From Blautia schinkii DSM 10518 (GTDB taxonomy: Bacteria; Bacillota; Clostridia; Lachnospirales; Lachnospiraceae): 64,000 nt of DNA. Below the pieces are notes generated by a model, which saw only the letters and a program-made list of their open reading frames with translations, searched no databases and was not told where the DNA came from. Of the stretch, positions 1 through 64,000 are shown in pieces. The position numbers were made by a program, and so were the translations under genes. The DNA is taken from contig JNKJ01000019.1 of the NCBI GenBank assembly GCA_000702025.1, forward strand, positions 62,001 to 126,000, written 5' to 3'. Numbering within the stretch: position 1 is the first letter of the stretch; the number at the start of each line of letters is the position of its first letter.

Positions 1-1122
1 CTTAATTTTCTTCTCATCCAGGGTTTTGTACACCCAATCACGAAACAGTGTATAAATCACAGACACGAGAGGGATGAACACAAGCATACCCACCACGCCC
101 ATGAGACTGCCGCCCACAGTGACCGCCGCCAGGACCCAGATGGAAGGCAGGCCGACCGAACCGCCCACCACGTGCGGGTAAATAAGATTTCCCTCCACCT
201 GCTGTAAGATTAAAAACAGGATGAGGAAAAACACTGCCTGCATGGGGCTCACCATGAGTATCAGGAAAAACGCAACCCAACAGCCGATAATCCCGCCAAA
301 CACCGGAATCAGGGCCGTGAAGGATATGAGCACGCCCACCAGCAGTGCATAAGGCAGGCGGAAAATCGTCATGGACACAAAGAACATACTGCCGAGGATC
401 ACCGCTTCAATACACTGGCCTGTAATAAAGTTTGCAAAGGTTCTGTTTGCCAGGGTGCAAACATGCAGGGTGGTCTCCACTGCTCGCTTCGGCAGGATAG
501 CGTACAGCGCCTTTTTGACCTGGATCGTAAGGCGCTCCTTCTGAAGCAGGATATAGCAGGCAAAGATAAAACCGATACCCACATTCATGGCTGTGCTGAG
601 AATCCCCATGGTCACGCTGATGGTGGAGGTAAGAAAATTGTCAACACCGCTTTTCAGTACATTGATGGCTGAATCCAGCATCTTTTCCGGCTGAAAATCT
701 ATGGAGTTGGCCCACTGTACGATCAGGGAATCACTCCGGAAGGTATGTGCCAGCCACTCCTGGAATTTGGGGATATTCACCTCAATCCGCTTTGCCACAC
801 TGACAATCGTTGATGCCAGCTCAGGCGCTACCACAGCCCCCACGATCACGATCAGCACCAGTACCAGCAGAATCGCAAGTATCAGACTCACAGGCCGTGC
901 CAGCTTCTTAGCCGCCTTGCTCCCCTTCTTCTTCGCCCGTCCGAAAAGATGGCGCTCCGCAAAATGCATGGGAACATTCAAAACAAAGGCAATCGCCCCG
1001 CCGAGAATAAAGGGGAACAAAAGCCCCCAGACCACAGCCACACATTCCAGTACTATATTAATGTTCTGCACTCCGATATACAGCAGCACGGCAAAAGTGA
1101 TCAGATACATTAATTTCTTCAT
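1..1122 (-). CDS. AI-2E family transporter (TqsA/YtvI-like), 3' end cut by the window
   Basis: Integral membrane protein of the AI-2E transporter family (PF01594), whose members export small molecules such as the quorum signal AI-2 or act as Na+/H+ or sporulation-linked permeases. The 374 codons visible begin MKKLMYLITF and stay open to base 1, so the C-terminus lies outside the window. The start at 1122 has GAGGAAAT just upstream. Hydrophobic segments occur near residues 5-50, 80-105, 165-190 and through most of the C-terminal half. The conserved family region shows as LIPVFGGIIG, followed by IWVLAAVTVGG. A dispersed inverted repeat (1187-1287) lies 65 bp upstream of the start. The substrate cannot be read from sequence. 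The family assignment is firm and the specific role is not. Confidence 0.9.
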   Translation of the reverse strand, partial: MKKLMYLITFAVLLYIGVQNINIVLECVAVVWGLLFPFILGGAIAFVLNVPMHFAERHLFGRAKKKGSKAAKKLARPVSLILAILLVLVLIVIVGAVVAPELASTIVSVAKRIEVNIPKFQEWLAHTFRSDSLIVQWANSIDFQPEKMLDSAINVLKSGVDNFLTSTISVTMGILSTAMNVGIGFIFACYILLQKERLTIQVKKALYAILPKRAVETTLHVCTLANRTFANFITGQCIEAVILGSMFFVSMTIFRLPYALLVGVLISFTALIPVFGGIIGCWVAFFLILMVSPMQAVFFLILFLILQQVEGNLIYPHVVGGSVGLPSIWVLAAVTVGGSLMGVVGMLVFIPLVSVIYTLFRDWVYKTLDEKKIK

Positions 1123-1186
1123 ATTTCCTCTATGCAGTTCCACTAAATCCCTCCATATTTGTTTTACTCAAACTAAAATTGCCAAA

Positions 1187-1287
1187 CTAGTACAACAAAT
1201 AATAAGTTGCTGATACATTGACGACAACGCAGCAGATGAAGAATCAGACAAGTCAATGTGTCAGTTACTTATTATTCGTTGTACTAG
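1187..1287. repeat. Dispersed inverted-repeat element, copy 1 (MITE-like)
   Basis: Two arms of about 36 bp, starting CTAGTACAAC and ending GTTGTACTAG, are inverted repeats of one another with a handful of mismatches. They flank a 29-bp middle containing CAGCAG and AATCAGAC. The right arm begins GTCAATGTGTCA. The same arms and middle recur at 39507-39601, and one arm recurs at 27932-27982. It lies between the AI-2E transporter start and its upstream sequence. No coding potential is seen. It is either a miniature transposable element or a folded intergenic repeat. Confidence 0.75.
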
Positions 1288-1502
1288 GCCTGCACAAATC
1301 TGCTGAAAACCAGATTCCGTGCAATGGCCCTCTGATAACTCTTATATCTTCTGCACATTTTAGCATGAAATCATAATTTTGCCTAGTGAAATAATAACCA
1401 CAAACTTTTTTTATAAGCCTTAATTTTGTTCTCTTGTGTATTTTATCCAAAAAAATGCTCTAAATTTTAGGACTTTGGATATTTTAAATTTCGCCAAATC
1501 AA
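1288..1502. other. AT-rich intergenic stretch with one hairpin
   Basis: No gene is visible here. A 33-bp imperfect hairpin at 1291-1323 pairs TGCAC with GTGCA and ATCTG with CAGAT. The rest is AT-rich and probably carries the promoter of the leftward transporter, but I could not pick one convincingly. Confidence 0.4.
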
Positions 1503-1531
1503 TTGACAGAAAAAACCATATCTTTTATAAT
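1503..1531 (+). promoter_or_regulatory. SigA-type promoter of the guanine deaminase/purine permease unit
   Basis: TTGACA at 1503-1508 and TATAAT at 1526-1531 are both perfect consensus hexamers separated by exactly 17 bp. Transcription would begin near 1538, about 28 nt before the purine riboswitch aptamer. Confidence 0.85.
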
Positions 1532-1565
1532 AAATGATGTAATATAAATATTGCGTAAATGCAGC

Positions 1566-1668
1566 AACTTATATAAGTCCAAAATCGGTTGGACGTTTCT
1601 ACCAACTACCGTAATAGTTGTCTATAAGTTCTATTCAGGGACTCGTGGGCAGATTGGGTAGTTTTTTT
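1566..1668 (+). promoter_or_regulatory. Purine (guanine-class) riboswitch with terminator platform
   Basis: The purine aptamer architecture is complete. P1 is AACTTATA (1566-1573) with TATAAGTT at 1623-1630. P2 is CCAA/TTGG with loop AATCGG. J2/3 contains GTTTCTACC. P3 is AACTA/TAGTT with loop CCGTAA, so the GG/CC loop-loop contacts are kept. J3/1 is GTC. The specificity base equivalent to C74 of xpt is C, which favours guanine, hypoxanthine or xanthine over adenine. The preceding base is U where xpt has A, and L2 and L3 are each one base short of the usual seven. Downstream, GGTAGTT (1657-1663) runs into seven Ts and is complementary to AACTACC (1604-1610), which overlaps P3. A terminator would therefore form only when P3 is open, predicting ligand-induced expression. 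The aptamer call is firm and the switch direction is inferred. Confidence 0.9.
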
Positions 1669-1724
1669 GTTGTCCTTTTTTACCATACCGGGTCCTGACG
1701 CAGGAAAGAAGGAAGGTGACGTAC

Positions 1725-3005
1725 ATGAACGAAACAACATTCGCACTCAAAGGTACCATCTGCTTCAGCGAAAGCCCCACGAAGCTTTCCGTGACAGAAA
1801 ACGGTTATCTGGTCTGCGAAAACGGTGTCTCAGCCGGTGTCTTTACAGAGCTTCCGGAAAAGTACCAGGGAATTCCCTGCCGCGATACGAACGGCTGTCT
1901 GATCATCCCCGGACTTACGGATCTGCATCTGCACGCACCGCAGTACTGTTTCCGGGCAACAGGTATGGACCTGGAGCTGCTGGATTGGCTGAACACCATC
2001 ACTTTTCCCCAGGAATCCCGCTATGCAGATCTTGAGTATGCAAAAGCAGCCTACTCCATTTTTGCGGAGGATATGAAGAAAAGTGCGACCACCCGCGCCT
2101 CCATCTTCGCCACACTTCACGTGGCGGGCACAGAGCTTTTGATGGACCTGATGGAAGAAACCGGGCTTAAGACACTGATCGGAAAAGTGAACATGGACAG
2201 GAACGGTCCTCCCACACTTCAGGAGGAAAGTGCCGGGGCTTCGGCCCGCGATACCGTGACCTGGCTGGAGGAAACAGCCGGACGCTATCAGAATGTAAAG
2301 CCGATTTTGACGCCGCGCTTTACCCCATCCTGTACGGACGAGCTTATGACCAAGCTGGCAGAAATCCAGCAGAAATATCATCTGCCCGTACAATCCCATC
2401 TCTCCGAAAACTTCGGCGAGATTGCCTGGGTAAAGGAGCTTTGCCCGAACACCAGGTTTTATGGGGAGGCTTACGACCAGTTCGGCATGTTCGGAGGCCC
2501 GGACTGCCCCACGATCATGGCCCACTGTGTGCACTGCCCGGACGAGGAGATTGCACTCATGAAAGAACGCGGAGTCTACGTGGCACATTGTTCCCAGTCC
2601 AACACAAACCTTTCCTCAGGAATAGCGCCTGTCAGACGTTATCTTGACGAGGGACTGCATGTAGGACTTGGCAGTGACATTGCAGGAGGAACCACCGTAT
2701 CCCTTCTGCGTGCAATGGCGGATTCCGTCCAAACCTCCAAGCTTCGCTGGCGTCTTGTGGATGATTCACAGAAACCGCTGAGCCTCGAGGAAGTATTTTA
2801 CATGGCCACACAAGGCGGCGGCTCCTTCTTTGGTAAGGTAGGAAGCTTCGACGCAGGATATGAATTCGATGCAGTCATTCTCGACGATGCCAATCTGCCG
2901 CACCCACAGCCGCTTACACCGAAGGAACGGCTGGAAAGACTGGTTTATCTATCCGATGACCGCAACATCACCGGAAAATATGTTTCCGGCAACAAAATTT
3001 TCTAG
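1725..3005 (+). CDS. guaD: Guanine deaminase
   Basis: Zinc amidohydrolase that deaminates guanine to xanthine and ammonia in purine catabolism and salvage; cytoplasmic. The 426-aa length is normal for the family. Metal-ligand motifs are visible in order: PGLTDLHLHAPQ (HxH, about residue 70), QSHLSE (about 230), MAHCVH (about 270) and GSDIAGG (about 320). The last supplies the catalytic Asp. The guanine deaminase signature HAPQ followed by a ring-contacting region is intact. I chose the ATG at 1725, six bases after AAGGTG; an in-frame GTG lies at 1716. It follows a purine riboswitch and precedes a purine permease by 145 bp on the same strand, a coherent guanine uptake-and-deamination unit. Confidence 0.95.
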   Translation: MNETTFALKGTICFSESPTKLSVTENGYLVCENGVSAGVFTELPEKYQGIPCRDTNGCLIIPGLTDLHLHAPQYCFRATGMDLELLDWLNTITFPQESRYADLEYAKAAYSIFAEDMKKSATTRASIFATLHVAGTELLMDLMEETGLKTLIGKVNMDRNGPPTLQEESAGASARDTVTWLEETAGRYQNVKPILTPRFTPSCTDELMTKLAEIQQKYHLPVQSHLSENFGEIAWVKELCPNTRFYGEAYDQFGMFGGPDCPTIMAHCVHCPDEEIALMKERGVYVAHCSQSNTNLSSGIAPVRRYLDEGLHVGLGSDIAGGTTVSLLRAMADSVQTSKLRWRLVDDSQKPLSLEEVFYMATQGGGSFFGKVGSFDAGYEFDAVILDDANLPHPQPLTPKERLERLVYLSDDRNITGKYVSGNKIF

Positions 3006-3016
3006 CAATAGTACGC

Positions 3017-3103
3017 TTATGCAGCAGATAAATATTCACCCAAGCCAATGGATCTGCTGCTTGGTATTCACAGTGCCGGACAAGTCTGCACCTTTACGGC
3101 ACT
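3017..3103 (+). other. Two intergenic hairpins between guaD and the permease
   Basis: GCAGCAGAT (3021-3029) pairs with ATCTGCTGC (3052-3060), and AGTGCCG (3072-3078) pairs with CGGCACT (3097-3103). Neither is followed by a U-tract, so they look more like RNA processing or stability elements than terminators. No known riboswitch core is recognised. Confidence 0.5.
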
Positions 3104-3150
3104 GATTATAAGAAATGTTAATATTGCACACATAAAAAGGGGGAAGAACT

Positions 3151-4527
3151 ATGAATCTTGACAAAATATTTCATCTGAAAGAACATAATACTGACGTTAA
3201 GACAGAGATTATGGCTGGTATTACCACGTTTATGACCATGGCTTACATCCTGGCCGTTAACCCCAATATCCTGTCCGCATCCGGCATGGACCGGGGCGCT
3301 GTTTTTACGGCAACCGCGCTGGCATCCTTTATCGCAACCTGCCTGATGGCACTTCTTTCGAACTATCCGTTCGTACTGGCACCCGGCATGGGCCTGAACG
3401 CTTACTTTACTTACACGGTAGTTCTCGGAATGGGCTATTCCTGGCAGAACGCACTGGCAGCTGTATTCGTAGAAGGTCTTATCTTCATCGCGCTGTCCCT
3501 GACCAATGTACGTGAAGCGATTTTTAATGCTATTCCTATGAACCTTAAACATGCAGTTTCCGTGGGTATCGGCCTTTTCATTGCCTTCATCGGACTGCAG
3601 AACGCAAAAATCGTGGTAAATAACGACTCTACACTGGTGAGCGTATTCTCTTTCAAGAGCGCTGTCACCAACGGAACCTTTACTACCCAAGGCATTACAG
3701 TGCTTCTGGCGCTGATTGGCGTGCTCATCACTGCAGTTCTTATGGTGAAAAATGTCAAGGGAGGTATCCTCTGGGGTATCTTAATCACCTGGCTGCTTGG
3801 AATCATCTGCCAGTTTGTTGGGCTTTACGTGCCAACTCCGGACGCAGGTTTCTTCAGTCTGCTTCCTGATTTTTCAGGCGGGATTTCCATCCCAAGTATG
3901 GCACCGACCTTTATGCATATGGACTTTTCCATAGTGTTCTCTCTTGACTTTGTGGTAATCATGTTCGCGTTCCTGTTCGTGGATATGTTTGATACACTAG
4001 GAACCCTGATTGGTGTAGCTTCCAAAGCAGATATGCTTGATAAAGACGGCAAGCTTCCGAAGATTAAGGGCGCTCTTCTGGCAGACGCTGTCGGTACATC
4101 CGTAGGTGCTGTATGTGGTACCTCCACGGTTACCACCTTCGTGGAAAGTGCCTCCGGTGTTGCGGAAGGCGGACGTACAGGCTTGACAAGTGTTGTTGCG
4201 GCCATCCTCTTCGGCCTGTCCCTGTTCCTGTCACCGATATTCCTGGCAATCCCGTCCTTTGCCACTGCTCCGGCGCTCATCATCGTTGGTTATCTGATGC
4301 TTACTTCCGTGACCAAGATTGATTTCAATGACATGACAGAGGCTATTCCCTGCTTTATCGCAATCATCGCTATGCCGTTCATGTACAGTATCTCTGAAGG
4401 TATCGCTATGGGTGTTATCTCCTACGTTGTGATCAACCTGATCGCTGGAAAAGCTAAGGAGAAGAAGATTAGTGTGCTGATGTATGTACTGGCTGTGTTG
4501 TTTATTTTGAAGTATATCTTCTTGTAA
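3151..4527 (+). CDS. pbuG: Guanine/hypoxanthine permease, AzgA/PbuG family (NCS2)
   Basis: Proton-coupled nucleobase uptake permease of the cytoplasmic membrane. At 458 aa it has the usual AzgA/PbuG length, with about 12-14 hydrophobic segments. Family motifs include AGITTFMTMAYILAVNP near residue 22, LAPGMGLNAYF near residue 76 and the FVDMFDTLGTLIGVA segment near residue 275, which holds the substrate-site residues of NCS2 proteins. GTSTVTTFVESASGVAEGGRTG near residue 320 is also characteristic. Its start has GGGGGAAGAACT upstream. Because it follows guaD behind the same riboswitch-controlled promoter, guanine or hypoxanthine is the best substrate guess. AzgA-like members cannot be separated from PbuG/PbuO by eye. 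Confidence 0.92.
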   Translation: MNLDKIFHLKEHNTDVKTEIMAGITTFMTMAYILAVNPNILSASGMDRGAVFTATALASFIATCLMALLSNYPFVLAPGMGLNAYFTYTVVLGMGYSWQNALAAVFVEGLIFIALSLTNVREAIFNAIPMNLKHAVSVGIGLFIAFIGLQNAKIVVNNDSTLVSVFSFKSAVTNGTFTTQGITVLLALIGVLITAVLMVKNVKGGILWGILITWLLGIICQFVGLYVPTPDAGFFSLLPDFSGGISIPSMAPTFMHMDFSIVFSLDFVVIMFAFLFVDMFDTLGTLIGVASKADMLDKDGKLPKIKGALLADAVGTSVGAVCGTSTVTTFVESASGVAEGGRTGLTSVVAAILFGLSLFLSPIFLAIPSFATAPALIIVGYLMLTSVTKIDFNDMTEAIPCFIAIIAMPFMYSISEGIAMGVISYVVINLIAGKAKEKKISVLMYVLAVLFILKYIFL

Positions 4528-4640
4528 AATGATTGTTCTGGTAAAATAATTAGAAATATCTGCTGATGGCCACTATCTGCTGACGCGGGTATGTCCAGGC
4601 ATAAAAATTGTGTAGAAATCAAATAGCATATATTTATCTC

Positions 4641-4691
4641 GGGCTGTCACACCAGTGATTTTTGTATCACTAGTGCGACAGCCCCGTTTTT
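4641..4691 (+). terminator. Rho-independent terminator after the purine permease
   Basis: GGGCTGTC (4641-4648) pairs with GACAGCCC, extended inward by AGTGAT/ATCACT, and is followed by GTTTTTGTG. It sits 114 bp after the permease stop. The rest of the 4528-4919 gap contains only the promoter at 4857. Confidence 0.85.
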
Positions 4692-4856
4692 GTGAAATAT
4701 GATTACAGTATTATGTCGTCCGTAAACATATGACCTTTTTCAGCCATTTAACATCCATCGTCCATCCCCGTATGGTGTGGTCTTTGACAATCTGTCCCGC
4801 CGCCGTTTCTCTCACATCCCACCCATCCTCACACAAAAGCGTCCCACCTCTTTATG

Positions 4857-4885
4857 TTGCGCCGGATTTTCAATTATGCTATACT
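4857..4885 (+). promoter_or_regulatory. Extended -10 promoter of the EamA transporter
   Basis: TTGCGC (4857-4862), a 17-bp spacer ending in TGC, and TATACT (4880-4885). The TGn extension compensates for the weak -35. The start codon follows 35 bp later. Confidence 0.7.
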
Positions 4886-4919
4886 ATTCCAAAATCAGCA
4901 ACAATAGGAGAAATTTGGC

Positions 4920-5852
4920 ATGAAAGAAACATTTAAGAAAAAACAAGAAATACCTCTGCGGAATTCGCTTCTGCTTTTGCTCACTGCGGCAATCTGGGGC
5001 GTGGCGTTTGTGGCACAGAGCGTTGGCATGGATTATGTGGGTGCGTTTACCTTTAATGCAGTGCGCTGTATAATTGGAGCCGTGGTGCTGCTTCCGGTGA
5101 TATATGTGATGAACAGGCAGAAACCAAAGGAGATTTTAAGCCTGGAAGAAAAGAAAGCGGGCCGCAAGACGCTGGTTATGGGCGGAATCTCCTGCGGCGT
5201 TTTTCTCTGTCTGGCAAGTAATTTCCAGCAGTTCGGAATCAAATATACAACCGTTGGAAAGGCCGGTTTTATTACCGCCTGCTATATTGTGATCGTCCCG
5301 ATTCTTGGACTTTTTTTGAAAAAGAAATGCAGCTCTTATATTTGGGCTGCAGTTGTGATGGCTGTTATCGGGCTTTATCTGCTCTGTATTACCGATGGCT
5401 TTTCCATAGGCAAGGGAGACTTCCTGGTACTTATCTGCGCAGTGCTTTTCTCCCTGCATATACTTGTGATCGACCATTTTTCACCTAAGGCAGACGGGGT
5501 GAAAATGTCCTGCATCCAGTTTCTGGTGTCAGGTGTGCTTTCCGGTATCCCTGCACTGATTCTGGAAAATCCGCAGATTTCCTCCATCCTCGCAGCTTGG
5601 CAGCCGATACTATACGCGGGCGTGATGTCCTGCGGTGTAGCCTACACTTTGCAGATTGTTGGGCAGAAGGATATGAACCCAACCGTAGCCTCTCTTATTC
5701 TCAGTCTGGAGTCCTGCATTTCCGTGCTCGCCGGCTGGGTAATCCTCGGACAATCACTGAGCGCCCGGGAGATTTTAGGCTGCGTGATCATGTTCGCGGC
5801 CATCATCCTGGCCCAGCTTCCACAGAAAAGCAAGGAAGATATTACAGCTTAA
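4920..5852 (+). CDS. EamA/DMT-family transporter
   Basis: Membrane protein of the drug/metabolite transporter superfamily with two EamA repeats (PF00892), 310 aa and about ten transmembrane segments. The opening LLLLLTAAIWGVAFVAQ is the typical first helix of each repeat, and the second repeat opens near residue 160 (FLVLICAVLFSLHIL). The segment with SLESCISVLAGWVILGQ near residue 270 is the classic DMT C-terminal helix. GGAG lies 9 nt before the start at 4920. Substrates in this family range from amino acids to nucleosides and metabolites, and none can be assigned here. It stands alone, with its own promoter and a terminator shared with the convergent DtxR gene. Confidence 0.92.
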   Translation: MKETFKKKQEIPLRNSLLLLLTAAIWGVAFVAQSVGMDYVGAFTFNAVRCIIGAVVLLPVIYVMNRQKPKEILSLEEKKAGRKTLVMGGISCGVFLCLASNFQQFGIKYTTVGKAGFITACYIVIVPILGLFLKKKCSSYIWAAVVMAVIGLYLLCITDGFSIGKGDFLVLICAVLFSLHILVIDHFSPKADGVKMSCIQFLVSGVLSGIPALILENPQISSILAAWQPILYAGVMSCGVAYTLQIVGQKDMNPTVASLILSLESCISVLAGWVILGQSLSAREILGCVIMFAAIILAQLPQKSKEDITA

Positions 5853-5856
5853 GACC

Positions 5857-5902
5857 AAAACACCTGGGTCAGCCCCGTATAAATGGCGCACTCAGGTGTT
5901 TT
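5857..5902. terminator. Bidirectional terminator between convergent EamA and DtxR genes
   Basis: AAAACACCTG (5857-5866) pairs with CAGGTGTTTT (5893-5902), with further GT/AC and GC/GC pairs inside. The A-run and T-run on either side serve both strands. Confidence 0.85.
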
Positions 5903-5911
5903 ATATTATTC

Positions 5912-6292
5912 TTAGTCAATCTCACCGCCGTTTTTCAAAAAGTGCTCTTTAATCTTGTCGAAGCTCTCCTGGCTAATGGCATGCTCCATTTTGCATGCAT
6001 CAGCGCGGGCAACCTCAGGACTCACCCCCAGCTTTTCCAAAAGCCCGGTAAGCACAGTGTGGCGCTCGTATATTCGCCCGGCAATCTCTGTTCCCTTTTC
6101 AAGAAGTGTCACCGTGCCATAGCGGTCCATAGCAATATATCCGTCCTCCCGCAGAAGCTTCATGGCATGACTGACACTAGGCTTAGACACCTCCAGCATA
6201 GTCGCGATATCTACCGAGCGGACACCGCCGCCTTTCTTTGACAAAATCAGGATTGCCTCCAGATAATCCTCTGCAGATTCTCGTATCTTCAT
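5912..6292 (-). CDS. DtxR/MntR-family metal-dependent transcriptional regulator
   Basis: Winged-helix metalloregulator of 126 aa, the short form with only the HTH and dimerisation/metal-binding domains (no SH3-like domain). The N-terminus SAEDYLEAI places Asp and Glu at positions 9 and 12 as in MntR, whereas IdeR/DtxR have Met there. ERHTVLTG and CKMEHAIS supply the His, Cys, Glu and His positions of the metal sites. The recognition helix is SVDIATMLEVSKPSVSHAMK. GGAGGG precedes the start at 6292, and a promoter lies at 6321-6349. The neighbouring genes do not reveal a target; in most relatives it controls Mn or Fe transport genes. MntR-like is likelier than iron-specific, but the Cys in the DACKMEH segment leaves this open. 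Confidence 0.88.
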   Translation of the reverse strand: MKIRESAEDYLEAILILSKKGGGVRSVDIATMLEVSKPSVSHAMKLLREDGYIAMDRYGTVTLLEKGTEIAGRIYERHTVLTGLLEKLGVSPEVARADACKMEHAISQESFDKIKEHFLKNGGEID

Positions 6293-6320
6293 AAAAACTC
6301 CCTCCTGTTATCCTGTTTCT

Positions 6321-6349
6321 ATGGTAACACAGATAATGGAATTTTTCAA
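6321..6349 (-). promoter_or_regulatory. Promoter of the DtxR-family gene
   Basis: On the minus strand TTGAAA (6344-6349), a 17-bp spacer and TACCAT (6321-6326), followed by an AT-rich leader and GGAGGG. Confidence 0.6.
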
Positions 6350-6469
6350 CTTCTCAAGAATTCCTCCAAAGCCAAATCATTTTAAGTATTATAGTGGTAA
6401 TTTACGCCTGGAATCAGGCTTGGAAATATAAAAAGATGTGTTTGGATATTGGTATTTCGAATGTGTACA

Positions 6470-6489
6470 GGAACCGCCGCGGCGGTTCC
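6470..6489. terminator. Perfect 20-bp GC palindrome at the 3' end of the Rpn gene
   Basis: GGAACCGCCG followed by its exact reverse complement, touching the stop codon of the leftward Rpn gene. No U-tract follows, so it may be a weak terminator or an mRNA 3'-end stabiliser. Confidence 0.55.
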
Positions 6490-7346
6490 TACATGCCATC
6501 TGTAAACTCGTCCAATGACTCTGCCCGCGCGGCGAGACGAAGCCATTGCGACAATTTATCATTGTCCTGCTCCGCTTCTATGCGCTTCCTTAATTCCTCC
6601 GATGGGTGCCCACGCATTTCCAACAGGGTAATTATGTAAGCCCCAGTCGCTTCACGCCAGCCCTCGTTATATCCCATCTTACGCTGATCACGCATCATCT
6701 CTTCCAGCAGCATATACCTTTCCTCCATTCCACGGTCATTCTTAATCTTTTTGACCTTATCCTGAAGACATTTCACAAAACTGTCCTGGAAATCCCCTTC
6801 GCTCTCTTGTGCAGATGCCCTTACGTATCTCAGGAATTTCACCAGCTCAGGCGGCACTGCCTCGTGGTTCCTGCCATGTGTGCTTAAATATATGCTTTTC
6901 GCCCCGTCATTTATAGAAAAGTCAGCTTCCACACATTTGCTTTCGCAGGTGTATCTGTACAGGCCTTTCCCAAAAGGATCAAAATCGCATATAAATATTA
7001 CATAAGTATCCGGCAGCTCCCCATAGGAAACTCCTTTCTCCAAAGCGTCCATGTCAAGATAGCTGTGGTAGTACCTTCCCCTCTTCACGAGAAAAGACTG
7101 AAACACCACCTGCATCTCAACGTTGAATCTGGTGTGATTCTCATCTGCAGCGTACACATCCAGACGTATCCCATGATATTCTGAATGGTATGCCATAGTC
7201 TTTTCCACGCACACCCGCACCTTGGCTATGGGAAATCCCAACGCCAGCTCAATCACCTTCCGGCAAATCTCCTCATCCGCCATCACGGCTGAAAACATAA
7301 AAGCATTGCTTATGGTTAAATCCTGGAATGTCTTTTGTCCTGCCAT
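6489..7346 (-). CDS. Rpn-family PD-(D/E)XK nuclease/putative transposase
   Basis: 285-aa member of the Rpn (recombination-promoting nuclease, YhgA-like; PDDEXK_2, PF12784) family. E. coli RpnA-type members are DNA endonucleases that promote RecA-independent recombination. The N-terminus FQDLTISNAFMFSAVM is typical. The nuclease core shows GIRLDVYAADENHTRF then NVEMQV, giving the D-(n)-E-x-Q catalytic signature near residues 77-95. The C-terminal third is charged and probably helical, ending WLRLAARAESLDEF. That tail resembles the C-terminus of the second Rpn protein at 37.5 kb (W-x-x-LAAR-x-x-S-x-EEF). GGAGGAGCA precedes the start. No terminal repeats flank it, so I see no evidence that it is a working transposon. 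Confidence 0.88.
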   Translation of the reverse strand: MAGQKTFQDLTISNAFMFSAVMADEEICRKVIELALGFPIAKVRVCVEKTMAYHSEYHGIRLDVYAADENHTRFNVEMQVVFQSFLVKRGRYYHSYLDMDALEKGVSYGELPDTYVIFICDFDPFGKGLYRYTCESKCVEADFSINDGAKSIYLSTHGRNHEAVPPELVKFLRYVRASAQESEGDFQDSFVKCLQDKVKKIKNDRGMEERYMLLEEMMRDQRKMGYNEGWREATGAYIITLLEMRGHPSEELRKRIEAEQDNDKLSQWLRLAARAESLDEFTDGM

Positions 7347-7649
7347 TGCTCCTCCGTTTCTGCTTTGGAGGAATTCTATGATTTTAGTATATACTGCCGG
7401 AAATAATTTATCAATACATTTAGAGCATTTTGTTCATCTTTTATAAAATTTAAAAATATTGGTCCCCATTACATGGTAGTAATATATTGCGTTTCCGCAA
7501 ACTTTTATTATTCCTACATTATAATCCTGGGCAAGGTAAAACTTCTTTGCGACAAAAATCCCCTCGTATGTTTAGCACTGAAGTCAAATGTCCATGCGGG
7601 CGTGGCCGCTTGGCTCATTGCTAGCGGGAATAGAGCACATATGCCTCCT
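7347..7649. other. Intergenic gap without recognisable gene
   Basis: Upstream of the Rpn gene and downstream of the 65-aa gene's terminator. It is AT-rich apart from a short GC-rich patch around 7583-7630, which carries no open frame with a ribosome binding site. Nothing functional recognised. Confidence 0.4.
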
Positions 7650-7696
7650 CAAAAAAACAAGGACTGAAAACTCACGGAAAAGTTTTCAGCCCTTGT
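7650..7696 (-). terminator. Terminator of the 65-aa gene
   Basis: On the minus strand ACAAGGGCTGAAAACT pairs with AGTTTTCAGTCCTTGT (one mismatch) and is followed by seven Ts. Confidence 0.88.
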
Positions 7697-7783
7697 CACT
7701 ATCTTATAATCTGTTTTATATATTTCCTCTTACACTTTTTATTACTCAAGTTATCATACCAGCAACAATTTATTTCTTTTAAG

Positions 7784-7981
7784 CTATTCAGCTTTTTTCT
7801 TAAAAATAGGGTCTCCCAGACTGTCGAAAGCACAGGTAAAGCTTACTGTGTCTCCGTTCTCTGTGAGGTCATAGGCATATGGAGGAACTTTATTTTTATC
7901 GAATTCACTTTTTGAAAAAGTATATGTCTTTTTCTGTCCTCCCTTTTTTAAAGCTACACTTTGGTTTGATAAAATTGTCAT
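7784..7981 (-). CDS. Small hypothetical protein (65 aa)
   Basis: Short soluble, Lys-rich protein beginning MTILSNQSVALKKGG and ending IFKKKAE. It has no signal peptide or membrane segment. The pattern (KTYTFSKSEFDK, then YDLTENGDTVSF and TCAFDSLGD) suggests a compact beta-rich fold. The ORF could begin two codons earlier, but GGAGGT touches that ATG; the ATG at 7981 has the correct seven-base spacing. A promoter at 8065-8093 and a strong terminator at 7650-7696 make it a monocistronic, probably well expressed gene. I do not recognise the family. Confidence 0.75.
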   Translation of the reverse strand: MTILSNQSVALKKGGQKKTYTFSKSEFDKNKVPPYAYDLTENGDTVSFTCAFDSLGDPIFKKKAE

Positions 7982-8064
7982 ATTCATACCTCCTTTACAG
8001 GATGTGCAGGTTATAGGTGATCTAATTCACAAATAATTCCATCCCCATGTCATTATTTACTCTA

Positions 8065-8093
8065 ATAATACCATCACAATCATATATTTTCAA
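8065..8093 (-). promoter_or_regulatory. Promoter of the 65-aa gene
   Basis: On the minus strand TTGAAA (8088-8093), a 17-bp spacer and TATTAT (8065-8070). Confidence 0.7.
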
Positions 8094-8099
8094 TAAATT

Positions 8100-9551
8100 T
8101 CATGCCAAATACCGAAACGGCTGTAACAGCGGTCCGAGTATACGAAAGATAATCTGCTTTTTAAGAGGAATCTCCTGCACCGTCACGCCCTCTGGGACTT
8201 CATAATTCTTCTCATCCAGCACCTTACGGCATTTCTCCTGGAACACGTCCATATGCGCTTTCAGCTCGCTGCTAAATTCCTCGCCGTGGATGGCAAGCAT
8301 CAACTCAGTATCCATATAAACGCTGCGCATATCAAGGTTAAAGGAGCCGATAATGGCCATATCATCGTCTATGAGAATAGACTTTCCGTGGGAAGAATCT
8401 CCGCCGTCAAACTCGTATAACTGTACTCCGGTATCAATGATATCTTTCTTATGAATACGGTAGTCACTGGACGCTACGACATTATCTCCGTTCTCAATGG
8501 AGTTAAGGATCATGGAAAAGTCATCTACCTTTGCCGCAATCTCCTTCATGCCGTCCTCCATTTGGGAATCCAATACAGCATAAGGCGTGTGGAGAACCAC
8601 CTTTTCGTCCGCATCCGCCATAAGGTTTTTCAGAGTATCCCAAACATAGGGCTTTTTCCCGTATATTCCTGTTTCACCGGAAATCAAGGCCGCCTTGCGC
8701 ACAGCTACCGTGTGGTCCCTATAGGAATAATCATCAAAGCACTGGGGATAATGCTCCTTAAGCCCCTCATAGCGCTCCTGAAGCTTAACGATACACTCCT
8801 GAACCTTATCCTTCTCCTTAAGGCCCTCATCATCATGGAAAACCCGCATATATGGTCCGTCCCAGATGCCGTTATAATACTCCTCCACCTGGGAGATTAC
8901 GCTCTTTGCTGTGCCATTTGCATAATCGGTATTATAAATCATTACCTCCCGGTCATAGCTCCTGTCGTTGGTCTCATAATCCCCGAGAAAATAGCGGAAA
9001 GTATTCCGACCGCCAAGCAGCATTGCCTTGTCATCGCAGATTACATACTTATCGTGCATACGCCCGTTCAGCCCCCAAGGTTTGAGAAGATTCGGCGGAT
9101 TATAAATGCGGATTTCAATCTGCGGATGGCTGGACAGCGCGTAGAAAAAGGGGTTGCGCTCCATACGCAGAAATCCGCTGATGCCATCCACCATAATTTC
9201 AATATGTACCCCTCTCTCAGCCGCCGCATAAAGGGCTGCCGATAAATCCCAGGTGCTCTCATCCTCCCGGTAATCAAAGGTGGAAAGTATAATGCGCTCC
9301 CTGGCTTCCTCTGCCATCCGAAGCCGCAGCTCCAGAGCCTCGGTATTCGCCTCCACCACATGCGCTCTGTCAACGCTCATGCCCTCGTTTTCTGCGGCAT
9401 AGAAGTCCTCCCTACGGTAGGGATTCTCACCTGCCTCAATCCTCTTCTGTCTGGCAAACGGCGCCAGCATCCCCACAAACAGGTACAATAGCACAAAAAG
9501 CACTGTCAGGAGTTTCCAGTGCCTTTTGAAAAATAGTCTGAAACCTTTCAT
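8100..9551 (-). CDS. Phospholipase D-like/cardiolipin synthase-family membrane protein
   Basis: 483-aa PLD-superfamily protein with two HKD catalytic motifs: MHDKYVICDD near residue 183 and SSHGKSILIDD near residue 395. Both have the H-x-K-x4-D spacing, with the GGRN and GSFNLD segments that follow each motif in cardiolipin synthases. A single N-terminal membrane helix (about residues 13-31) anchors it. Family members join two phosphatidylglycerols into cardiolipin or hydrolyse phosphodiesters. The single helix and long divergent linker differ from classic ClsA, so phospholipid synthesis is likely but not proven. GGAGG lies 9 nt before the start. The structured repeat copy at 9581-9851 is immediately upstream on the same strand, so a transcript from the 53-aa gene would carry it into this gene's leader. 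Confidence 0.88.
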   Translation of the reverse strand: MKGFRLFFKRHWKLLTVLFVLLYLFVGMLAPFARQKRIEAGENPYRREDFYAAENEGMSVDRAHVVEANTEALELRLRMAEEARERIILSTFDYREDESTWDLSAALYAAAERGVHIEIMVDGISGFLRMERNPFFYALSSHPQIEIRIYNPPNLLKPWGLNGRMHDKYVICDDKAMLLGGRNTFRYFLGDYETNDRSYDREVMIYNTDYANGTAKSVISQVEEYYNGIWDGPYMRVFHDDEGLKEKDKVQECIVKLQERYEGLKEHYPQCFDDYSYRDHTVAVRKAALISGETGIYGKKPYVWDTLKNLMADADEKVVLHTPYAVLDSQMEDGMKEIAAKVDDFSMILNSIENGDNVVASSDYRIHKKDIIDTGVQLYEFDGGDSSHGKSILIDDDMAIIGSFNLDMRSVYMDTELMLAIHGEEFSSELKAHMDVFQEKCRKVLDEKNYEVPEGVTVQEIPLKKQIIFRILGPLLQPFRYLA

Positions 9552-9580
9552 TTCCTTACGCCTCCGGGCTATAAATGATT

Positions 9581-9851
9581 ATGGGGTCCCGAAAAGTTGT
9601 TGAACGTCGAAAGGAAGGGAAGGGAGAACCGGAGGCGGAGCAGCGGCAGCTTATGTCAGGCAGATGCTCGCTTCCCTTCAACTAATTGCCAACTGCGACT
9701 AAGAGACTCAAGAAGAGCTTTCGTCTCTAAGTCTCCGTAGGCAATGGATTTTCAGGCGCGCTTCCGCAAAACTGCCTGACATAAGCTGCCGCTGCTCCGC
9801 CTCCGGTTCTCCCTTCCCTTCCTCTCGACTTCCACTACGTTTTCACCCCAT
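9581..9851 (-). ncRNA. Structured repeat element, copy A
   Basis: A roughly 270-nt element that folds on itself end to end. On the minus strand the outermost arms ATGGGGT and ACCCCAT close it. A long stem follows, with GGAGGCGGAGCAGCGGCAGC on one side and its exact complement on the other, then GTCAGGCA/TGCCTGAC. Inside lie a GCG-GAAG-CGC hairpin, the stem TTGCC/GGCAA and the stem AGAGAC/GTCTCT. Conserved single-stranded blocks include TTAGTCGCAGTTGG and TTAGTTGAAGGGAAGCGAG. The outer stem differs in sequence from copies B and C but is still fully paired. It lies between the 53-aa gene and the PLD-like gene, in the same direction as both. Frames running through it look like repeat artefacts, not genes. 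Function unknown. Confidence 0.8.
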
Positions 9852-9880
9852 CATAGTGTTTGTCGTTTTCGCCGGGAGAA

Positions 9881-10042
9881 TTATTTATCGCCTTTATTTT
9901 TGGAACCTGGAATCATGCCGTATAACGTTCCACCCGCTAAACCAAGTGCCAAATTATTTAATAAGAGTCCAATTATCAGTCCAAAACACAATCCTACCGC
10001 CAGTTTATCGCTGGAAATGCTGTTTTTATTTTTCTTCTTCAT
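9881..10042 (-). CDS. Small glycine-zipper membrane protein (53 aa)
   Basis: A 53-aa protein starting MKKKNKNSISSDKLAVG. It has one hydrophobic stretch (about residues 15-43) built on small residues, GLCFGLIIGLL then LGLAGGTLYGMI, and ends in a basic GSKNKGDK tail. This is the look of the glycine-zipper/YtxH-type small membrane proteins found in many Firmicutes, for which no biochemical role is settled. GGGAGGG is six bases before the ATG, which supports real translation. It is flanked by two copies of the structured element in inverted orientation (9581-9851 and 10278-10530). That raises the possibility that gene and repeats travel as one unit. Confidence 0.75.
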   Translation of the reverse strand: MKKKNKNSISSDKLAVGLCFGLIIGLLLNNLALGLAGGTLYGMIPGSKNKGDK

Positions 10043-10277
10043 TACTAACCCTCCCGTGTGATAGTTTATAAATGAATAGTGATATTATACCATCAATAAA
10101 TATTATAGTCACTATTTATTTTACCACCTCTCCCCACCCACTTCCCTGCATAATAGATATAAAAGCATAAAAGCATGTTTACATTTATACTCTACCCATG
10201 AAATAAAATCCCCTCCAAAATAAGTAATCTCTGCAAGGGAGCCGAAAACGTAGCCACTACACACGCCCTCCATGCAA

Positions 10278-10530
10278 GGGCAACGAAAACGTAGTGGCAG
10301 GTGAGGAGAAGGAAATTCGGCGAGGGGCGCTGGCGCTGGCCTTGTCAGGCATTTTGCGGAAGCGCGCCTGAAAATCCAGTGCCTACGGAGACTTAGACGC
10401 GAACGCTCTCGTGAGCGTCTTAGTCGCAGTTGGCACTTAGTTGAAGGGAAGCGAGCAATGCCTGACAAGACAGCGCCAGCGCCCCGCGCCGAATTTCCTT
10501 CTCCTCACCGTTCAAAAACCTTCCCGGGAA
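10278..10530 (+). ncRNA. Structured repeat element, copy B
   Basis: Plus-strand copy. It begins near a GAAAACGTAGTGG block that is also present in copies A and C. The outer stem pairs GGCGCTGGCGCTG-side sequence (from 10318) with CAGCGCCAGCGCC (from 10471) and carries one A.G mismatch relative to copy C. The core is closed by GTCAGGCA/TGCCTGAC. Inner stems are GTGCC/GGCAC and AGACGC/GCGTCT, each a compensated variant of the other copies. A partial second GAAAACGTAG block lies just upstream at about 10243-10252. It sits between the 53-aa gene and the 3' end of the GtrA gene, opposite to both. No promoter of its own was identified with confidence. Confidence 0.8.
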
Positions 10531-10582
10531 GACTTCCTCTGCACCGCCTGTCAGAACGCAGACAGTGCAGCCGTCTCAAAAC

Positions 10583-11128
10583 CTAATCTTCCACAGGAAA
10601 AATAATCTTATTTACAAAGAAGAATATCACCATAGACACTCCCCCATTCAGCACTGTAGTGCCTATATTGTAAATAAAGTCAGGCACAAACATGCCGGCC
10701 ACTGCAACCCATACGCAATTGATGGAATTGACAATACAAGTGATCACGCAAAATGCAACCAGATACCAGGCAATCTGCTTTGCTATATTTCCTTTGCTCC
10801 GGAACACCACATTCCTCTGGAGCGGAAAATTAATGCATTCTCCGACTATCATAGCAATCATATACGCACAAAAATAGGGAAGTCCGCCATGGGCGGCATC
10901 ATAGCCGATAATATTCCATTTGAAGCTTTCGCCAAAAAGAGTCACGGATATTCCTGGCCACCCAAAATCCACTACAGGAAGTGACGCAAAGGCATTTGGC
11001 AGAAACTGCAGAAGAATATATTTAAATACAGTGATCAGGTTACTGACGATCACAAACAAACCGCCTTCCCGCACCCATCTCGCCGCAACTGGATACTTTA
11101 CTTCAAAGCTTTTCCAAACATTCACCAT
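10583..11128 (-). CDS. GtrA-family membrane protein
   Basis: 181-aa GtrA-like protein (PF04138) with four predicted transmembrane helices at about residues 22-42, 78-98, 118-138 and 150-172. The conserved FPLQRNVVFRSKGN motif lies after the second helix. GtrA-type proteins are thought to flip undecaprenyl-linked sugars or otherwise help modify cell-surface polysaccharides. AAAGGAGAAG precedes the ATG. It starts 22 bp after the end of a GH3 gene and is probably the last gene of the GH3 operon, but its functional link to glycoside breakdown is unclear. Confidence 0.9.
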   Translation of the reverse strand: MVNVWKSFEVKYPVAARWVREGGLFVIVSNLITVFKYILLQFLPNAFASLPVVDFGWPGISVTLFGESFKWNIIGYDAAHGGLPYFCAYMIAMIVGECINFPLQRNVVFRSKGNIAKQIAWYLVAFCVITCIVNSINCVWVAVAGMFVPDFIYNIGTTVLNGGVSMVIFFFVNKIIFPVED

Positions 11129-11150
11129 TTTTCTTCTCCTTTACTCCACT

Positions 11151-13586
11151 TTATTCCATGTGCTTTGCATATTTTCTCTTTTTCATACCTCTCAGAAAAC
11201 CTCCGCTCACACGCCCCAGTCCTTTAAACAGATGTCCGTTTACTGCAGTGACGATTCCCTCAGCCATTTCCATCGTGACCATGCCTCCGGTCATCTTCGC
11301 AATTCCACGGAAGGGCATATTATAAATAAACAGAAGATTCAGATTGGGTTTACCTTTTTTCTCCGCGCGTTTCAGAAGTAACTGGAAAACCTTGTATACC
11401 AGCCTCGCAAGCCCGCTTTTGGCATAATACATCTGGCAGATTGCATCATTGAAATCCAGGTTTCCATCCCATTTTCCATCCGGGATTTCGTGCCCCAGCA
11501 ATGCCCGGAACTCCTCATCCGAAACATTTTTCAGATCAGCCTGATAATAGCACTGCATTTTAAGCGGATTGTAGGGTAGCGGAGCTTCTGTTCCTTCTAT
11601 ATGGATAACATCTGAAAGCCGGATATCCCGGGCGGAAGCGCCGATTCTGATTTCATAATCCCCGCCCTCCACTTCAAAACGGTTTGTTTTTACGTTAAAG
11701 TAGCGGAATGCCTTATCATCTAATGGAATAGCCACGCGTCTGCTCTCCCCGGCCTTTAAAAACACCTTCGTAAATCCCTTGAGTTCTTCCTCCGGCCGGA
11801 ATACCCCGGTACACCTTGCATGTACATACAACTGGGCAATCTCCGCGCCATTTCTGCTGCCTGTATTGGTAATGGTAAACGAAGCCTCCTTTTCCGTTAC
11901 AGACAAATCGCTGTACGCAAAGGAAGTGTAGGAAAGCCCGAAGCCAAATGGAAAGAGCACCGGAATACCAGCGGTTTCAAAGTACCGATAGCCGACATAC
12001 AGACTTTCTCTGTACTCTGCGTTTCTCTCTTTGCTGGGATAGTAAGGCACGCTTGGCACATCCTCGTATTTCAGCGGATACGTTTCCGAAAGCTTGCCGG
12101 ACGGATTTACTTCTCCGGTCAATACCTTCATAATCGCCTCCGGTCCTGCCTGTCCGCACAGGTATCCATGCACAAGAGCCTTACACTTATCAAGCCAGGG
12201 CATTTCCACCGCACTTCCGCCGGAAAATACAACCACGATTTTGTCGTTTACTTTTTGCAGCTTTTCCAGAAGTGCAATCTGATTCTCCGGAATTCTCATG
12301 TGCCCTCTGTCCAGGCCTTCTGCCTCGGACATTTCATCCAGTCCTATGCAGAGCAGGACCACATCGGCCATACCGGCGACCTCGCAGGCTTCTTTTTCCA
12401 ATTTTTCACTGGGAGCACCCACCCGGAGATATCCCTTTGCAAAGCCAACACAGTCTAGTTCCCAATGGGCTATCTCCTCTTTCATGGAATCCAGTTTTGT
12501 GGGATTGACAATGGAAGAACCTGCGCCCTGATATCTGGGCGTCTCCGCAAAATCCCCGATAAGTGCAACCTTTGTCTGCTTGTCGAGAGGCAGTATGTTA
12601 TCTTCGTTTTTGAGAAGAACGATGGATTCCTCCATTGCCCTGCGCGCAGCCTCATGATGAAGATCAACATCAAAATTGCAGCCCTTTTTCTTTTCTACCG
12701 CATCTGTGGTGCTGATGATTACCTTCAGAAGCTCATCCACCATCTGATCCAGACATTTTTCCGGAACCTTCCCTGATTTTACCGCGTCCAGAAGCTCCAG
12801 GTCAGAATCTCCGCCGGTGGTAGGCATTTCCAGATGATTTCCTGCAAGCACCCCGGCAGCATGGTCATTGGAGCCTCCCCAGTCTGTGATGACACAGCCG
12901 TCAAAGCCCCATTCCTCTTTCAGGATATCCAAAAGAAGATGGCCGTTCTCGCTGGCATAAGTACCGTTTATTCTGTTGTAGGAGGTCATGATGGACTGCG
13001 GGTCTGCCTCTTTCACGGCAATCTCAAATGCAGTGAGATAGATTTCACGGAGGGTTCTTTCATCAAGAACGGAGTCCGAAGCCATACGCCGAAGCTCCTG
13101 GGAGTTTACGGCAAAGTGCTTGGGGCTGGCGGCAACGCCGTAGGACTGGATTCCTCTTATGTAAGCTGCTGCCATTTTTCCCGAAAGATATGGGTCCTCG
13201 GAAAAATATTCAAAGTTTCGTCCGCAGAGAGGGGAACGCTTGATGTTCATGCCGGGGCCAAGGAGCACATCCACATTCTGGCAGGCCGCCTCTTCTCCCA
13301 GACATTTTCCGATTTCCTCTCCCACCTGTGTATTCCAGGAATTTGCTATCGTAGCGGCCGTGGGAAAACAGGTGGCCGGAACACTTTTGTTCAGCCCAAG
13401 CTGATCGCCCTTCCCCTCCTGCTTGCGGACACCGTGAGGGCCGTCCGCCATGGTCATATTAGGAATCTTCAGCCGTTTGATACTTCTTGTCTGCCAAAAA
13501 TCCTTTCCGGACAATAAATAGCACTTTTCTTCCAAAGTCATTTCCTTGACGATCTTTTTTCGAATAAGATCTTTATCCTTAATCAT
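11151..13586 (-). CDS. Beta-glucosidase-like glycoside hydrolase family 3, no signal peptide
   Basis: 811-aa GH3 enzyme, a retaining beta-glycosidase that removes terminal sugars from beta-glycosides. The order is the usual one: an N-terminal TIM barrel with GPGMNIKRSPLCGRNFEYFSEDP, KHF (about residue 157) and VITDWGG, where Asp 235 should be the nucleophile. The alpha/beta sandwich starts at LLKNEDNILPL, and the fibronectin-like domain starts at FPFGFGLSYTSF. The last 140 residues form an extra helical region with a hydrophobic patch, known from intracellular Lachnospiraceae GH3 proteins. There is no signal peptide, so it probably acts inside on imported short glycosides. The frame also has a GTG three codons earlier; the ATG at 13586 is better spaced from AAGGG. 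The sugar specificity cannot be told. Confidence 0.93.
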   Translation of the reverse strand: MIKDKDLIRKKIVKEMTLEEKCYLLSGKDFWQTRSIKRLKIPNMTMADGPHGVRKQEGKGDQLGLNKSVPATCFPTAATIANSWNTQVGEEIGKCLGEEAACQNVDVLLGPGMNIKRSPLCGRNFEYFSEDPYLSGKMAAAYIRGIQSYGVAASPKHFAVNSQELRRMASDSVLDERTLREIYLTAFEIAVKEADPQSIMTSYNRINGTYASENGHLLLDILKEEWGFDGCVITDWGGSNDHAAGVLAGNHLEMPTTGGDSDLELLDAVKSGKVPEKCLDQMVDELLKVIISTTDAVEKKKGCNFDVDLHHEAARRAMEESIVLLKNEDNILPLDKQTKVALIGDFAETPRYQGAGSSIVNPTKLDSMKEEIAHWELDCVGFAKGYLRVGAPSEKLEKEACEVAGMADVVLLCIGLDEMSEAEGLDRGHMRIPENQIALLEKLQKVNDKIVVVFSGGSAVEMPWLDKCKALVHGYLCGQAGPEAIMKVLTGEVNPSGKLSETYPLKYEDVPSVPYYPSKERNAEYRESLYVGYRYFETAGIPVLFPFGFGLSYTSFAYSDLSVTEKEASFTITNTGSRNGAEIAQLYVHARCTGVFRPEEELKGFTKVFLKAGESRRVAIPLDDKAFRYFNVKTNRFEVEGGDYEIRIGASARDIRLSDVIHIEGTEAPLPYNPLKMQCYYQADLKNVSDEEFRALLGHEIPDGKWDGNLDFNDAICQMYYAKSGLARLVYKVFQLLLKRAEKKGKPNLNLLFIYNMPFRGIAKMTGGMVTMEMAEGIVTAVNGHLFKGLGRVSGGFLRGMKKRKYAKHME

Positions 13587-13662
13587 TCTTTTCACCCTTT
13601 TTTCGCAAAACGCCCCCGGTGCCTCCCGGGGACGTATGCCTGCAAAATTTACGTTTTCTTAC

Positions 13663-13687
13663 GGTCTGCGCAGTAAATGCGCAGACC
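13663..13687 (-). other. Intercistronic hairpin between two GH3 genes
   Basis: GGTCTGCGC pairs perfectly with GCGCAGACC over a 7-base loop, 11 bp past the stop of the permuted GH3 gene. A second GC-rich palindrome (CCCCCGG/CCGGGG-like) follows at about 13610-13631. No U-tract on the coding strand, so mRNA processing or partial attenuation is likelier than full termination. Confidence 0.55.
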
Positions 13688-13698
13688 TGTGTGAACTC

Positions 13699-16600
13699 TT
13701 ACTCTTCTTTTTTCACAACCTCTACTTTAATCGCATTCTTTTCCTTCCTTTTTTTCATGAAGTAAAGAACCAGAACCAAAGCTTCCACGAGCACTGCCAC
13801 TCCTGCCACAATACCGTCAATGGTATAGAACAGTTTTTCCATCTTGCTTGTGTCTCCTGTGGTGACGACAGCCGTAGGATCTGCGTAATATCCGCTGTTA
13901 CCGATGGTATACAGGATATTTTTGCAGGCGCGGCGCATGGTCTGTACAAGGGTTGCGCTGTTCTCATCCAGCTGGTTTGTCTCTGCCTGTCCATAACCAA
14001 GCATCAGGTCGCCGCCGTTACGGATTACAGAATCTGTGGACTGATATCCGTAAGAGCCGTTATAATCTGTGATCACGGTTCCCACAAAGCCCCACTCATC
14101 TCTGAGCACTGTGTTCAGTAGATCCGGGTTGCTGCATGCTGCAACGGTACCGATAAAGTTGTAGGAAGACATGATTCCCTGGGCAGTTCCGTTGAATTTC
14201 TTTACGCACATCTCAAAGGGTTTCAGATAAGTCTCACGGATGGTCTGCTCTGTTGCAAAGGTTAAGAGGAAGGAGCATCTGTTGATTTCCTGGTCATTCA
14301 GTGCAAAATGCTTGATAAAAGCATATACACCCTGGGTAGCCGCGCCGTTTACTTCGTAAGCCGCACAGTATCCGGAAAGTACGCTGTCCTCTGAATAATA
14401 CTCAAAGTTACGTCCTGCAAACGCATTTCTGTGCAGGTTCATGGCAGGTCCGTACCAGCCATAGTTATTTGCTTCCGCATACTCCTGTCCCATTGACGCA
14501 CCGATCATGTACATGAGGTCCTTATTCCAGGTCTGTGCCATCAATATTTCGGAAGGATATGCAGTACCATAAACGCCTGTTACAAAGTTGCTGACACCTG
14601 CAGGGCCGTCACAGTCCGAAGTGGCTACCTTACCTATGGACTTTACTTCCACGGTCTGCCATCCGCCTACATTGATGAGATTGAACATATCCTCAAAGGA
14701 CATCTGATCCAGAAGCTTGTCCCAGTTCTCATCATCATAAGATTTTCCGGTCATATCTGCCAGGGTAAGTCCGTTGTCTGCTCCCATGGTAGGCATGACA
14801 TCCTCTGCGTTATCATATTGAGAACCGTCGTATCCATGGTTGGACGAAGCATCCATCAGTTCTATGGTTTCGTCATCCATTTCATACAGCGCATCCGCCG
14901 GTGCAGAGGTCGCTTCCTCATAGTTTGCAAAGCCGTTTTCCCTGGAAAGGTAAACTGCCTCACCTTTGGCATAGTCTTCAAACTGATTTACTGCCACAAC
15001 GCCGTCTGTGGAACGTGCCGTTGTGCTGTAATCCATATCCTTGTCAATCTGGAAGTTTTCCTCGCCCAGAACATTATGAGAATCAGAGCGAACGGAAATG
15101 GTGTATTCTCCTGCTTCCAGGATATAACCGCCGTTTTCTGTTTTTATGCATTCGCTGTCATAGGAGGCCAGATCTTCCAGAGGAATTGTGAAGCTTAAGG
15201 TTTCGCTCTTTCCCGGCTCCAGTGTGTCTGTTTTGCCGAATTCAATGAGATTAACGGATGCTTTTTCAATGCCGCCGTTTGTATATGGAGGTGTAAAGTA
15301 AACCTCTACCACATCTTTTCCTGGGGTATCTCCTGTATTTTTCACTTCCACGTCGAAGGTGACTGCCTCATCCCCTACATCAAAATTCTTCATTTCCTGC
15401 TCGAAGCTTGTATAGGACAGACCGTATCCAAACGGATACTGTACCTCGTCCTCATAGGTGATTAGCCCTTCCTGCGCTGCTGTCTCGTAGAATTTATAGC
15501 CTACATAGATTCCTTCCACATAGTTTACAAATCCAAGATTTCCCTCATATGCTGCGTCTGATCTTGCAATATCTTTTTTCAGGTCGTCAACATTTGTATA
15601 AGAAAAGTTTCCTACATTATTATAAGTTGGTGTGGCTGTCAGATCCTTTACAAAAGTATCTGCTGTTTTTCCGGAAGGATTGACTGTGCCGTTGATGATT
15701 TCCCCAAGGGCAGCCATTCCTGTTTCTCCGGTAGCAGGGGCCAGGATGACCGCGCCGATCGAATCATATTCGTCTACCCAGCCTAATTCCATGGCATTAC
15801 AGGAATTGATCACTACAACCACATTCTCAAAAGAAGAGCATACCTTTTCCACCATATCTTCTTCTGTTTTGGAAAGCTCCAGATAGTGTTCTCCTTCTTC
15901 AAAGTCATCATAGTCTCCGTTATTGGTATAGGTTCCTGCTGTATATGTATAGTTATAATTTGTCTTTCCTTTTTTATCTACTGCTACCTCATCCTGCAGA
16001 TTATAGGTTCCCTTGATCACTGCATTCATATCTCTCGGCAGGTCGGAGCCCTCTCCGCCGCTTCGGCCGATGACAATCATTGCAGTATCGGAAAAATCAG
16101 CCGCGTTTTTCATGAGCTCATCTGTGTAATATTCTGCAGTAGGCTCGGGAAGGGTCCAGTCCTGTGTGGTCATGTTGATGACCGGACGTTCCTCGCAATA
16201 GTCTGTGTACATTTTGGTCAGATCTTCATTTGTCTCATAGCCTGCATCCTTAAGGGACTGAAGCACACCGATCGCGGATGAGCCGTCCGAGGAGCCGGAA
16301 CCTGTTCCGCCGAATAACGGGTTGGTAGAATCCCAGCCAAATACATTTAATTTATTTACATCAGAGGACAGTGGCAGAAGGTCTTCATTTTTCAAAAGCA
16401 CAAGTCCTTCCTCTCCTGTCTGTTTGATAATGTCCTTGCTCTGCTGCTGTGTATCTCCATTCAGTTCTACTGTAGAAGCATTTAAAATACCGGAAATGTT
16501 ATTGTACATTGGTCCGAAGCAGACAAGATTCGCTACCAGAACAACGGAAACAACCAATGCCACCACCGCACTGATACGGACAACATGGCGTGTTCCTTTT

Positions 16601-16767
16601 TTTACCCACCAATGGGCGCCTATCATGACTACGGCAAACACTACAATTAATATCAAAAGTGCATAAACATAATTCTTACACATGGTAAGATAGGACGTCA
16701 AATCCGCTGTACTGACTCCCATGGGAATCAAAATCGGGGAAAGCAGTTTGACTAATAGATCGATCAT
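13699..16767 (-). CDS. Membrane-anchored, circularly permuted GH3 beta-glycosidase
   Basis: About 1,022 aa. The domain order is reversed relative to most GH3 proteins. An N-terminal membrane region (residues ~1-95, three hydrophobic segments) is followed by the alpha/beta sandwich (LVLLKNEDLLPL near residue 120). Next comes the fibronectin-like domain (YPFGYGLSYTSF near residue 440), and only then the TIM barrel (LHRNAFAGRNFEYYSED, FIKHFALND and VITDYNG, whose Asp is the likely nucleophile). A final hydrophobic helix and a Lys-rich tail end the protein. This arrangement is known from beta-glucosidases of ruminal clostridia such as Butyrivibrio and Ruminococcus. The flanking helices suggest the catalytic part is held on the outer face of the membrane. 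The frame opens 15 codons upstream, but the ATG at 16767 lies eight bases after GGAGG. Confidence 0.92.
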   Translation of the reverse strand: MIDLLVKLLSPILIPMGVSTADLTSYLTMCKNYVYALLILIVVFAVVMIGAHWWVKKGTRHVVRISAVVALVVSVVLVANLVCFGPMYNNISGILNASTVELNGDTQQQSKDIIKQTGEEGLVLLKNEDLLPLSSDVNKLNVFGWDSTNPLFGGTGSGSSDGSSAIGVLQSLKDAGYETNEDLTKMYTDYCEERPVINMTTQDWTLPEPTAEYYTDELMKNAADFSDTAMIVIGRSGGEGSDLPRDMNAVIKGTYNLQDEVAVDKKGKTNYNYTYTAGTYTNNGDYDDFEEGEHYLELSKTEEDMVEKVCSSFENVVVVINSCNAMELGWVDEYDSIGAVILAPATGETGMAALGEIINGTVNPSGKTADTFVKDLTATPTYNNVGNFSYTNVDDLKKDIARSDAAYEGNLGFVNYVEGIYVGYKFYETAAQEGLITYEDEVQYPFGYGLSYTSFEQEMKNFDVGDEAVTFDVEVKNTGDTPGKDVVEVYFTPPYTNGGIEKASVNLIEFGKTDTLEPGKSETLSFTIPLEDLASYDSECIKTENGGYILEAGEYTISVRSDSHNVLGEENFQIDKDMDYSTTARSTDGVVAVNQFEDYAKGEAVYLSRENGFANYEEATSAPADALYEMDDETIELMDASSNHGYDGSQYDNAEDVMPTMGADNGLTLADMTGKSYDDENWDKLLDQMSFEDMFNLINVGGWQTVEVKSIGKVATSDCDGPAGVSNFVTGVYGTAYPSEILMAQTWNKDLMYMIGASMGQEYAEANNYGWYGPAMNLHRNAFAGRNFEYYSEDSVLSGYCAAYEVNGAATQGVYAFIKHFALNDQEINRCSFLLTFATEQTIRETYLKPFEMCVKKFNGTAQGIMSSYNFIGTVAACSNPDLLNTVLRDEWGFVGTVITDYNGSYGYQSTDSVIRNGGDLMLGYGQAETNQLDENSATLVQTMRRACKNILYTIGNSGYYADPTAVVTTGDTSKMEKLFYTIDGIVAGVAVLVEALVLVLYFMKKRKEKNAIKVEVVKKEE

Positions 16768-16793
16768 ACTCATTACCTCCTGTAAGCCAGAAA

Positions 16794-16820
16794 GGAGGCT
16801 GGTGCCAGGCACCGGCCTCC
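16794..16820 (-). other. 27-bp GC palindrome between GH3 genes
   Basis: GGAGGC.GGTGCC pairs with GGCACC.GCCTCC with almost no loop. It lies 61 bp downstream of the secreted GH3 gene ending at 16881 and 27 bp upstream of the permuted GH3 start. Only TTTC follows, so it is probably a leaky terminator. The flanking GTCATAC-GGGAGGC sequence resembles the 3' flank of the GH3 gene ending at 24480. Confidence 0.6.
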
Positions 16821-16880
16821 CTGTATGACTTAGTTATCTGATTATTGTTGTAAAAGTTCAGACTCTCCGGACTGTTACGA

Positions 16881-19310
16881 TTATTCTGCTGCTGCGGTGT
16901 AGGTGATTGTCTCCGGTGTTGTCAGAGGCTCTACACTATATTTCTCAACACGTTCATCCTTGATGACACCGGACCAGTTTAATCCGAATGCGAAATCATA
17001 GGTGTTTCCGTCTGCATCCACATAGCACTCTACATCACGCGGTACGTCTTCCAACTGTGCCTCTACTGCTTCCATGCTTGCCGGCTGCTGTTTGATCAAA
17101 AGACCGGATGGCTCTGTCTGTCCTGTGATGATAGGCAGCATTACATCTGCGCCATACATGTCGGAGCTCATATCGTTGTCGTGCAGAAGAATGGCATCTG
17201 CCAGCGGTTCAACCTCTGTCCAGACCATAGCTGCTGAAGAAGTGGAGCCCATCATAACAATGATGCGGCAGTCTTCGGATACTGCACCTTTTACATACTG
17301 AAGTGTCTCAAGATCATTGTATGTACTTGCCTGTTCTGCTGTATTTCCCTTATAGGAACGGTCCTCTTCCACTTCCTGTGTGGTCACTCCGTAGTATCCG
17401 TCGCTGATTTCCACAACCTCTGTGCCGTTTGCGATCGCCTCTTCCGGGGCAGTCTCTGCGGTGTATGCTTCATACTGCATGGAGGCTGGCAGATAAACTC
17501 CGTCTTCATCTACAGTTCCGTCTGTATAAGGCGCTTTCATTCCTACGATTGCATAATCACATGCTGCAACCTCTTCTGCAGAAGCTCTGACAATATCCTC
17601 CGGCACATAAATGGCATTGCCGTCGTCATCCTTACCGCTTGGATCATTCAGGGTGTCTGTTACTACGTTATAATATTCGCTTGCTTTCTCAATATCGATA
17701 GCCGGCTCACAGGTATAGGTGAATCCCATCCAGGCAGCACCGCTTGCTTTGTAGCTGTATGGTACATAGAGCGTTGGCTTTTCTGCGGAAGCGTCATATT
17801 CATGAATAGTATTGTCAGAGTTTTTCAGCATAACAACAGATGCTTTCTGAAGCTCTGTACCGGTAGCTTTTGCTTCCTCGGTCCATGCCGTTGCAGTGGA
17901 TTCCTCAGTATCCAGATATGCATTTTCAAAAAGTCCTGTTTCCATCTGGGTTACAAAGAACCGTGTTGCATGTTCTCTCATATTTTCCAGCGCTGCTTCT
18001 TCGCCCAGATCTTCAACCATGATCTTATAGCCTTCTATCGCAGCCTCTGTATTGCTGGTGCCGCCGATCTGGTCTACACCGTTTTCAAACAGAGCGGCAA
18101 AACGTTCGCCCTGGGTCATATCCTCCACACCAAATGCACGGGAGCCCATAGCACCGTCTGCATCCTCGGTAATCTGCCAGTCAGTGAGGATAAATCCGTC
18201 ATAGTCATTGTCACGGAGAAGGTCCATCTTAAATTCACTGTAGCCGCCTCCTACAAGCTCTCCAAGTGATCCGTCCTCAGAATAGCTGATTCCATAATTG
18301 GGCATCAGGCCGCCTGCTTTTCCTGTTACGGAATCCAGGTTAAATGCACCGTCAAAGAACGGGATTAAATGTGCGGCAAAGTTGTTCCCCGGGAATACTG
18401 TATATTTACCGGAATCATTGTGGTCATTTCGTCCGCCTTCGGAAGCGCCGGCGCCTGCATAGTGCTTCACAATCGCTACTACGGAATCGTCTCCCCAGCC
18501 AAGGTCGTTGCCTTCCTCATCATAGGTAGACTGCAGGCCAGAGATGTAAGCATTTGCCATATCTCTGTTTAAAGCCGGGTCCTCGGAAAATGTACCTGAG
18601 GTACGGTCCCAGGAGCTTTCGCTGGCTACATCCACCTGCGGTCCTAACAGCATGGTGACGCCTACGGCACGGTATGCTTTGGAATGTTCCTGTGCGGCCT
18701 GTTTTGCCGTATCGGTATTCATTGTTGCACCAAGTCCGTTTTTATCAATGATATTGGAAATATAGTTGGGGTCAATACTGATGGTAACCGGAACGCCGTG
18801 TCCGCCGTTGGTTTCCGCATATTTTTGCAGCTCGTTATTCCAGGTCACAGCCATTTCTGTGTTGCCTTCATTTCCTGCGGAACGGGTGACTCCCGCACGT
18901 CCGCCTGCTGCAAGATATTCCTCGTCAGTTCCCACATCTTTTCCAAAGGACATCCATCCGCCATGAGTTAAAAGAGGTGCAATTTCCTCTCCGCTCATCT
19001 GAGAAGCAAGGTCCTGGGCACGGGTCTTATCATCCTCTCTCCAGTCCTCATATACATCCAGCTCGCCATCCTGGTCCAAATCCTTAAATGCATATCCGTC
19101 CTGCTCAATGATGGCAACGCCGGAATCCTTGGTGTAGCCAAGGGTGTCACCGCCTTCATTGGTAACCTTGATCCAGCCGTCCTTTGTTTCCTCCTGGGAC
19201 CATTTCTCCCCGCCTGCCGCTGCATCGCCTTCTGCCGCGTAAACAGCCGTGCTGCTTACCATGGTGAGCGCAAGGCCCAGTGCCATTAACTTACTCATTC
19301 TTTTCTTCAT
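16881..19310 (-). CDS. Secreted glycoside hydrolase family 3 protein, paralog 1
   Basis: 809-aa GH3 enzyme with a signal peptide, cut after TAVYA (about residue 25). A WSQEE segment and the DLDQDGELDVYEDWR motif (residues 78-91) follow; this Asp-rich signature precedes the catalytic barrel in many Firmicute GH3 proteins. The barrel carries GPQVDVA, KHYAGAGASEGGRNDH (about 282) and FILTDWQ, with Asp 377 as the expected nucleophile. The alpha/beta sandwich follows (SVVMLKNSDNTI near residue 490), and the protein ends after FAFGLNWSGVI, without a full fibronectin-like domain. It is the second gene after the promoter at 21963, 146 bp behind paralog 2. It would act outside the cell on beta-glycosides; the substrate is unknown. 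Confidence 0.93.
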   Translation of the reverse strand: MKKRMSKLMALGLALTMVSSTAVYAAEGDAAAGGEKWSQEETKDGWIKVTNEGGDTLGYTKDSGVAIIEQDGYAFKDLDQDGELDVYEDWREDDKTRAQDLASQMSGEEIAPLLTHGGWMSFGKDVGTDEEYLAAGGRAGVTRSAGNEGNTEMAVTWNNELQKYAETNGGHGVPVTISIDPNYISNIIDKNGLGATMNTDTAKQAAQEHSKAYRAVGVTMLLGPQVDVASESSWDRTSGTFSEDPALNRDMANAYISGLQSTYDEEGNDLGWGDDSVVAIVKHYAGAGASEGGRNDHNDSGKYTVFPGNNFAAHLIPFFDGAFNLDSVTGKAGGLMPNYGISYSEDGSLGELVGGGYSEFKMDLLRDNDYDGFILTDWQITEDADGAMGSRAFGVEDMTQGERFAALFENGVDQIGGTSNTEAAIEGYKIMVEDLGEEAALENMREHATRFFVTQMETGLFENAYLDTEESTATAWTEEAKATGTELQKASVVMLKNSDNTIHEYDASAEKPTLYVPYSYKASGAAWMGFTYTCEPAIDIEKASEYYNVVTDTLNDPSGKDDDGNAIYVPEDIVRASAEEVAACDYAIVGMKAPYTDGTVDEDGVYLPASMQYEAYTAETAPEEAIANGTEVVEISDGYYGVTTQEVEEDRSYKGNTAEQASTYNDLETLQYVKGAVSEDCRIIVMMGSTSSAAMVWTEVEPLADAILLHDNDMSSDMYGADVMLPIITGQTEPSGLLIKQQPASMEAVEAQLEDVPRDVECYVDADGNTYDFAFGLNWSGVIKDERVEKYSVEPLTTPETITYTAAAE

Positions 19311-19404
19311 TTTCTTGTGATACCTCCTGTATATTTTAATTTAAATCATAACTTAGTTACTGTTTCACTGCCGTCTTGTCACAGCTTTACTACTGTTTTG
19401 TTAC

Positions 19405-19446
19405 TGCTTCGTGGTGCAGAGAGGTGCTCCATACTACACCACGAAG
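19405..19446 (-). other. Long hairpin between secreted GH3 paralogs 2 and 1
   Basis: GCTTCGTGGTG pairs with CACCACGAAGC across a 20-base loop, 11 bp after the paralog 2 stop. Downstream on the mRNA follow several ACAGTAAC-like repeats before the next ribosome binding site. There is no U-tract; it may protect the upstream message or attenuate. Confidence 0.55.
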
Positions 19447-19456
19447 CGCTGACAGC

Positions 19457-21889
19457 TTACTCTGCTGTTGCAGCTGTCGTATAAGAAATGGTTTCCGGTG
19501 TAGTAAGCGGCTCGGCGCTGTATGTTTCTACACGTTCATCCTTAATCACGCCGGACCAGTTCAGGCCGAACGCGAAATCATAGGTGTTTCCGTCTGCATC
19601 CACATAGCATTCTGCATCACGGGGCACGTCCTCTGACTGTGCCTCTACAGCATCCATGCTTGCAGGCTGCTGCATGGGAAGAAGGGCGGATGGTTCTGTG
19701 TTTCCGGCTACAATATTTGCAAGGGATTCCTGTGTATGAATGTCAGACATACCTGCATAATATACAAGAATCGCATCTGCCATCGGTTCTACCTCTGACC
19801 AGACCATACATCCAACAGAGCTCATTTTCATTAATACGATTGTTTTGCAGTTTTCTCCCACAACACTGTCTACATACTTGAGAAGCTCATAGTCCGCATA
19901 GTTGCTTGCTTTATCTGCGGACTGTCCTGTATAGGAGCGGTCTTCTTCTACTTCCTGTGTGGTCACGCCGTAATAACCGTCGGTGATTTCTACGATTTCC
20001 ACGCCATTTGCAATTGCCTCATGAGCGTTTTCTGCTGTATATTCTTCATACTGAATGGATGCCGGATGATAAACGCCGTCCTCATCTACGGAGCTGTCTG
20101 TTACCGGATTGCTTATGGCCACAAGAGCATACTGACATGCTGCGACTTCGTCTTCTGATGCGCGGATCACGTCATTCTCTGTATAGGTTCCGTCCTCTCC
20201 TGTTGGTTCGCCCACGGAGTCTGTCACTACGTTGTAATACTGGCTATATACATCCACATCTGCACATGGCTCCCAGCTATATGTCACGGTCATTTCCGGC
20301 GCGCCTGCGGCTCCATTGGGGAAAGAAACCTCTGAATGAGAAACAAATTTATAAGGGATATAAACGCTTTCTTTTTCTGCTGAAGCATCATATGCATGAA
20401 TGGCATTCTCGGAATTTTTCAGCATCACTACAGAAGCTTCCTGGCTTTTTGTTCCCAGTTCTTTGTGCTCTGCGCTCCATGCATTTGCCACTGCATTCTC
20501 AGTGGAAATATATGGATTGTCATACAGTCCTACTTCCATCTGTGTTAAGAAGAAACGTCTTGCATGCTCCTGCATTAAAGAGAGTGCCTCCTCTTCCCCG
20601 ACATCTTCTTTCATAATCTCATAACCTTCCAGAGCAGCTTCAACGTTCGTTGTGCCTCCGATCTGGTCACATCCCACTTCGAACAAACGGGCAAATCTTT
20701 CTCCTTCTGTCAAGTCCTCCACGCCATAGGTACGGGTGTCGTCCTCGGTAATCTGCCAGTCTGTCAGGATAAATCCGTCATATTCATTGCCGCGCAGCAG
20801 ATTGATCTTATACTCGCTGTAAGCTCCGGCTACCTGCTCTCCTAAAGATTCGTCCTCAGAATAAGCAATTGCATAGTTCGGCATCACGCCGCCTGCTTTT
20901 TCTGTAACAGAATCCAGGTTAAATGCTCCGTCAAAGAATGCTACCAGATGTGCCGCGAAGTTATTTCCCGGGAAAACTGTATATTTTCCGGCATCACCAT
21001 GGTCGTTACGTCCGCCTTCGGAGGCTCCGGCTCCTGCAAAGTGTTTTGCAATTGCCACTACAGAATCATCACCCCAGCCAAGGTCATTTCCCTCTTCATC
21101 ATAGGTTGACTGAAGACCGGAAACATATGCCTTTGCCAAGTCTCTGTTTAATGCCGGGTCTTCGGAATACGTTCCGCTTGTACGGCACCAGGTAGACTGT
21201 GTCGCAATATCAACCTGCGGCCCTAAGAGCATGGTCACGCCAACAGAACGGTAATCCTTGGAATTCTGCTGGGCAATCTCTTTTGCCAGCTCTGTATCCA
21301 TTGTGGAAGCCAGACCGTTTCCGTCTGCTGTCCCGGAAATTCCATTGGGGTCAATACTGATAGTGACCGGGACGCCGTGTCCGCCGTTTGCCTCTGCATA
21401 GGTCTGCAGTGCGTTGTTCCACTCTACTGCTTTTTCTGTGTTTCCTTCATTTCCTGCGGAGCGGGTGACTCCGGCACGTCCGCCTGCTGCAAGATATTCC
21501 TCGTCTACGCCAACGTCAGAACCAAAGCTTGACCATCCTCCATGTGTCAGAAGAGGCGCAATCTCTTCTCCTGTCATCTTGGACGCCAGGTCTGCTGCAC
21601 GAGCCGCATCATCCTCTCTCCAGTCCTCATATACATCCAGCTCTCCGTCCTGATCCAGGTCCTTAAATGCATATCCGTCCTGTTCGATAATGGTCACACC
21701 GGAATCCTTACTATATCCAAGTGTTGTTCCCCCTTCATTGGATACCTTGATCCAGCCGTCCGTTGTTTCTTCCTGGGACCATTTCTCCCCGCCTGCCGCT
21801 GCATCGCCTTCTGCCGCGTAAACAGCCGTGCTGCTTACCATGCTTACTGCGAGGCCCAGCGCCAGTAATTTGCTCATCCTTTTCTTCAT
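19457..21889 (-). CDS. Secreted glycoside hydrolase family 3 protein, paralog 2
   Basis: 810-aa close paralog of the gene at 16881. It shares the signal peptide (MKKRMSKLLALGLAVSMVSS), the WSQEET and DLDQDGELDVYEDWR segments, KHFAGAGASEGGRNDH, the FILTDWQ nucleophile motif and the FAFGLNWSGVI end. The ORF runs 19 codons further upstream, but GAGGAAAATC directly before 21889 marks the start. It is the first gene after the promoter at 21963-21991, whose upstream box matches the one before the third secreted GH3. With paralog 1, the membrane-bound GH3, the signal-less GH3 and GtrA it forms a long leftward operon, which implies stepwise breakdown of a beta-glycoside from outside to inside. Confidence 0.93.
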   Translation of the reverse strand: MKKRMSKLLALGLAVSMVSSTAVYAAEGDAAAGGEKWSQEETTDGWIKVSNEGGTTLGYSKDSGVTIIEQDGYAFKDLDQDGELDVYEDWREDDAARAADLASKMTGEEIAPLLTHGGWSSFGSDVGVDEEYLAAGGRAGVTRSAGNEGNTEKAVEWNNALQTYAEANGGHGVPVTISIDPNGISGTADGNGLASTMDTELAKEIAQQNSKDYRSVGVTMLLGPQVDIATQSTWCRTSGTYSEDPALNRDLAKAYVSGLQSTYDEEGNDLGWGDDSVVAIAKHFAGAGASEGGRNDHGDAGKYTVFPGNNFAAHLVAFFDGAFNLDSVTEKAGGVMPNYAIAYSEDESLGEQVAGAYSEYKINLLRGNEYDGFILTDWQITEDDTRTYGVEDLTEGERFARLFEVGCDQIGGTTNVEAALEGYEIMKEDVGEEEALSLMQEHARRFFLTQMEVGLYDNPYISTENAVANAWSAEHKELGTKSQEASVVMLKNSENAIHAYDASAEKESVYIPYKFVSHSEVSFPNGAAGAPEMTVTYSWEPCADVDVYSQYYNVVTDSVGEPTGEDGTYTENDVIRASEDEVAACQYALVAISNPVTDSSVDEDGVYHPASIQYEEYTAENAHEAIANGVEIVEITDGYYGVTTQEVEEDRSYTGQSADKASNYADYELLKYVDSVVGENCKTIVLMKMSSVGCMVWSEVEPMADAILVYYAGMSDIHTQESLANIVAGNTEPSALLPMQQPASMDAVEAQSEDVPRDAECYVDADGNTYDFAFGLNWSGVIKDERVETYSAEPLTTPETISYTTAATAE

Positions 21890-21962
21890 GATTTTCCTCT
21901 TTCGCTTCGTTTTTTTGTTGTTTTCATGCAGGTATTTTCGCTGCATGTCTTAAGATGAGCTT

Positions 21963-22026
21963 ATTAAAACACGAATTTTTCACATCTACAAGGCGCGCTG
22001 GACGAACGGCCTTTATTGTTGAAATA
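21963..22026 (-). promoter_or_regulatory. GH3 operon promoter with LytTR-like activator box, copy 1
   Basis: On the minus strand TTGTAG (21986-21991), a 17-bp spacer and TTTAAT (21963-21968). Just upstream on the plus strand are TGGAC (from 21999) and GTTGAAATA (22018-22026). The same hexamers and boxes, with identical spacings, occur before the GH3 gene at 24480. The 21-bp repeat distance between half-sites is the spacing used by LytTR-domain activators, and such a regulator is encoded next door. Confidence 0.7.
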
Positions 22027-22060
22027 TGTCATTTTTGTCTGGATATCCTGCATTTTGGAC

Positions 22061-22096
22061 GCAAAAATGCTGTTCATCCTTTGACGAACAGCATTT
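22061..22096 (-). terminator. Terminator of the GHKL/LytTR operon
   Basis: AATGCTGTTC pairs with GAACAGCATT over a 10-base loop, followed on the minus strand by TTTTTGCG. A second hairpin, CCGCACGTC/GACGTGCGG at 22110-22138, precedes it. Confidence 0.85.
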
Positions 22097-22169
22097 CTAT
22101 ATAGCAGAACCGCACGTCCTGCTCTACATGACGTGCGGCTCTCAGCAAGTACGCCGAAGCATACCTTAA

Positions 22170-22886
22170 TTAACTGTCAATGAGGGAAAGGAACCTGCTG
22201 CGGACCTCCTTCACCCTGCTCCGCCCCACAGGAAGCTCCGTTCCATCCTTCAAAATCACATGGCCTGACTGGATCTTTTGTATATAGATGTAATTGACCA
22301 GATACCCTTTATGTATCCGGATAAAGCCCAGGGGTTCCAGCACTTCCTCCAGCTTGTCCATGGTCATTTTGACCTCAAGAGGTTCCTTCTGTCCATGTAT
22401 AAAAACAAGCTGATAATTTCCGCTCCCTTCGATATAGTGAATCGTCTTGCGTTTCAAAATAACGGTCTTTGTCCGTGTGGAAAACACAAGCTGCTCTGTC
22501 TGCTGGCTGCGGGAATGCTTTTTAATATATAATCTCACAAGGTCTGTGATGTCATTCAAGAAATTGCTCTTCCGCACAAAGCCCAGTGGATAAACGGAAA
22601 AAGCTTCAAACACCCTGTCCTCGCACTCAGAAACATAGACAATTTCCACAGTATTTTTCTGAAGACGGATTCGTTTTCCGACCTCTATCCCATCCATCTG
22701 AGGCATGTCGATATCCAGAAGCACGATGTGGAAATTCTCTGTCTCCATCGCCTGCAGAAGCTCCTTGCCTGAGCAGTAGCACACAGTACGCACATCCAGC
22801 TTTTGCGCCCGAAATGCAGAAATCACAGCTCCCTCAACCACAGGCAGGGCACGCTCATCATTATCGCACAATGCAATCTTAATCAT
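22170..22886 (-). CDS. LytTR-family response regulator (AgrA/ComE-like)
   Basis: 238-aa two-component regulator. The receiver domain occupies residues 1-120, with the acidic pocket CDND near the start and the phospho-acceptor Asp 58 in LLDIDMP. The LytTR DNA-binding domain covers about 140-235 (KTIHYIEGSGNYQLVFI, then FIRIHKGYLVNYIYI). The usual KP dipeptide of the receiver is replaced by RKS, as is common in this group. The gene overlaps its kinase by 8 bp, with GGAGG before the ATG. It sits between two secreted-GH3 promoters that carry matching boxes, so control of glycosidase expression is the natural inference. Confidence 0.92.
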   Translation of the reverse strand: MIKIALCDNDERALPVVEGAVISAFRAQKLDVRTVCYCSGKELLQAMETENFHIVLLDIDMPQMDGIEVGKRIRLQKNTVEIVYVSECEDRVFEAFSVYPLGFVRKSNFLNDITDLVRLYIKKHSRSQQTEQLVFSTRTKTVILKRKTIHYIEGSGNYQLVFIHGQKEPLEVKMTMDKLEEVLEPLGFIRIHKGYLVNYIYIQKIQSGHVILKDGTELPVGRSRVKEVRSRFLSLIDS

Positions 22887-24252
22887 GCTGCTGTCCTCCC
22901 GTCATTTCCATAAGGATTTTTGCCGTAAAGTATCCGTCCTGGACAGAATACTCTGCACAGCCATTATATTTTTCTGCAATTCTCGCAACAATCTGCGTAC
23001 CATACCCATGCTGCACCTGGTCTTCCTTTGTGCTGCGGACGCCGTCCATCCAGTAGGACAGTGTGGATTTATCTGTTGTATTGCAGCAAAGAATATAAAG
23101 ATAATTTGCCTCCGGATAAATTTCCAATCTGATTTTAGGCTCTGTTTCTCCCTTTTCCCTGATGCGGCGGCATTCCTCAATAGCGTTGTCCAATAGATTG
23201 GTGAGCAGGCTGCAAAGCTCGTCATCCTGATACGGCAGCACCGGAGGCACTACCAGCAGCGAATCTATGGTAATCTGGGAATCCACCTTCGCGTACTCCA
23301 TATTTAAGATGACATTGACACTCTTATTTCCACAATTCACATAGTTTTTCGGCACGGAGAAGCTGGGGTCAGTTTCCGAAAAATAATTCTCCAGCTCCTG
23401 GTAACGCTTCTCCTGCAGCAGAATCTTCATATAGGAACGCTGGTTTTTTAAATCATGGCGGATACTGCGGATTTCTTCCATTTGTTCCTTTGCCATATAA
23501 AAGCGCTCTTTTTCTTTCTCAAGCTGCTGTTTTTCTTCCCGGAGAAGCATAATGCTGTCCTGTCCCTTGCACACAGAATAAAGCGCATAGATAGAAGCCA
23601 GCACAATAATCAAAAGGCAGAGGTAGGTTACCAGAAAACGTTTCACTTCTTCTATTCCTGTTGTGGGCCATACGGATTCTGTCACCACCAGGCACATAAG
23701 GGAAAAATCACCGCAAAGGATTAAAATCAGCCCCGGTACCGGAAGCTTTTCAAAATCATCAAAGTTCCATCTGGAAAGATACACCGCAAGCAGCGGAATA
23801 AGCAAATATACGAAAACACGGGCAGCGGCTTCCGGCCAGCCCTTTCCCAGATAAGCTCCTGTCAGATAGCTTATCTGTCCTGCAATGGAAGTTAATGACT
23901 GCAGACCTGCTATCATGGAACACCACACAATAAATTTCGTCTTGCTGCGGTACTCAGAAAAGAAGTGTAAATATAACGCCAGCGCCCCCCATTGAACCAC
24001 ACTCCAGACTACTAAAAACGGGGGACTTTTAAAAATAAAATCGGCTGCAATGCCCAGAAACGTAAAAATCAGCAGTAATATGATCCCTTCCATTGCATAC
24101 CGTGCATTTCTTTTTTTCATTCCTGCTGTGTTTTCCTTTTGGTTTCCGCGATACCGGATTCCGTGACAGGCAAAAACATATGCCACGGAAACCAACAATT
24201 GCTGAAGCACCCACGGAACCAGTTCCAATACACCGGATAATCTCATAGTCAC
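22879..24252 (-). CDS. GHKL-domain sensor histidine kinase (AgrC-like)
   Basis: 457-aa membrane kinase. Residues 1-235 carry about six to seven transmembrane helices and no large extracellular domain, like peptide- or small-ligand-sensing AgrC proteins. A coiled coil follows (REEKQQLEKEKERF). The phospho-acceptor His is in SIRHDLKNQRSY (about residue 265). The GHKL ATPase domain has LLTNLLDNAIEECRR (N box) and HGYGTQIV (G box). Translation may start at the GTG (24252) or at an ATG two codons later; GGGGAG is suitably placed for both. It is co-transcribed and overlapping with the LytTR regulator. Its signal is unknown, and no signal-peptide gene is visible nearby. Confidence 0.92.
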   Translation of the reverse strand: MTMRLSGVLELVPWVLQQLLVSVAYVFACHGIRYRGNQKENTAGMKKRNARYAMEGIILLLIFTFLGIAADFIFKSPPFLVVWSVVQWGALALYLHFFSEYRSKTKFIVWCSMIAGLQSLTSIAGQISYLTGAYLGKGWPEAAARVFVYLLIPLLAVYLSRWNFDDFEKLPVPGLILILCGDFSLMCLVVTESVWPTTGIEEVKRFLVTYLCLLIIVLASIYALYSVCKGQDSIMLLREEKQQLEKEKERFYMAKEQMEEIRSIRHDLKNQRSYMKILLQEKRYQELENYFSETDPSFSVPKNYVNCGNKSVNVILNMEYAKVDSQITIDSLLVVPPVLPYQDDELCSLLTNLLDNAIEECRRIREKGETEPKIRLEIYPEANYLYILCCNTTDKSTLSYWMDGVRSTKEDQVQHGYGTQIVARIAEKYNGCAEYSVQDGYFTAKILMEMTGGQQHD

Positions 24253-24337
24253 TCATCTCCCCCATAGAGAATTTTCATTTGTTTTATTACTTCTTTTACT
24301 GTACAAACGTCTTCCATGATATATTTGTCAGTATATC

Positions 24338-24380
24338 ACAAAAAGGCTGGTGAATGAAACGTATTTTCTGCACCAGCCTT
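24338..24380 (-). terminator. Terminator of the third secreted GH3 gene
   Basis: AAGGCTGGTG pairs with CACCAGCCTT over an 18-base loop and is followed by TTTTTGTG on the minus strand. The 100-bp leader between stop and terminator holds repeated GTTACAG/ACAGT motifs. Confidence 0.88.
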
Positions 24381-24479
24381 CCCGTATGACTTTTATTTCT
24401 GTAACTTTTTACTGTGATGTTTCACTGTAACTTTCGTAACAGTACAAACCTGTCTAAACTGTTACAAACCTTTTTATGA

Positions 24480-26900
24480 TTATTCCGCTGCCGTATAGGT
24501 AATCGTCTCCGGTGTGGTAAGCGGCTCTACATTATATGCGGCTACACGCTCGTCCTCAATCTTCCCGGACCAGTTCAGACCGAAGGTGAAGTCATATGTA
24601 TTTCCGTTAGAGTCTACATAGCACTCTACATCACGCGGTACATCTTCCATCTGTGCTTCTACTGTTTCCATGCTTGCGGGCATCTGGATTGGCAGTAAGC
24701 CGCTCGGTTCTACCTGTCCGCCAAGGATTGGCATGAAATTATCGGCTGCCGCGCCAAAACTTACTAAAATCGCATCTGCATCATTTTCGAATTCTGAGAA
24801 AATCATGGCATTTGATGCGGTTACACACACTGCCAGCTTGCAGCTTTCCGGTATAGCCGCCGCTACTTCCTGAATCATCTCCAAATCACTGTAATTGGAA
24901 GCAGATGTACTTTCCCCATAGTAAGAACGATCCTCTTTATTCTTATTTGTCTGCGGACCATACGGTGTCTCTACGATTTCCTCTACCACACCCTGTGAAA
25001 TAGATTCCTTACGGACACTTTCGGAATCTGCAGTGTACTCACCGTACTGCAGGGAAATCGGTTTATAGGTATCTGTTTCACTGTCATATCCGTTTCCTGT
25101 ACTCGGATTAGAAACAAATACTGCTGCCATATCACATGCTGCTAAATCTTCCGCACTTGCACGAACGATATCTTCTTCTGTATAAGCAGCATTTCCCTCT
25201 TCATCCTTTCCGCTGGGCTCTCCTACGGTATCTGTTACAATATTCATATACTGGCTTGCAGTCTCCTCATCGATCGGAAGTGACCAGGAAGCCGGTGTTC
25301 CGCTTCCTCCGTACATTCCTCCGGAAGTTGCCGCATTAAAGGTCATAGGAATATAAACAGTCGGGAGTTCACCACGCTCTGCGATAGTACCCTCGCTATT
25401 TTTCAGCATAACGATCGATTTCTGTCCTAACTCACTGAAACCATTGCTGATTCCGCTGTTGTCGATAAGCTCTACCGCTTTTTCCGTCTCGGAATATGGA
25501 TTCTCAAAAGCGCCTGTCTTCATGTACTCTCTTAACAACCGCACTGCAGAACCATAGAAATTCTCATGTGCCGCTTCCTCACCGAACTCTTCCACCAGCA
25601 TATCATAGCAGTTCGCAATCTGCTGTACATAAGGAACCTCCTCACCAAAATCAGGCATCAGGATACGGTCAATCCCGATTTTGATAATCTGATAGATGAC
25701 TTCCTGGCTGTCCATCCCATCCATTCCATGCACAGAGATTGTCGGTACATTCCCCGCATTCCCCTCCATGATCAAAGAGTCAGTAGATATAATGCCATCA
25801 TAGCCATTTTCCCGAAGCAGATTAATCTTATACTCACTAAAGTTACTTCCTACTAATTCACCATACTTTTCATCTTCGTCGTAAGCGATTGAATAAGAAG
25901 GCATAACCGCTGACGCTGTTTCCGTTGCAGAGTCAAGCTTAAATGCACCGTCAAAAAACGGAACTAATGCGGTAGCAAAGGCATCGCCCGGATACACATT
26001 ATATTTGCCAAACTTATTATGAGATTCACGTCCGCCCTCTGCTGCTCCATCGCCCGGGAAGTGCTTCACCTGCGCAATCACACTGTCTTCGCCCCAGCCC
26101 TGATCATTTCCTTCCTCATCAAACGTAGACTGAAGGCCAGTAATTGCAGCCTTCACCATATCCGTTACAAGCGCCGGATCTTCTCCAAAGGTAGATTCCG
26201 CCCGTGACCAGCGCGGCTCTGTGGCCAAATCTGCCTGCGGCCCAAGAAGCTCATATACACCAACCGATCTCATTGCTGCAGCAGTATCATTATAAAAACC
26301 CTTCACAGCCTCTGTATCAAAAGTAGACGCCAGAGCCAGCGCACTCATGTTATGCATATACTTGGACGGCGGGTCCATACTCGGAATGACCGGAATACCA
26401 TAATCCGCCTTTTCCGCCATCTCCTGCATCTTATTCACTTCTTCCGTAATAATGTCCGTTGCACTACTTGCAAGCGCATTCCCCAGAAAATGACGCACAT
26501 TATTATTCAAATCCTCCTCAAACGCCTTCGCATCCGCGCCCGGGTCCTTTGCCGTATAACGCAGCCCCGCAATCTGTTCCGTACTAAGCTTTCCGGCCAG
26601 ATCCTCCGCTCTTGTCTGGTCCTCCTCTCTCCAGTCCTCATAAACATCCAGCTCCCCGTCCTTATCAAGGTCCTTGAATGCATAACCATCCTGCTCGATA
26701 AGCGTCACACCGGAATCCTTACTATACCCCAGCGTCTCACCGCCCTCATTCGTCACCTTGATCCAGCCGTCCGCCGTCTCCTCCTGTGACCACTTCTCAC
26801 CACTCGCCGTCACATCCGCCGCAGCCACACAAACGGCATTACTACCCACCATCGTCACCGCAAGCCCAAGCGCCAGTAATTTGTTCATCCTTTTCCTCAT
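24480..26900 (-). CDS. Secreted glycoside hydrolase family 3 protein, paralog 3 (diverged)
   Basis: 806-aa GH3 paralog with the same signal peptide layout (MRKRMNKLLALGLAVTMVGS), the DLDKDGELDVYEDWR motif and the FGLNWSGKI end. The catalytic barrel is clearly diverged: KHFPGDGAAEGGRESH keeps the family's KHFPGxG motif, and the nucleophile region reads GIISTDSLIMEG (Asp 374), whereas paralogs 1 and 2 have FILTDWQ. It also lacks their GGRAGVTRSAGNEG segment. A different sugar or aglycone preference is likely. It has its own promoter (26959-26987) and terminator, so it is monocistronic. GGGAG precedes the ATG. Confidence 0.92.
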   Translation of the reverse strand: MRKRMNKLLALGLAVTMVGSNAVCVAAADVTASGEKWSQEETADGWIKVTNEGGETLGYSKDSGVTLIEQDGYAFKDLDKDGELDVYEDWREEDQTRAEDLAGKLSTEQIAGLRYTAKDPGADAKAFEEDLNNNVRHFLGNALASSATDIITEEVNKMQEMAEKADYGIPVIPSMDPPSKYMHNMSALALASTFDTEAVKGFYNDTAAAMRSVGVYELLGPQADLATEPRWSRAESTFGEDPALVTDMVKAAITGLQSTFDEEGNDQGWGEDSVIAQVKHFPGDGAAEGGRESHNKFGKYNVYPGDAFATALVPFFDGAFKLDSATETASAVMPSYSIAYDEDEKYGELVGSNFSEYKINLLRENGYDGIISTDSLIMEGNAGNVPTISVHGMDGMDSQEVIYQIIKIGIDRILMPDFGEEVPYVQQIANCYDMLVEEFGEEAAHENFYGSAVRLLREYMKTGAFENPYSETEKAVELIDNSGISNGFSELGQKSIVMLKNSEGTIAERGELPTVYIPMTFNAATSGGMYGGSGTPASWSLPIDEETASQYMNIVTDTVGEPSGKDEEGNAAYTEEDIVRASAEDLAACDMAAVFVSNPSTGNGYDSETDTYKPISLQYGEYTADSESVRKESISQGVVEEIVETPYGPQTNKNKEDRSYYGESTSASNYSDLEMIQEVAAAIPESCKLAVCVTASNAMIFSEFENDADAILVSFGAAADNFMPILGGQVEPSGLLPIQMPASMETVEAQMEDVPRDVECYVDSNGNTYDFTFGLNWSGKIEDERVAAYNVEPLTTPETITYTAAE

Positions 26901-26958
26901 ACCTTATCTCCCTTCATTTTGTCAGGAGTGCTTCTCACATCTCCCTTAATGTAGCCCC

Positions 26959-27022
26959 ATTAAAACACACTTTTTTCACATCTACAACACAAGTTGGACA
27001 ATCAGCATCCACCGTTGAAATA
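26959..27022 (-). promoter_or_regulatory. GH3 paralog 3 promoter with LytTR-like activator box, copy 2
   Basis: On the minus strand TTGTAG (26982-26987), a 17-bp spacer and TTTAAT (26959-26964). On the plus strand CAAGTTGGA (26990-26998) and ACCGTTGAA (27011-27019) form a 9-bp direct repeat with a 12-bp gap, the classic LytTR arrangement. Spacing to the -35 matches copy 1 exactly. Confidence 0.72.
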
Positions 27023-27055
27023 CAACATTTCCACCCACAAATCCCCCATAAAAAC

Positions 27056-27090
27056 GACAAAAAGTGCAGTTTGTCATGGACAAACTGCAC
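27056..27090 (-). terminator. Hairpin with U-tract upstream of the GH3 paralog 3 promoter
   Basis: GTGCAGTTTGTC pairs perfectly with GACAAACTGCAC over three bases, followed by TTTTTGTCG on the minus strand. Its position relative to the promoter matches the terminator at 22061-22096, so the whole upstream block seems duplicated. Here it would insulate against read-through from the right. Confidence 0.75.
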
Positions 27091-27101
27091 ATGCCCTCCA
27101 T

Positions 27102-27363
27102 ACGAGGGGTACGAAAACGTAGTGGTAGGTGAGGAGAAGGAAATTCGGCGCGGGGCGCTGGCGCTGGCCTTGTCAGGCATTTTGCGGAAGCGCGCCTGAA
27201 AATCCATTCCCTACTAAGACTTAGGCGCGAGAGCTCTTCTCGAGCGCCTTAGTCGCAGTTGGGAATTAGTTGAAGGGAAGCGAGCCATGCCTGACAAGAC
27301 AGCGCCAGCGCCCCGCGCCGAATTTCCTTCTCCTCACCGTTCAAACCTTTCCGTGGGGCCCCG
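27102..27363 (+). ncRNA. Structured repeat element, copy C
   Basis: Plus-strand copy closed by GGGG/CCCC near its ends. It has the GAAAACGTAGTGG block, the outer stem CGCGGGGCGCTGGCGCTG with its complement CAGCGCCAGCGCCCCGCG, and the invariant GTCAGGCA/TGCCTGAC closing the core. Inner stems are TTCCC/GGGAA and AGGCGC/GCGCCT. Together with copies A and B these give three different, always complementary, versions of both inner stems. The copy ends 12 bp before the -35 of the marR promoter and lies between divergent genes. Confidence 0.82.
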
Positions 27364-27374
27364 TAAAAACCATA

Positions 27375-27434
27375 TTGACAAATCAATTTCATGCGGCTAT
27401 AATTAGTTCGTACCCTAACAGTTCGCCTACGAAC
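27375..27434 (+). promoter_or_regulatory. marR/ABC promoter with palindromic operator
   Basis: TTGACA (27375-27380), a 17-bp spacer and TATAAT (27398-27403) form a consensus promoter. GTTCGTA (27406-27412) and its inverse TACGAAC (27428-27434) straddle the expected transcription start, the typical placement for MarR autorepression. Confidence 0.82.
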
Positions 27435-27486
27435 ATTGTTCCCCGATAAGCAGCACCGGGAACAATTACTCATGAAAGAGGAGATT

Positions 27487-27945
27487 ATGGAAAGAAAACA
27501 CATTGTCGGTTATGAAATACATACCCTGGACAATATGCTGGGCCGGATGATCAGCGCCCACCAGTCGAAGCTCACCGAAAAGCAAGGCCTCACCCAGATG
27601 CAGAGCTGGATTATCGATTACCTCTACAAAAACAGAGACAAAGACCTTTTCCAGAAGGATATCGAAGCCCAATTCCGCATCGCCCGCTCCACAGCCACAG
27701 GCATACTCAAGCTGATGGAGAAAAAAGGCTTTCTCACCCGGGAGCCCCACCCCACAGACGCCAGGCTGAAGCGCCTTGTACTCACAGAAAAAGGCATTGC
27801 CCTTCAGCTCGCCATCATGCACAGTCTGGAAGAGGTGGAGCATAAGCTGAAAGACGGACTTACACAGGAGCAGCTTGACAGCTTCTTTGAGGTTGTCCAT
27901 CTAATTAAACAAAACATAGAACTTAACATTAAGTACAATGGATAA
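27487..27945 (+). CDS. MarR-family transcriptional regulator
   Basis: 152-aa winged-helix repressor. The N-terminal dimerisation helix (EIHTLDNMLGRMISAHQSK) precedes the HTH: LTQMQSWIIDYLY, KDLFQKDIEAQF, IARSTATGILKLMEKKG. The wing DARLKRLVLTEKG is characteristic. The frame opens 17 codons earlier; GAGGAG directly before the ATG at 27487 supports this start. An inverted repeat over its promoter is the probable operator. It precedes two ABC exporter genes by 111 bp, so it likely represses itself and the exporter until a toxic ligand appears. The last codons (KYNG, stop) are supplied by a dispersed repeat arm at 27932. Confidence 0.92.
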   Translation: MERKHIVGYEIHTLDNMLGRMISAHQSKLTEKQGLTQMQSWIIDYLYKNRDKDLFQKDIEAQFRIARSTATGILKLMEKKGFLTREPHPTDARLKRLVLTEKGIALQLAIMHSLEEVEHKLKDGLTQEQLDSFFEVVHLIKQNIELNIKYNG

Positions 27946-27982
27946 TAAGCAACTGACACATCGACGTCTTAGTCATTGTACT
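27932..27982. repeat. Dispersed inverted-repeat element, degenerate copy 3
   Basis: AGTACAATGGATAATAAG and ACTGACACAT match the inverted right arm of the copy at 1187-1287. The far end GTCTTAGTCATTGTACT restores an inverted terminus AGTACAATG/CATTGTACT. The middle and most of the second arm are missing. The element carries the stop codon of the marR-like gene. Confidence 0.6.
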
Positions 27983-28056
27983 ACGAAGAAACGCAGCATT
28001 TGACACATCCACACAATAATCTTGCACACATTAGCAAAAAAAGAAAGGAGATTTCT

Positions 28057-29814
28057 ATGCTCAAAACACTATTAGCCCAGGTCAAAGAGTTCAAAAAAGC
28101 CTCTCTTTTGACCCCTTTCTACATGATATTGGAGGTTCTGCTGGAGACGTTTATCCCTCTGGTCATGGCTTCCATTATCGACAACGGAGTGGAGGCCGGT
28201 AATATCGGACACATCTACCGGATGGGAGCAGTAATGGCCCTTCTGGCGCTGCTCGGTCTTTTCACCGGCGTCATGGGCGGAAAATACGGCGCCCGCGCCT
28301 CCACAGGCTTTGCCCGCAACTTACGAAAAGCCATGTACACCAACATCCAGAGCTTTTCCTTTTCCAACATTGACAAATACAGTACCGCAGGCCTGATCAC
28401 CCGTCTCACCACAGATGTGACCAACCTGCAGAATGCCTACCAGATGATCCTGCGTATGTGCACCCGCGCCCCGGCCAGCCTGATCTGCGCCATGGCCATG
28501 GCGTTTTTCGTAAATGCCAGGCTTGCAAGCATCTATCTCATCGCCGTAATCTTTCTGGGAATCTGTCTGTTTCTAATCCTCAGCCGTGCGACAAAATATT
28601 TCCAGGCTGTGTTCCGCAAGTACGATGACTTAAACGCCAGCGTACAGGAAAACATTACCGCCATCCGTGTGGTAAAAGCTTATGTGCGTGAGGATCACGA
28701 AACCACGAAATTCCAGAAAGCCTGCAACAAGGTCTATGAAATGTTCGTCAAGGCCGAGAAGCTTGTGGTACTCAACATGCCGCTCATGCAGTTTACTGTT
28801 TACGCCTGTATCCTGTGCATAAGCTGGCTGGGAGCAAAAATGATCGTAGGCGGCAGCCTTACCACAGGCGAGCTTATGAGCCTCCTTACCTACTGTATGA
28901 ACATTCTCATGAGCCTGATGATGCTCTCCATGGTTTTCGTAATGATCACCATGAGTATGGCAAGCGCCGAGCGTGTAGCTGAGGTCATCAATGAAAAAAC
29001 AGACCTCACCGATCCGGAAAATCCCATCACCGAAGTTCCGGACGGCAGTATCGTATTCGACCATGTAGATTTCAGTTATAAAAAAGACAGCAAGGAGCCG
29101 GTGCTCAAGGATGTTAATCTGTCCATCCGCTCCGGAGAGACTATCGGCATCATCGGCGGCACAGGCAGCGCCAAATCAAGCCTGGTAAGCCTCATCAGCC
29201 GTCTCTACGATGTGACCCAGGGCTCAGTTCTGGTGGGCGGCATTGATGTCCGCCGTTACCACATGGACACACTCCGAAACCAGGTAGCCGTGGTACTCCA
29301 GAAAAACGTGCTTTTCTCCGGAACCATTCTGGAAAACCTGCGCTGGGGAAATAAGGAGGCTTCCGAGGAGGAATGCCGCCGCGCCTGCGAGCTTGCCTGC
29401 GCCGACGACTTCATCCAGCGTATGCCGGACAAATACGAGACATACATTGAACAGGGCGGAACCAACGTTTCCGGCGGACAGAAGCAGCGTCTCTGTATTG
29501 CCAGAGCGCTTTTGAAAAAGCCGAAGATCCTGATTCTCGATGATTCCACCAGTGCCGTAGATACAGCCACCGACGCCCGTATCCGCAAGGCTTTTGCCGA
29601 GGAAATCCCGGATACCACCAAGCTTATCATTGCCCAGAGAGTTTCCAGTATCCAGAGTGCAGACCGCATCATTGTCATGGACAACGGGCAGATCAACGGC
29701 TTCGGTACCCACGAGGAGCTCCTTGCAGACAACGCCATCTATCAGGAGGTATACAACTCCCAGACAAAGGGCGGCGGCGACTTCGACCAGACAGCAGGAG
29801 GTGAAACCGCATGA
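28057..29814 (+). CDS. ABC exporter half-transporter, degenerate-site subunit
   Basis: 585-aa protein with a six-helix ABC exporter membrane domain (residues ~15-300) fused to an ATPase domain. Walker A is GGTGSAKSS, the signature NVSGGQKQR, Walker B LILDDSTSAVD and the switch His is replaced by Gln (IIAQRVSS). The residue after Walker B is Asp where the catalytic Glu normally stands, and the H-loop His is absent, so this half carries the degenerate ATP site, as in LmrC/BmrC-type heterodimers. The frame begins 27 codons earlier, but AAAGGAG is correctly placed before 28057. It overlaps the partner gene by 4 bp. Drug or peptide export is likely; the cargo is unknown. Confidence 0.93.
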   Translation: MLKTLLAQVKEFKKASLLTPFYMILEVLLETFIPLVMASIIDNGVEAGNIGHIYRMGAVMALLALLGLFTGVMGGKYGARASTGFARNLRKAMYTNIQSFSFSNIDKYSTAGLITRLTTDVTNLQNAYQMILRMCTRAPASLICAMAMAFFVNARLASIYLIAVIFLGICLFLILSRATKYFQAVFRKYDDLNASVQENITAIRVVKAYVREDHETTKFQKACNKVYEMFVKAEKLVVLNMPLMQFTVYACILCISWLGAKMIVGGSLTTGELMSLLTYCMNILMSLMMLSMVFVMITMSMASAERVAEVINEKTDLTDPENPITEVPDGSIVFDHVDFSYKKDSKEPVLKDVNLSIRSGETIGIIGGTGSAKSSLVSLISRLYDVTQGSVLVGGIDVRRYHMDTLRNQVAVVLQKNVLFSGTILENLRWGNKEASEEECRRACELACADDFIQRMPDKYETYIEQGGTNVSGGQKQRLCIARALLKKPKILILDDSTSAVDTATDARIRKAFAEEIPDTTKLIIAQRVSSIQSADRIIVMDNGQINGFGTHEELLADNAIYQEVYNSQTKGGGDFDQTAGGETA

Positions 29815-31700
29815 GCAGAAACATGAATAAAAACATGAGACTTCCGGCTTCGAAAATCGAGGACCGCGGCGGGCTTTTAAAACGCCTGTTCCGTTATCTG
29901 ATGCAGGGCTATAAATTCCATATTATTTTTGTAATTATCTGTATCTTTGTCAGTGTGCTGGCAAATGTGCAGGGAACCATGTTTACCAAAACACTGATCG
30001 ACCAATACATTATACCGCTTCTGAACACCCAGGACCCGGATTTCGCACCGCTGGCCCTGGCGATCGGAAAGGTGGCGTGCTTCTATGCCATCGGCGTGGC
30101 AGCGACCTATACTTACAACCGGATCATGATCTATGTCAGCCAGGGAACGCTCCGAAACTTAAGAAACGACATGTTTTCCCGCATGGAAACACTGCCTGTG
30201 AAATATTTTGACACTCACGCTCACGGCGATATCATGTCCATCTACACCAATGATATTGATACACTCCGCCAGATGATCAGCCAGAGTATCCCACAGATGC
30301 TCTCAAGTGTTGTGACTATCGTAAGCGTATTTGTGAGCATGATCATTCTGAATATTCCGCTGACGATACTGACTCTTGTAATGGTAGGCATCATGCTCAC
30401 CGTCAGCCGCCGTCTGGCAGGCCTGAGCGGTAAGTTTTTCATGGCTCAGCAGTCAAACCTTGGCACTATCAACGGTTATATCGAAGAAATGATGGAAGGC
30501 CAGAAGGTCGTCAAGGTATTCTGCCATGAGGAAGAAAGCCTTGAGAAATTCAACGAGCTTAACGACAAGCTCTTCGAAAGCGCAGACAACGCCAACAAAT
30601 TTGCAAACGTTCTGATGCCCACGGTGGCCCAGCTTGGGAACGTAAGCTATGTGCTCTGTGCCATCATAGGCGGCATCCTGGCGATCAACGGCTTCGGCGG
30701 CTTCACTCTGGGCGGCCTGGCAAGCTTTTTGACCTTTAATAAGAGCTTTAACCAGCCCATCAACCAGGTAAGCCAGCAGTTTAACAGCATTGTCATGGCT
30801 CTGGCCGGAGCCAAACGTATCTTTGACCTTCTGGACGAAAAGCCGGAGGAGGACAATGGATATGTAACTCTTGTAAATGTAAAAGAAGTTGACGGAGCCC
30901 TTGTGGAATCCAAGTCCCGCACCGGACGCTGGGCGTGGAAGCATTTCCACAAAGCCACCAACACCACAGATTATGTGGAATTAAAAGGAGATATGGTACT
31001 CGACGGCGTGGATTTCGGCTACAATCCTGATAAGATTGTCCTTCACGATGTAAAGATGTACGCCACTCCCGGACAGAAAATTGCTTTTGTAGGCTCCACA
31101 GGCGCAGGTAAGACTACCATCACAAACCTGCTGAACCGTTTCTATGATATCCAGGACGGAAAAATCCGTTACGACGGTATCAATGTGACTAAAATTAAAA
31201 AGGACGATCTGCGCCGTTCCATGGGCATCGTCCTTCAGGATACCAATCTTTTCACCGAAACCGTGATGGAAAACATCCGCTACGGCAAGCTGGACGCCAC
31301 GGATGAGGAGGTCATCGCCGCAGCGAAGCTTGCAAACGCAGACAGCTTTATCCGCAGGCTCCCGGACGGGTATAACACCATGCTCAAGGGCAACGGCTCG
31401 AATCTGAGCCAGGGACAGCGCCAGCTTCTCTCCATTGCCAGAGCAGCCGTGGCCGACCCTCCGGTGCTGATCCTCGACGAGGCGACAAGCTCCATTGATA
31501 CACGTACCGAGAAGCTTGTACAGGACGGCATGGATAAGCTCATGCAGGGCCGGACCACCTTCGTGATCGCCCACCGCCTGTCCACTGTACGCAACAGCGA
31601 CTGCATCATGGTCCTGGAGCAGGGACGCATCATCGAGCGCGGCTCCCACGACGAGCTTATTGCACAAAAGGGTAAATACTACCAGCTCTATAACGGCTGA
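29811..31700 (+). CDS. ABC exporter half-transporter, catalytic subunit
   Basis: 629-aa partner of the preceding gene: a six-helix membrane domain (about 35-330), then an ATPase domain with GSTGAGKTT, NLSQGQRQLLSIARA, VLILDEATSSIDT and IAHRLST. These include the catalytic Glu and switch His that the partner lacks. A linker of about 50 residues between membrane and ATPase domains (around KEVDGALVESKSRTGRWAW) is an insertion also seen in relatives of this Firmicute exporter type. GGAGG lies 9 bases before the ATG, which overlaps the upstream stop. It forms a heterodimeric multidrug or peptide exporter, predicted to be under MarR control. Confidence 0.94.
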   Translation: MSRNMNKNMRLPASKIEDRGGLLKRLFRYLMQGYKFHIIFVIICIFVSVLANVQGTMFTKTLIDQYIIPLLNTQDPDFAPLALAIGKVACFYAIGVAATYTYNRIMIYVSQGTLRNLRNDMFSRMETLPVKYFDTHAHGDIMSIYTNDIDTLRQMISQSIPQMLSSVVTIVSVFVSMIILNIPLTILTLVMVGIMLTVSRRLAGLSGKFFMAQQSNLGTINGYIEEMMEGQKVVKVFCHEEESLEKFNELNDKLFESADNANKFANVLMPTVAQLGNVSYVLCAIIGGILAINGFGGFTLGGLASFLTFNKSFNQPINQVSQQFNSIVMALAGAKRIFDLLDEKPEEDNGYVTLVNVKEVDGALVESKSRTGRWAWKHFHKATNTTDYVELKGDMVLDGVDFGYNPDKIVLHDVKMYATPGQKIAFVGSTGAGKTTITNLLNRFYDIQDGKIRYDGINVTKIKKDDLRRSMGIVLQDTNLFTETVMENIRYGKLDATDEEVIAAAKLANADSFIRRLPDGYNTMLKGNGSNLSQGQRQLLSIARAAVADPPVLILDEATSSIDTRTEKLVQDGMDKLMQGRTTFVIAHRLSTVRNSDCIMVLEQGRIIERGSHDELIAQKGKYYQLYNG

Positions 31701-31832
31701 TTCCAGCCACCAGCACTAGCAGCTGATTTCATAGCTGGCTCTAACCACTGGCCCTGGTGCTGGCTGCAAAGCTGGCTCTAACAGCTGGCTTTAGCGGCTG
31801 ACTACATAGCTGGCTCTAGCAGCTGGCTGCGC
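31701..31832. repeat. Degenerate tandem repeat of an AGCTGGCT-type unit
   Basis: The 130 bp after the exporter stop are built from variants of AGCTGGCTCTA(A/G)C and related CTGGCTG units, at least seven of them. There is no long open frame with a start site. It probably arose by slippage; no function is evident. Confidence 0.7.
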
Positions 31833-31891
31833 AGAAAAGGCACGCCCGGCGGGATGGCCAAAGGTCAACCGTCAAGAGGCGTGCCTTTTCT
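31833..31891. terminator. Bidirectional terminator between exporter and GGDEF/EAL genes
   Basis: AGAAAAGGCACGCC (31833-31846) pairs with GGCGTGCCTTTTCT (31878-31891), with A- and T-runs on both sides. The large loop is 31 bases. Confidence 0.88.
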
Positions 31892-31897
31892 ATTTTC

Positions 31898-34126
31898 TCA
31901 TGCCTTCAACATTTCTCTGAATTTATCCGAATCCACCGGCCGGGAATAGTAATAGCCCTGGGCATACATGCCGCCCATCTCTCTCAGCAGATCCGCCTGC
32001 TGCTCACTCTCTACCCCTTCGCATATCGTCTTAAGACTGAGCGCCTCCGCAATATGGAACACCCCTTTAAGCAGCTCGAAATTCTTCCGGTCTTTCAAAT
32101 CCCGGTCAAGAAAGCTCTTATCAATCTTCAGATAGTTAATAGGAAACTCCGTGAGCACTCCGAGTGACGAATACCCCACCCCGAAATCATCCAGCGCGAT
32201 TTCAAAGCCCAGGCGGCGGATTTCCTCCAGCTCCTCCTTCAGATTCGCAGAATTTTCACTGAGCGCGCTCTCCGTAATCTCCACGGTAAGCTCTGACGGA
32301 GGGATATCATATTCCCTGGCAATGGCTTTTATCTTACGGGGCAGCTCCCCGCTTCCGTCAAAATGAAGCCGGGAAAAATTACAGGAAACCGCAGGCGTTT
32401 TTATGCCCATATCCTTCCACTTACGAAGCGAAGCACATACCTGGCGAAACATTTCCAGGTCCAATTCCTTCACCAGCCCATTCTTTTCAAAAGCCGGGAT
32501 GAAAACTGCAGGAGAAAGAATCCCTCTGACAGGATGTGCCCAGCGCACCAACGCCTCGGCTCCTGTCATACGTCCGGCCCTGAAATCAAACTGCGGCTGA
32601 TAATATGGGATAAATTCATGGTCCTCCAGCGCGTCGTACATATCCTCCAGCACATCCCACCCGGAATGCCTCTCCTTGGCAACACGCCGAAAAGAGCTGT
32701 CGCCCTCCTGGTACATGGTACTTCTGTTTTTACCGTTTTGTTTTGATACTGTAAGCGCCAGGTCTGCCTGAGCCACCAGCTCATCCAGAGAAAGCCGGGC
32801 AGCTCTTCCTTTTTTCCAAAATGTACCGCCAATACTGGCAGTCAGAGATACATGATCTGTAATCACTCCCGCATGCCTGCAATCTACCCCACGCACCGCG
32901 TCCAGTATCCTTGCAGAAAGCTCCTCCACCTGGGCTGCAGTCTTATTCTCAAACACAGCCAGAAATTCCTCACCGCCCAAACGGACAGCCATTCCCTGCT
33001 CGTTGATTACACTCTGAAGTGCCTTGGCTACCAGGATTAAAATATTGTCGCCTGTGAGATGACCATATTCCTCATTAAACCTGCGCAGGGAATCCACGTC
33101 AATCTTCAAAAGCGCGAATGTATCCGGCTGATTTTCATAGATGAACCCCATCTGCTCTTCCAATGCCAGACTGTTTGGCAGCTTTGTAAGAAAATCCATC
33201 TTACTCAGCTCCCCAAGCCTTCTGTTCTGCTCTTGCCACTCCTCGTAAATACGGTTAAAATTCTCACCAAATCTCTGCATTTCATATGGCCCGCAGAGCG
33301 GAAGCTTCCGGATTTCTCCTCTCGCAATCCTCTGGATTCCATCGTTATATCTGCGAAACGGCAGTGCAACCTTCCAATAATACAGTAGAAGGTACGCTGC
33401 AAACAAAAAACTGAATGTAAGATTCAAATAATGCTCTTTATGCAAGGTAACTCTGGTATTTGTCTGTACCGCATTCACCTCGGCCTTTTTCCGATTCACC
33501 AGCAAGGCTTGGAATTCTCTCAACTTATTGTTGATAATATCCTTACTATCTGTATAATCATCTCCAAAAACCGTGTCGAGAGCTTTTTTTATCCTTTGCG
33601 CATTTGAGAGCGCCAGTTCCTCGGTAGATAGTGTTTCCTTACTCACCTCAATCGGCAGCTCATTTACTGAAAGCCCCAGATTCTGCGCGATTAAACGCAT
33701 GGCGTGAATTTCCACCTTCATAAGATTGTCTGATTCATTTTTTGCTTCCTGAACCAAAGCCGCTTCCTTCTCGGTGAGATCCATTTCCGTAAGCCGGCTT
33801 ACCGCCTTCTCTCTCATCCTGTGCACATCAATCTCTTCCCAGTATTTCTCCATATCCGTAAGCCTGGAGGAAAGAACAAAATCCCGGACCGCATTCGTAA
33901 GTAAATCCGAAGCGTTTCTCAGATTCGTACTCTCCGTCTCACAGATTTGATAATCATCCCAAATCTTATCCACGTCATCGAGAACTTCCCGGGCTTTCTT
34001 TAATTCCACGGCCGATATAACTGCCATAAACAACAGGATAACCATAAAAACCAACATTTGCCGCCGGATACTAAACCACGGCTTTTTATCACGCTTATTA
34101 TTCATCTGTATTATCATTTCTTTCAT
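31898..34126 (-). CDS. Membrane-bound GGDEF/EAL cyclic-di-GMP protein
   Basis: 742-aa dual-domain protein. A sensor module (TM about 22-40, a helical extracellular domain, TM about 235-252) and a HAMP-like linker lead to a GGDEF domain. Its motif is RLGGEEFLAVF (about residue 390), competent for c-di-GMP synthesis. The C-terminal EAL domain has GAEALVRWAHP, NFSRLHFD, VEITESALSEN, LDDFGVGYSS, IDKSFL and CEGVESEQQ, so the phosphodiesterase residues are all present. Both activities look intact, and which one dominates depends on the signal. No RxxD inhibitory site precedes GGEEF. The helical periplasmic-type domain resembles four-helix-bundle sensors. Several ATGs lie close together at the start with only weak ribosome binding sites, so the exact N-terminus is uncertain. 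Confidence 0.93.
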   Translation of the reverse strand: MKEMIIQMNNKRDKKPWFSIRRQMLVFMVILLFMAVISAVELKKAREVLDDVDKIWDDYQICETESTNLRNASDLLTNAVRDFVLSSRLTDMEKYWEEIDVHRMREKAVSRLTEMDLTEKEAALVQEAKNESDNLMKVEIHAMRLIAQNLGLSVNELPIEVSKETLSTEELALSNAQRIKKALDTVFGDDYTDSKDIINNKLREFQALLVNRKKAEVNAVQTNTRVTLHKEHYLNLTFSFLFAAYLLLYYWKVALPFRRYNDGIQRIARGEIRKLPLCGPYEMQRFGENFNRIYEEWQEQNRRLGELSKMDFLTKLPNSLALEEQMGFIYENQPDTFALLKIDVDSLRRFNEEYGHLTGDNILILVAKALQSVINEQGMAVRLGGEEFLAVFENKTAAQVEELSARILDAVRGVDCRHAGVITDHVSLTASIGGTFWKKGRAARLSLDELVAQADLALTVSKQNGKNRSTMYQEGDSSFRRVAKERHSGWDVLEDMYDALEDHEFIPYYQPQFDFRAGRMTGAEALVRWAHPVRGILSPAVFIPAFEKNGLVKELDLEMFRQVCASLRKWKDMGIKTPAVSCNFSRLHFDGSGELPRKIKAIAREYDIPPSELTVEITESALSENSANLKEELEEIRRLGFEIALDDFGVGYSSLGVLTEFPINYLKIDKSFLDRDLKDRKNFELLKGVFHIAEALSLKTICEGVESEQQADLLREMGGMYAQGYYYSRPVDSDKFREMLKA

Positions 34127-34370
34127 TATTTGTATTTACAGCACCAAAGCTGTAAGTGTCAAAAAGATACCAGTCCAGAACTTGTTTTTGTCAGGCACAC
34201 ATGTACATATTCACTGCTATGTGAAATTGTAACATAACTTCTGCCCTTTTTCCAGAATTCAACTTATTTTCTCTTTATAATATGATATACTGAAGTAAGA
34301 GTTCATATTGGTCTGCGCATTTACCCGCGCTTTCCTCATGAAAACATAATATTTGTGAAAGGACACAGCC

Positions 34371-36236
34371 ATGCGCATAGAAAAACTACACATTAAGAAT
34401 TTTAAGTTAATCCGCGACCTGGAAATCCATGATATTGAAAATGCCCTCATCCTTGTGGGCAAAAACAGCGTGGGCAAAACCTCTGTGCTGAATGCGCTGT
34501 GTGCCGTGGGCGGACAGTACACTGTCACACCCTCTGATTTCAACGCACACAAACAAAATATCGAAATCAGTGTTTCTCTGCGCATCACTCAGGAGGATTT
34601 AGAGCTGCTGCACCACTCCCGCAAGGTGAGCGCCTACCGAAGGCCCGAAATCTGGATAAAAGACTTCCAGAAGAAGCTGCCCTCCTATCATAACGAGATA
34701 CTTGAATTCACCTTTGTGGCAAATTATAACGGCAGTATCCGCTACAGCGACGGCGTACACAAGAACAATCCCTACATTCCACAGGTATTTCCAAAGATAT
34801 ATTATCTGGACAGCCAGCGGGATTTAGAAGGGATTCAGGATAACCTCCTGGCATTTATGGAGGATGACCTGCTCAATCAGATGCGTGCAGACTGCTGCCT
34901 CTTTGACCGGGCGAAAAAATGCAGCCACTGCTATTCCTGTATTGGCCTGATCAACCAAAAGACCCCGGACCAGCTCAATGCATTCGAGGCGGAAAAGCTT
35001 CTCGAATACAAGCTTTACCAGCTCAATCTGGACTCCTTCTCCCGCAGAGTAAACCAAAATTTCCATCGCAACGGCGGTTTTGCGGGCAGTATCCGCTATG
35101 AGCTGAGCTGCAACACAGACCGGATTTTCCAGGTAAATGTGACTATGGAGCCCCGGGGCCGCCAGGAGCCTGCGCCAATCACCATCCTGGGCAAGGGCAT
35201 GCGCAGCATTTACCTGCTGTCCCTGTTAGAAACATATCTCCAGGACGAAGGGCGTATTCCGGGAATCATCCTCATGGAGGACCCGGAAATTTTTCTCCAC
35301 CCGAGCCTGCAAAAGAAATCCAGCGAAATCCTATATCGGATTTCAAAAAAGAGCCAGGTAATTTTTACCACCCACTCCCCTAACCTGCTGTTCCAGTTCA
35401 ACAGCCGCCAGATCCGTCAGGTGGTGCTGGAACGCGACGGCTACCCCGTAATCCGCAGCAAAACGAACCTCTCGGCTATTCTGGATGACCTGGGCTTCAC
35501 TGCCAGCGACCTGATGAATGTAAGCTTTGTGTTCATTGTGGAGGGCAAACAAGACAAAAGCCGCCTGCCTCTGCTGCTGGAGAAATACTACTCCGAAATA
35601 TACGACCAGGATGGAAATCTCTCACGAATTTCCATCATCTCCACCAATAGCTGTACGAACATCAAGACCTACGCCAATCTTAAATACATCAACCAGACCT
35701 ACCTGCGCGAGCAGTTCCTCATGATCCGCGACGGCGACGGCAAGGACCCGCGCGAGCTGGCCGCCTCTCTGTGTAAATATTATGAAGAGCGCAACCTGGA
35801 GGACACAGACCGCCTGCCAAAGGTGACACGCAAAAACGTACTTATTTTGAAGTACTACTCCTTTGAAAACTACTTCCTGGACCCGAAGATAATGGCGAAA
35901 ATTAATGTGATTGAAAGCGAAGAGAAATTTTATGAGATTTTGTTTGAGAAATGGGAGGAATATCTTTACCGCCTGAAAAGCGGACGCAGGCTCACCGAGG
36001 TACTGGGCAGGCCTCTCACCTCGGTTCAGGATGTGAAGGAGCATATGGAGGAGATTAAAATTCATATGCGCGGCCATAACCTGTATGATATTTTCTACGG
36101 ACCTTACAAAAAACAGGAGGATGAAATCCTGCGGGCCTACATAGACGCGGCGCCGCGTAGCACCTTCCAGGATATTCTTGACGCGATTGACAGCTTCCTC
36201 TACTTTGATAACCGGAAAAAGGGACAGGATGGTTAA
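34371..36236 (+). CDS. OLD-like ATPase/TOPRIM protein with a Cys-rich insertion
   Basis: 621-aa protein. The N-terminus MRIEKLHIKNFKLIRD and Walker A GKNSVGKTS (residues 30-38) define an SMC/RecF-type AAA ATPase. Walker B is IILMEDPEIFLHPSLQ, and the His switch is FTTHSPNLLF. A TOPRIM domain follows: FIVEGKQDKSRL (its Glu) and MIRDGDGKD (the DxD). This order is that of stand-alone (class 1-like) OLD nucleases, some of which act in phage defence. A Cys-rich segment, DCCLFDRAKKCSHCYSC (about 168-184), sits in the ATPase arm region and looks like a zinc site. The last 120 residues match no family I recognise. No Gaj-type UvrD helicase or other partner gene adjoins it. The function is inferred only from domains. 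Confidence 0.85.
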   Translation: MRIEKLHIKNFKLIRDLEIHDIENALILVGKNSVGKTSVLNALCAVGGQYTVTPSDFNAHKQNIEISVSLRITQEDLELLHHSRKVSAYRRPEIWIKDFQKKLPSYHNEILEFTFVANYNGSIRYSDGVHKNNPYIPQVFPKIYYLDSQRDLEGIQDNLLAFMEDDLLNQMRADCCLFDRAKKCSHCYSCIGLINQKTPDQLNAFEAEKLLEYKLYQLNLDSFSRRVNQNFHRNGGFAGSIRYELSCNTDRIFQVNVTMEPRGRQEPAPITILGKGMRSIYLLSLLETYLQDEGRIPGIILMEDPEIFLHPSLQKKSSEILYRISKKSQVIFTTHSPNLLFQFNSRQIRQVVLERDGYPVIRSKTNLSAILDDLGFTASDLMNVSFVFIVEGKQDKSRLPLLLEKYYSEIYDQDGNLSRISIISTNSCTNIKTYANLKYINQTYLREQFLMIRDGDGKDPRELAASLCKYYEERNLEDTDRLPKVTRKNVLILKYYSFENYFLDPKIMAKINVIESEEKFYEILFEKWEEYLYRLKSGRRLTEVLGRPLTSVQDVKEHMEEIKIHMRGHNLYDIFYGPYKKQEDEILRAYIDAAPRSTFQDILDAIDSFLYFDNRKKGQDG

Positions 36237-36339
36237 TTACTAGTTGTAACTACTATCCATTTCTACTTTCTATTTTAGACAGTCACTTGAAAAATTCTGG
36301 TAACTGCCTTTTGAGCCAATTTGCCTATATTACCTATAT

Positions 36340-36375
36340 TATAGGAAACGGCAATTTTATTTGACGTTTCCTATA
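36340..36375. terminator. Hairpin between convergent OLD-like and DUF1275 genes
   Basis: TATAGGAAACG pairs with CGTTTCCTATA over a 14-base loop rich in T. It lies between the two stop codons and is a plausible weak bidirectional terminator. Confidence 0.6.
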
Positions 36376-36379
36376 AAAG

Positions 36380-37165
36380 CTATCTAGAGAGGTTTTCTTC
36401 CTTAATAAACATCATCAAAAATCCGGCTAACATCAACCCAGCCGCAATCCAAATGGCGCGGTCGCCAATCTGCTTGCAGAGCACGGCACCAACCGCGGCT
36501 CCCACAGCAAACACCAGGATGATAAAATAATAATGAAGGCTTTTTTTCTTAAGCTCCTCATCTTTTGTAATATGATATTTACAGAGCATTTCCGTAGCGC
36601 TGCGCATGTTGCCAATGCACATGGTCGTAGCGCAGGGGATGCCCTTGAATTTGCGAAAGCTGTTCACCTGCATGGCGCACGCAAAAGAGAGAAGCATGTT
36701 TGCAAACATATTCATCGACTGCGGCAATGCTCCGGCGGCGGTCAGCAGTAGTATTTCGATAAAAAGCACAATCTGCCGCCAGTGCAACCGCTCATAATCC
36801 TTGCACAGATGGTGCACCCACTCTGTCACATATACTCCGCTGATAAAGGCCAACAGCGGCACCAGATACCGGAGCGCGGACCCCCACTCTCCCATTGCCA
36901 GGTTCTGCCCCAGCAGAACGATGTTTCCGGTCTGTGCATTGGCGAACACATGTCCTCTGCAGTTATAGGAATACGCATCCTGAAATCCCCCCGCTAAAGT
37001 AAGCACCACTCCCAGGGACATGGATTCGGACATTTGCTTTTGTTTGATATGCATTGCTCCTTTTATATGCATTGGTTGTTTCATATGCATTGGTTGCTTC
37101 GTATGCATTGGTTGTTTCGTATGCATTGATTGCTTCACCTGCTTTTCTTTTTCCGTAGATTTCAT
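36380..37165 (-). CDS. YoaK/DUF1275-family membrane protein with N-terminal hexapeptide repeats
   Basis: 261-aa DUF1275 (PF06912) protein. The family core begins about residue 46: MSLGVVLTLAGGFQDAYSY, NAQTGNIVLLGQNLA, then about six hydrophobic segments to the C-terminus. The family is widespread and its function is not settled. Ahead of the core lie five copies of a six-residue unit (MHTKQP, MHMKQP, MHIKGA and similar) encoded by an 18-bp tandem repeat. No good ribosome binding site precedes the first ATG (37165). One (GGAAAAGG) serves an ATG at 37232 in a different frame that runs 89 codons through the same DNA. Either the real start lies within or after the repeats, or a frameshift has displaced it. 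Confidence 0.82.
   Translation of the reverse strand: MKSTEKEKQVKQSMHTKQPMHTKQPMHMKQPMHIKGAMHIKQKQMSESMSLGVVLTLAGGFQDAYSYNCRGHVFANAQTGNIVLLGQNLAMGEWGSALRYLVPLLAFISGVYVTEWVHHLCKDYERLHWRQIVLFIEILLLTAAGALPQSMNMFANMLLSFACAMQVNSFRKFKGIPCATTMCIGNMRSATEMLCKYHITKDEELKKKSLHYYFIILVFAVGAAVGAVLCKQIGDRAIWIAAGLMLAGFLMMFIKEENLSR
37049..37138. repeat. 18-bp tandem repeat, five units
   Basis: ATGCAT recurs at 37049, 37067, 37085, 37103 and 37121, exactly 18 bp apart, with GGTTGTTTC-type filler between. Copy-number change would add or remove six residues without shifting the frame of the DUF1275 gene. Confidence 0.85.
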
Positions 37166-37232
37166 ACTCTGTAGCGTCCGTGCTTACATAGGTATTAACT
37201 GCCACACGGGATTTTTTAACTATCTTTGCCAT

Positions 37233-37548
37233 TATAATCCTTTTCCTTTAAATTGCCAATAAAATCTCGCTTATAACATCTCGCTGTCTCACTTATAACA
37301 ACTCGCCGGAAAATGAATGTCAGAAATTCTACAATAAATGGTCTACAATAAATATTATACTTCGCCATTGCCCATTCTGTTCCAATATGTTATAATCCAA
37401 TCAAAACATATTTTCTATCTAAGTTCTGGAGTAACATCTTTTTATTCTTATTCATTTCAGAAAATCCATGCTTTATTCCCAATTAAAAAAGCAGGAGTTT
37501 CCGAATCAAATAAGGGCCTCCTGCCATATTGACAGGAAGGTAGAAACC
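37233..37548. other. AT-rich intergenic stretch before the second Rpn gene
   Basis: Short direct repeats of TCTCGCTTATAAC occur around 37264-37305. The rest is AT-rich. It should hold the promoter of the Rpn gene, but none stands out. Confidence 0.4.
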
Positions 37549-38514
37549 ATGACCTTACGTGCAAACAGAACGTACAAAGACACTGTATTCCGGATGCTGT
37601 TCCGGGAAAAGGAGAATCTCCTGAGCCTGTATAATGCAGTCAACCATTCGGATTACGACAACCCTGATGATCTTGAGATTGTCACACTGGAGAATGCCAT
37701 CTACATGAACCTGAAGAATGATAATGCATTCATTCTCCATGATTATCTAAATCTCTATGAGCATCAGAGCACCTTTAATCCCAACATGCCCCTTCGGGAT
37801 CTCATTTATATCGCCAAAGAGCTGGAGCCTTTATTGCAGAATGATTCTCTCTATTCATCCACACTGCTGGAAATCCCTACACCCAGGTTCGTGGTATTTT
37901 ATAATGGGGAAAAGAAACAGCCGGAGCGCAGGGTACTAAAGCTTTCGGACGCATTCAGGAGGGCCGAGGATGAGCCTTTGTTGGAATTGAAGGTCATAAT
38001 GCTGAATATCAATCCAGGATACAACCAGGAAATTATGGCGCAATGCCAGACTCTGATGGAATATATGCAGTATGTAGCCACTGTCCGTGAACATATAAAA
38101 AAAGGTCCCATCGAGGAGGCTGTCCCACAGGCAGTAGATGAGTGTATCGAGAAAGGAATCCTGAAAGACTTCCTTCTCAGAAATAAGGCAGAGGTGGTTG
38201 CCATGAGCATATTTGAGTACAACGAAGAGGAAGAACTGAAGAAGCTGCGCGCATCAGAATTCAGAGGAGCTTATAAGAAAGCTTATAAGAAAGCTTATAA
38301 GAAAGCTCGTGAGGAAGTCTATGATGCTGCCACTCTTCAGGAAAGAATTGAGTGCATTTTCGAATTGCTTCAGGAATATGGCGAAATTCCTGATGACCTC
38401 AAACAGAAGATTTCTTCCCAAAGGGATAAGACAGTGTTAATAAAATGGCACAAGCTTGCCGCACGCGTGGATTCAATAGAAGAGTTTGAGGAAAAAATAG
38501 ACGCAGATGTGTAG
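37549..38514 (+). CDS. Rpn-family PD-(D/E)XK nuclease/putative transposase, second copy
   Basis: 321-aa relative of the Rpn/YhgA family, only distantly similar to the gene at 6489. The opening ANRTYKDTVFRMLFREKENLLSLYN is typical of this clostridial subgroup. The nuclease core is LKNDNAFILHDYLNLYEHQST, with the D-to-E-x-Q spacing. Residues about 240-253 contain AYKK three times, encoded by a perfect 12-bp triplication (38269-38304), which lengthens a charged helix. The C-terminus (WHKLAARVDSIEEF) echoes the first Rpn protein. The ORF opens 27 codons upstream; AGGAAGG before 37549 supports the chosen start. No flanking terminal repeats. Confidence 0.85.
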   Translation: MTLRANRTYKDTVFRMLFREKENLLSLYNAVNHSDYDNPDDLEIVTLENAIYMNLKNDNAFILHDYLNLYEHQSTFNPNMPLRDLIYIAKELEPLLQNDSLYSSTLLEIPTPRFVVFYNGEKKQPERRVLKLSDAFRRAEDEPLLELKVIMLNINPGYNQEIMAQCQTLMEYMQYVATVREHIKKGPIEEAVPQAVDECIEKGILKDFLLRNKAEVVAMSIFEYNEEEELKKLRASEFRGAYKKAYKKAYKKAREEVYDAATLQERIECIFELLQEYGEIPDDLKQKISSQRDKTVLIKWHKLAARVDSIEEFEEKIDADV

Positions 38515-38558
38515 GCTGCGCTGCCATTGAAATCGAATATCTAATCTTCCAAGCTAGA

Positions 38559-38613
38559 CAAAACGGTGGAGGGCATTGAGGAATTATCAACATCAATGCC
38601 CTCCACCGTTTTG
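38559..38613. terminator. Perfect 20-bp inverted repeat after the Rpn gene
   Basis: CAAAACGGTGGAGGGCATTG (38559-38578) is exactly complementary to 38594-38613 over a 15-base loop and ends in TTTTG. Very stable; likely the Rpn terminator. Confidence 0.82.
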
Positions 38614-38669
38614 CACATAATCCGCGTCTCCCCCGCATAAGGTGTTAACAACGCCCTTACGAGGTCCCT

Positions 38670-39428
38670 ATGAAAGAAAAACTGCGCATCTTTCTTCTCG
38701 GCGCTTTCCTCCTGGCTTTTACTGCAGCGGCAGTATATTATGTGCCCACAGTCGTATCTGTGAGCATTTCCGCAGGTGAACGGGAGCTGCCAATCTACTG
38801 TGTGGATACTGACAAGCCCCGGATCGCCCTCACCTTCGATGCTGCCTGGGGAAACGAGGATACCCCCGAAATTCTGGCAATCCTGAAGCAACATCAGGTA
38901 AAAGCCACCTTCTTCATGACCGGCGGCTGGGTAGAAAAATACCCTGATGATGTCAAAGCCATACACGCCGCAGGCCACGACCTGGGAAACCACAGCGAAA
39001 ACCACAAGCATATGAGCCAGCTTTCCAATGATGAGAAAAAAACAGAAATCATGAAAGTACAAGAGAAAGTAAAGGCACTCACAGGTGTCGACATGATACT
39101 ATTCCGCGCGCCTTACGGGGAATATAACGATGATGTGATCCGCACTGCCGCAGCCTGCGGCTGCTATCCTATCCAGTGGAGTGTAGACAGTCTGGATTGG
39201 AAAGATTACGGCGCAAAAAGCATTCTCGACACCGTAGTAAACAACAAAGCCCTGGAAAACGGCGCAATCATCCTCTGCCACAACGGTGCAAAATACACAG
39301 CTCAGGCTTTGGACACGATGATTACTGCACTCCAGGCAAAGGGCTACGAGCTTGTACCTGTGTCACAGCTTATTTACAAGGATAAATATTACCTGGACCC
39401 TACCGGAAAGCAGACGCCCGTAAAATGA
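38670..39428 (+). CDS. NodB-domain polysaccharide deacetylase (PdaB-like)
   Basis: 252-aa protein with an N-terminal signal-anchor helix (about residues 6-25) and a NodB deacetylase domain. Motif 1 is LTFDAAWGNED, in which the second Asp of the usual TFDDG is replaced as in PdaB-type spore enzymes. Motif 2 is HDLGNHSENHKH with the two metal His residues. Motif 3 is FRAPYGEYND, motif 4 WSVDSLDWKDYG and motif 5 ILCHNG. Family members remove acetyl groups from peptidoglycan or other N-acetylated glycans outside the membrane. The PdaB-like motif suggests a sporulation or cell-wall role. GAGGTCCC precedes the ATG. It is a single gene. Confidence 0.9.
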   Translation: MKEKLRIFLLGAFLLAFTAAAVYYVPTVVSVSISAGERELPIYCVDTDKPRIALTFDAAWGNEDTPEILAILKQHQVKATFFMTGGWVEKYPDDVKAIHAAGHDLGNHSENHKHMSQLSNDEKKTEIMKVQEKVKALTGVDMILFRAPYGEYNDDVIRTAAACGCYPIQWSVDSLDWKDYGAKSILDTVVNNKALENGAIILCHNGAKYTAQALDTMITALQAKGYELVPVSQLIYKDKYYLDPTGKQTPVK

Positions 39429-39506
39429 CACAGCCCGGACGATCACCACCCTTACGAATTTCCTCTGCTGCATATATGCCAAAGAAGTATAGATAAAACA
39501 TAATCT

Positions 39507-39601
39507 CTAGTACATCGAATACGAAGCTTCTGATACATTGACGCAGCAGCTCAACAATCAGACAAGTCAATGTGTCAATTAATTAGTATTCACTGTACTA
39601 A
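39507..39601. repeat. Dispersed inverted-repeat element, copy 2 (MITE-like)
   Basis: Arms CTAGTACATCGAAT... and ...GTATTCACTGTACTAA are inverted repeats (36 bp, about eight mismatches). The middle GACGCAGCAG...AATCAGACAAGTCAATGTGTCA matches the copy at 1187-1287. It sits between the convergent NodB and mannosidase genes. Confidence 0.75.
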
Positions 39602-39645
39602 GTAAAACCGCTGTACCTGCAATTAACCTTGTAAGTACAGCGGTT
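39600..39645 (-). terminator. Terminator-like hairpin, member of a recurring pair
   Basis: AACCGCTGTAC pairs with GTACAGCGGTT around an AATTAA-containing loop; TTTTACTT follows on the minus strand. A second copy at 49725-49764 has CCGCCGTAC/GTACGGCGG, a compensated base-pair change. Confidence 0.75.
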
Positions 39646-39712
39646 CCTGTAGTAATACTGTGGAAATTGGAGGACTTTCCAAAACAATTTGAATTTCGGT
39701 GCCAAATTTTAA

Positions 39713-39755
39713 ATGCCGCGGCCGATTCCTCCTGCAAAAGAATCGGCTGCGGCAT
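39713..39755 (-). terminator. Terminator of the mannosidase operon
   Basis: On the minus strand ATGCCGCAGCCGATTC pairs with GAATCGGCCGCGGCAT (one mismatch), followed by TTTAAAATTT. It starts 10 bp after the GH38 stop. Confidence 0.85.
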
Positions 39756-39764
39756 CTATTATTC

Positions 39765-42700
39765 TCAAATCTCAAACAATATAGTTTTTATTTCATACGG
39801 GCGTAAAGTCAGTTTTATCCAGTCTGTCCGAGCAGACTCTACAGGGCGCTCTCTTAAATCCCCTTCCATCCAGGTCTTGAATACGAATCCGGTTTTTACG
39901 CACACGTTCTGCCGGGAACCGGTAAATTCATGAAAGCGGACAACAAGATATCTGCCGTCCTCTGATTTCTTCACCGCATCCATCTCAATTCCCTCACAGT
40001 CAAAACTCAAAAAGCTGGTATATGGCAGTGCATTCTTTCCTTCCAGAACCTTTGCCGGACTGTTCAGCATATGAGCCTCCTGCACTGTTTTCCCTCCCAC
40101 AAAGTCTCCCTTATGTGGGAGCAAGGAATAGGTAAACTCATGATATCCCACATCCTGCAGATAATCCGGGTTCATTCCGGAGCGCAGAAGCGAAAGCCGT
40201 AGTACATTTCCTTTCACATCATACCCGTACTTACAGTCATTAAGAAGGCTCACCCCATAATCTCTTTCAGACAAATCAGCAAAGCGGTGCCCCACACTCT
40301 CAAATTTTGCCTGTTCCCACGAGGTATTCCAATGATTCGGTCTGCGCACATTTCCATACTGGATATCATAAGTTGCATAATTGGCGCGGATATCTACCGG
40401 AAAGGCAGCCTTCACCAACTGCCGGCGCTCCTGAAAATCCACTCTGGTTACGAAATCAATCCTCCTGCTGTTGGCATATAGAATCATCTCCTGAGAAAAT
40501 ACAGATTTACCAAACCTCCATACAAACGCAAGCACCAGCCTGAGCGGGCCGCATTCCTTCACTTCAAAGCTCTCTAAATTTGTAATTTCCTTCATTTTTT
40601 CCTGATAGAAAATATCAATATCCCATGCTTCGAAATCAAGGGGTTTATCTTCAAACACCTGTAGCACGTTTGCTCTGGCTCCAGACGGAAGAACCTCTCT
40701 ATTCGCCTCCTTGTCATAAAGGCGTTCAATCTGTCCTGCCTCATTAAGGCTGATCACATACCACGGCGTTTCTATATTTTTGTCTTGGATACAAAACGGC
40801 TGTTCCTCCGGGATTGTCCTGCCTTTTCTGAAGTAAACCTCCTTCATCCCCATCGACGGCACTTCAGGAACAAGCACCCAGGTCTTTTCCCCCTCTGTTT
40901 GGGAAGGCAGTACCTTACCGCTTGCGTCAACATAAACACCCTGTTTTCCACTCGGGATTTCCGCCAGACAGGTTAGCTTCCATGAGGAATCATTATACAC
41001 AACGTAAGTATGCTCAGCTTTCTCCACATAAGTGCCTGCAAAATCCCCCTCTACCCGGGCTGCAATCTCCTTTATTTCCGAATAACTCGCGCGCGCATCC
41101 TCATATACCTCATGGATGGAAGACCCGGGAATAATATCATGAAACTGGTTGGTCAGTATCCTATACCAACCGTACGTCAAATCTTCCTGCTGCGCGCATT
41201 CCAGGTCCTGTCCGCTGACAGCGCCCATGGCAGTCAGCCATTCTGCTCTGCGGTACAGAAGCTCCATTTTTCGGTTCATCCGCTTAATATATCCCTGACT
41301 CGTATAAGTTCCCCGGTGGTATTCCAGATACAATTCTCCGTCCCAGGTATGCACATACTGCCCGGTTTCCCTGACAGTTTTATTCAGCTTGCGGAAATAT
41401 TCTCCCGCAGTTGAAGTGCTAAGCTGCGGCAGACCCGGTATGCGGTCAATTCTCCTTCGGTTCTCCAGATGATCGCGGCTGACTCCGCCGCCCCCGTCAC
41501 CATATCCATAGCAGATGAGCAGCTCTCTATTGATATCTTTATCCTGATAATTATCCCACACTCCTTTGACTGTCTCAGGCGTCAGAAGCCCATTGTACGT
41601 ATAATACCACTTGCCCCGGTCATTATCCGGATCCGGGGTAGTGATGAAATGCGTCAGGATTTCTGTTCCGTCAATGCCTTTCCACATAAAAGTGTCATGG
41701 GGCATCCGATTATACTGATTCCAACTGATTTTTGTTGTCATAAAAGTTTCAATACCGGATTTTTTCAATATCTGAGGCAAAGCCCAGGAATACCCAAATA
41801 CATCGGGAAGCCACAAATACTCAGGCTCCTTCCCAAATTCCTCCTTCATGAACCTGCTTCCAAGGAATATCTGCCTTGTAAGTGATTCCCCGCTGGTGAG
41901 GTTGCAGTCTGCCTCCACCCACATGGCACCATCTACTTCCCAGCGTCCTTCCTGCACCCTCCTTTTGATTTCTGCATATATATCAGGAAAATCTTCCTTA
42001 ATATATGCGTAAATCTGCGGCTGAGTCTGAAGAAAAACGTATTCCGGGAACATTTCCATCAGCCTCAGAACTGTGGAAAAGGACCGGGAGGCTTTTTCCC
42101 TTGTATGCTTTAACCTCCACAGCCACGCCATATCAATATGTGTGTGCCCTACTGCGCTGACCTTCACCATAGAATGTTTGTCCATCTTATCTATTCTTTG
42201 GTTGAGAAGCGAGTCCGCCTGGTAAATGCTTTCATAGAAATCAAGACTTCCCGGACAGGACCAGTCCACGCAGAGACAAGCCTCATTTAAAGCCTTCCGC
42301 AATTCACATGCTTCAGGCTCATCCTGCAGGATTTCAAGAGTCTGCACGATTGCTATACCCAGATAGTAAAAATCGTCCACCGCCTCATCCAGCCAGGCAA
42401 GAAATGCCTTTTTTATCCTGTGTTCCTGGACTAACGGCACCCCGCCGCCCTCCAGTCCGGACCAGAGCCGGAATACAAGACTCACCTGTTTCCCACAGTC
42501 CTCCTCACGGAAGAAAACCTCCTGATGATTGGAATCTACTCCCTGATAAGGCTTACCGTTCATATATAGCAGAGACTCAAAGCCCGTAGTATTTCCTTCC
42601 CCGGTTTTACCAAAATCAAAAAAACCTAATACACGTTTGCCTTTCCATTCCGAGGGAATCACCACCTCTTGACGGAGCCAGAGATAACGGTCACGTCCCT

Positions 42701-42881
42701 CCCAGGTGTCCCCTTTTCTGATCACTTTATCAAATATGGAAGGAGGCTTTGGATTTACAATCCCCTGCTCATCCTCTGCCGCCTCAAAAATCTCCAATTC
42801 CCGGATATCCCGGTAACGGTAATTTTTTACCTCCTCAACTCTTTTGCGAAGCTTTTTGTCTGTCCAGAACATCTGCTGCAT
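39765..42881 (-). CDS. Alpha-mannosidase, glycoside hydrolase family 38
   Basis: 1,038-aa retaining alpha-mannosidase. An N-terminal beta-rich domain precedes the catalytic domain. The zinc site starts with GHTHIDMAWLW (His 246, Asp 250), EADCNLTSGESL follows, and the nucleophile is Asp 360 in WLPDVFGYSW. The long C-terminal beta region is usual for bacterial and vacuolar-type GH38 proteins. No signal peptide, so it is cytoplasmic and would cleave mannosides brought in by the ABC transporter encoded immediately upstream (67 bp). GGGAGG precedes the ATG. Free N-glycan fragments or alpha-mannosides are plausible substrates; linkage specificity is not evident. Confidence 0.94.
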   Translation of the reverse strand: MQQMFWTDKKLRKRVEEVKNYRYRDIRELEIFEAAEDEQGIVNPKPPSIFDKVIRKGDTWEGRDRYLWLRQEVVIPSEWKGKRVLGFFDFGKTGEGNTTGFESLLYMNGKPYQGVDSNHQEVFFREEDCGKQVSLVFRLWSGLEGGGVPLVQEHRIKKAFLAWLDEAVDDFYYLGIAIVQTLEILQDEPEACELRKALNEACLCVDWSCPGSLDFYESIYQADSLLNQRIDKMDKHSMVKVSAVGHTHIDMAWLWRLKHTREKASRSFSTVLRLMEMFPEYVFLQTQPQIYAYIKEDFPDIYAEIKRRVQEGRWEVDGAMWVEADCNLTSGESLTRQIFLGSRFMKEEFGKEPEYLWLPDVFGYSWALPQILKKSGIETFMTTKISWNQYNRMPHDTFMWKGIDGTEILTHFITTPDPDNDRGKWYYTYNGLLTPETVKGVWDNYQDKDINRELLICYGYGDGGGGVSRDHLENRRRIDRIPGLPQLSTSTAGEYFRKLNKTVRETGQYVHTWDGELYLEYHRGTYTSQGYIKRMNRKMELLYRRAEWLTAMGAVSGQDLECAQQEDLTYGWYRILTNQFHDIIPGSSIHEVYEDARASYSEIKEIAARVEGDFAGTYVEKAEHTYVVYNDSSWKLTCLAEIPSGKQGVYVDASGKVLPSQTEGEKTWVLVPEVPSMGMKEVYFRKGRTIPEEQPFCIQDKNIETPWYVISLNEAGQIERLYDKEANREVLPSGARANVLQVFEDKPLDFEAWDIDIFYQEKMKEITNLESFEVKECGPLRLVLAFVWRFGKSVFSQEMILYANSRRIDFVTRVDFQERRQLVKAAFPVDIRANYATYDIQYGNVRRPNHWNTSWEQAKFESVGHRFADLSERDYGVSLLNDCKYGYDVKGNVLRLSLLRSGMNPDYLQDVGYHEFTYSLLPHKGDFVGGKTVQEAHMLNSPAKVLEGKNALPYTSFLSFDCEGIEMDAVKKSEDGRYLVVRFHEFTGSRQNVCVKTGFVFKTWMEGDLRERPVESARTDWIKLTLRPYEIKTILFEI

Positions 42882-42947
42882 TTTTTAACCTCCCTAACAC
42901 TGCCATGGTCACACTTTTTTCTCTCCCGCTCAACATTTACCACGCTG

Positions 42948-43784
42948 TCAGCCTTTTACCGCACCGCTTGACAATCCTTCCACCAGATACTTCTGGCAGA
43001 AAATATAAATGATGATCATTGGTATGATCGCAATCACACCCACAGCGTTCATCTGCCCCCATTTCACACCGGTAATGGTGATGGCGGAGCTGATGCCGGC
43101 CATCATAGGGCGGAGCGTATCTACATTTGTAAATGTCATTGCCAGCATCAGCTCCTGCCATACAAAAATCACGGCGTTCAACGACATTGCCATGAGTCCC
43201 GGCTTTGCCAAAGGAAGAATGATCTTTACCAGCACCTGGAAATGTGTACACCCGTCAATAATAGCGGCTTCGTCAATCTCTCTGGGAATACCATTGAAAT
43301 ATCCGAGCAAGAGCCATATAGCCACAGGAATCTGTACTGCGGAATAAATTGCCACAAGAGCAAATCGGTTGTTCATGAGATTCATCTTTCCAAAACTTAT
43401 GTACAATGGCACGATCAGCGTCGTCAGCGGCATAAGCTGGGTAATAAGGATAAAGATCATGTACAGTCTCTTCCCTTTAAATTTGAATCTGCTGATGGCA
43501 TAAGCTGCCAGGGAAACACAGAACATCACCACTAGCAACGTAAGCACTGCATAGACCACAGAGTTCAGAAAATATAACGGAATCTTCGTCTCCTTCAGGG
43601 CATACGTAAAATTCTCCAAAGTTAGGTGCGCCGGAAAAAGAGTGGGCGGTACCTGATAAATCTCGCTTTCCGCCTTTAGTCCTGTCATGAGCATCCAGTA
43701 CAAGGGACCTGCAATGATAAGCGTTGTAACCGCCACCACAGCAGCCTTCAAGATTGTATTTAATCCTATTTTTCTTCCTCTCAT
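42948..43784 (-). CDS. Sugar ABC transporter permease, MalG type
   Basis: 278-aa inner-membrane subunit with six transmembrane helices. The EAA loop is EIDEAAIIDGCTHFQVLVKIILPLAKPGL (from about residue 188), which contacts the ATPase. The start codon overlaps the stop of the MalF-type gene by one base, so the pair is translationally coupled. No ATPase gene is present in the operon; such systems usually share a general MsmK-like ATPase encoded elsewhere. The cargo is probably a mannoside, judged from the GH38 gene. Confidence 0.93.
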   Translation of the reverse strand: MRGRKIGLNTILKAAVVAVTTLIIAGPLYWMLMTGLKAESEIYQVPPTLFPAHLTLENFTYALKETKIPLYFLNSVVYAVLTLLVVMFCVSLAAYAISRFKFKGKRLYMIFILITQLMPLTTLIVPLYISFGKMNLMNNRFALVAIYSAVQIPVAIWLLLGYFNGIPREIDEAAIIDGCTHFQVLVKIILPLAKPGLMAMSLNAVIFVWQELMLAMTFTNVDTLRPMMAGISSAITITGVKWGQMNAVGVIAIIPMIIIYIFCQKYLVEGLSSGAVKG

Positions 43785-44677
43785 TATAAAACCCCCTCAT
43801 ATTTCAGATTGTCAAACATCTTCTTCATGTACGGAATACATGCCACAGAAATGATGACAAGTGAAATCACAGCCATTGCTGCCGCCCTGCCGAAATCATT
43901 AAACTCAAAGGCGAGGCGGTAGGTGTACACAGGCAGTGTTGATGTGGCATCCATTGGACCGCCCTTCGTGGTGGCCCATATTAAATCAAAGTAATTCAAG
44001 GTCCAGATAGCGGTCAGAATTCCTGTGGACGCGATGACAGGTGACAAATGCGGAAGTATGACATATCTGACCACATGATGATATCTTGCACCATCCATAG
44101 TAGCAGCCTCCATCTGATCCACCGGCTTGCTCTGAAGTCCCGCAGTGATCATCAGAAACCAGAAGGGCGTTGCTTTCCATGTATTTACCATCACCAAGGT
44201 AAACAACGCAATATTGGGGTCTGACATAAAAAGAACATTTTTTTCTGTTATTCCCAGATGCATCAACAGATAATTGATGATGCCCAGGTCAGCCTGCAGC
44301 ATCCATTTCCACATCAAGGCTGTCACAACACCAGGGATGATCCATGGAATCAGCATACTCACACGCACAAACTTCTTTCCCACATTAAGCTTGTCTACGA
44401 ACAGTGCCATCCCGATTCCGATAAGCATCTGTAGGACTACGCCCAGTAATGTCCATACAAGTGTGGTTGTTACAATTTTTATGAATTTTTCGTCTGTAAG
44501 GATTGCGATATAATTATCAAACCCAGTAAATACTTTTTCACTGGACATTAGAGTCCATTTAAAGGTACTTACACCAATATTATAGATAATAGGAAATCCC
44601 AGCATGACGATAATGATCAATGTAGCAGGCACCAAATATAAATACGGTGCCAGCGCTCTTCTTGTCTTCTTGCTCAA
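43784..44677 (-). CDS. Sugar ABC transporter permease, MalF type
   Basis: 297-aa permease with six predicted helices. The EAA loop is QMEAATMDGARYHHVVRYVILPHLSP (from about residue 193). Translation most likely begins at a TTG (44677) eight bases after AAGGAG, since no ATG in frame has a site. The rare start codon, with the hairpin at 44740 upstream, would keep permease output below that of the binding protein. It forms a heterodimer with the MalG-type subunit. Confidence 0.92.
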   Translation of the reverse strand: MSKKTRRALAPYLYLVPATLIIIVMLGFPIIYNIGVSTFKWTLMSSEKVFTGFDNYIAILTDEKFIKIVTTTLVWTLLGVVLQMLIGIGMALFVDKLNVGKKFVRVSMLIPWIIPGVVTALMWKWMLQADLGIINYLLMHLGITEKNVLFMSDPNIALFTLVMVNTWKATPFWFLMITAGLQSKPVDQMEAATMDGARYHHVVRYVILPHLSPVIASTGILTAIWTLNYFDLIWATTKGGPMDATSTLPVYTYRLAFEFNDFGRAAAMAVISLVIISVACIPYMKKMFDNLKYEGVL

Positions 44678-44739
44678 AATCCTGACTCCTTTCTCAACCT
44701 CAAATACATTTCAACGGACAAGTCTACTTCCTTTCATAT

Positions 44740-44782
44740 AGAAAAGGCTGCAAAATGTCAATCCTTTGCATTTTGCAGCCTT
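44740..44782 (-). terminator. Intra-operon terminator/attenuator after the binding-protein gene
   Basis: AAGGCTGCAAAATG pairs perfectly with CATTTTGCAGCCTT over 11 bases and is followed by TTTTCTATATG. It lies between the binding-protein and permease genes, where partial read-through sets the high binding-protein to permease ratio. Confidence 0.85.
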
Positions 44783-44804
44783 ACTATTCATTCAAATCAT
44801 ATAT

Positions 44805-46061
44805 TTAACCGGCTACGATTGAGCTGATTTTTTCATCTAAAGCCGCAATGGCCTCGTCCATATCTGCGCCGCCTAAAACAATATTTACAACTGTGTCATA
44901 AGCTGCCGCTTCAATTTCTGCATAATATAAGGTTTTGGGCATTGACTGTTTTGCATACTGTATCTGTTCCAAAATCAAAGCATAGTCCGGGTTTTTAACA
45001 AAATCGGAATTATCCATTCCTTCCTGGAATGCAGGAATATCCGATACCAGTTTTGCGTTTAATTCTGGGGAACAGAGCTTCTGTGCAAATTTCACTGCTG
45101 CCTCAGGAGCTTTTGTTTCATTATTCACAGCGATACCAAATCCGCCTCCGAAGCTGGCTGTCTCAGAATCGGCTGTCATAGTAGGAATCAGAGCCTGTCC
45201 CCAGAAATCCTTTTCATAAATATCAGTACTCATAAGAGAGTTATTAATAATCATTCCAAACTGGCCCTCTACAAACTGAGACGCGACATCATGATAATCC
45301 AGTGTTGCATAGTCCGGTTCATAGGTATCTTTCATATCAACAAGTGTCTGTACATATTTTCTGAACTCGTCTGTATCTACATTCGGTGTAATGGTTCCGT
45401 CCCCAGCCACATTCACAAGCTGGCTTCCGCTTGCACAGTATAAAGATGCGGTGGGAAGCTCCTTCAGTCCCATATCCATACCAAAACCGTATTTTCCAGT
45501 TTTTTCTGTAATCTGTTTTGCAAAGGATACCAGCTCATCCCATGTTTTCGGCGGCTGTTCCGGGTCAAGTCCCGCTTCTTTAAACATTTCCTTGTTATAC
45601 CACAGAATGCGGCAGTCAGTGGTAAACGGAACCGCCATATTTTTCCCGTTCCACTGATACATGTTTAAAACGCCCGGGAAGAACTGGTCAAAATATCCTT
45701 CCTCCACATATTCTCCCATATCAAGCAGGTTTCCGCTGTTGGCAAACGCCGGGAAATCAGGGTTGTTTACCATAAATACGTCTGCCGGGCTTCCTGCTGC
45801 AAACATAGTTTTATATTTCTGCTCCCAATCACCCCAGGGGTCGCTCTGAAGCTCTACCGTGTATCCTGGATTCTCTTCCTCGAACTCTGCTTTTGCTGTC
45901 TCATAAGCTTCTTTAAAAGGTGATGTATCTACCCAGTCTGAAAATCCGTAGAAGGTGATCACCTGGCTGTCGCCCTCTGCCTTTACTACACTTCCCCCTG
46001 CTGCCACCATGCTTACCGTCATCACTGCACATAATGCCGCCGCAATCCATTTTTCTTTCAT
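44805..46061 (-). CDS. Extracellular sugar-binding protein of an ABC importer
   Basis: 418-aa family 1 solute-binding protein (SBP_bac_1). It has a signal sequence MKEKWIAAALCAVMTVSM ending around GGSVVKAEG. The mature part has the usual features: ITFYGFSDW, FEEENPGYTVELQSDPWGDWEQKY, AAGSPADVFMVNNPDF, CRILWYNKEMFKEAGL and PPKTWDELVSFAKQI. Unlike most Firmicute binding proteins it lacks a clear lipobox Cys: the Cys at residue 11 is too early, and AAGGS stands where AGCGS is expected. It may therefore be released or held through an uncleaved helix. GGAGGG is six bases before 46061; the ORF opens 12 codons earlier. It is the first gene of the mannosidase operon. Confidence 0.93.
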   Translation of the reverse strand: MKEKWIAAALCAVMTVSMVAAGGSVVKAEGDSQVITFYGFSDWVDTSPFKEAYETAKAEFEEENPGYTVELQSDPWGDWEQKYKTMFAAGSPADVFMVNNPDFPAFANSGNLLDMGEYVEEGYFDQFFPGVLNMYQWNGKNMAVPFTTDCRILWYNKEMFKEAGLDPEQPPKTWDELVSFAKQITEKTGKYGFGMDMGLKELPTASLYCASGSQLVNVAGDGTITPNVDTDEFRKYVQTLVDMKDTYEPDYATLDYHDVASQFVEGQFGMIINNSLMSTDIYEKDFWGQALIPTMTADSETASFGGGFGIAVNNETKAPEAAVKFAQKLCSPELNAKLVSDIPAFQEGMDNSDFVKNPDYALILEQIQYAKQSMPKTLYYAEIEAAAYDTVVNIVLGGADMDEAIAALDEKISSIVAG

Positions 46062-46164
46062 ATCTATCCCTCCGTTCATATTTGGTGATGTCCGCATCAG
46101 CAGACATGTCCGTTTAAATTGTCTTTATTATCCCTGATTTTCACACGGAATCACAGTATATAAA

Positions 46165-46193
46165 AACAACATTTTTTGAAGTTTCATGTTGTT
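46165..46193. promoter_or_regulatory. Inverted repeat in the divergent yesMN-type/ABC promoter region
   Basis: AACAACAT (46165-46172) and ATGTTGTT (46186-46193) flank the sequence just upstream of a minus-strand TATACT. The leftward promoter has no good -35, so an activator, possibly the AraC-type regulator, may bind here. Confidence 0.5.
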
Positions 46194-46277
46194 ATTTCTT
46201 TTCCTTCAGAGGGCGGTTGTATTTTTTTATCCTTTCTTGCATTATCTTTCTCACCTTGCCGTAATCCCTCCCACTTC

Positions 46278-46306
46278 TTGAAATCTTTCCTGTATGCACT
46301 TATAAT
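46278..46306 (+). promoter_or_regulatory. Promoter of the YesM/YesN-type genes
   Basis: TTGAAA (46278-46283), a 17-bp spacer and TATAAT (46301-46306), 33 bp before the start codon. Confidence 0.78.
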
Positions 46307-46338
46307 GAAATAAAAGTCAAAAGAATGAGGTGCACTAC

Positions 46339-48147
46339 ATGAAAATCCTGCATTCCAAAAATAGTATTCTTGTCAGATTTATCCTTTATATCATGTGCAG
46401 TATGCTCATCCCTTTTGTGATATTAATGGCAGTTTCAAAATCTCACATCAGCAGGATCGAGCAGAATAATGCACAGGAATATCTTTCGGCAAATATGAAT
46501 GTTGTTTCTTCCAGTATAGACGGTATTTTAAAAAATGTTGAGTATTTCTATATTCCTTTGCTTATGGACCGTAATTTTTTAAAAACAGTAGAAACTTTAA
46601 GTCCTTATAAGGACAGGGAGGGATACCAGGATTATCTGGATACAAGTTATATTAAAGAATCGCTGCTGAAAAACGCAACGACTAATAATTACATATATTC
46701 CATTTATGCCTACAGTTATAACGCCAACCGTTTTTTCTCCTCAAAGGTAAACTGGAATCCCGCTTTTCATAACTACAATAAGGAAAACTCCCCATGGCTC
46801 AGTACCTACGAAGATCAGAATCCCGAGGATGAGTGGGTTCTCACTTCCGCGGCAGAGGATGGCCGCCCTATCCTCACGAGCTATCGGACAATACGGCAAA
46901 ACGGGAACCTAAACGGGCTTGTTTCCATTAACATTGATGCCGCGGTGGTTTCCAAACAGCTTCAAGCCATTCTGCCTGATATGGACAGCTTCTGTTTTAT
47001 GACAGACCCTGATTACCGTATAATCAGCTCATCGGCCGCGAGTCTGGCGGATTCCTCCGTATACAAGACAGTCTTGGATGAACTGCCGGCCAAAAAGGAA
47101 CAGCGTCTGTTCACTATTGTTTTAGATAAAGAGAAAATGTTTGTTTTTTCTTTTATTTCACCGGACACTAATTTTCGGTATTTTATCGTGTCACCGTATA
47201 AGAATATCAATACAATATCATCCATGCTCACCCAGTTAACTGCATTATACTCTATTTGTATTATATTTCTCGTCCTTATACTGGCTGCTCTTTCTATTCT
47301 TATTTTCTTCCGCCCCATCCGCCGCCTTTTTGATGGAATGAGGGCTGTGCAGAATGGAGACTTCGCTGTACGCCTGCCTAAGGGCACCAGCTATGAAACC
47401 AGCTATATCAACCATCAGTTTAATGACATGACGGAAAACATTCAAAAGTTGATCCATGAGAACTACGAACAAAAGCTTATACAGAAGGATGCGGAAATCC
47501 ATAATATCCTAAATCAGCTGAATGAACATTTTTTGTATAATACCCTTGATTCTATCCGTTGGACAGCACGTGTGGAAAATGCACCTCAGACAAGCAATAT
47601 GGTATACGCGCTCGCTACTTTCTACCGGATTAATCTCTCCTCCGGACTAGAATTGATCTCTGTCCAGCAGGTTATAAAAATGCTTCAGTCGTATTTGACG
47701 ATTCAGGAAATCCGTATGAAAGACCAGTTTACCTACACTCTGGACTGCTCGCCAGTGTTGGAGCATATTAAGGTTTTAAAATATTTATTCCAGCCCATAG
47801 TGGAAAACTGTCTTGTGCACGGTGTGGAAGGAATCCCACACAAGCTGATTATCAGAATTTCCTTTTCCGTTGAAAATGACTTGTTCCGCTTTTGTGTGCG
47901 TGATAACGGTACGGGTATTACTTCTGAAAGGCTTCAGCAAATCTACACCTGTATGTCAGATGAAACATCCTGCAGTATGGAGCATTTCGCCCTGAAAATG
48001 ATTGACAGACAGCTGCTTTTGAAATATGGATTACCTCATGCACTGTTTATCCGCTCCGAGGCTGGCAGCTTCTGTGAAGTCGGATTCTGTATTCCGTTAG
48101 AGAAATTTGAGGGAGGGATATATCATGATGAAAATGATCATTATTGA
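46339..48147 (+). CDS. YesM-type sensor histidine kinase
   Basis: 602-aa membrane kinase. TM1 is at about residues 12-33, then a dCache-like extracellular sensor of about 250 residues, TM2 at about 285-312 and a HAMP linker (FFRPIRRLFDGMRAVQNGDF). The His_kinase domain (PF06580) has LNEHFLYNTLDSIRW, where Glu replaces the usual Pro before the phospho-acceptor His. The ATPase domain has VENCLVHG and RDNGTGI. AATGAGG sits eight bases before the ATG at 46339; an in-frame GTG is at 46330. It overlaps the response regulator. It is divergent from the mannoside ABC/GH38 operon, which it probably controls in response to extracellular sugar or binding protein. Confidence 0.92.
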   Translation: MKILHSKNSILVRFILYIMCSMLIPFVILMAVSKSHISRIEQNNAQEYLSANMNVVSSSIDGILKNVEYFYIPLLMDRNFLKTVETLSPYKDREGYQDYLDTSYIKESLLKNATTNNYIYSIYAYSYNANRFFSSKVNWNPAFHNYNKENSPWLSTYEDQNPEDEWVLTSAAEDGRPILTSYRTIRQNGNLNGLVSINIDAAVVSKQLQAILPDMDSFCFMTDPDYRIISSSAASLADSSVYKTVLDELPAKKEQRLFTIVLDKEKMFVFSFISPDTNFRYFIVSPYKNINTISSMLTQLTALYSICIIFLVLILAALSILIFFRPIRRLFDGMRAVQNGDFAVRLPKGTSYETSYINHQFNDMTENIQKLIHENYEQKLIQKDAEIHNILNQLNEHFLYNTLDSIRWTARVENAPQTSNMVYALATFYRINLSSGLELISVQQVIKMLQSYLTIQEIRMKDQFTYTLDCSPVLEHIKVLKYLFQPIVENCLVHGVEGIPHKLIIRISFSVENDLFRFCVRDNGTGITSERLQQIYTCMSDETSCSMEHFALKMIDRQLLLKYGLPHALFIRSEAGSFCEVGFCIPLEKFEGGIYHDENDHY

Positions 48148-49672
48148 CGATGAAGCTATCATCAGAGAAAGCTTAAGCCGTTTTATCGACTGGGCCTCCA
48201 TCGGGGTGGAAATCTGTGACACTGCCGCAAACGGGGTTGCCGCCATGGCCTCTATCCTTAACCTAAAGCCAGAAATTATTCTTACTGATATCCGTATGCC
48301 CGGTCTGGACGGTCTGGAATTAATCCGACTTCTCCGTGAACAGAATATTACATCTCAGGTTATTTTTATCAGCGCGCACACACAATTTGATTATGCCCGC
48401 CGGGCATTGGAGCTGGGTGCTTACGGATATGTGATTAAGCCTGTAGACGAGACAGAATTACTTCACACAGTGGCACAGTGTAAGCTGAAAATCGAAGAAG
48501 AACACCAGAAACAGAACATCCTGTCAATCTATGCCGCAGACACAAAGAAGCGTCAGAGTCAGATACTTACGCTGCTCCTTTCCTCAGATTATATACTGTC
48601 GGAGGAGGAAACCCGGCTTCTTAGCGGCACGCCTTTTTTATGCAGCCATGGAACTGCCATCATCATTGCATTCTGGTATGATTTACAGAAAACTCCGCTT
48701 ATTCCGGAAAATATTTTTGAGGAGCTTCTTCCCTCCGGAACCATTAACAGCCACATGCTCATTACTCCCTTTCCTGAACTGCAGCTGCTCCTTCTTTTCT
48801 CGGATAATAATGATTTACAAAAGCTGTACGAAAGCGCCTGTCGCTTGGTTTCCTCTGTTTTTTTCCGGAAAGACGGACTGATCATAACCCTTTCTCTTGC
48901 CTGCAAATGGGAACAAAAGCTCTCAAGGCTGTATACAGAGGCTGCACTTACTTATTCTATAAACAAAATCAGCAAGAACACCGGTGTTTATTCATTCCGG
49001 CAGATATTTGAGAAATGTACCTACGGATATGACAGGGAAGCACTCCAGAAAAAGTTTGCCGCACCGCCCAAACAGGAAGCTATCCGGCCCATGCTGGAGG
49101 AATATGTATTGTCCTTTGTGGCAGACAAGACCATTTACGACCTGGAATATGTGAAGCTGCACTTTATCCACCTGATAGATTCCTGGGTCGAACAGCTTAG
49201 AAATTATCATCTGCACAGTTATCTTCAGCAGGCGGTTCTGTCCGCACAGAAAACGATCTCCTCCCGGCAATATATTGACCAGGTATATGAAACTGCATAT
49301 CACTTGTTTTATAATATCACCACATCCCTGGACGAAATTCCGGAGCCTTCCTCCCGGCAGCTTATCAGAAACAGCCTACAGTACATCCATGAAAACTTCG
49401 GCAGAAATTTTACATTGGTAGACCTTGCAAATCATCTGTATGTCTCTCCCACATATCTAAGCAAGGTTTTCAGTGCGGAGATGGGCCAGCCTTTTTCTAA
49501 ATATCTACTTAACTATCGTGTACAAAAGGCGATCGAATATATGGAAAATTCAGAGTATAAATTGTACACCATTGCTTCTGTGTGCGGATTTTCCGATGTT
49601 GCTTATTTTAGCCGTGTTTTCAAGTCTGTAACAGGCATGTCTCCCCAAAAATATCGTAATTTAAAGCTGTAA
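48125..49672 (+). CDS. YesN-type response regulator with AraC DNA-binding domain
   Basis: 515-aa regulator. The receiver (residues 1-120) has IIDDE, the phospho-acceptor Asp 55 in LTDIRMPG, the switch ISAHTQF and the VIKPVD Lys. A middle region of about 270 residues has no recognised fold. The AraC-type double HTH covers the last 100 residues, with VDLANHLYVSPTYLSKVFSAEMG and the second helix-turn-helix IASVCGFSDVAYFSRVFKSVTGMSPQKYR. GGGAGGG is seven bases before 48125, and the gene overlaps the kinase by 23 bp. The likely targets are the divergent binding-protein, permease and mannosidase genes. Confidence 0.93.
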   Translation: MMKMIIIDDEAIIRESLSRFIDWASIGVEICDTAANGVAAMASILNLKPEIILTDIRMPGLDGLELIRLLREQNITSQVIFISAHTQFDYARRALELGAYGYVIKPVDETELLHTVAQCKLKIEEEHQKQNILSIYAADTKKRQSQILTLLLSSDYILSEEETRLLSGTPFLCSHGTAIIIAFWYDLQKTPLIPENIFEELLPSGTINSHMLITPFPELQLLLLFSDNNDLQKLYESACRLVSSVFFRKDGLIITLSLACKWEQKLSRLYTEAALTYSINKISKNTGVYSFRQIFEKCTYGYDREALQKKFAAPPKQEAIRPMLEEYVLSFVADKTIYDLEYVKLHFIHLIDSWVEQLRNYHLHSYLQQAVLSAQKTISSRQYIDQVYETAYHLFYNITTSLDEIPEPSSRQLIRNSLQYIHENFGRNFTLVDLANHLYVSPTYLSKVFSAEMGQPFSKYLLNYRVQKAIEYMENSEYKLYTIASVCGFSDVAYFSRVFKSVTGMSPQKYRNLKL

Positions 49673-49724
49673 TTTTTTATGGTGCATAGCTGTAGAACAA
49701 ATTGAAGTAGTTTTCTTTAATACG

Positions 49725-49764
49725 AAAAACCGCCGTACCTACAATTAAATTGTAAGTACGGCGG
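49725..49764 (-). terminator. Terminator overlapping the TPR gene stop codon
   Basis: CCGCCGTAC pairs with GTACGGCGG, and the loop-side ACAATT/AATTGT extends it. TTTTTCGTA follows on the minus strand. The last codons of the TPR gene (AVLTI, stop) lie inside the hairpin. It is a paralogous sequence of 39600-39645. Confidence 0.82.
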
Positions 49765-50137
49765 CCATACTTTGTTCACCGCTTATCCCAAGGGAACCTG
49801 TATGCTTTTGTATGGGACACTCATCCTCATTGTACGCCATCGTTCCCTTCGCGTCAAAGGTCCCGAAATATTCCATGTTCACTCTTGCAGGCAGGTAAGC
49901 CGGGTCCAGCGCACAGGCTGCTCTGAAATGCTTCATTGCTCCCACATGGTCCCTCTGAGCCTCCAGAAGCAGTCCGTAGAGGTTCTGCGGCTCTGCATAA
50001 TCCGGATACTGTGAAAACAGCGGAATAAGCATTTTCCTGCACTCCTCAAATCTACCGTTGTCAATCAGCGTTCTCGCCTTTTTACTGCATTCATATAACC
50101 TCGTTCTAACCAATCCGTTATTATTCATATTTAACAT
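49745..50137 (-). CDS. Small TPR-repeat protein
   Basis: 130-aa soluble protein with about two tetratricopeptide-like units: RTLIDNGRFEECRKMLIPLFSQYPDYAEPQNLYGLLLEA, then DHVGAMKHFRAACALDPAYLPARVNM. It has an acidic C-terminal tail. TPR folds mediate protein contacts. GGAGAG is properly placed before the ATG. It lies downstream of kdpC on the same strand but has its own candidate promoter with repeated TGTGAG boxes. A link to potassium stress is possible but only positional. Its coding end is embedded in a terminator hairpin. Confidence 0.82.
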   Translation of the reverse strand: MLNMNNNGLVRTRLYECSKKARTLIDNGRFEECRKMLIPLFSQYPDYAEPQNLYGLLLEAQRDHVGAMKHFRAACALDPAYLPARVNMEYFGTFDAKGTMAYNEDECPIQKHTGSLGISGEQSMAAVLTI

Positions 50138-50212
50138 AAGTCATCTCTCCTTTATCTAAATCTTCTCTTTGTTTCTTTCTGATATTATTATAGAAGATAA
50201 GCTGTAAGACAG

Positions 50213-50255
50213 GTGTGAGATTTCCCGTTTTTCTGTGAGGATTGTGTGAGGATTG
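50213..50255 (-). promoter_or_regulatory. Direct-repeat operator upstream of the TPR gene
   Basis: TGTGAGGATTG is tandemly duplicated at 50234-50244 and 50245-50255, one helical turn apart. A further TGTGAG is at 50213, about two turns away. On the minus strand a TATAAT follows at about 50190, with no -35 hexamer, fitting activation by an OmpR/PhoB-type regulator such as KdpE. Confidence 0.5.
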
Positions 50256-50266
50256 TGCTGGGATAT

Positions 50267-50875
50267 TTAAGAAAGCAGCCCATCCAGAGCCAGATTCACC
50301 TTCAGCACATTGACTGCCGGCTCCCCAAACACCCCAAGGAAACGGCCCTTCGTATATTTTTCTATCACCTCCAGGACCTCCTCCTCAGAGATGCCTCTTG
50401 TCTCTGCGATTCTGCCCGCCTGGTACCTAGCGGCGGCAGGAGAAATATCAGGATCAAGACCGCTTCCCGAGCAGGTGACCAGATCCACTGGTATGGGTTC
50501 ACCTGCTTTGTCAGGATGAGCTTCCTGTATCCTCTCCACACGTTCTGCAATCATCTGCTGCAGTTCCTCTCCTGCCGGGCTTTTGTTGGAAGCGCCTGCA
50601 TACATAAGAGCCTCCCCCTTGTCATTTGAGTAAGTCCCTGTATCTACATTCATAATCCTGCCCCACAGATACTCATTCCCGGTAAACTGCTGGGCAAGAA
50701 ACGCGCTTCCGTATTTTTTGCCGTCTGCTCCCTCAATGATGGATCCGTTCGCCTGCTCTTTAAAGAAAAGCTGTGAGATGCCAGTGACAGCCAACGGATA
50801 GATGACACTGGTAAGTACCAGCATGATCACGAAGAATCCTGCTACTCTCGGAATAACCGACTTTATTGTTTTCAT
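50267..50875 (-). CDS. kdpC: Potassium-transporting ATPase KdpC subunit
   Basis: 202-aa single-pass membrane protein. It has one N-terminal helix (about 12-32), then an extracytoplasmic domain with the family motifs GSALLGQ-like KYGSAFLAQQF, YAGASNKSPA, PVDLVTCSGSGLDPDISPAAA and GRFLGVFGEPAVNVLKVNLAL. KdpC stabilises the KdpFABC complex, a high-affinity K+ uptake pump, and raises its ATP affinity. It starts 14 bp after kdpB. Confidence 0.97.
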   Translation of the reverse strand: MKTIKSVIPRVAGFFVIMLVLTSVIYPLAVTGISQLFFKEQANGSIIEGADGKKYGSAFLAQQFTGNEYLWGRIMNVDTGTYSNDKGEALMYAGASNKSPAGEELQQMIAERVERIQEAHPDKAGEPIPVDLVTCSGSGLDPDISPAAARYQAGRIAETRGISEEEVLEVIEKYTKGRFLGVFGEPAVNVLKVNLALDGLLS

Positions 50876-50889
50876 AATAATTCCCCTTT

Positions 50890-52962
50890 CTATCCCACGA
50901 TACCGGTCACGGTAATCAGCACGTCAATCACCTTGATTGCCGCAAAAGGAACGATAATTCCTCCGAGGCCATATACCAGCAGGTTTCCGGAAAGCATTTT
51001 TGCTGCCGGGACTTCTCTGTACTTCACCCCTTTAAGTGCAAGAGGAATGAGGCCGATGATAATAAGCGCGTTGTAAATAATCGCGGAGAGCACTGCGCTG
51101 TCCGCACTGTGCAGCCCCATAATATTCAGGGCGGAAAGTCCCGGATATAATCCCATGAAAAGAGCCGGGATGATGGCAAAATATTTTGCCACGTCATTTG
51201 CAATACTGAAGGTCGTCAGCGCTCCCCTTGTCATCAGAAGCTGCTTACCGATTTTTACAATCTCAATAAGCTTGGTGGGGGAAGAATCCAGGTCCACCAT
51301 ATTTCCCGCCTCCTTGGCAGCCTGTGTTCCTGTATTCATAGCCACTGCCACGTCTGCCTGTGCGAGAGCCGGGGCATCGTTTGTACCGTCGCCAGTCATA
51401 GCCACCAGATGACCTCTTTGCTGGTAATCCCGGATCATCTCAAGCTTGCCTTCCGGCGTGGCCTCTGCAAGGAAATCATCCACACCGGCTTCCGCTGCGA
51501 TGGATGCCGCTGTCAGAGGATTGTCGCCCGTGATCATGATTGTCTTAATGCCCATTTTTCTGAGATCAGCAAACTTCTCTTTCACACCCTGCTTTACAAT
51601 ATCCTTAAGCTGGATCACACCTACAACCCTGCCGTCCTTCGCCACCACAAGAGGTGTCCCTCCCTGGCTTGCGATTCTCGCGGCCGTTTCCTCACATGCC
51701 TTACTGAATACGCCGCCTTTTTCTTCCACATAAGCCTTTATGGCTTCAGCCGCGCCTTTACGGATTTCACTTCCTCTATAGTTGATGCCGCTCATTCTTG
51801 TCTTTGCCGTAAAGGGAACAAACTCTGCGTGAAGCTCAGCCATGTTTCTGCCACGCATATCGAATCTCTCCTTTGCAAGGACGACAATGCTTCTGCCCTC
51901 AGGCGTCTCATCAGCCAGGGAAGAGAGCTGGGCCGCATCCGCAACCTCCTCCTCCGTATGTCCGTCCACAGGGATAAACGCGTCCGCCTGCCTGTTGCCA
52001 AGGGTAATGGTACCGGTCTTGTCAAGAAGCAGAATATCCACATCACCTGCTGCCTCAATGGCACGGCCGCTCATAGCCAGCACATTAGCCTGATTCAGAC
52101 GGCTCATCCCCGCAATGCCGATTGCGGACAGCAGCGCGCCGATGGTTGTCGGCGCCAGACAGATAAGCAGGGCCACCAGGTTCGTGATTGAGGTAGGATT
52201 TACACTGCCCATCTGATCTGAGGAAAACACAGAATAGGAATAAAGGGATACCGTCACCAGCACAAAGATGATGGATAAGGCGACCAGGAAAAGCTGCAGC
52301 GCCAGCTCATTGGGGGTTTTCTTTCTCGAAGCACCCTCTACCATAGCAATCATTTTATCCATGAAGCCTTCTCCCGCATTGCTGGTAACCTTTATCACCA
52401 GCCAGTCGGAAATCACCGTCGTTCCGCCCGTGACAGCGCTTCTGTCGCCGCCGCTCTCACGGATAACCGGAGCAGATTCACCGGTAATCGCGCTTTCGTC
52501 AACAGACGCCGCACCGTCCACCACATCTCCGTCCGCCGGAATCTGCTCATTTGCTTTTACATAAACCAGATCTCCCTTTTTTAATTCTGTAGATTTTACC
52601 TGAACAATCTTGTCTTTATGTTCAATAGACTCAATTTTATTTGCCAGCACGTCTCTTCTGCCGGCTCTTAACGCATCTGCCTGCGCTTTGCCGCGGCCTT
52701 CCGCAATCGCTTCGGCAAAATTTCCAAAAAGCACGGTAAACCAAAGGATAACGGATATAGCCAGGATGTATCCCGGATGTGCGTCTCTCACCCCGGCAAG
52801 AGAAAACCCAAACATCACCAGAGTAAGAATTGCCGATATAAACACCATGAACATTACAGGATTTTTCACCTGCATTCTGGGATTAAGTTTCATAAATGAA
52901 TCCTTCATTGCGCGGCTCATAATTTTATGGTCGGCAAATATGTTCTTTTTCTTTTCGCTCAT
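50890..52962 (-). CDS. kdpB: Potassium-transporting P-type ATPase KdpB subunit
   Basis: 690-aa P-type ATPase that energises K+ uptake. The motifs run in order: [10 protein letters not shown] (actuator, TGES), [14 protein letters not shown] (phosphorylated Asp about residue 315), the nucleotide domain and [22 protein letters not shown] in the hinge. Seven hydrophobic segments are visible. Length and order are normal and no key residue is missing. AAGGGCG precedes the ATG. It sits between kdpA and kdpC with 14-bp gaps, so translation is coupled. Confidence 0.98.
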
Positions 52963-52976
52963 AACCTACGCCCTTT

Positions 52977-54728
52977 CTACACTGTCATCTGAAAATATTC
53001 TGCAATCGGTCCAAGGGACAGCGCCGGGAAAAAGCTCAGCGCGCCAATCAGCAGCACGATTACGATCAACAGGAAAATAAACATTGCGTTATGTGTAGGC
53101 AGTGTACCGGCACTTACCGCCACTTTTTTCTTCGCGGCCATATGCCCCGCAATTGCAAGTGTGGCAAACATAGGCACAAAGCGCACAAACAGCATAACAA
53201 GACCGATACTTACATTTAAAAACGGTGTATTTGCATTAAAGCCCGCAAAGGCGGAGCCGTTATTTCCTCCGGCTGAAGAGTAGGCGTACAACACCTCCGA
53301 CAAGCCGTGTGCTCCCGGGTTGTTAAGGCTGTCTGCCGTTGCCGGGAGAAGTGCTGCTATACCGCTGCCCGCCAATATCGCCACAGGTGTTGCCAGACAC
53401 ACCAGCACTGCCATCTTCATCTCAAAAGGTTCTATCTTTTTGCAAAGATACTCAGGCGTACGTCCGACCATCAGCCCTGCTATGAACACTGTCATAATGG
53501 CAAAACCAAGCATTCCGTACAGTCCGCAGCCCGTTCCGCCGAACACCACTTCGCCCAGCATCATCAAAAGCATAGGCACAAGTCCACCGATAGGCGTATA
53601 ACTGTCATGCATGGAGTTTACGGAACCGTTGGAAGCCGCTGTGGTAAATCCTGCCCACGTTGCTGATGTTGCGATTCCGAACCTGGTTTCCTTTCCTTCC
53701 ATATTTCCGCCTGCCTGGTCCTCAGCGCCGGTGTATACTACGCCGCTCTGTTCAATCTGCGGCGTACCCTTCTGCTCATTGTATCCGATCACCGCAAGCG
53801 CAGCGGCCAGCATAATGAACATGGCCAGGAAAATAGCTCTTCCCTGCCGTTTATCTTTTACATTCCGCCCAAAGGTAAAGCACAGAGCTACAGGAATCAG
53901 AAGAATTGCAATCATCTCCAGCAGGTTTGTAAAGGGATTGGGATTTTCAAGCGGATGCGCTGAATTATTACCGTAGAAACCACCGCCGTTTGTCCCGAGC
54001 TGCTTAATTGCAATCTGACTTGCCGCAGGTCCCAGAGGCACAACCCCTTTAGTAACCTCTGTTGTACTGCCGTCCTCGTTTTCCACCACAACAGGCTCTA
54101 CCAGATCAACCTCGTCATACGCACGGAAGGTTTGGGGAACACCCTGTGAGGCGATACACACAGACACGATCAGAGATAACGGAAGAAGTACATATACCAC
54201 TGTTCTCACCATGTCCGTATAAAAATTACCGATTCCTTTTTGCTTCACACGGATAAAGCCCCTGATCAAGGCAAATAATACAACAATCCCGACCGCCGCA
54301 GATACAAAGTTCTGGAAATTCAGCCCGATCATCTGCGAAAAATAACTGAGAGTACTCTCTCCGGAATACGCCTGCCAATTGGTGTTTGTCACAAAACTTG
54401 CCGCCGTATTAAATCCCAGATGCCAGCTCGTGCCGCCAATCCCTTCCGGATTAAGAGGCAGGACCTTCTGTATACAAAGAATAAGCCACAGCACACCCAG
54501 GCTTATGACACTGAACACACCCACACATGCGGCATATTTCCTCCAGTGCATATCCTCTTTTTTATCAACCTTTAATACCTTGTAAATCCCGTTTTCCACC
54601 GGGACAAGAATTCTGGAAAGAAAGACGTGCTCTCCATTCATAACCTTTCCGATATACGCGCCCAACGGGATCGCCAGTCCCACCAAAATCAAACAATACA
54701 GCGCCATCTGAATCACTACATTCGTCAT
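52977..54728 (-). CDS. kdpA: Potassium-transporting ATPase KdpA subunit
   Basis: 583-aa K+-channel-like subunit with about ten transmembrane helices. It carries four degenerate selectivity-filter repeats, including TNTNWQAYSGE, QLGTNGGGFYGNNSAHP, the SVNSMHDSYTP region and SSAGGNNGSAFAGFNANTP. It belongs to the same superfamily as TrkH/KtrB. The ATG overlaps the kdpF stop. Confidence 0.98.
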   Translation of the reverse strand: MTNVVIQMALYCLILVGLAIPLGAYIGKVMNGEHVFLSRILVPVENGIYKVLKVDKKEDMHWRKYAACVGVFSVISLGVLWLILCIQKVLPLNPEGIGGTSWHLGFNTAASFVTNTNWQAYSGESTLSYFSQMIGLNFQNFVSAAVGIVVLFALIRGFIRVKQKGIGNFYTDMVRTVVYVLLPLSLIVSVCIASQGVPQTFRAYDEVDLVEPVVVENEDGSTTEVTKGVVPLGPAASQIAIKQLGTNGGGFYGNNSAHPLENPNPFTNLLEMIAILLIPVALCFTFGRNVKDKRQGRAIFLAMFIMLAAALAVIGYNEQKGTPQIEQSGVVYTGAEDQAGGNMEGKETRFGIATSATWAGFTTAASNGSVNSMHDSYTPIGGLVPMLLMMLGEVVFGGTGCGLYGMLGFAIMTVFIAGLMVGRTPEYLCKKIEPFEMKMAVLVCLATPVAILAGSGIAALLPATADSLNNPGAHGLSEVLYAYSSAGGNNGSAFAGFNANTPFLNVSIGLVMLFVRFVPMFATLAIAGHMAAKKKVAVSAGTLPTHNAMFIFLLIVIVLLIGALSFFPALSLGPIAEYFQMTV

Positions 54729-54814
54729 TGTTTATCTCCTCTCAACAAAATCACCGCCAGATAAATCAATATCAGCACCGCAGTCACACCTATGATACCC
54801 ATTAAAACTGACAT
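54725..54814 (-). CDS. kdpF: KdpF small membrane subunit (29 aa)
   Basis: 29-aa single-helix peptide, MSVLMGIIGVTAVL then ILIYLAVILLRGDKQ, with GGAGG ahead of the start. Its stop overlaps the kdpA ATG. It has the length, hydrophobicity, basic end and position of KdpF, which stabilises the Kdp pump. The leader before it (54815-55069) contains a TATGCTAC -10-like block at 54928-54935 without a -35 box. An AT-rich TTTATAAAAATTTTACG stretch lies further upstream (about 54975-54991) and could be the KdpE target. Confidence 0.93.
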   Translation of the reverse strand: MSVLMGIIGVTAVLILIYLAVILLRGDKQ

Positions 54815-55069
54815 CTCTTACTCCTCCTTTACTTTGAAAGTCCCGGACGGCTGTCGCCCAGACGGGCAATTAATCTTACACAGCTCTTGCACATCTGTAC
54901 AAACATTCCGCTTAGGATGGAAAGATAGTAGCATAGGCGGCCGTTAAGATTCCATACGCAATAACAGGCGCAAACGTAAAATTTTTATAAAGGAAGTAAA
55001 ACAATCGAGAAACAAAACAATCAGGGACGCAAGCCGTAATCGTTTTGCGACACAAAAAAGAGACGTCCT

Positions 55070-55768
55070 CTACACGTCTCTCAATCGGTATCCCACCCCT
55101 ACCTCTGTAAACAAATACTGCGGATTCGCGGGTGTTTTTTCTACCTTTCTGCGCAGTCCCGCCATCAGGGTGCGGAGCGCCTGCGTATCAGTTCCGTAAC
55201 CATTCCCCCAGATTTCCCGGATAATATATGAGGTGGTAAGCACCTTACCCGGGTTTTTCATAAAAAGCGACATGAGACTAAATTCCATAGGCGTGAGGTG
55301 AAGAGGCTGCTCTTCCATAAATGCCGCGTGCTTTTCCATATCAAGTACCAGCTCCCCTACCTGGCAGACCGCCTGGGTTTTTGGCAGCGCGCTCCTGTAC
55401 AGATGGCGCAGCGCCACCCGTATCCTTGCCAGAAGCTCCGTCGCTGAAAACGGCTTTGTAAGATAATCGTCCGCCCCCGCATCCAGGGCAGCCGCCTTTT
55501 CCTTATCCTGGTCCCTGGCCGACACTACAAGGATAGGAAGCTCTGACCACTCCCGTACCTTCCGTATCACCTCCATGCCATCCACATCCGGGAGTCCGAG
55601 ATCCAGAAGCACCATATCAATCTGCTCTGACACAAGCTTTTTTAAAGCCGTCTGGGCATTTCCCGCAGTGATACACGAAAACCCCTCACTTTTGAGGGCA
55701 AATACGATAAAATTTCTGATCTGTACATCATCCTCCACTACGAGAATTGTTTCATGGTATTGTGTCAT
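55070..55768 (-). CDS. kdpE: KdpE-type response regulator, copy 1
   Basis: 232-aa OmpR/KdpE-family regulator. The receiver has VVEDD, phospho-acceptor Asp in LLDLGLPDVDG (about residue 56), VSARDQDKEKAAALDAGADDYLTKPF and the winged-helix domain at 135-230 ending VGVGYRLRDV. It is one of two KdpE proteins in the window and the one directly ahead of kdpFABC (255 bp). Its kinase partner is probably the truncated KdpD encoded 95 bp upstream. Confidence 0.95.
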   Translation of the reverse strand: MTQYHETILVVEDDVQIRNFIVFALKSEGFSCITAGNAQTALKKLVSEQIDMVLLDLGLPDVDGMEVIRKVREWSELPILVVSARDQDKEKAAALDAGADDYLTKPFSATELLARIRVALRHLYRSALPKTQAVCQVGELVLDMEKHAAFMEEQPLHLTPMEFSLMSLFMKNPGKVLTTSYIIREIWGNGYGTDTQALRTLMAGLRRKVEKTPANPQYLFTEVGVGYRLRDV

Positions 55769-55863
55769 ATTGTTTTCACTCTCCTTCTAAACACATATAT
55801 CTGACAGCACTGAGGCAAATTGCAGACATAAATTGCAGACGCAGCTCTTCAAGTACGCTCCGG

Positions 55864-57369
55864 TCATTCCAGAGGCAGGGTAAATATGAATTCAGCCCCT
55901 CCTCCGTCCGCACGGTTCTGCGCTGTAATCTCTCCTCCGTGCGCTTCCACGATCGTCTTGCAGATACTAAGGCCAAGCCCGATTCCCTTTCTCGCGTCCA
56001 CCGGCCTGCACCGCGAGGTATAAAAAGTCTCGAAAATCTTGGGCAGATCCTCCTCCGTAATACCGTCTCCTGTGTCACTCACTTTAAAGGTGACGAATTT
56101 ATCCGTTTGATCCTTTTTCACAGTTATTTTTATCTGTCCGTTGTCAGGCGTATGCTTTGCCGCGTTGTCGAGAAGATTGACAAGTGTCTGCATGATCAGC
56201 TTCCCATCCATGGGAACTACAAGGATCTCCCCCGGCACATCCACCTCTATCTTTCGCTCCGGCTCTCTCCTTCTCATCTGCTCCAAGGCCCCGCCCACAA
56301 TCTCCTCAACCACCTGCGGCTCTTTGTTCAGAATCGGAGCTCCGCTTTGCAGCCGGGTAAGGCTCAAAATATTTTCCACAAGAGAGTACAGCCACCTGGC
56401 ATCCTTCCAGATTCCCTCCGCCATCTCATAGCGGGGATCCTCCTGATCTGACATACGTACGATCACCTCGGCGGTACCCATAATCCCGGAAAGCGGTGTA
56501 CGCAGATCATGCGAGATTGCCCGCAGCAGATTTCCCCTGTATCTCTCCTGCTCTATTTCGTGCAGGGACTTTATCCGGCTCTGCAGGGAGTGGATTCTCG
56601 AAAGAGCCAGCGCAGTACATTTGGCGGCGGAATCCAAAAAGCTCCTGTGGCTCTCCTGAAAAGCAGCGGCCTGCTCCTTAGGAAGGCGGACTGCTCCCAA
56701 GAGCTTTTCCTCCCGGATGGGATATTCATAGAATTCGCTGATAATTCCTCCCGTATCGCCCAACGCACGAAGACTTCGCACATATTTGTCTCTTTCCACG
56801 AGCACCCGTTGAACCTGCCTTCCCTCTCCCATCTGCTGGACAAAGGTTTCCGGCGGGCAGCCGTCCTCATCGAAGCACACACACGCTGCATCACATTTCA
56901 GGAAGTGGCTGACGCACTCCGCCACAGCAGAGGAAACGCCCGGCAGGTTCCCGCATTCTACAAGCTGGCTTGTAAGCCTGTACAGCTCCTTCGCCTCCTC
57001 CTCACGCCTTCTGGCTGCAAGAATATTTTCCCGCATTTTTGATGTCAGGGTACTGGTGACAAAGGATACAATGGTCATAATTACAAAGGTGACCATATAT
57101 CCCGGATTATCCACATCCAGTGAATGATAAGGACTGGTAAAAAAGTAATTGTATGCCAGCGTCGCGGCCACCGAGGTCATGATTCCATACAAAAAGCCCT
57201 GCGATAAGGTAGCCGTTATCACTACACTTAAAATGTAAAGCAGCACAATATTTGTTTCCAGAAATCCTGCAGCTCGGAACGCATAGCCCCCAAGAGTCGC
57301 CCCGCACAAAGTCACAATGCTCACGACGATTCCGGCAAACGCCGGATTCTCCCGATTTTTCTTTGTCAT
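55864..57369 (-). CDS. KdpD-like histidine kinase lacking the N-terminal sensor domain
   Basis: 501-aa protein corresponding to the C-terminal part of KdpD. It has four close transmembrane helices (DUF4118, about residues 10-105, with YNYFFTSPYHSL), a short coiled coil, a GAF-like domain and a complete kinase: LLRAISHDLRTPLSGIMG (His), LVNLLDNAAKHTPDNG, VSDTGDGI and GIGLGLSIC. It lacks the cytoplasmic KdpD nucleotide-binding and Usp domains. The start at 57369 is seven bases after GGAGG. Six codons or fewer separate it from a sensor-only KdpD, so the pair may work together. It is not a simple broken gene because both proteins keep their own DUF4118 and GAF regions. Confidence 0.93.
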   Translation of the reverse strand: MTKKNRENPAFAGIVVSIVTLCGATLGGYAFRAAGFLETNIVLLYILSVVITATLSQGFLYGIMTSVAATLAYNYFFTSPYHSLDVDNPGYMVTFVIMTIVSFVTSTLTSKMRENILAARRREEEAKELYRLTSQLVECGNLPGVSSAVAECVSHFLKCDAACVCFDEDGCPPETFVQQMGEGRQVQRVLVERDKYVRSLRALGDTGGIISEFYEYPIREEKLLGAVRLPKEQAAAFQESHRSFLDSAAKCTALALSRIHSLQSRIKSLHEIEQERYRGNLLRAISHDLRTPLSGIMGTAEVIVRMSDQEDPRYEMAEGIWKDARWLYSLVENILSLTRLQSGAPILNKEPQVVEEIVGGALEQMRRREPERKIEVDVPGEILVVPMDGKLIMQTLVNLLDNAAKHTPDNGQIKITVKKDQTDKFVTFKVSDTGDGITEEDLPKIFETFYTSRCRPVDARKGIGLGLSICKTIVEAHGGEITAQNRADGGGAEFIFTLPLE

Positions 57370-57381
57370 AATCATGCCTCC

Positions 57382-59499
57382 TTACCCGTAAAACCGTTCC
57401 AGCACAAGTCCTGCCTCATTCATAATGCCGCTTAAAAGACTGTACTCAAACTCCGGGATTTTCCCGTCCTCACCCAACTCAATCCCCACTACCGCATAGG
57501 TCCTGTCCCCGGTGCTTAACGGCGCGTAAAAGAGACTGCACATGGGAAGAGAATGTGTGGTCTTGCCTGCTCTGTGCCCATTGTTGATCACCCATTGCGC
57601 GGCGCTCCTCTCCTGCTGGTTATTGTAGCTGTTCATAGTGGATTTCCTCACACCGGGCCGCACAAAATACCGCGGCCCCACCATCTCTCCGTTTTTGTCT
57701 CTCCAATAGATAACAATACAGAGATTGAGGAGCTTCACAGCCTGCTCTCCCACCTCCTTGATCACCTCATCCACATTTTTCACCCGCCTGAGCTTGCGGC
57801 TGTTCTCCAGGAGTATGCCTGTCCGGCTAGCAACCTTGGCATTTTCCCTGGCACTGCTTTTCACCCTTGCCATAAGGGTCGAAGTAAGAAAGGCGACCGT
57901 AAACATGATGGCAAAGGTAACAGGGTATTCCTTGTCATATGCTTGAAGCGTATAATACGGGTTTGTAAAAAAGAAGTTAAAAAGGATAACGCTCAGGACC
58001 GAGGCAGCCGCGGAATATAATCTTCCCTCTGTACATAAGGCTGTGAGAATACAGCCTAAAAGATATATCATTATAATATTAGCCTCTGAAAACCGCAGTC
58101 TGGCAAAGCCCTGCCCAATCAGCGTGGTTGCAGCCAAAATAACCGTCATGACCAGAAGATTTGCAAGAAACTTTTTTGCGCGTTCTTCGTTCTGCCCTGT
58201 CACTCCGGTTCTACTGTCATAAGCAGCCCTCGGCCTGTTGTTATATTGTGCTCCCTTTTTATGCTCTCCCCCCTTGTATATTCCGCTTTTATACATCCCG
58301 CTTATATGTGTCTCTCTTCTATACGGAAAGGAATTTGTATCCGGAATGATATAAATATCAAGATTTGGTGCATATCTGGATATCTGCTCGGAAAGTGTCC
58401 CCTTTGTACGGCCCAGGAACACGCGGTGTGTGGTTCTGCCCATAACAATTTTAGAAATATTTTCAATTTTCGCGTATTCTGCTATAAGATATGCAATATC
58501 CTGTCCAAACACGGTGACCACCTCCGCACCTAAGGTCTTTGCAAGCCGGATATTCTCATCCAGCATCTGCCTTGTGCGTGCGTCGGCATTTTTCAGTGCT
58601 GGTGTTTCCACACACAGTGCGGTAAATTTCGCGCGAAAGGCATAAGAAAGGCGGGCTGCCGTCCTGATCACTTTCGCACAGGTGAAGGAGGGTGACACGC
58701 ACGTCAGAATGTGCTCCCCCGTATAATAATCGGTATGCCCGCTGATATTTCTTTCTTCTGTGGCAAGGCGGTTCACCCTGTCAGCTGTGCTCCTGAGTGC
58801 AATCTCACGAAGGGCAATAAGCTTTTCCTTTGTAAAAAAATTAGCCAACGCCCTCTCTGCCTGGAATTTCTTATAGACCTTTCCCTCGTCAAGCCGTTCA
58901 ATCAGGTCATCCGGCTCAATGTCCACCAGTTCCACCTGGTCCGCACCCTGAAATACACTGTCCGGCACTGTCTCCTTCACTCTGATATTCGTGATGTTCC
59001 CCACAAGATCGTTCAGACTCTCAATGTGTTGGATGTTGAGGGTTGTATATACGTCGATTCCTGCGCCCAGCAGCTCCTCGATATCCTGGTATCTTTTTTC
59101 ATGGCGCATTCCCTCCGCGTTCGTGTGGGCAAATTCATCCACCAGAAGAAGCGCTGGCTTCCTTAAAAGTGCTTTGTCAAGGTCAAACTCCCGCAGAGTG
59201 ATTCCTTTATATTCCACGGAAAGAAAGGGCAGCACTTCCAGCCCCTCCGCCATAGCCTCTGTCTCAGGTCTGGCGTGGGGCTCCACATACCCGGCCACAA
59301 CATCCATGCCCTTGCTTTTGAGCGCATGGGCGGCCTCCAGCATGGCATAGGTCTTTCCCACCCCGGCAGCATAACCCAGAAATATCTTCAGTCTGCCCCT
59401 GCTGCCAGCCGCGGATTTTCTCTCATCCTGCCTGATTTTCTCTAAAAAAACCTCCGGTCCAGGCCTCTCCTCCTCCGGATACAAGCTTTTTCCTTCCAT
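57382..59499 (-). CDS. KdpD-like sensor lacking the kinase domain
   Basis: 705-aa protein with the KdpD N-terminal domain (GYAAGVGKT Walker A at about 43, LLLVDEFAHTN about 120, YTTLNIQHIESLND) and a Usp domain (HILTCVSPS, IVMGRTTH about 350). An unusual Tyr/Gly-rich linker (SGMYKSGIYKGGEHKKG about 420) follows, then four DUF4118 helices (about 465-560) and a GAF-like domain. It stops there: no His-containing dimerisation or ATPase domain follows. The end ALVLERFYG coincides with where the kinase would begin. GAGGCAG precedes the ATG. It could tune the neighbouring kinase as a separate K+, ATP or c-di-AMP sensing subunit. Confidence 0.92.
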   Translation of the reverse strand: MEGKSLYPEEERPGPEVFLEKIRQDERKSAAGSRGRLKIFLGYAAGVGKTYAMLEAAHALKSKGMDVVAGYVEPHARPETEAMAEGLEVLPFLSVEYKGITLREFDLDKALLRKPALLLVDEFAHTNAEGMRHEKRYQDIEELLGAGIDVYTTLNIQHIESLNDLVGNITNIRVKETVPDSVFQGADQVELVDIEPDDLIERLDEGKVYKKFQAERALANFFTKEKLIALREIALRSTADRVNRLATEERNISGHTDYYTGEHILTCVSPSFTCAKVIRTAARLSYAFRAKFTALCVETPALKNADARTRQMLDENIRLAKTLGAEVVTVFGQDIAYLIAEYAKIENISKIVMGRTTHRVFLGRTKGTLSEQISRYAPNLDIYIIPDTNSFPYRRETHISGMYKSGIYKGGEHKKGAQYNNRPRAAYDSRTGVTGQNEERAKKFLANLLVMTVILAATTLIGQGFARLRFSEANIIMIYLLGCILTALCTEGRLYSAAASVLSVILFNFFFTNPYYTLQAYDKEYPVTFAIMFTVAFLTSTLMARVKSSARENAKVASRTGILLENSRKLRRVKNVDEVIKEVGEQAVKLLNLCIVIYWRDKNGEMVGPRYFVRPGVRKSTMNSYNNQQERSAAQWVINNGHRAGKTTHSLPMCSLFYAPLSTGDRTYAVVGIELGEDGKIPEFEYSLLSGIMNEAGLVLERFYG

Positions 59500-59517
59500 A
59501 CTGCTGCCTCTTACTTT

Positions 59518-60216
59518 CTACACACGGAGCATCCGGTATCCCACACCGATATGCGTCTGGATATACTTAGGCTCTGAGGGTACCGGCTCTATCTTTTTGC
59601 GCAGCGTCGCCATAAATACGCGGAGTGACGGCGTGTCCGAAGCAAGCGCGTTTCCCCACACTTCCTTGAGAATGTAGTTATGGGTCAGTACCTTGCCTGT
59701 ATTTTTCGCCAAAAGACACAAAAGCTTGTACTCAATGGGCGTGAGGTGGATTTCCTTATCGCCCACGTACACACATCCGGCGGCATAGTCGATTTTCAGA
59801 TCGCCGTTCATGTATACGCTTGACTCTTCCTTAAGCTTTTGGCTGTCGTACCGCACACGGCGCAGCGCCACACGGAGCCGCGCCAGCAGCTCATCCACGC
59901 TGAAGGGCTTGGTCAGGTAATCATCCGCTCCGGCGTCCAGGGCGGAAACCTTGTCGGAATCCTCGTTCCTTGCACTCACCACGATGATGGGCAGATTTGA
60001 CCAGCCGCGTACCTTCTTAATAATATCCACACCGTCCATATCCGGAAGTCCCAGATCCAGGATCACCACATCCGGGCTGTAGGAGGCTGCCTCCAGTAAG
60101 GCCGCCACCCCTGTTTTTGCCACATGATACTGATACCCCTGCGTCTCAAGCGTGGTAGCTATCAGATTGCTGATAGCCGAATCATCCTCTACAATTAAAA
60201 TTTTCGCTTTATTCAC
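59518..60216 (-). CDS. kdpE: KdpE-type response regulator, copy 2
   Basis: 232-aa OmpR-family regulator closely related to copy 1: VEDD, Asp in LDLGLPDMDG, VSARNEDSDKVSALDAGADDYLTKPFS and the winged helix ending GVGYRMLRV. Translation starts at GTG (60216) nine bases after GGAGG and overlaps the kdpD stop, so it is coupled to the full-length kinase. It lies 18 bp upstream of the sensor-only KdpD gene. Confidence 0.95.
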   Translation of the reverse strand: MNKAKILIVEDDSAISNLIATTLETQGYQYHVAKTGVAALLEAASYSPDVVILDLGLPDMDGVDIIKKVRGWSNLPIIVVSARNEDSDKVSALDAGADDYLTKPFSVDELLARLRVALRRVRYDSQKLKEESSVYMNGDLKIDYAAGCVYVGDKEIHLTPIEYKLLCLLAKNTGKVLTHNYILKEVWGNALASDTPSLRVFMATLRKKIEPVPSEPKYIQTHIGVGYRMLRV

Positions 60217-62854
60217 CAGAATTTACCTCCACTGCCTGTAAAGTAAAACGGAACACCGTACCCCGGGGTGGATTGTCCTCCACACAGATTTTCCCGCCAT
60301 GGGCGCTGATGATGGACTTACACAAAGAAAGTCCCAGGCCCAGACCACGGCGGCCGTCTCCTCTTACATTGTCTGCCGTATAAAACATATCAAAGATATG
60401 CTGCTTTGCCTCATCGCTGATGCCCGGCCCGTCATCCGCGATGCTGATCTCCACCAGGCTGTCACTCTTCCTTGCAGATACAACAATGTGAGAGCCCTCC
60501 TGCGTGTATTTCACCGCATTATTTATAATATTCACAATTACCTGAATCAGGAGCTGTACATCCATGCGTGCCATCATCAAGTCATCCTCAAGCTTTGTTT
60601 GTATCTCATGCCTGTCTGCTCTCCGGTCGAGATGCTGCATTGCCTCGTGAAACACCTCATCTATAAGCTCCGGCTCCATCTTAAGCTCCATGGTGCCGTT
60701 TTCCAATCTTGTCACGGAAAGAAGATTCTCTACCAGAGCCATGAGCCACAGCGAGTCGTCATAAATATCTTCGTACAATTCATGCCGCTTTGCCGCGTCA
60801 AGAACCTCCGCACTTTCCATAAGCACACCCGCGTTTCCGCTGATGCTGGTCAGCGGCGTGCGCAGATCATGGGAAATCGCCCGCAGAAGATTGGCCCGCA
60901 GGGATTCCTGCTTTGCCACCAGCTCGGCCTGCTGCTTTTCCCTGCTGAAGCGCTCCTTGTCAAGAGCCATGCCGCCCTCGTCAAGGATTGCCAGGAGCAG
61001 GTTTTTCTCAAACGCATCCAGACCGCCGTATCCCTCCACCGCAATACCTGCAACCGCCAGCACCCTGGATTTCCCTCTCACAGCAAGGTATAGGTTCTTT
61101 GCCCCCGGAAATGTATCTGTAGTGGCTCCGGCATGGTTATTGTTCTTATACACCCAGTTTGCCACTGCCTTTTCCTTTGGAGGAAGGTAATCTGCGGCTG
61201 TACTGTCCGATGGGAAAAAGGTGATGTCCCCTGTTTTCCGCCCCTCCCTGAATTGGTAAAAAAACACCGGCCGCTCCAGAAGCTTATAAAGCTGCTGCCC
61301 GGTAAAATTCAGAATCTCTGTCTCGTTCTCTGCCTTCTGAAGCATCTGGCTCGTCTCAAGAAGCACCTGCGTGCGGTACGCCTTTCTCGCAGCCTGCCTG
61401 GCCTGCTCCTTAATCCGCATGGCTAGAGAGCTGGTGAGCACTCCCGCAACCAGCATGGTGAGAAAGGTCACGGGATAGGTGGCGTCATATGCAAATAATG
61501 TATATCTTGGTTCTGTAAAGAGAAAGTTAAAAACAATGACACTTAATAAGGAGGCTAAAGCACTGTAAAGCCTTCCGCTTGTCCATATGGCAGTAACCAA
61601 AATGCCCAGGATATAAACCGTAATAATATTCGCTTCCTTAAATCCTGCCTTAAAAAACAACATACCGATTACCGACGAACCGGCAATGACTGCAAGGGAC
61701 TTCAGCAGGTCGAGAAACGAAAACGCAATCGGCTCGCGGAGAAGCATATCTTTTCTCTTGTACGTGGGCTGTCTGTTGGGAATAATATAAATATCAAGCT
61801 CCGGCGCCATCTGTGTAAGACGCTCCACCATATTTCTCCCTTGAAAAAAGGCAGGCCCCCGGTGGTTGGAATGACCGATTACAACCTTGGACACACCGCT
61901 TGCTTTGGCGTATTCCACAATCTGAAACGCCGCGTCGTCGCCGTACACGGTAGCGATTTTTGCCCCGAGCTGCTCGGCAAGCTTCATATTCATACGAAGC
62001 CTGCGGAGATTTTCCCCACGGAGAAGCTTGGTATTACGGTTTTCCACCAGGAGCGCGGTAAAGCTTCCGTGGAATGCCTCCGCCATGCGGGCCGCGGTGC
62101 GGATAACCTTGGGATTGGAGGGCGAGGCGGAAAGACAGATGAGAATATGCTCATTCACCTTCGCTCTCGCGGTATTTCCCGTCTTGTACGAGCTTTTATT
62201 AAGCCTGTCAGCACTTCTTCTGAGCGCAATCTCCCTGAGCGCCGCAAGATTTTCCTTTGTGTAAAACTCCGGCTGCACATCCATAGCCCAGGCGGCTCCC
62301 GATATTTTACCGGAATGGATGCGCTCGATCAGTTCCTCAGGCTCAATATCCACCATCTCTACCTGTTGGGCAGCGTCAAATAATTTATCTGGCACCCGCT
62401 CCGGTACAGCTGCTCCGGTGATGGCGGCCACAATATCGTTCAGGCTTTCCAGCTGCTGCACATTGACCGTGGTGTATACATGGATACCCGCGTGAAGCAG
62501 TTCCTCGATATCCTGATACCGCTTCCGGTGCCTGGCGCCCTCTGTATTTGTGTGCGCCATCTCATCCACGAGGATGATCTCCGGCCTCCGCTTGAGCGCC
62601 GCATCCAGGTCAAATTCCTCCACAGCTGTGCCGTCCATGTGGATCAGCTTAGGTCCTATCATCTCCAGACTTTCCAAAAGTGCATTCATCTCCGGCCTGC
62701 CGTGCGTATTGATGAACCCGGCCACCACATCGCTTCCGGCTTTCCTGGCCCGCTTAGCAGCCTCCAGCATGGCGGAGGTTTTCCCCACCCCTGTCGCATA
62801 GCCAAAAAATATTTTCAATTTTCCCTGTTCCGGGTCAGGTATATTTTCATTCAT
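60209..62854 (-). CDS. kdpD: Full-length KdpD sensor histidine kinase
   Basis: 881-aa K+-responsive kinase with all KdpD parts. It has GYATGVGKT (about residue 20), ILVDEMAHTNTEGARHRKRYQDIEELL, the Usp domain (HILICLSASPSNPKVIRTAARM), four DUF4118 helices (about 400-490) and GAF. The kinase has LLRAISHDLRTPLTSISG, IINNAVKYTQEG, ADDGPGIS and GLGLGLSLCKSI. The frame opens at a GTG, but the ATG at 62854 is nine bases after GAGGTG. It is first in the leftward unit kdpD-kdpE-sensor-kinase-kdpE and divergent from trkH. Confidence 0.96.
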   Translation of the reverse strand: MNENIPDPEQGKLKIFFGYATGVGKTSAMLEAAKRARKAGSDVVAGFINTHGRPEMNALLESLEMIGPKLIHMDGTAVEEFDLDAALKRRPEIILVDEMAHTNTEGARHRKRYQDIEELLHAGIHVYTTVNVQQLESLNDIVAAITGAAVPERVPDKLFDAAQQVEMVDIEPEELIERIHSGKISGAAWAMDVQPEFYTKENLAALREIALRRSADRLNKSSYKTGNTARAKVNEHILICLSASPSNPKVIRTAARMAEAFHGSFTALLVENRNTKLLRGENLRRLRMNMKLAEQLGAKIATVYGDDAAFQIVEYAKASGVSKVVIGHSNHRGPAFFQGRNMVERLTQMAPELDIYIIPNRQPTYKRKDMLLREPIAFSFLDLLKSLAVIAGSSVIGMLFFKAGFKEANIITVYILGILVTAIWTSGRLYSALASLLSVIVFNFLFTEPRYTLFAYDATYPVTFLTMLVAGVLTSSLAMRIKEQARQAARKAYRTQVLLETSQMLQKAENETEILNFTGQQLYKLLERPVFFYQFREGRKTGDITFFPSDSTAADYLPPKEKAVANWVYKNNNHAGATTDTFPGAKNLYLAVRGKSRVLAVAGIAVEGYGGLDAFEKNLLLAILDEGGMALDKERFSREKQQAELVAKQESLRANLLRAISHDLRTPLTSISGNAGVLMESAEVLDAAKRHELYEDIYDDSLWLMALVENLLSVTRLENGTMELKMEPELIDEVFHEAMQHLDRRADRHEIQTKLEDDLMMARMDVQLLIQVIVNIINNAVKYTQEGSHIVVSARKSDSLVEISIADDGPGISDEAKQHIFDMFYTADNVRGDGRRGLGLGLSLCKSIISAHGGKICVEDNPPRGTVFRFTLQAVEVNSGE

Positions 62855-62953
62855 TCTTGTTTTCACCTCGATTATGACCTTTATATCATACTTTTCAAGT
62901 ATAGCATAGGGCAGATTTGAAAAGAATAGTCATATCATTGGAATTTTACTTCC

Positions 62954-62999
62954 GACATTAAGATTGTATTAAGATGCATCTTAATGCTTTCTTAATGTC
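62954..62999. promoter_or_regulatory. 46-bp operator palindrome between kdpD and trkH
   Basis: Four ATTAAGA half-sites, two in each direction, make a near-perfect 46-bp dyad. It opens GACATTAAGA, has the perfect centre ATTAAGATGCATCTTAAT and ends TCTTAATGTC. Neighbouring half-sites are about one turn apart, as for OmpR-family regulators. A TATGCTAC -10-like block follows at 63039 on the trkH side, and TATGCTATAC lies on the kdpD side. Confidence 0.75.
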
Positions 63000-63140
63000 G
63001 AATCAAATATCCTAATCAGTTGTTAACTGTAATTATGATATGCTACCTCTAAGTCAATAGAAATATAAACATATCCGCACGGCCAGTACTGGCTGTAATC
63101 AACAACAACAATCATATAATATTAATGGAGGTCATTCTCT

Positions 63141-64000
63141 ATGTTTGCCAAGAGAAGGTCTATGCCCCCGGGAAAAGTCATCACCGTTGGTTTCGGAGGC
63201 ACGATTTTTCTGGGAGCGCTTTTACTAACTTTACCGTTTGCTACGCGTGACGGACGCGGGGCAAGCTTTTTTGATGCCCTTTTTACCTCAACCTCGGCCA
63301 CCTGCGTGACCGGACTGGTGCTGCATGACACCTGGTCTTACTGGTCCTTGTTCGGTCAGCTTGTGATTCTGCTATTGATCCAGATTGGCGGCATGGGTGT
63401 TGTCACTATGGCCATTGCGGTTTTCCTTTTTACAGGCAAAAAGATTGGATTAAGACAGCGCTGTGTCATGCAGGAGTCCATCGCAGCTCCGCAGGTAGGC
63501 GGTATTGTGCGGCTTACCAGCTTTATTGTGAAATGCACGCTCATCATCGAGGGCAGCGGCACTCTCCTGCTGGCAACACGGTTCTGCCCGGAATTCGGGT
63601 TTGGAAAGGGCCTCTGGTATTCCCTTTTTCATTCTGTATCTGCGTTCTGTAACGCAGGCTTTGACCTCATGGGCGGAAAAGGGAAATTTTCATCTTTGAC
63701 TACATATAGTCAGGACCCTGTTGTGAATTTCACTGTCATGCTGCTCATCATTATCGGCGGTATCGGTTTCTTTGTATGGCACGATATCCGGGAGCATCAT
63801 CTCCGTTTTAAATTGTACCGGCTTCACACAAAGCTTGTATTGCTGACCACGGTCCTCCTTCTTGTTGTCCCGGCAGTGTTCTTTTTCTTTGCCGAGTTCG
63901 GACGACCGGAATGGGGCTTTAAAAATGACGGGGAACGGCTGCTGGCTTCCCTTTTCCAGACCGTAACCCCGCGTACCGCAGGCTTTAACACGGTAGACCT
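63141..64000 (+). CDS. TrkH/KtrB-family potassium channel subunit, 3' end cut by the window
   Basis: Ion-channel subunit of the SKT superfamily that imports K+ (Ktr/Trk). 286 codons are visible, open to the window end. After a short basic N-terminus come repeated membrane-pore-membrane units with filter segments TSTSATCVTGLVLHD (about residue 53), FHSVSAFCNAGFDLMG (about 170) and TVTPRTAGFNTVD (about 275). Three of the four filter repeats are therefore present, with the conserved Gly in each. GGAGG is nine bases before the ATG at 63141. A regulatory KtrA/TrkA subunit would be expected downstream. It is divergent from kdpD across the ATTAAGA operator, so the two K+ systems are probably co-regulated. 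Confidence 0.95.
   Translation, partial: MFAKRRSMPPGKVITVGFGGTIFLGALLLTLPFATRDGRGASFFDALFTSTSATCVTGLVLHDTWSYWSLFGQLVILLLIQIGGMGVVTMAIAVFLFTGKKIGLRQRCVMQESIAAPQVGGIVRLTSFIVKCTLIIEGSGTLLLATRFCPEFGFGKGLWYSLFHSVSAFCNAGFDLMGGKGKFSSLTTYSQDPVVNFTVMLLIIIGGIGFFVWHDIREHHLRFKLYRLHTKLVLLTTVLLLVVPAVFFFFAEFGRPEWGFKNDGERLLASLFQTVTPRTAGFNTVD

Follow-up and report, generated by a model that had tools for sequence, protein, structure and literature searches.

The window analyzed here is a stretch of 64,000 nucleotides of Blautia schinkii DSM 10518 (contig JNKJ01000019.1, positions 62,001 to 126,000), and the coordinates given below are positions within it. It carries three copies of a hairpin element, A, B, and C, whose outer limits are approximate. 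Each copy consists of a leader, a 5' arm, a core, a 3' arm, and a 3' end, which together form one hairpin. Copy A lies on the minus strand (9581 to 9876), with its conserved 5' leader on the inner side and its 3' end on the outer side, at 9581. Its 3' arm (9606 to 9669) is the near-perfect complement of its 5' arm (9766 to 9829), both with approximate limits taken from the fold, and its asymmetric conserved core spans, with the innermost arm bases, 9650 to 9785 according to the covariance model R1 described below. Copy B (about 10256 to 10530, plus strand) is the divergent partner of A; the two stand back to back with a gap of about 400 bp. Its 5' arm (10300 to 10351) and 3' arm (10458 to 10510), again with approximate limits, enclose the conserved core, which R1 places with the innermost arm bases at 10338 to 10472. 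Copy C (about 27080 to 27363, plus strand; core and innermost arm bases at 27166 to 27301 in R1) stands alone, with no partner recognized in the 1.3 kb that precede it. The center between A and B harbors a small ORF of 53 amino acids (9884 to 10042, minus strand), hydrophobic, for which a Pfam search returned no match and which is preceded by a TG-TATAAT promoter-like site (10112 to 10084, minus strand). A further promoter-like site, read by eye (TTGACA, 17 nt, TATAAT; 27375 to 27403, plus strand), precedes the downstream MarR/ABC genes; it begins about 12 bp past the 3' end of copy C and is kept in a relative, genome G358. Elsewhere in the window, we noted a purine riboswitch (Rfam RF00167) at 1549 to 1644, a gene for a PD-(D/E)XK nuclease family transposase (PF12784) at 6489 to 7346, near copies A and B, and three large repeated genes, apparently paralogous, at 16880 to 26900 (repeat families D1 to D5), of which the one at 24480 to 26900 matches glycoside hydrolase family 3.

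Compared to dinucleotide shuffles, the folds of A, B, and C reached z values of -17.3, -14.3, and -14.3, respectively, and for each copy none of 200 shuffles folded as well. This confirms a first-pass annotation of this DNA, which had reported three folded copies. Both stems that it quoted are present in A, B, and C as given: the inner stem (TTGCC/GGCAA, GTGCC/GGCAC, and TTCCC/GGGAA) and a second one (AGAGAC/GTCTCT, AGACGC/GCGTCT, and AGGCGC/GCGCCT). Its outer stem of 20 to 30 bp was too short, since the arms that enclose the asymmetric core are near-perfect and comprise about 50 or more paired bases each. The core, which it had called single stranded, is indeed conserved, down to invariant internal-loop bases, but much of it consists of short helices and conserved internal loops.

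To describe the family, we built the covariance model R1 from 51 copies of the same genome (alignment A1, 50 of them distinct). Initial DNA searches of this genome (6.68 Mb, 65 contigs) had given 172 to 175 first-look candidates; the model found 145 matches at an E value of 0.001 or better. This is a count of matches, in which a single copy may appear twice, as two pieces at contig ends, and with model scoring applied to 150 of 1,997 first-look candidates, copies may be missed. At about 280 bp each, 145 matches amount to roughly 40 kb. Flanks were retrieved for 135 of them, and at least eight of the other ten lie at contig ends. At least 20 of the 130 contig ends of this genome fall inside copies (examples are found in contigs C1, C2, C18, C23, C24, C26, C33, and C34), indicating that the hairpins probably break the assembly.

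Searching further genomes with the model, as the first-pass annotation had proposed for the Lachnospiraceae, we obtained matches in 17 of 299 genomes of the family sample and in 19 of 64 of the genus sample, our own genome being counted in both, and in 1 of 291 of the class sample, which was our own. The filters in these searches were stricter, at the cost of weak matches, so that absences in the large samples are of lower sensitivity. The distribution across the sampled genomes is patchy. In a pattern scan with one genome per species, the labels among the matches listed were Lachnospiraceae, Dorea, Blautia, Eubacterium, Clostridia, Clostridiales, and Eubacteriales. The element is thus not confined to this strain but recurs in other Lachnospiraceae-type gut genomes. 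Viral contigs (searched with the exact pattern), phages, and plasmids contained no match to the element, and we rejected a phage or plasmid origin on this ground.

We then asked how well the fold is supported across copies. In A1, 98.4% of the consensus-pair cells were paired, and 19 of the 40 consensus pairs displayed two-sided compensatory change. Cells with two-sided change numbered 204, compared to 57.5 in shuffles; none of 500 shuffles reached the covariation score, and the covariation was lost when partners were slid by 1 to 3 columns. The compensatory change noticed in three copies is therefore real and stays strong with 51, although the arm mismatches weaken it as proof of selection at the RNA level (see below). 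One U·G pair of the core is invariant in all 50 distinct copies of our genome and in all 83 others in which neither side is a gap. Landmarks in the core are 80 to 83 nt apart (48 copies), and in the 42 of these 48 copies in which both arms were measurable, each arm is about 71 nt long, counted from its landmark to its end. Arms that depart from this length shift jointly (66/67, 67/69, 76/78, 76/78, 77/79, and 77/78). The innermost stem beside the core is conserved in our genome, and the hairpin spans nearly the whole length of the element, about 280 bp here and 207 bp in G358. Loci from other lineages share the same core but have different arms and ends.

The relative G358, which is the same genome as G657 in the genus sample, has 18 matches and provided evidence for movement. 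Its single copies have clean terminal inverted repeat ends, GATGTCGGGG...CCCCGACATC. In the 11 copies in which both ends could be placed (within 2 bases), the flanking 7-bp repeats were exact in 6 and matched at 6 or more of 7 positions in all 11. Exchanging the right flanks among the G358 copies gave means of 0 and 0.5 of 11, and 4.1 at the largest. In B. schinkii, no target duplication was found above chance: repeats of at least 8 bp at the flanks occurred in 8 of 37 pairs and 15 of 54 singles, compared to 8.9 and 14.8 with shuffled partners, a count that takes in contig-edge copies and in which several matches are contig-edge artifacts. The copies in this genome may thus be older, may have been inserted as pairs, or may have been made differently.

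Orthologous loci were in line with insertion and decay. The MarR/ABC promoter of G358 lacks copy C, as the model has no match there, and is followed instead by a shrunken hairpin of the G358 type. Behind the G358 GtrA orthologue there is no hairpin; because synteny ends at this point, this is an absence rather than an exact empty site. The L071 locus comprises about 800 bp including the hairpin, compared to about 78 bp in G358. Some copies (L301, L371, and L375) have no core, and such core-less derivatives keep both ends. The sequences thus show mobility in G358, and we infer the same for B. schinkii.

A short, noncoding, high-copy repeat with terminal inverted repeats and, in G358, target site duplications has the properties of a MITE. 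In the ordinary form of such an element, an insertion sequence DDE transposase would recognize the ends as double-stranded terminal repeats, the core being carried along as a passenger. The inverted repeats with their 7-bp duplications in G358 agree with this, as does the retention of both ends by core-less derivatives. However, it is the interior that is conserved here while the ends vary by lineage, and a passenger core is not expected to keep dozens of invariant positions and covariation. Furthermore, a pattern search of G358 for the ends, allowing up to 3 mismatches, gave 72 hits, and in the 13 loci that were read no autonomous partner was recognized; these were shrunken, partial, single-end, or contig-edge copies. 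We therefore regard an ordinary MITE as possible but on balance somewhat unlikely. An insertion sequence end had also been named beforehand as a finding that would speak against a folded RNA: the mobile behavior with duplications in G358 comes close to it, but no such insertion sequence was found. The usual logic of MITEs is reversed in this family, with the inside conserved and the ends variable, so that there may be an enzyme to be discovered that recognizes nucleic acid by its fold.

Strong covariation that withstands controls could also come from a structured RNA, that is, copies that are transcribed and whose folded RNA is selected, acting in cis or in trans. We scanned the whole window against Rfam and found no family at gathering score over copies A to C; nine further loci, eight of them from other genomes, gave no match at threshold. 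One Rfam match, MIR2118, lay below threshold and was discarded as a generic long hairpin. Identity with a known RNA family was rejected after three Rfam scans without a relevant match on the copies tested, in agreement with the earlier impression that the element resembles no known RNA class.

The placement of the copies was tested on 126 of 135. A promoter match of at least 10/12 was present within 120 nt past the 3' end, on the same strand, in 23 copies; the opposite strand gave 3, the two control positions on the 5' side gave 3 and 7, and shuffles gave 2.8. At 11/12, there were 9 copies (controls, 0, 1, and 1; shuffles, 0.27), and at 9/12, there were 40 (controls, 23, 19, and 18; shuffles, 15.9). 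By simple ORF calling, the gene on the 3' side was codirected in 32 of 43 singles, and in pairs 29 of 34 left genes and 17 of 29 right genes pointed away. Copies thus tend to sit upstream of promoters, with the 3' end facing the gene. Orientation relative to genes, which had seemed free in the three copies of the window, is clearly biased over the copies examined, toward one polarity, though not absolutely. A cis-acting leader RNA or riboswitch was rejected, because promoter enrichment is seen only past the 3' end and the neighboring genes differ. Against a selected RNA in general speak this position in front of promoters rather than behind them, a scan of the interiors of copies A and B that found no promoter-like site, and a distribution of the mobile-element type.

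The mismatches in the arms bear on the same question, since selection on an RNA strand should give an excess of G·U over A·C. In the arms of 109 copies of our genome, we counted 5,484 Watson-Crick pairs, 54 G·U, 48 A·C, and 51 other combinations. With looser limits, the counts were 68, 69, and 170 in 111 of 135 copies (16 without both anchors and 8 at edges were left out). Similarly, 71 copies from other loci, taken from 73 typed among 90 matches after leaving out G358 copies and some truncated ones, had 36 G·U and 39 A·C. G·U and A·C are thus about equally frequent, without strand preference, which speaks against RNA-level selection on the arms and fits DNA copying. It suggests that one arm may be copied onto the other in DNA and that the sequence then decays neutrally. 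Template switching has been argued to be able to create and maintain hairpins (PMC8794818). G358 supplied a candidate case: two neighboring changes in the left arm have no counterpart in L326 and L346, while L328, L334, L344, and L348 have the matching change for both, as one templated copying event would give. This family may be a natural example of strong arm covariation that does not necessarily reflect RNA selection, a point of relevance to the use of covariation for finding RNAs.

Other counts lean toward G·U. In the arms of 12 of the 18 G358 copies, 19 cells with two-sided Watson-Crick change stand against 52 one-sided cells, and the one-sided changes gave 34 G·U versus 9 A·C cells (20 versus 8 distinct states). 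In the core, A1 contains 74 G·U cells, 50 of them from the one invariant pair, versus 3 A·C, and A2, an alignment fitted to the model, which bears on its wobble counts, contains 238 G·U (83 from the invariant pair) versus 39 A·C (18 in one column). The arms could therefore be under RNA selection before insertion. The wobble counts are thus mixed with regard to RNA or DNA, neutral in the arms and G·U leaning in G358 and in the core. We read them as arms homogenized in DNA around a core that is constrained as a folded plus strand, either RNA or single-stranded DNA, the latter already offered as an alternative in the first-pass annotation. That annotation's interpretation as a whole is partly supported. 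Taking placement, promoters, arms, and distribution together with the covariation and the G·U-leaning counts, we consider a selected, transcribed RNA most unlikely as the explanation of the family.

An intermediate of RNA or hairpin-primed DNA, as in retrons or SINEs, would accommodate several of these features. If the second arm were remade in each cycle by self-priming at the inner stem, arms would be perfect at birth and could be swapped wholesale. This would agree with near-perfect arms that differ between lineages and change in length together, with the conservation of the innermost stem beside the core in our genome, and with the G·U leaning of the core. On the other hand, among the seven largest neighbor clusters, which we annotated (80 loci), we found no mobility gene, reverse transcriptase, or integrase; they encode ABC transporter, two-component, glycosyltransferase, AAA, PRPP-type, and unknown proteins. 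Target duplications that hardly vary in length are more usual for a DNA integrase. An intermediate of this kind thus appears quite unlikely to us.

In B. schinkii, neighbors within 2 kb are divergent in 40 cases and convergent or tandem in none, so that in every pair the 3' ends point outwards around a variable center. In other genomes, the close pairs that we noticed, not a full tally, were divergent as well, bar two tandem cases: three copies at G359:C4:17632-18614 and probably two, on one strand, at G656:C136:7265-7673. Such strictly divergent pairing is not explained by a model of mobile hairpins. It could mean that the two hairpins of a pair mark the ends of a composite cassette with small passenger genes. 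Besides the divergent-only pairing, this is suggested by the recurrence of hairpin pair and center as a unit of about 0.6 kb in L219, L221, L263, and L276, by the 53-aa ORF between A and B, and by further small genes in or near hairpin centers (DUF6442, HTH_3, and NUDIX and, below the cutoff, SnoaL_2 and InPase). However, an ORF of at least 240 nt is present in the center of only 7 of the 40 pairs, some of them doubtful, and the centers in our genome are nearly all unrelated to each other. Moreover, singles adjoin ordinary-looking ORFs, and it is singles that move in G358. We find cassettes very doubtful for these reasons. Small genes lie between or beside hairpins at L169, L073, L179, L180, L071, and 9884 to 10042 of the window; at L071, the single copy adjoins a hydrophobic ORF of 103 amino acids. 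A search for partners of single copies mostly found none; the L155 single has a second inverted repeat, and L144 contains a palindrome of 53 bp, possibly an artifact of assembly.

We also considered whether pair centers represent the autonomous element itself. This was rejected, as they are mostly unrelated and contain few ORFs, those being ordinary small genes or unknowns. The same holds for pairs with centers of 2 to 3 kb (L123, L124, L217, and L228), whose contents do not fit autonomous units: the center of L123 includes a peptidase M24 gene among others, that of L124 GH130 and GlcNAc 2-epimerase genes, and L228 encodes two proteins without a Pfam match. At L217:2475-5976, a divergent hairpin pair flanks 3.3 kb without ORFs of 100 amino acids or more. 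This stretch lies directly in front of genes for ParA-type and ParB proteins (Pfam) and contains several TGTTTCACGTGAAACA sites, which we take to be a parS-like motif.

To place the element among known systems, we compared it with several groups. In retron msr-msd and integron attC, single-strand folding outweighs arm sequence, and hairpin arms are variable. The element is similar in that the fold of a strand seems to matter more than its variable arms, but it is dispersed with target duplications (G358) and has no reverse transcriptase or integrase in the annotated neighbor clusters. IS200/IS605-type elements are not known to make a target duplication, so the duplications in G358 led us to reject this identity.

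Bacterial MITEs and small palindromic repeats such as ERIC, NEMIS/Correia, RUP, and YPAL/RU-2 are about 100 to 200 bp long, according to a review (PMC2229807). With these the element shares being short, noncoding, and often intergenic, an end-to-end long stem-loop, and target duplications. It differs from them in its size of 207 bp (G358) to about 280 bp, in its divergent pairs, in having no known partner insertion sequence, and in its conserved interior, variable arms and ends, and covarying core. The CIR repeats of Caulobacter and Brucella likewise combine conserved secondary structure with small size, but they consist of two arms joined by a linker, and the passages on them in the same review do not describe rewritten arms or a 7-bp duplication (PMC2229807). 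REP and BIME repeats with their RAYT transposases resemble the element in exceeding 100 copies per genome and in being palindromic, extragenic, and alternating in orientation within clusters (PMC2817692). REPs are 20 to 40 bp long (PMC3733652), whereas the element, at 207 bp or more, is a giant hairpin that has a folded core and duplicates its target; on size, we rejected membership in the REP/RAYT group. Titles and opening lines of abstracts on Blautia and Lachnospiraceae repeats and structured RNAs, mostly outside subscription journals, do not describe this family. An abundant mobile element of this build, a hairpin throughout and conserved in its folded core, is apparently undescribed, and it was not found in Rfam.

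Overall, the family looks like a mobile element rather than a regulatory RNA gene. We think it likely that it is a small noncoding mobile DNA element made of one long imperfect palindrome, with a core that is read, arms that are copied in DNA, and movement in trans. The element would insert into AT-rich sites, tending to land upstream of promoters, and would duplicate about 7 bp of target, as seen in G358 only. A putative enzyme supplied in trans would move it. Conservation of the inner core across genera, despite differing arms and ends, makes it most likely that this enzyme, or a partner, recognizes one strand through its folded core. Within the DNA, one arm would serve as template for the other, through template switching or synthesis primed by the hairpin; the mismatch pattern and the one two-site switch point to such copying as the reason why arms stay near-perfect. 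After insertion, copies would decay, some losing the core and shrinking to short hairpins, as examples illustrate. Many hairpins in our genome (40 pairs) are arranged back to back, and sequence comparison shows such pairs recurring as a unit in one other genome. A bolder version takes the folded core, instead of the ends, as the mobility signal for an enzyme that would copy the arms by hairpin priming in each cycle, making arms and ends replaceable wholesale, and would place the product in front of promoters with 7 bp duplicated, back-to-back pairs being able to carry small genes between them. We put this forward as speculation that, taken in full, is unlikely.

In our own genome, a second inverted-repeat insert of about 160 bp, with ends ACTGCCCAGCTTATCTCTGGCGAAA as read in L302, is nested in the core of that copy. 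The cores of L044, L046, and L052 are split in the same way.
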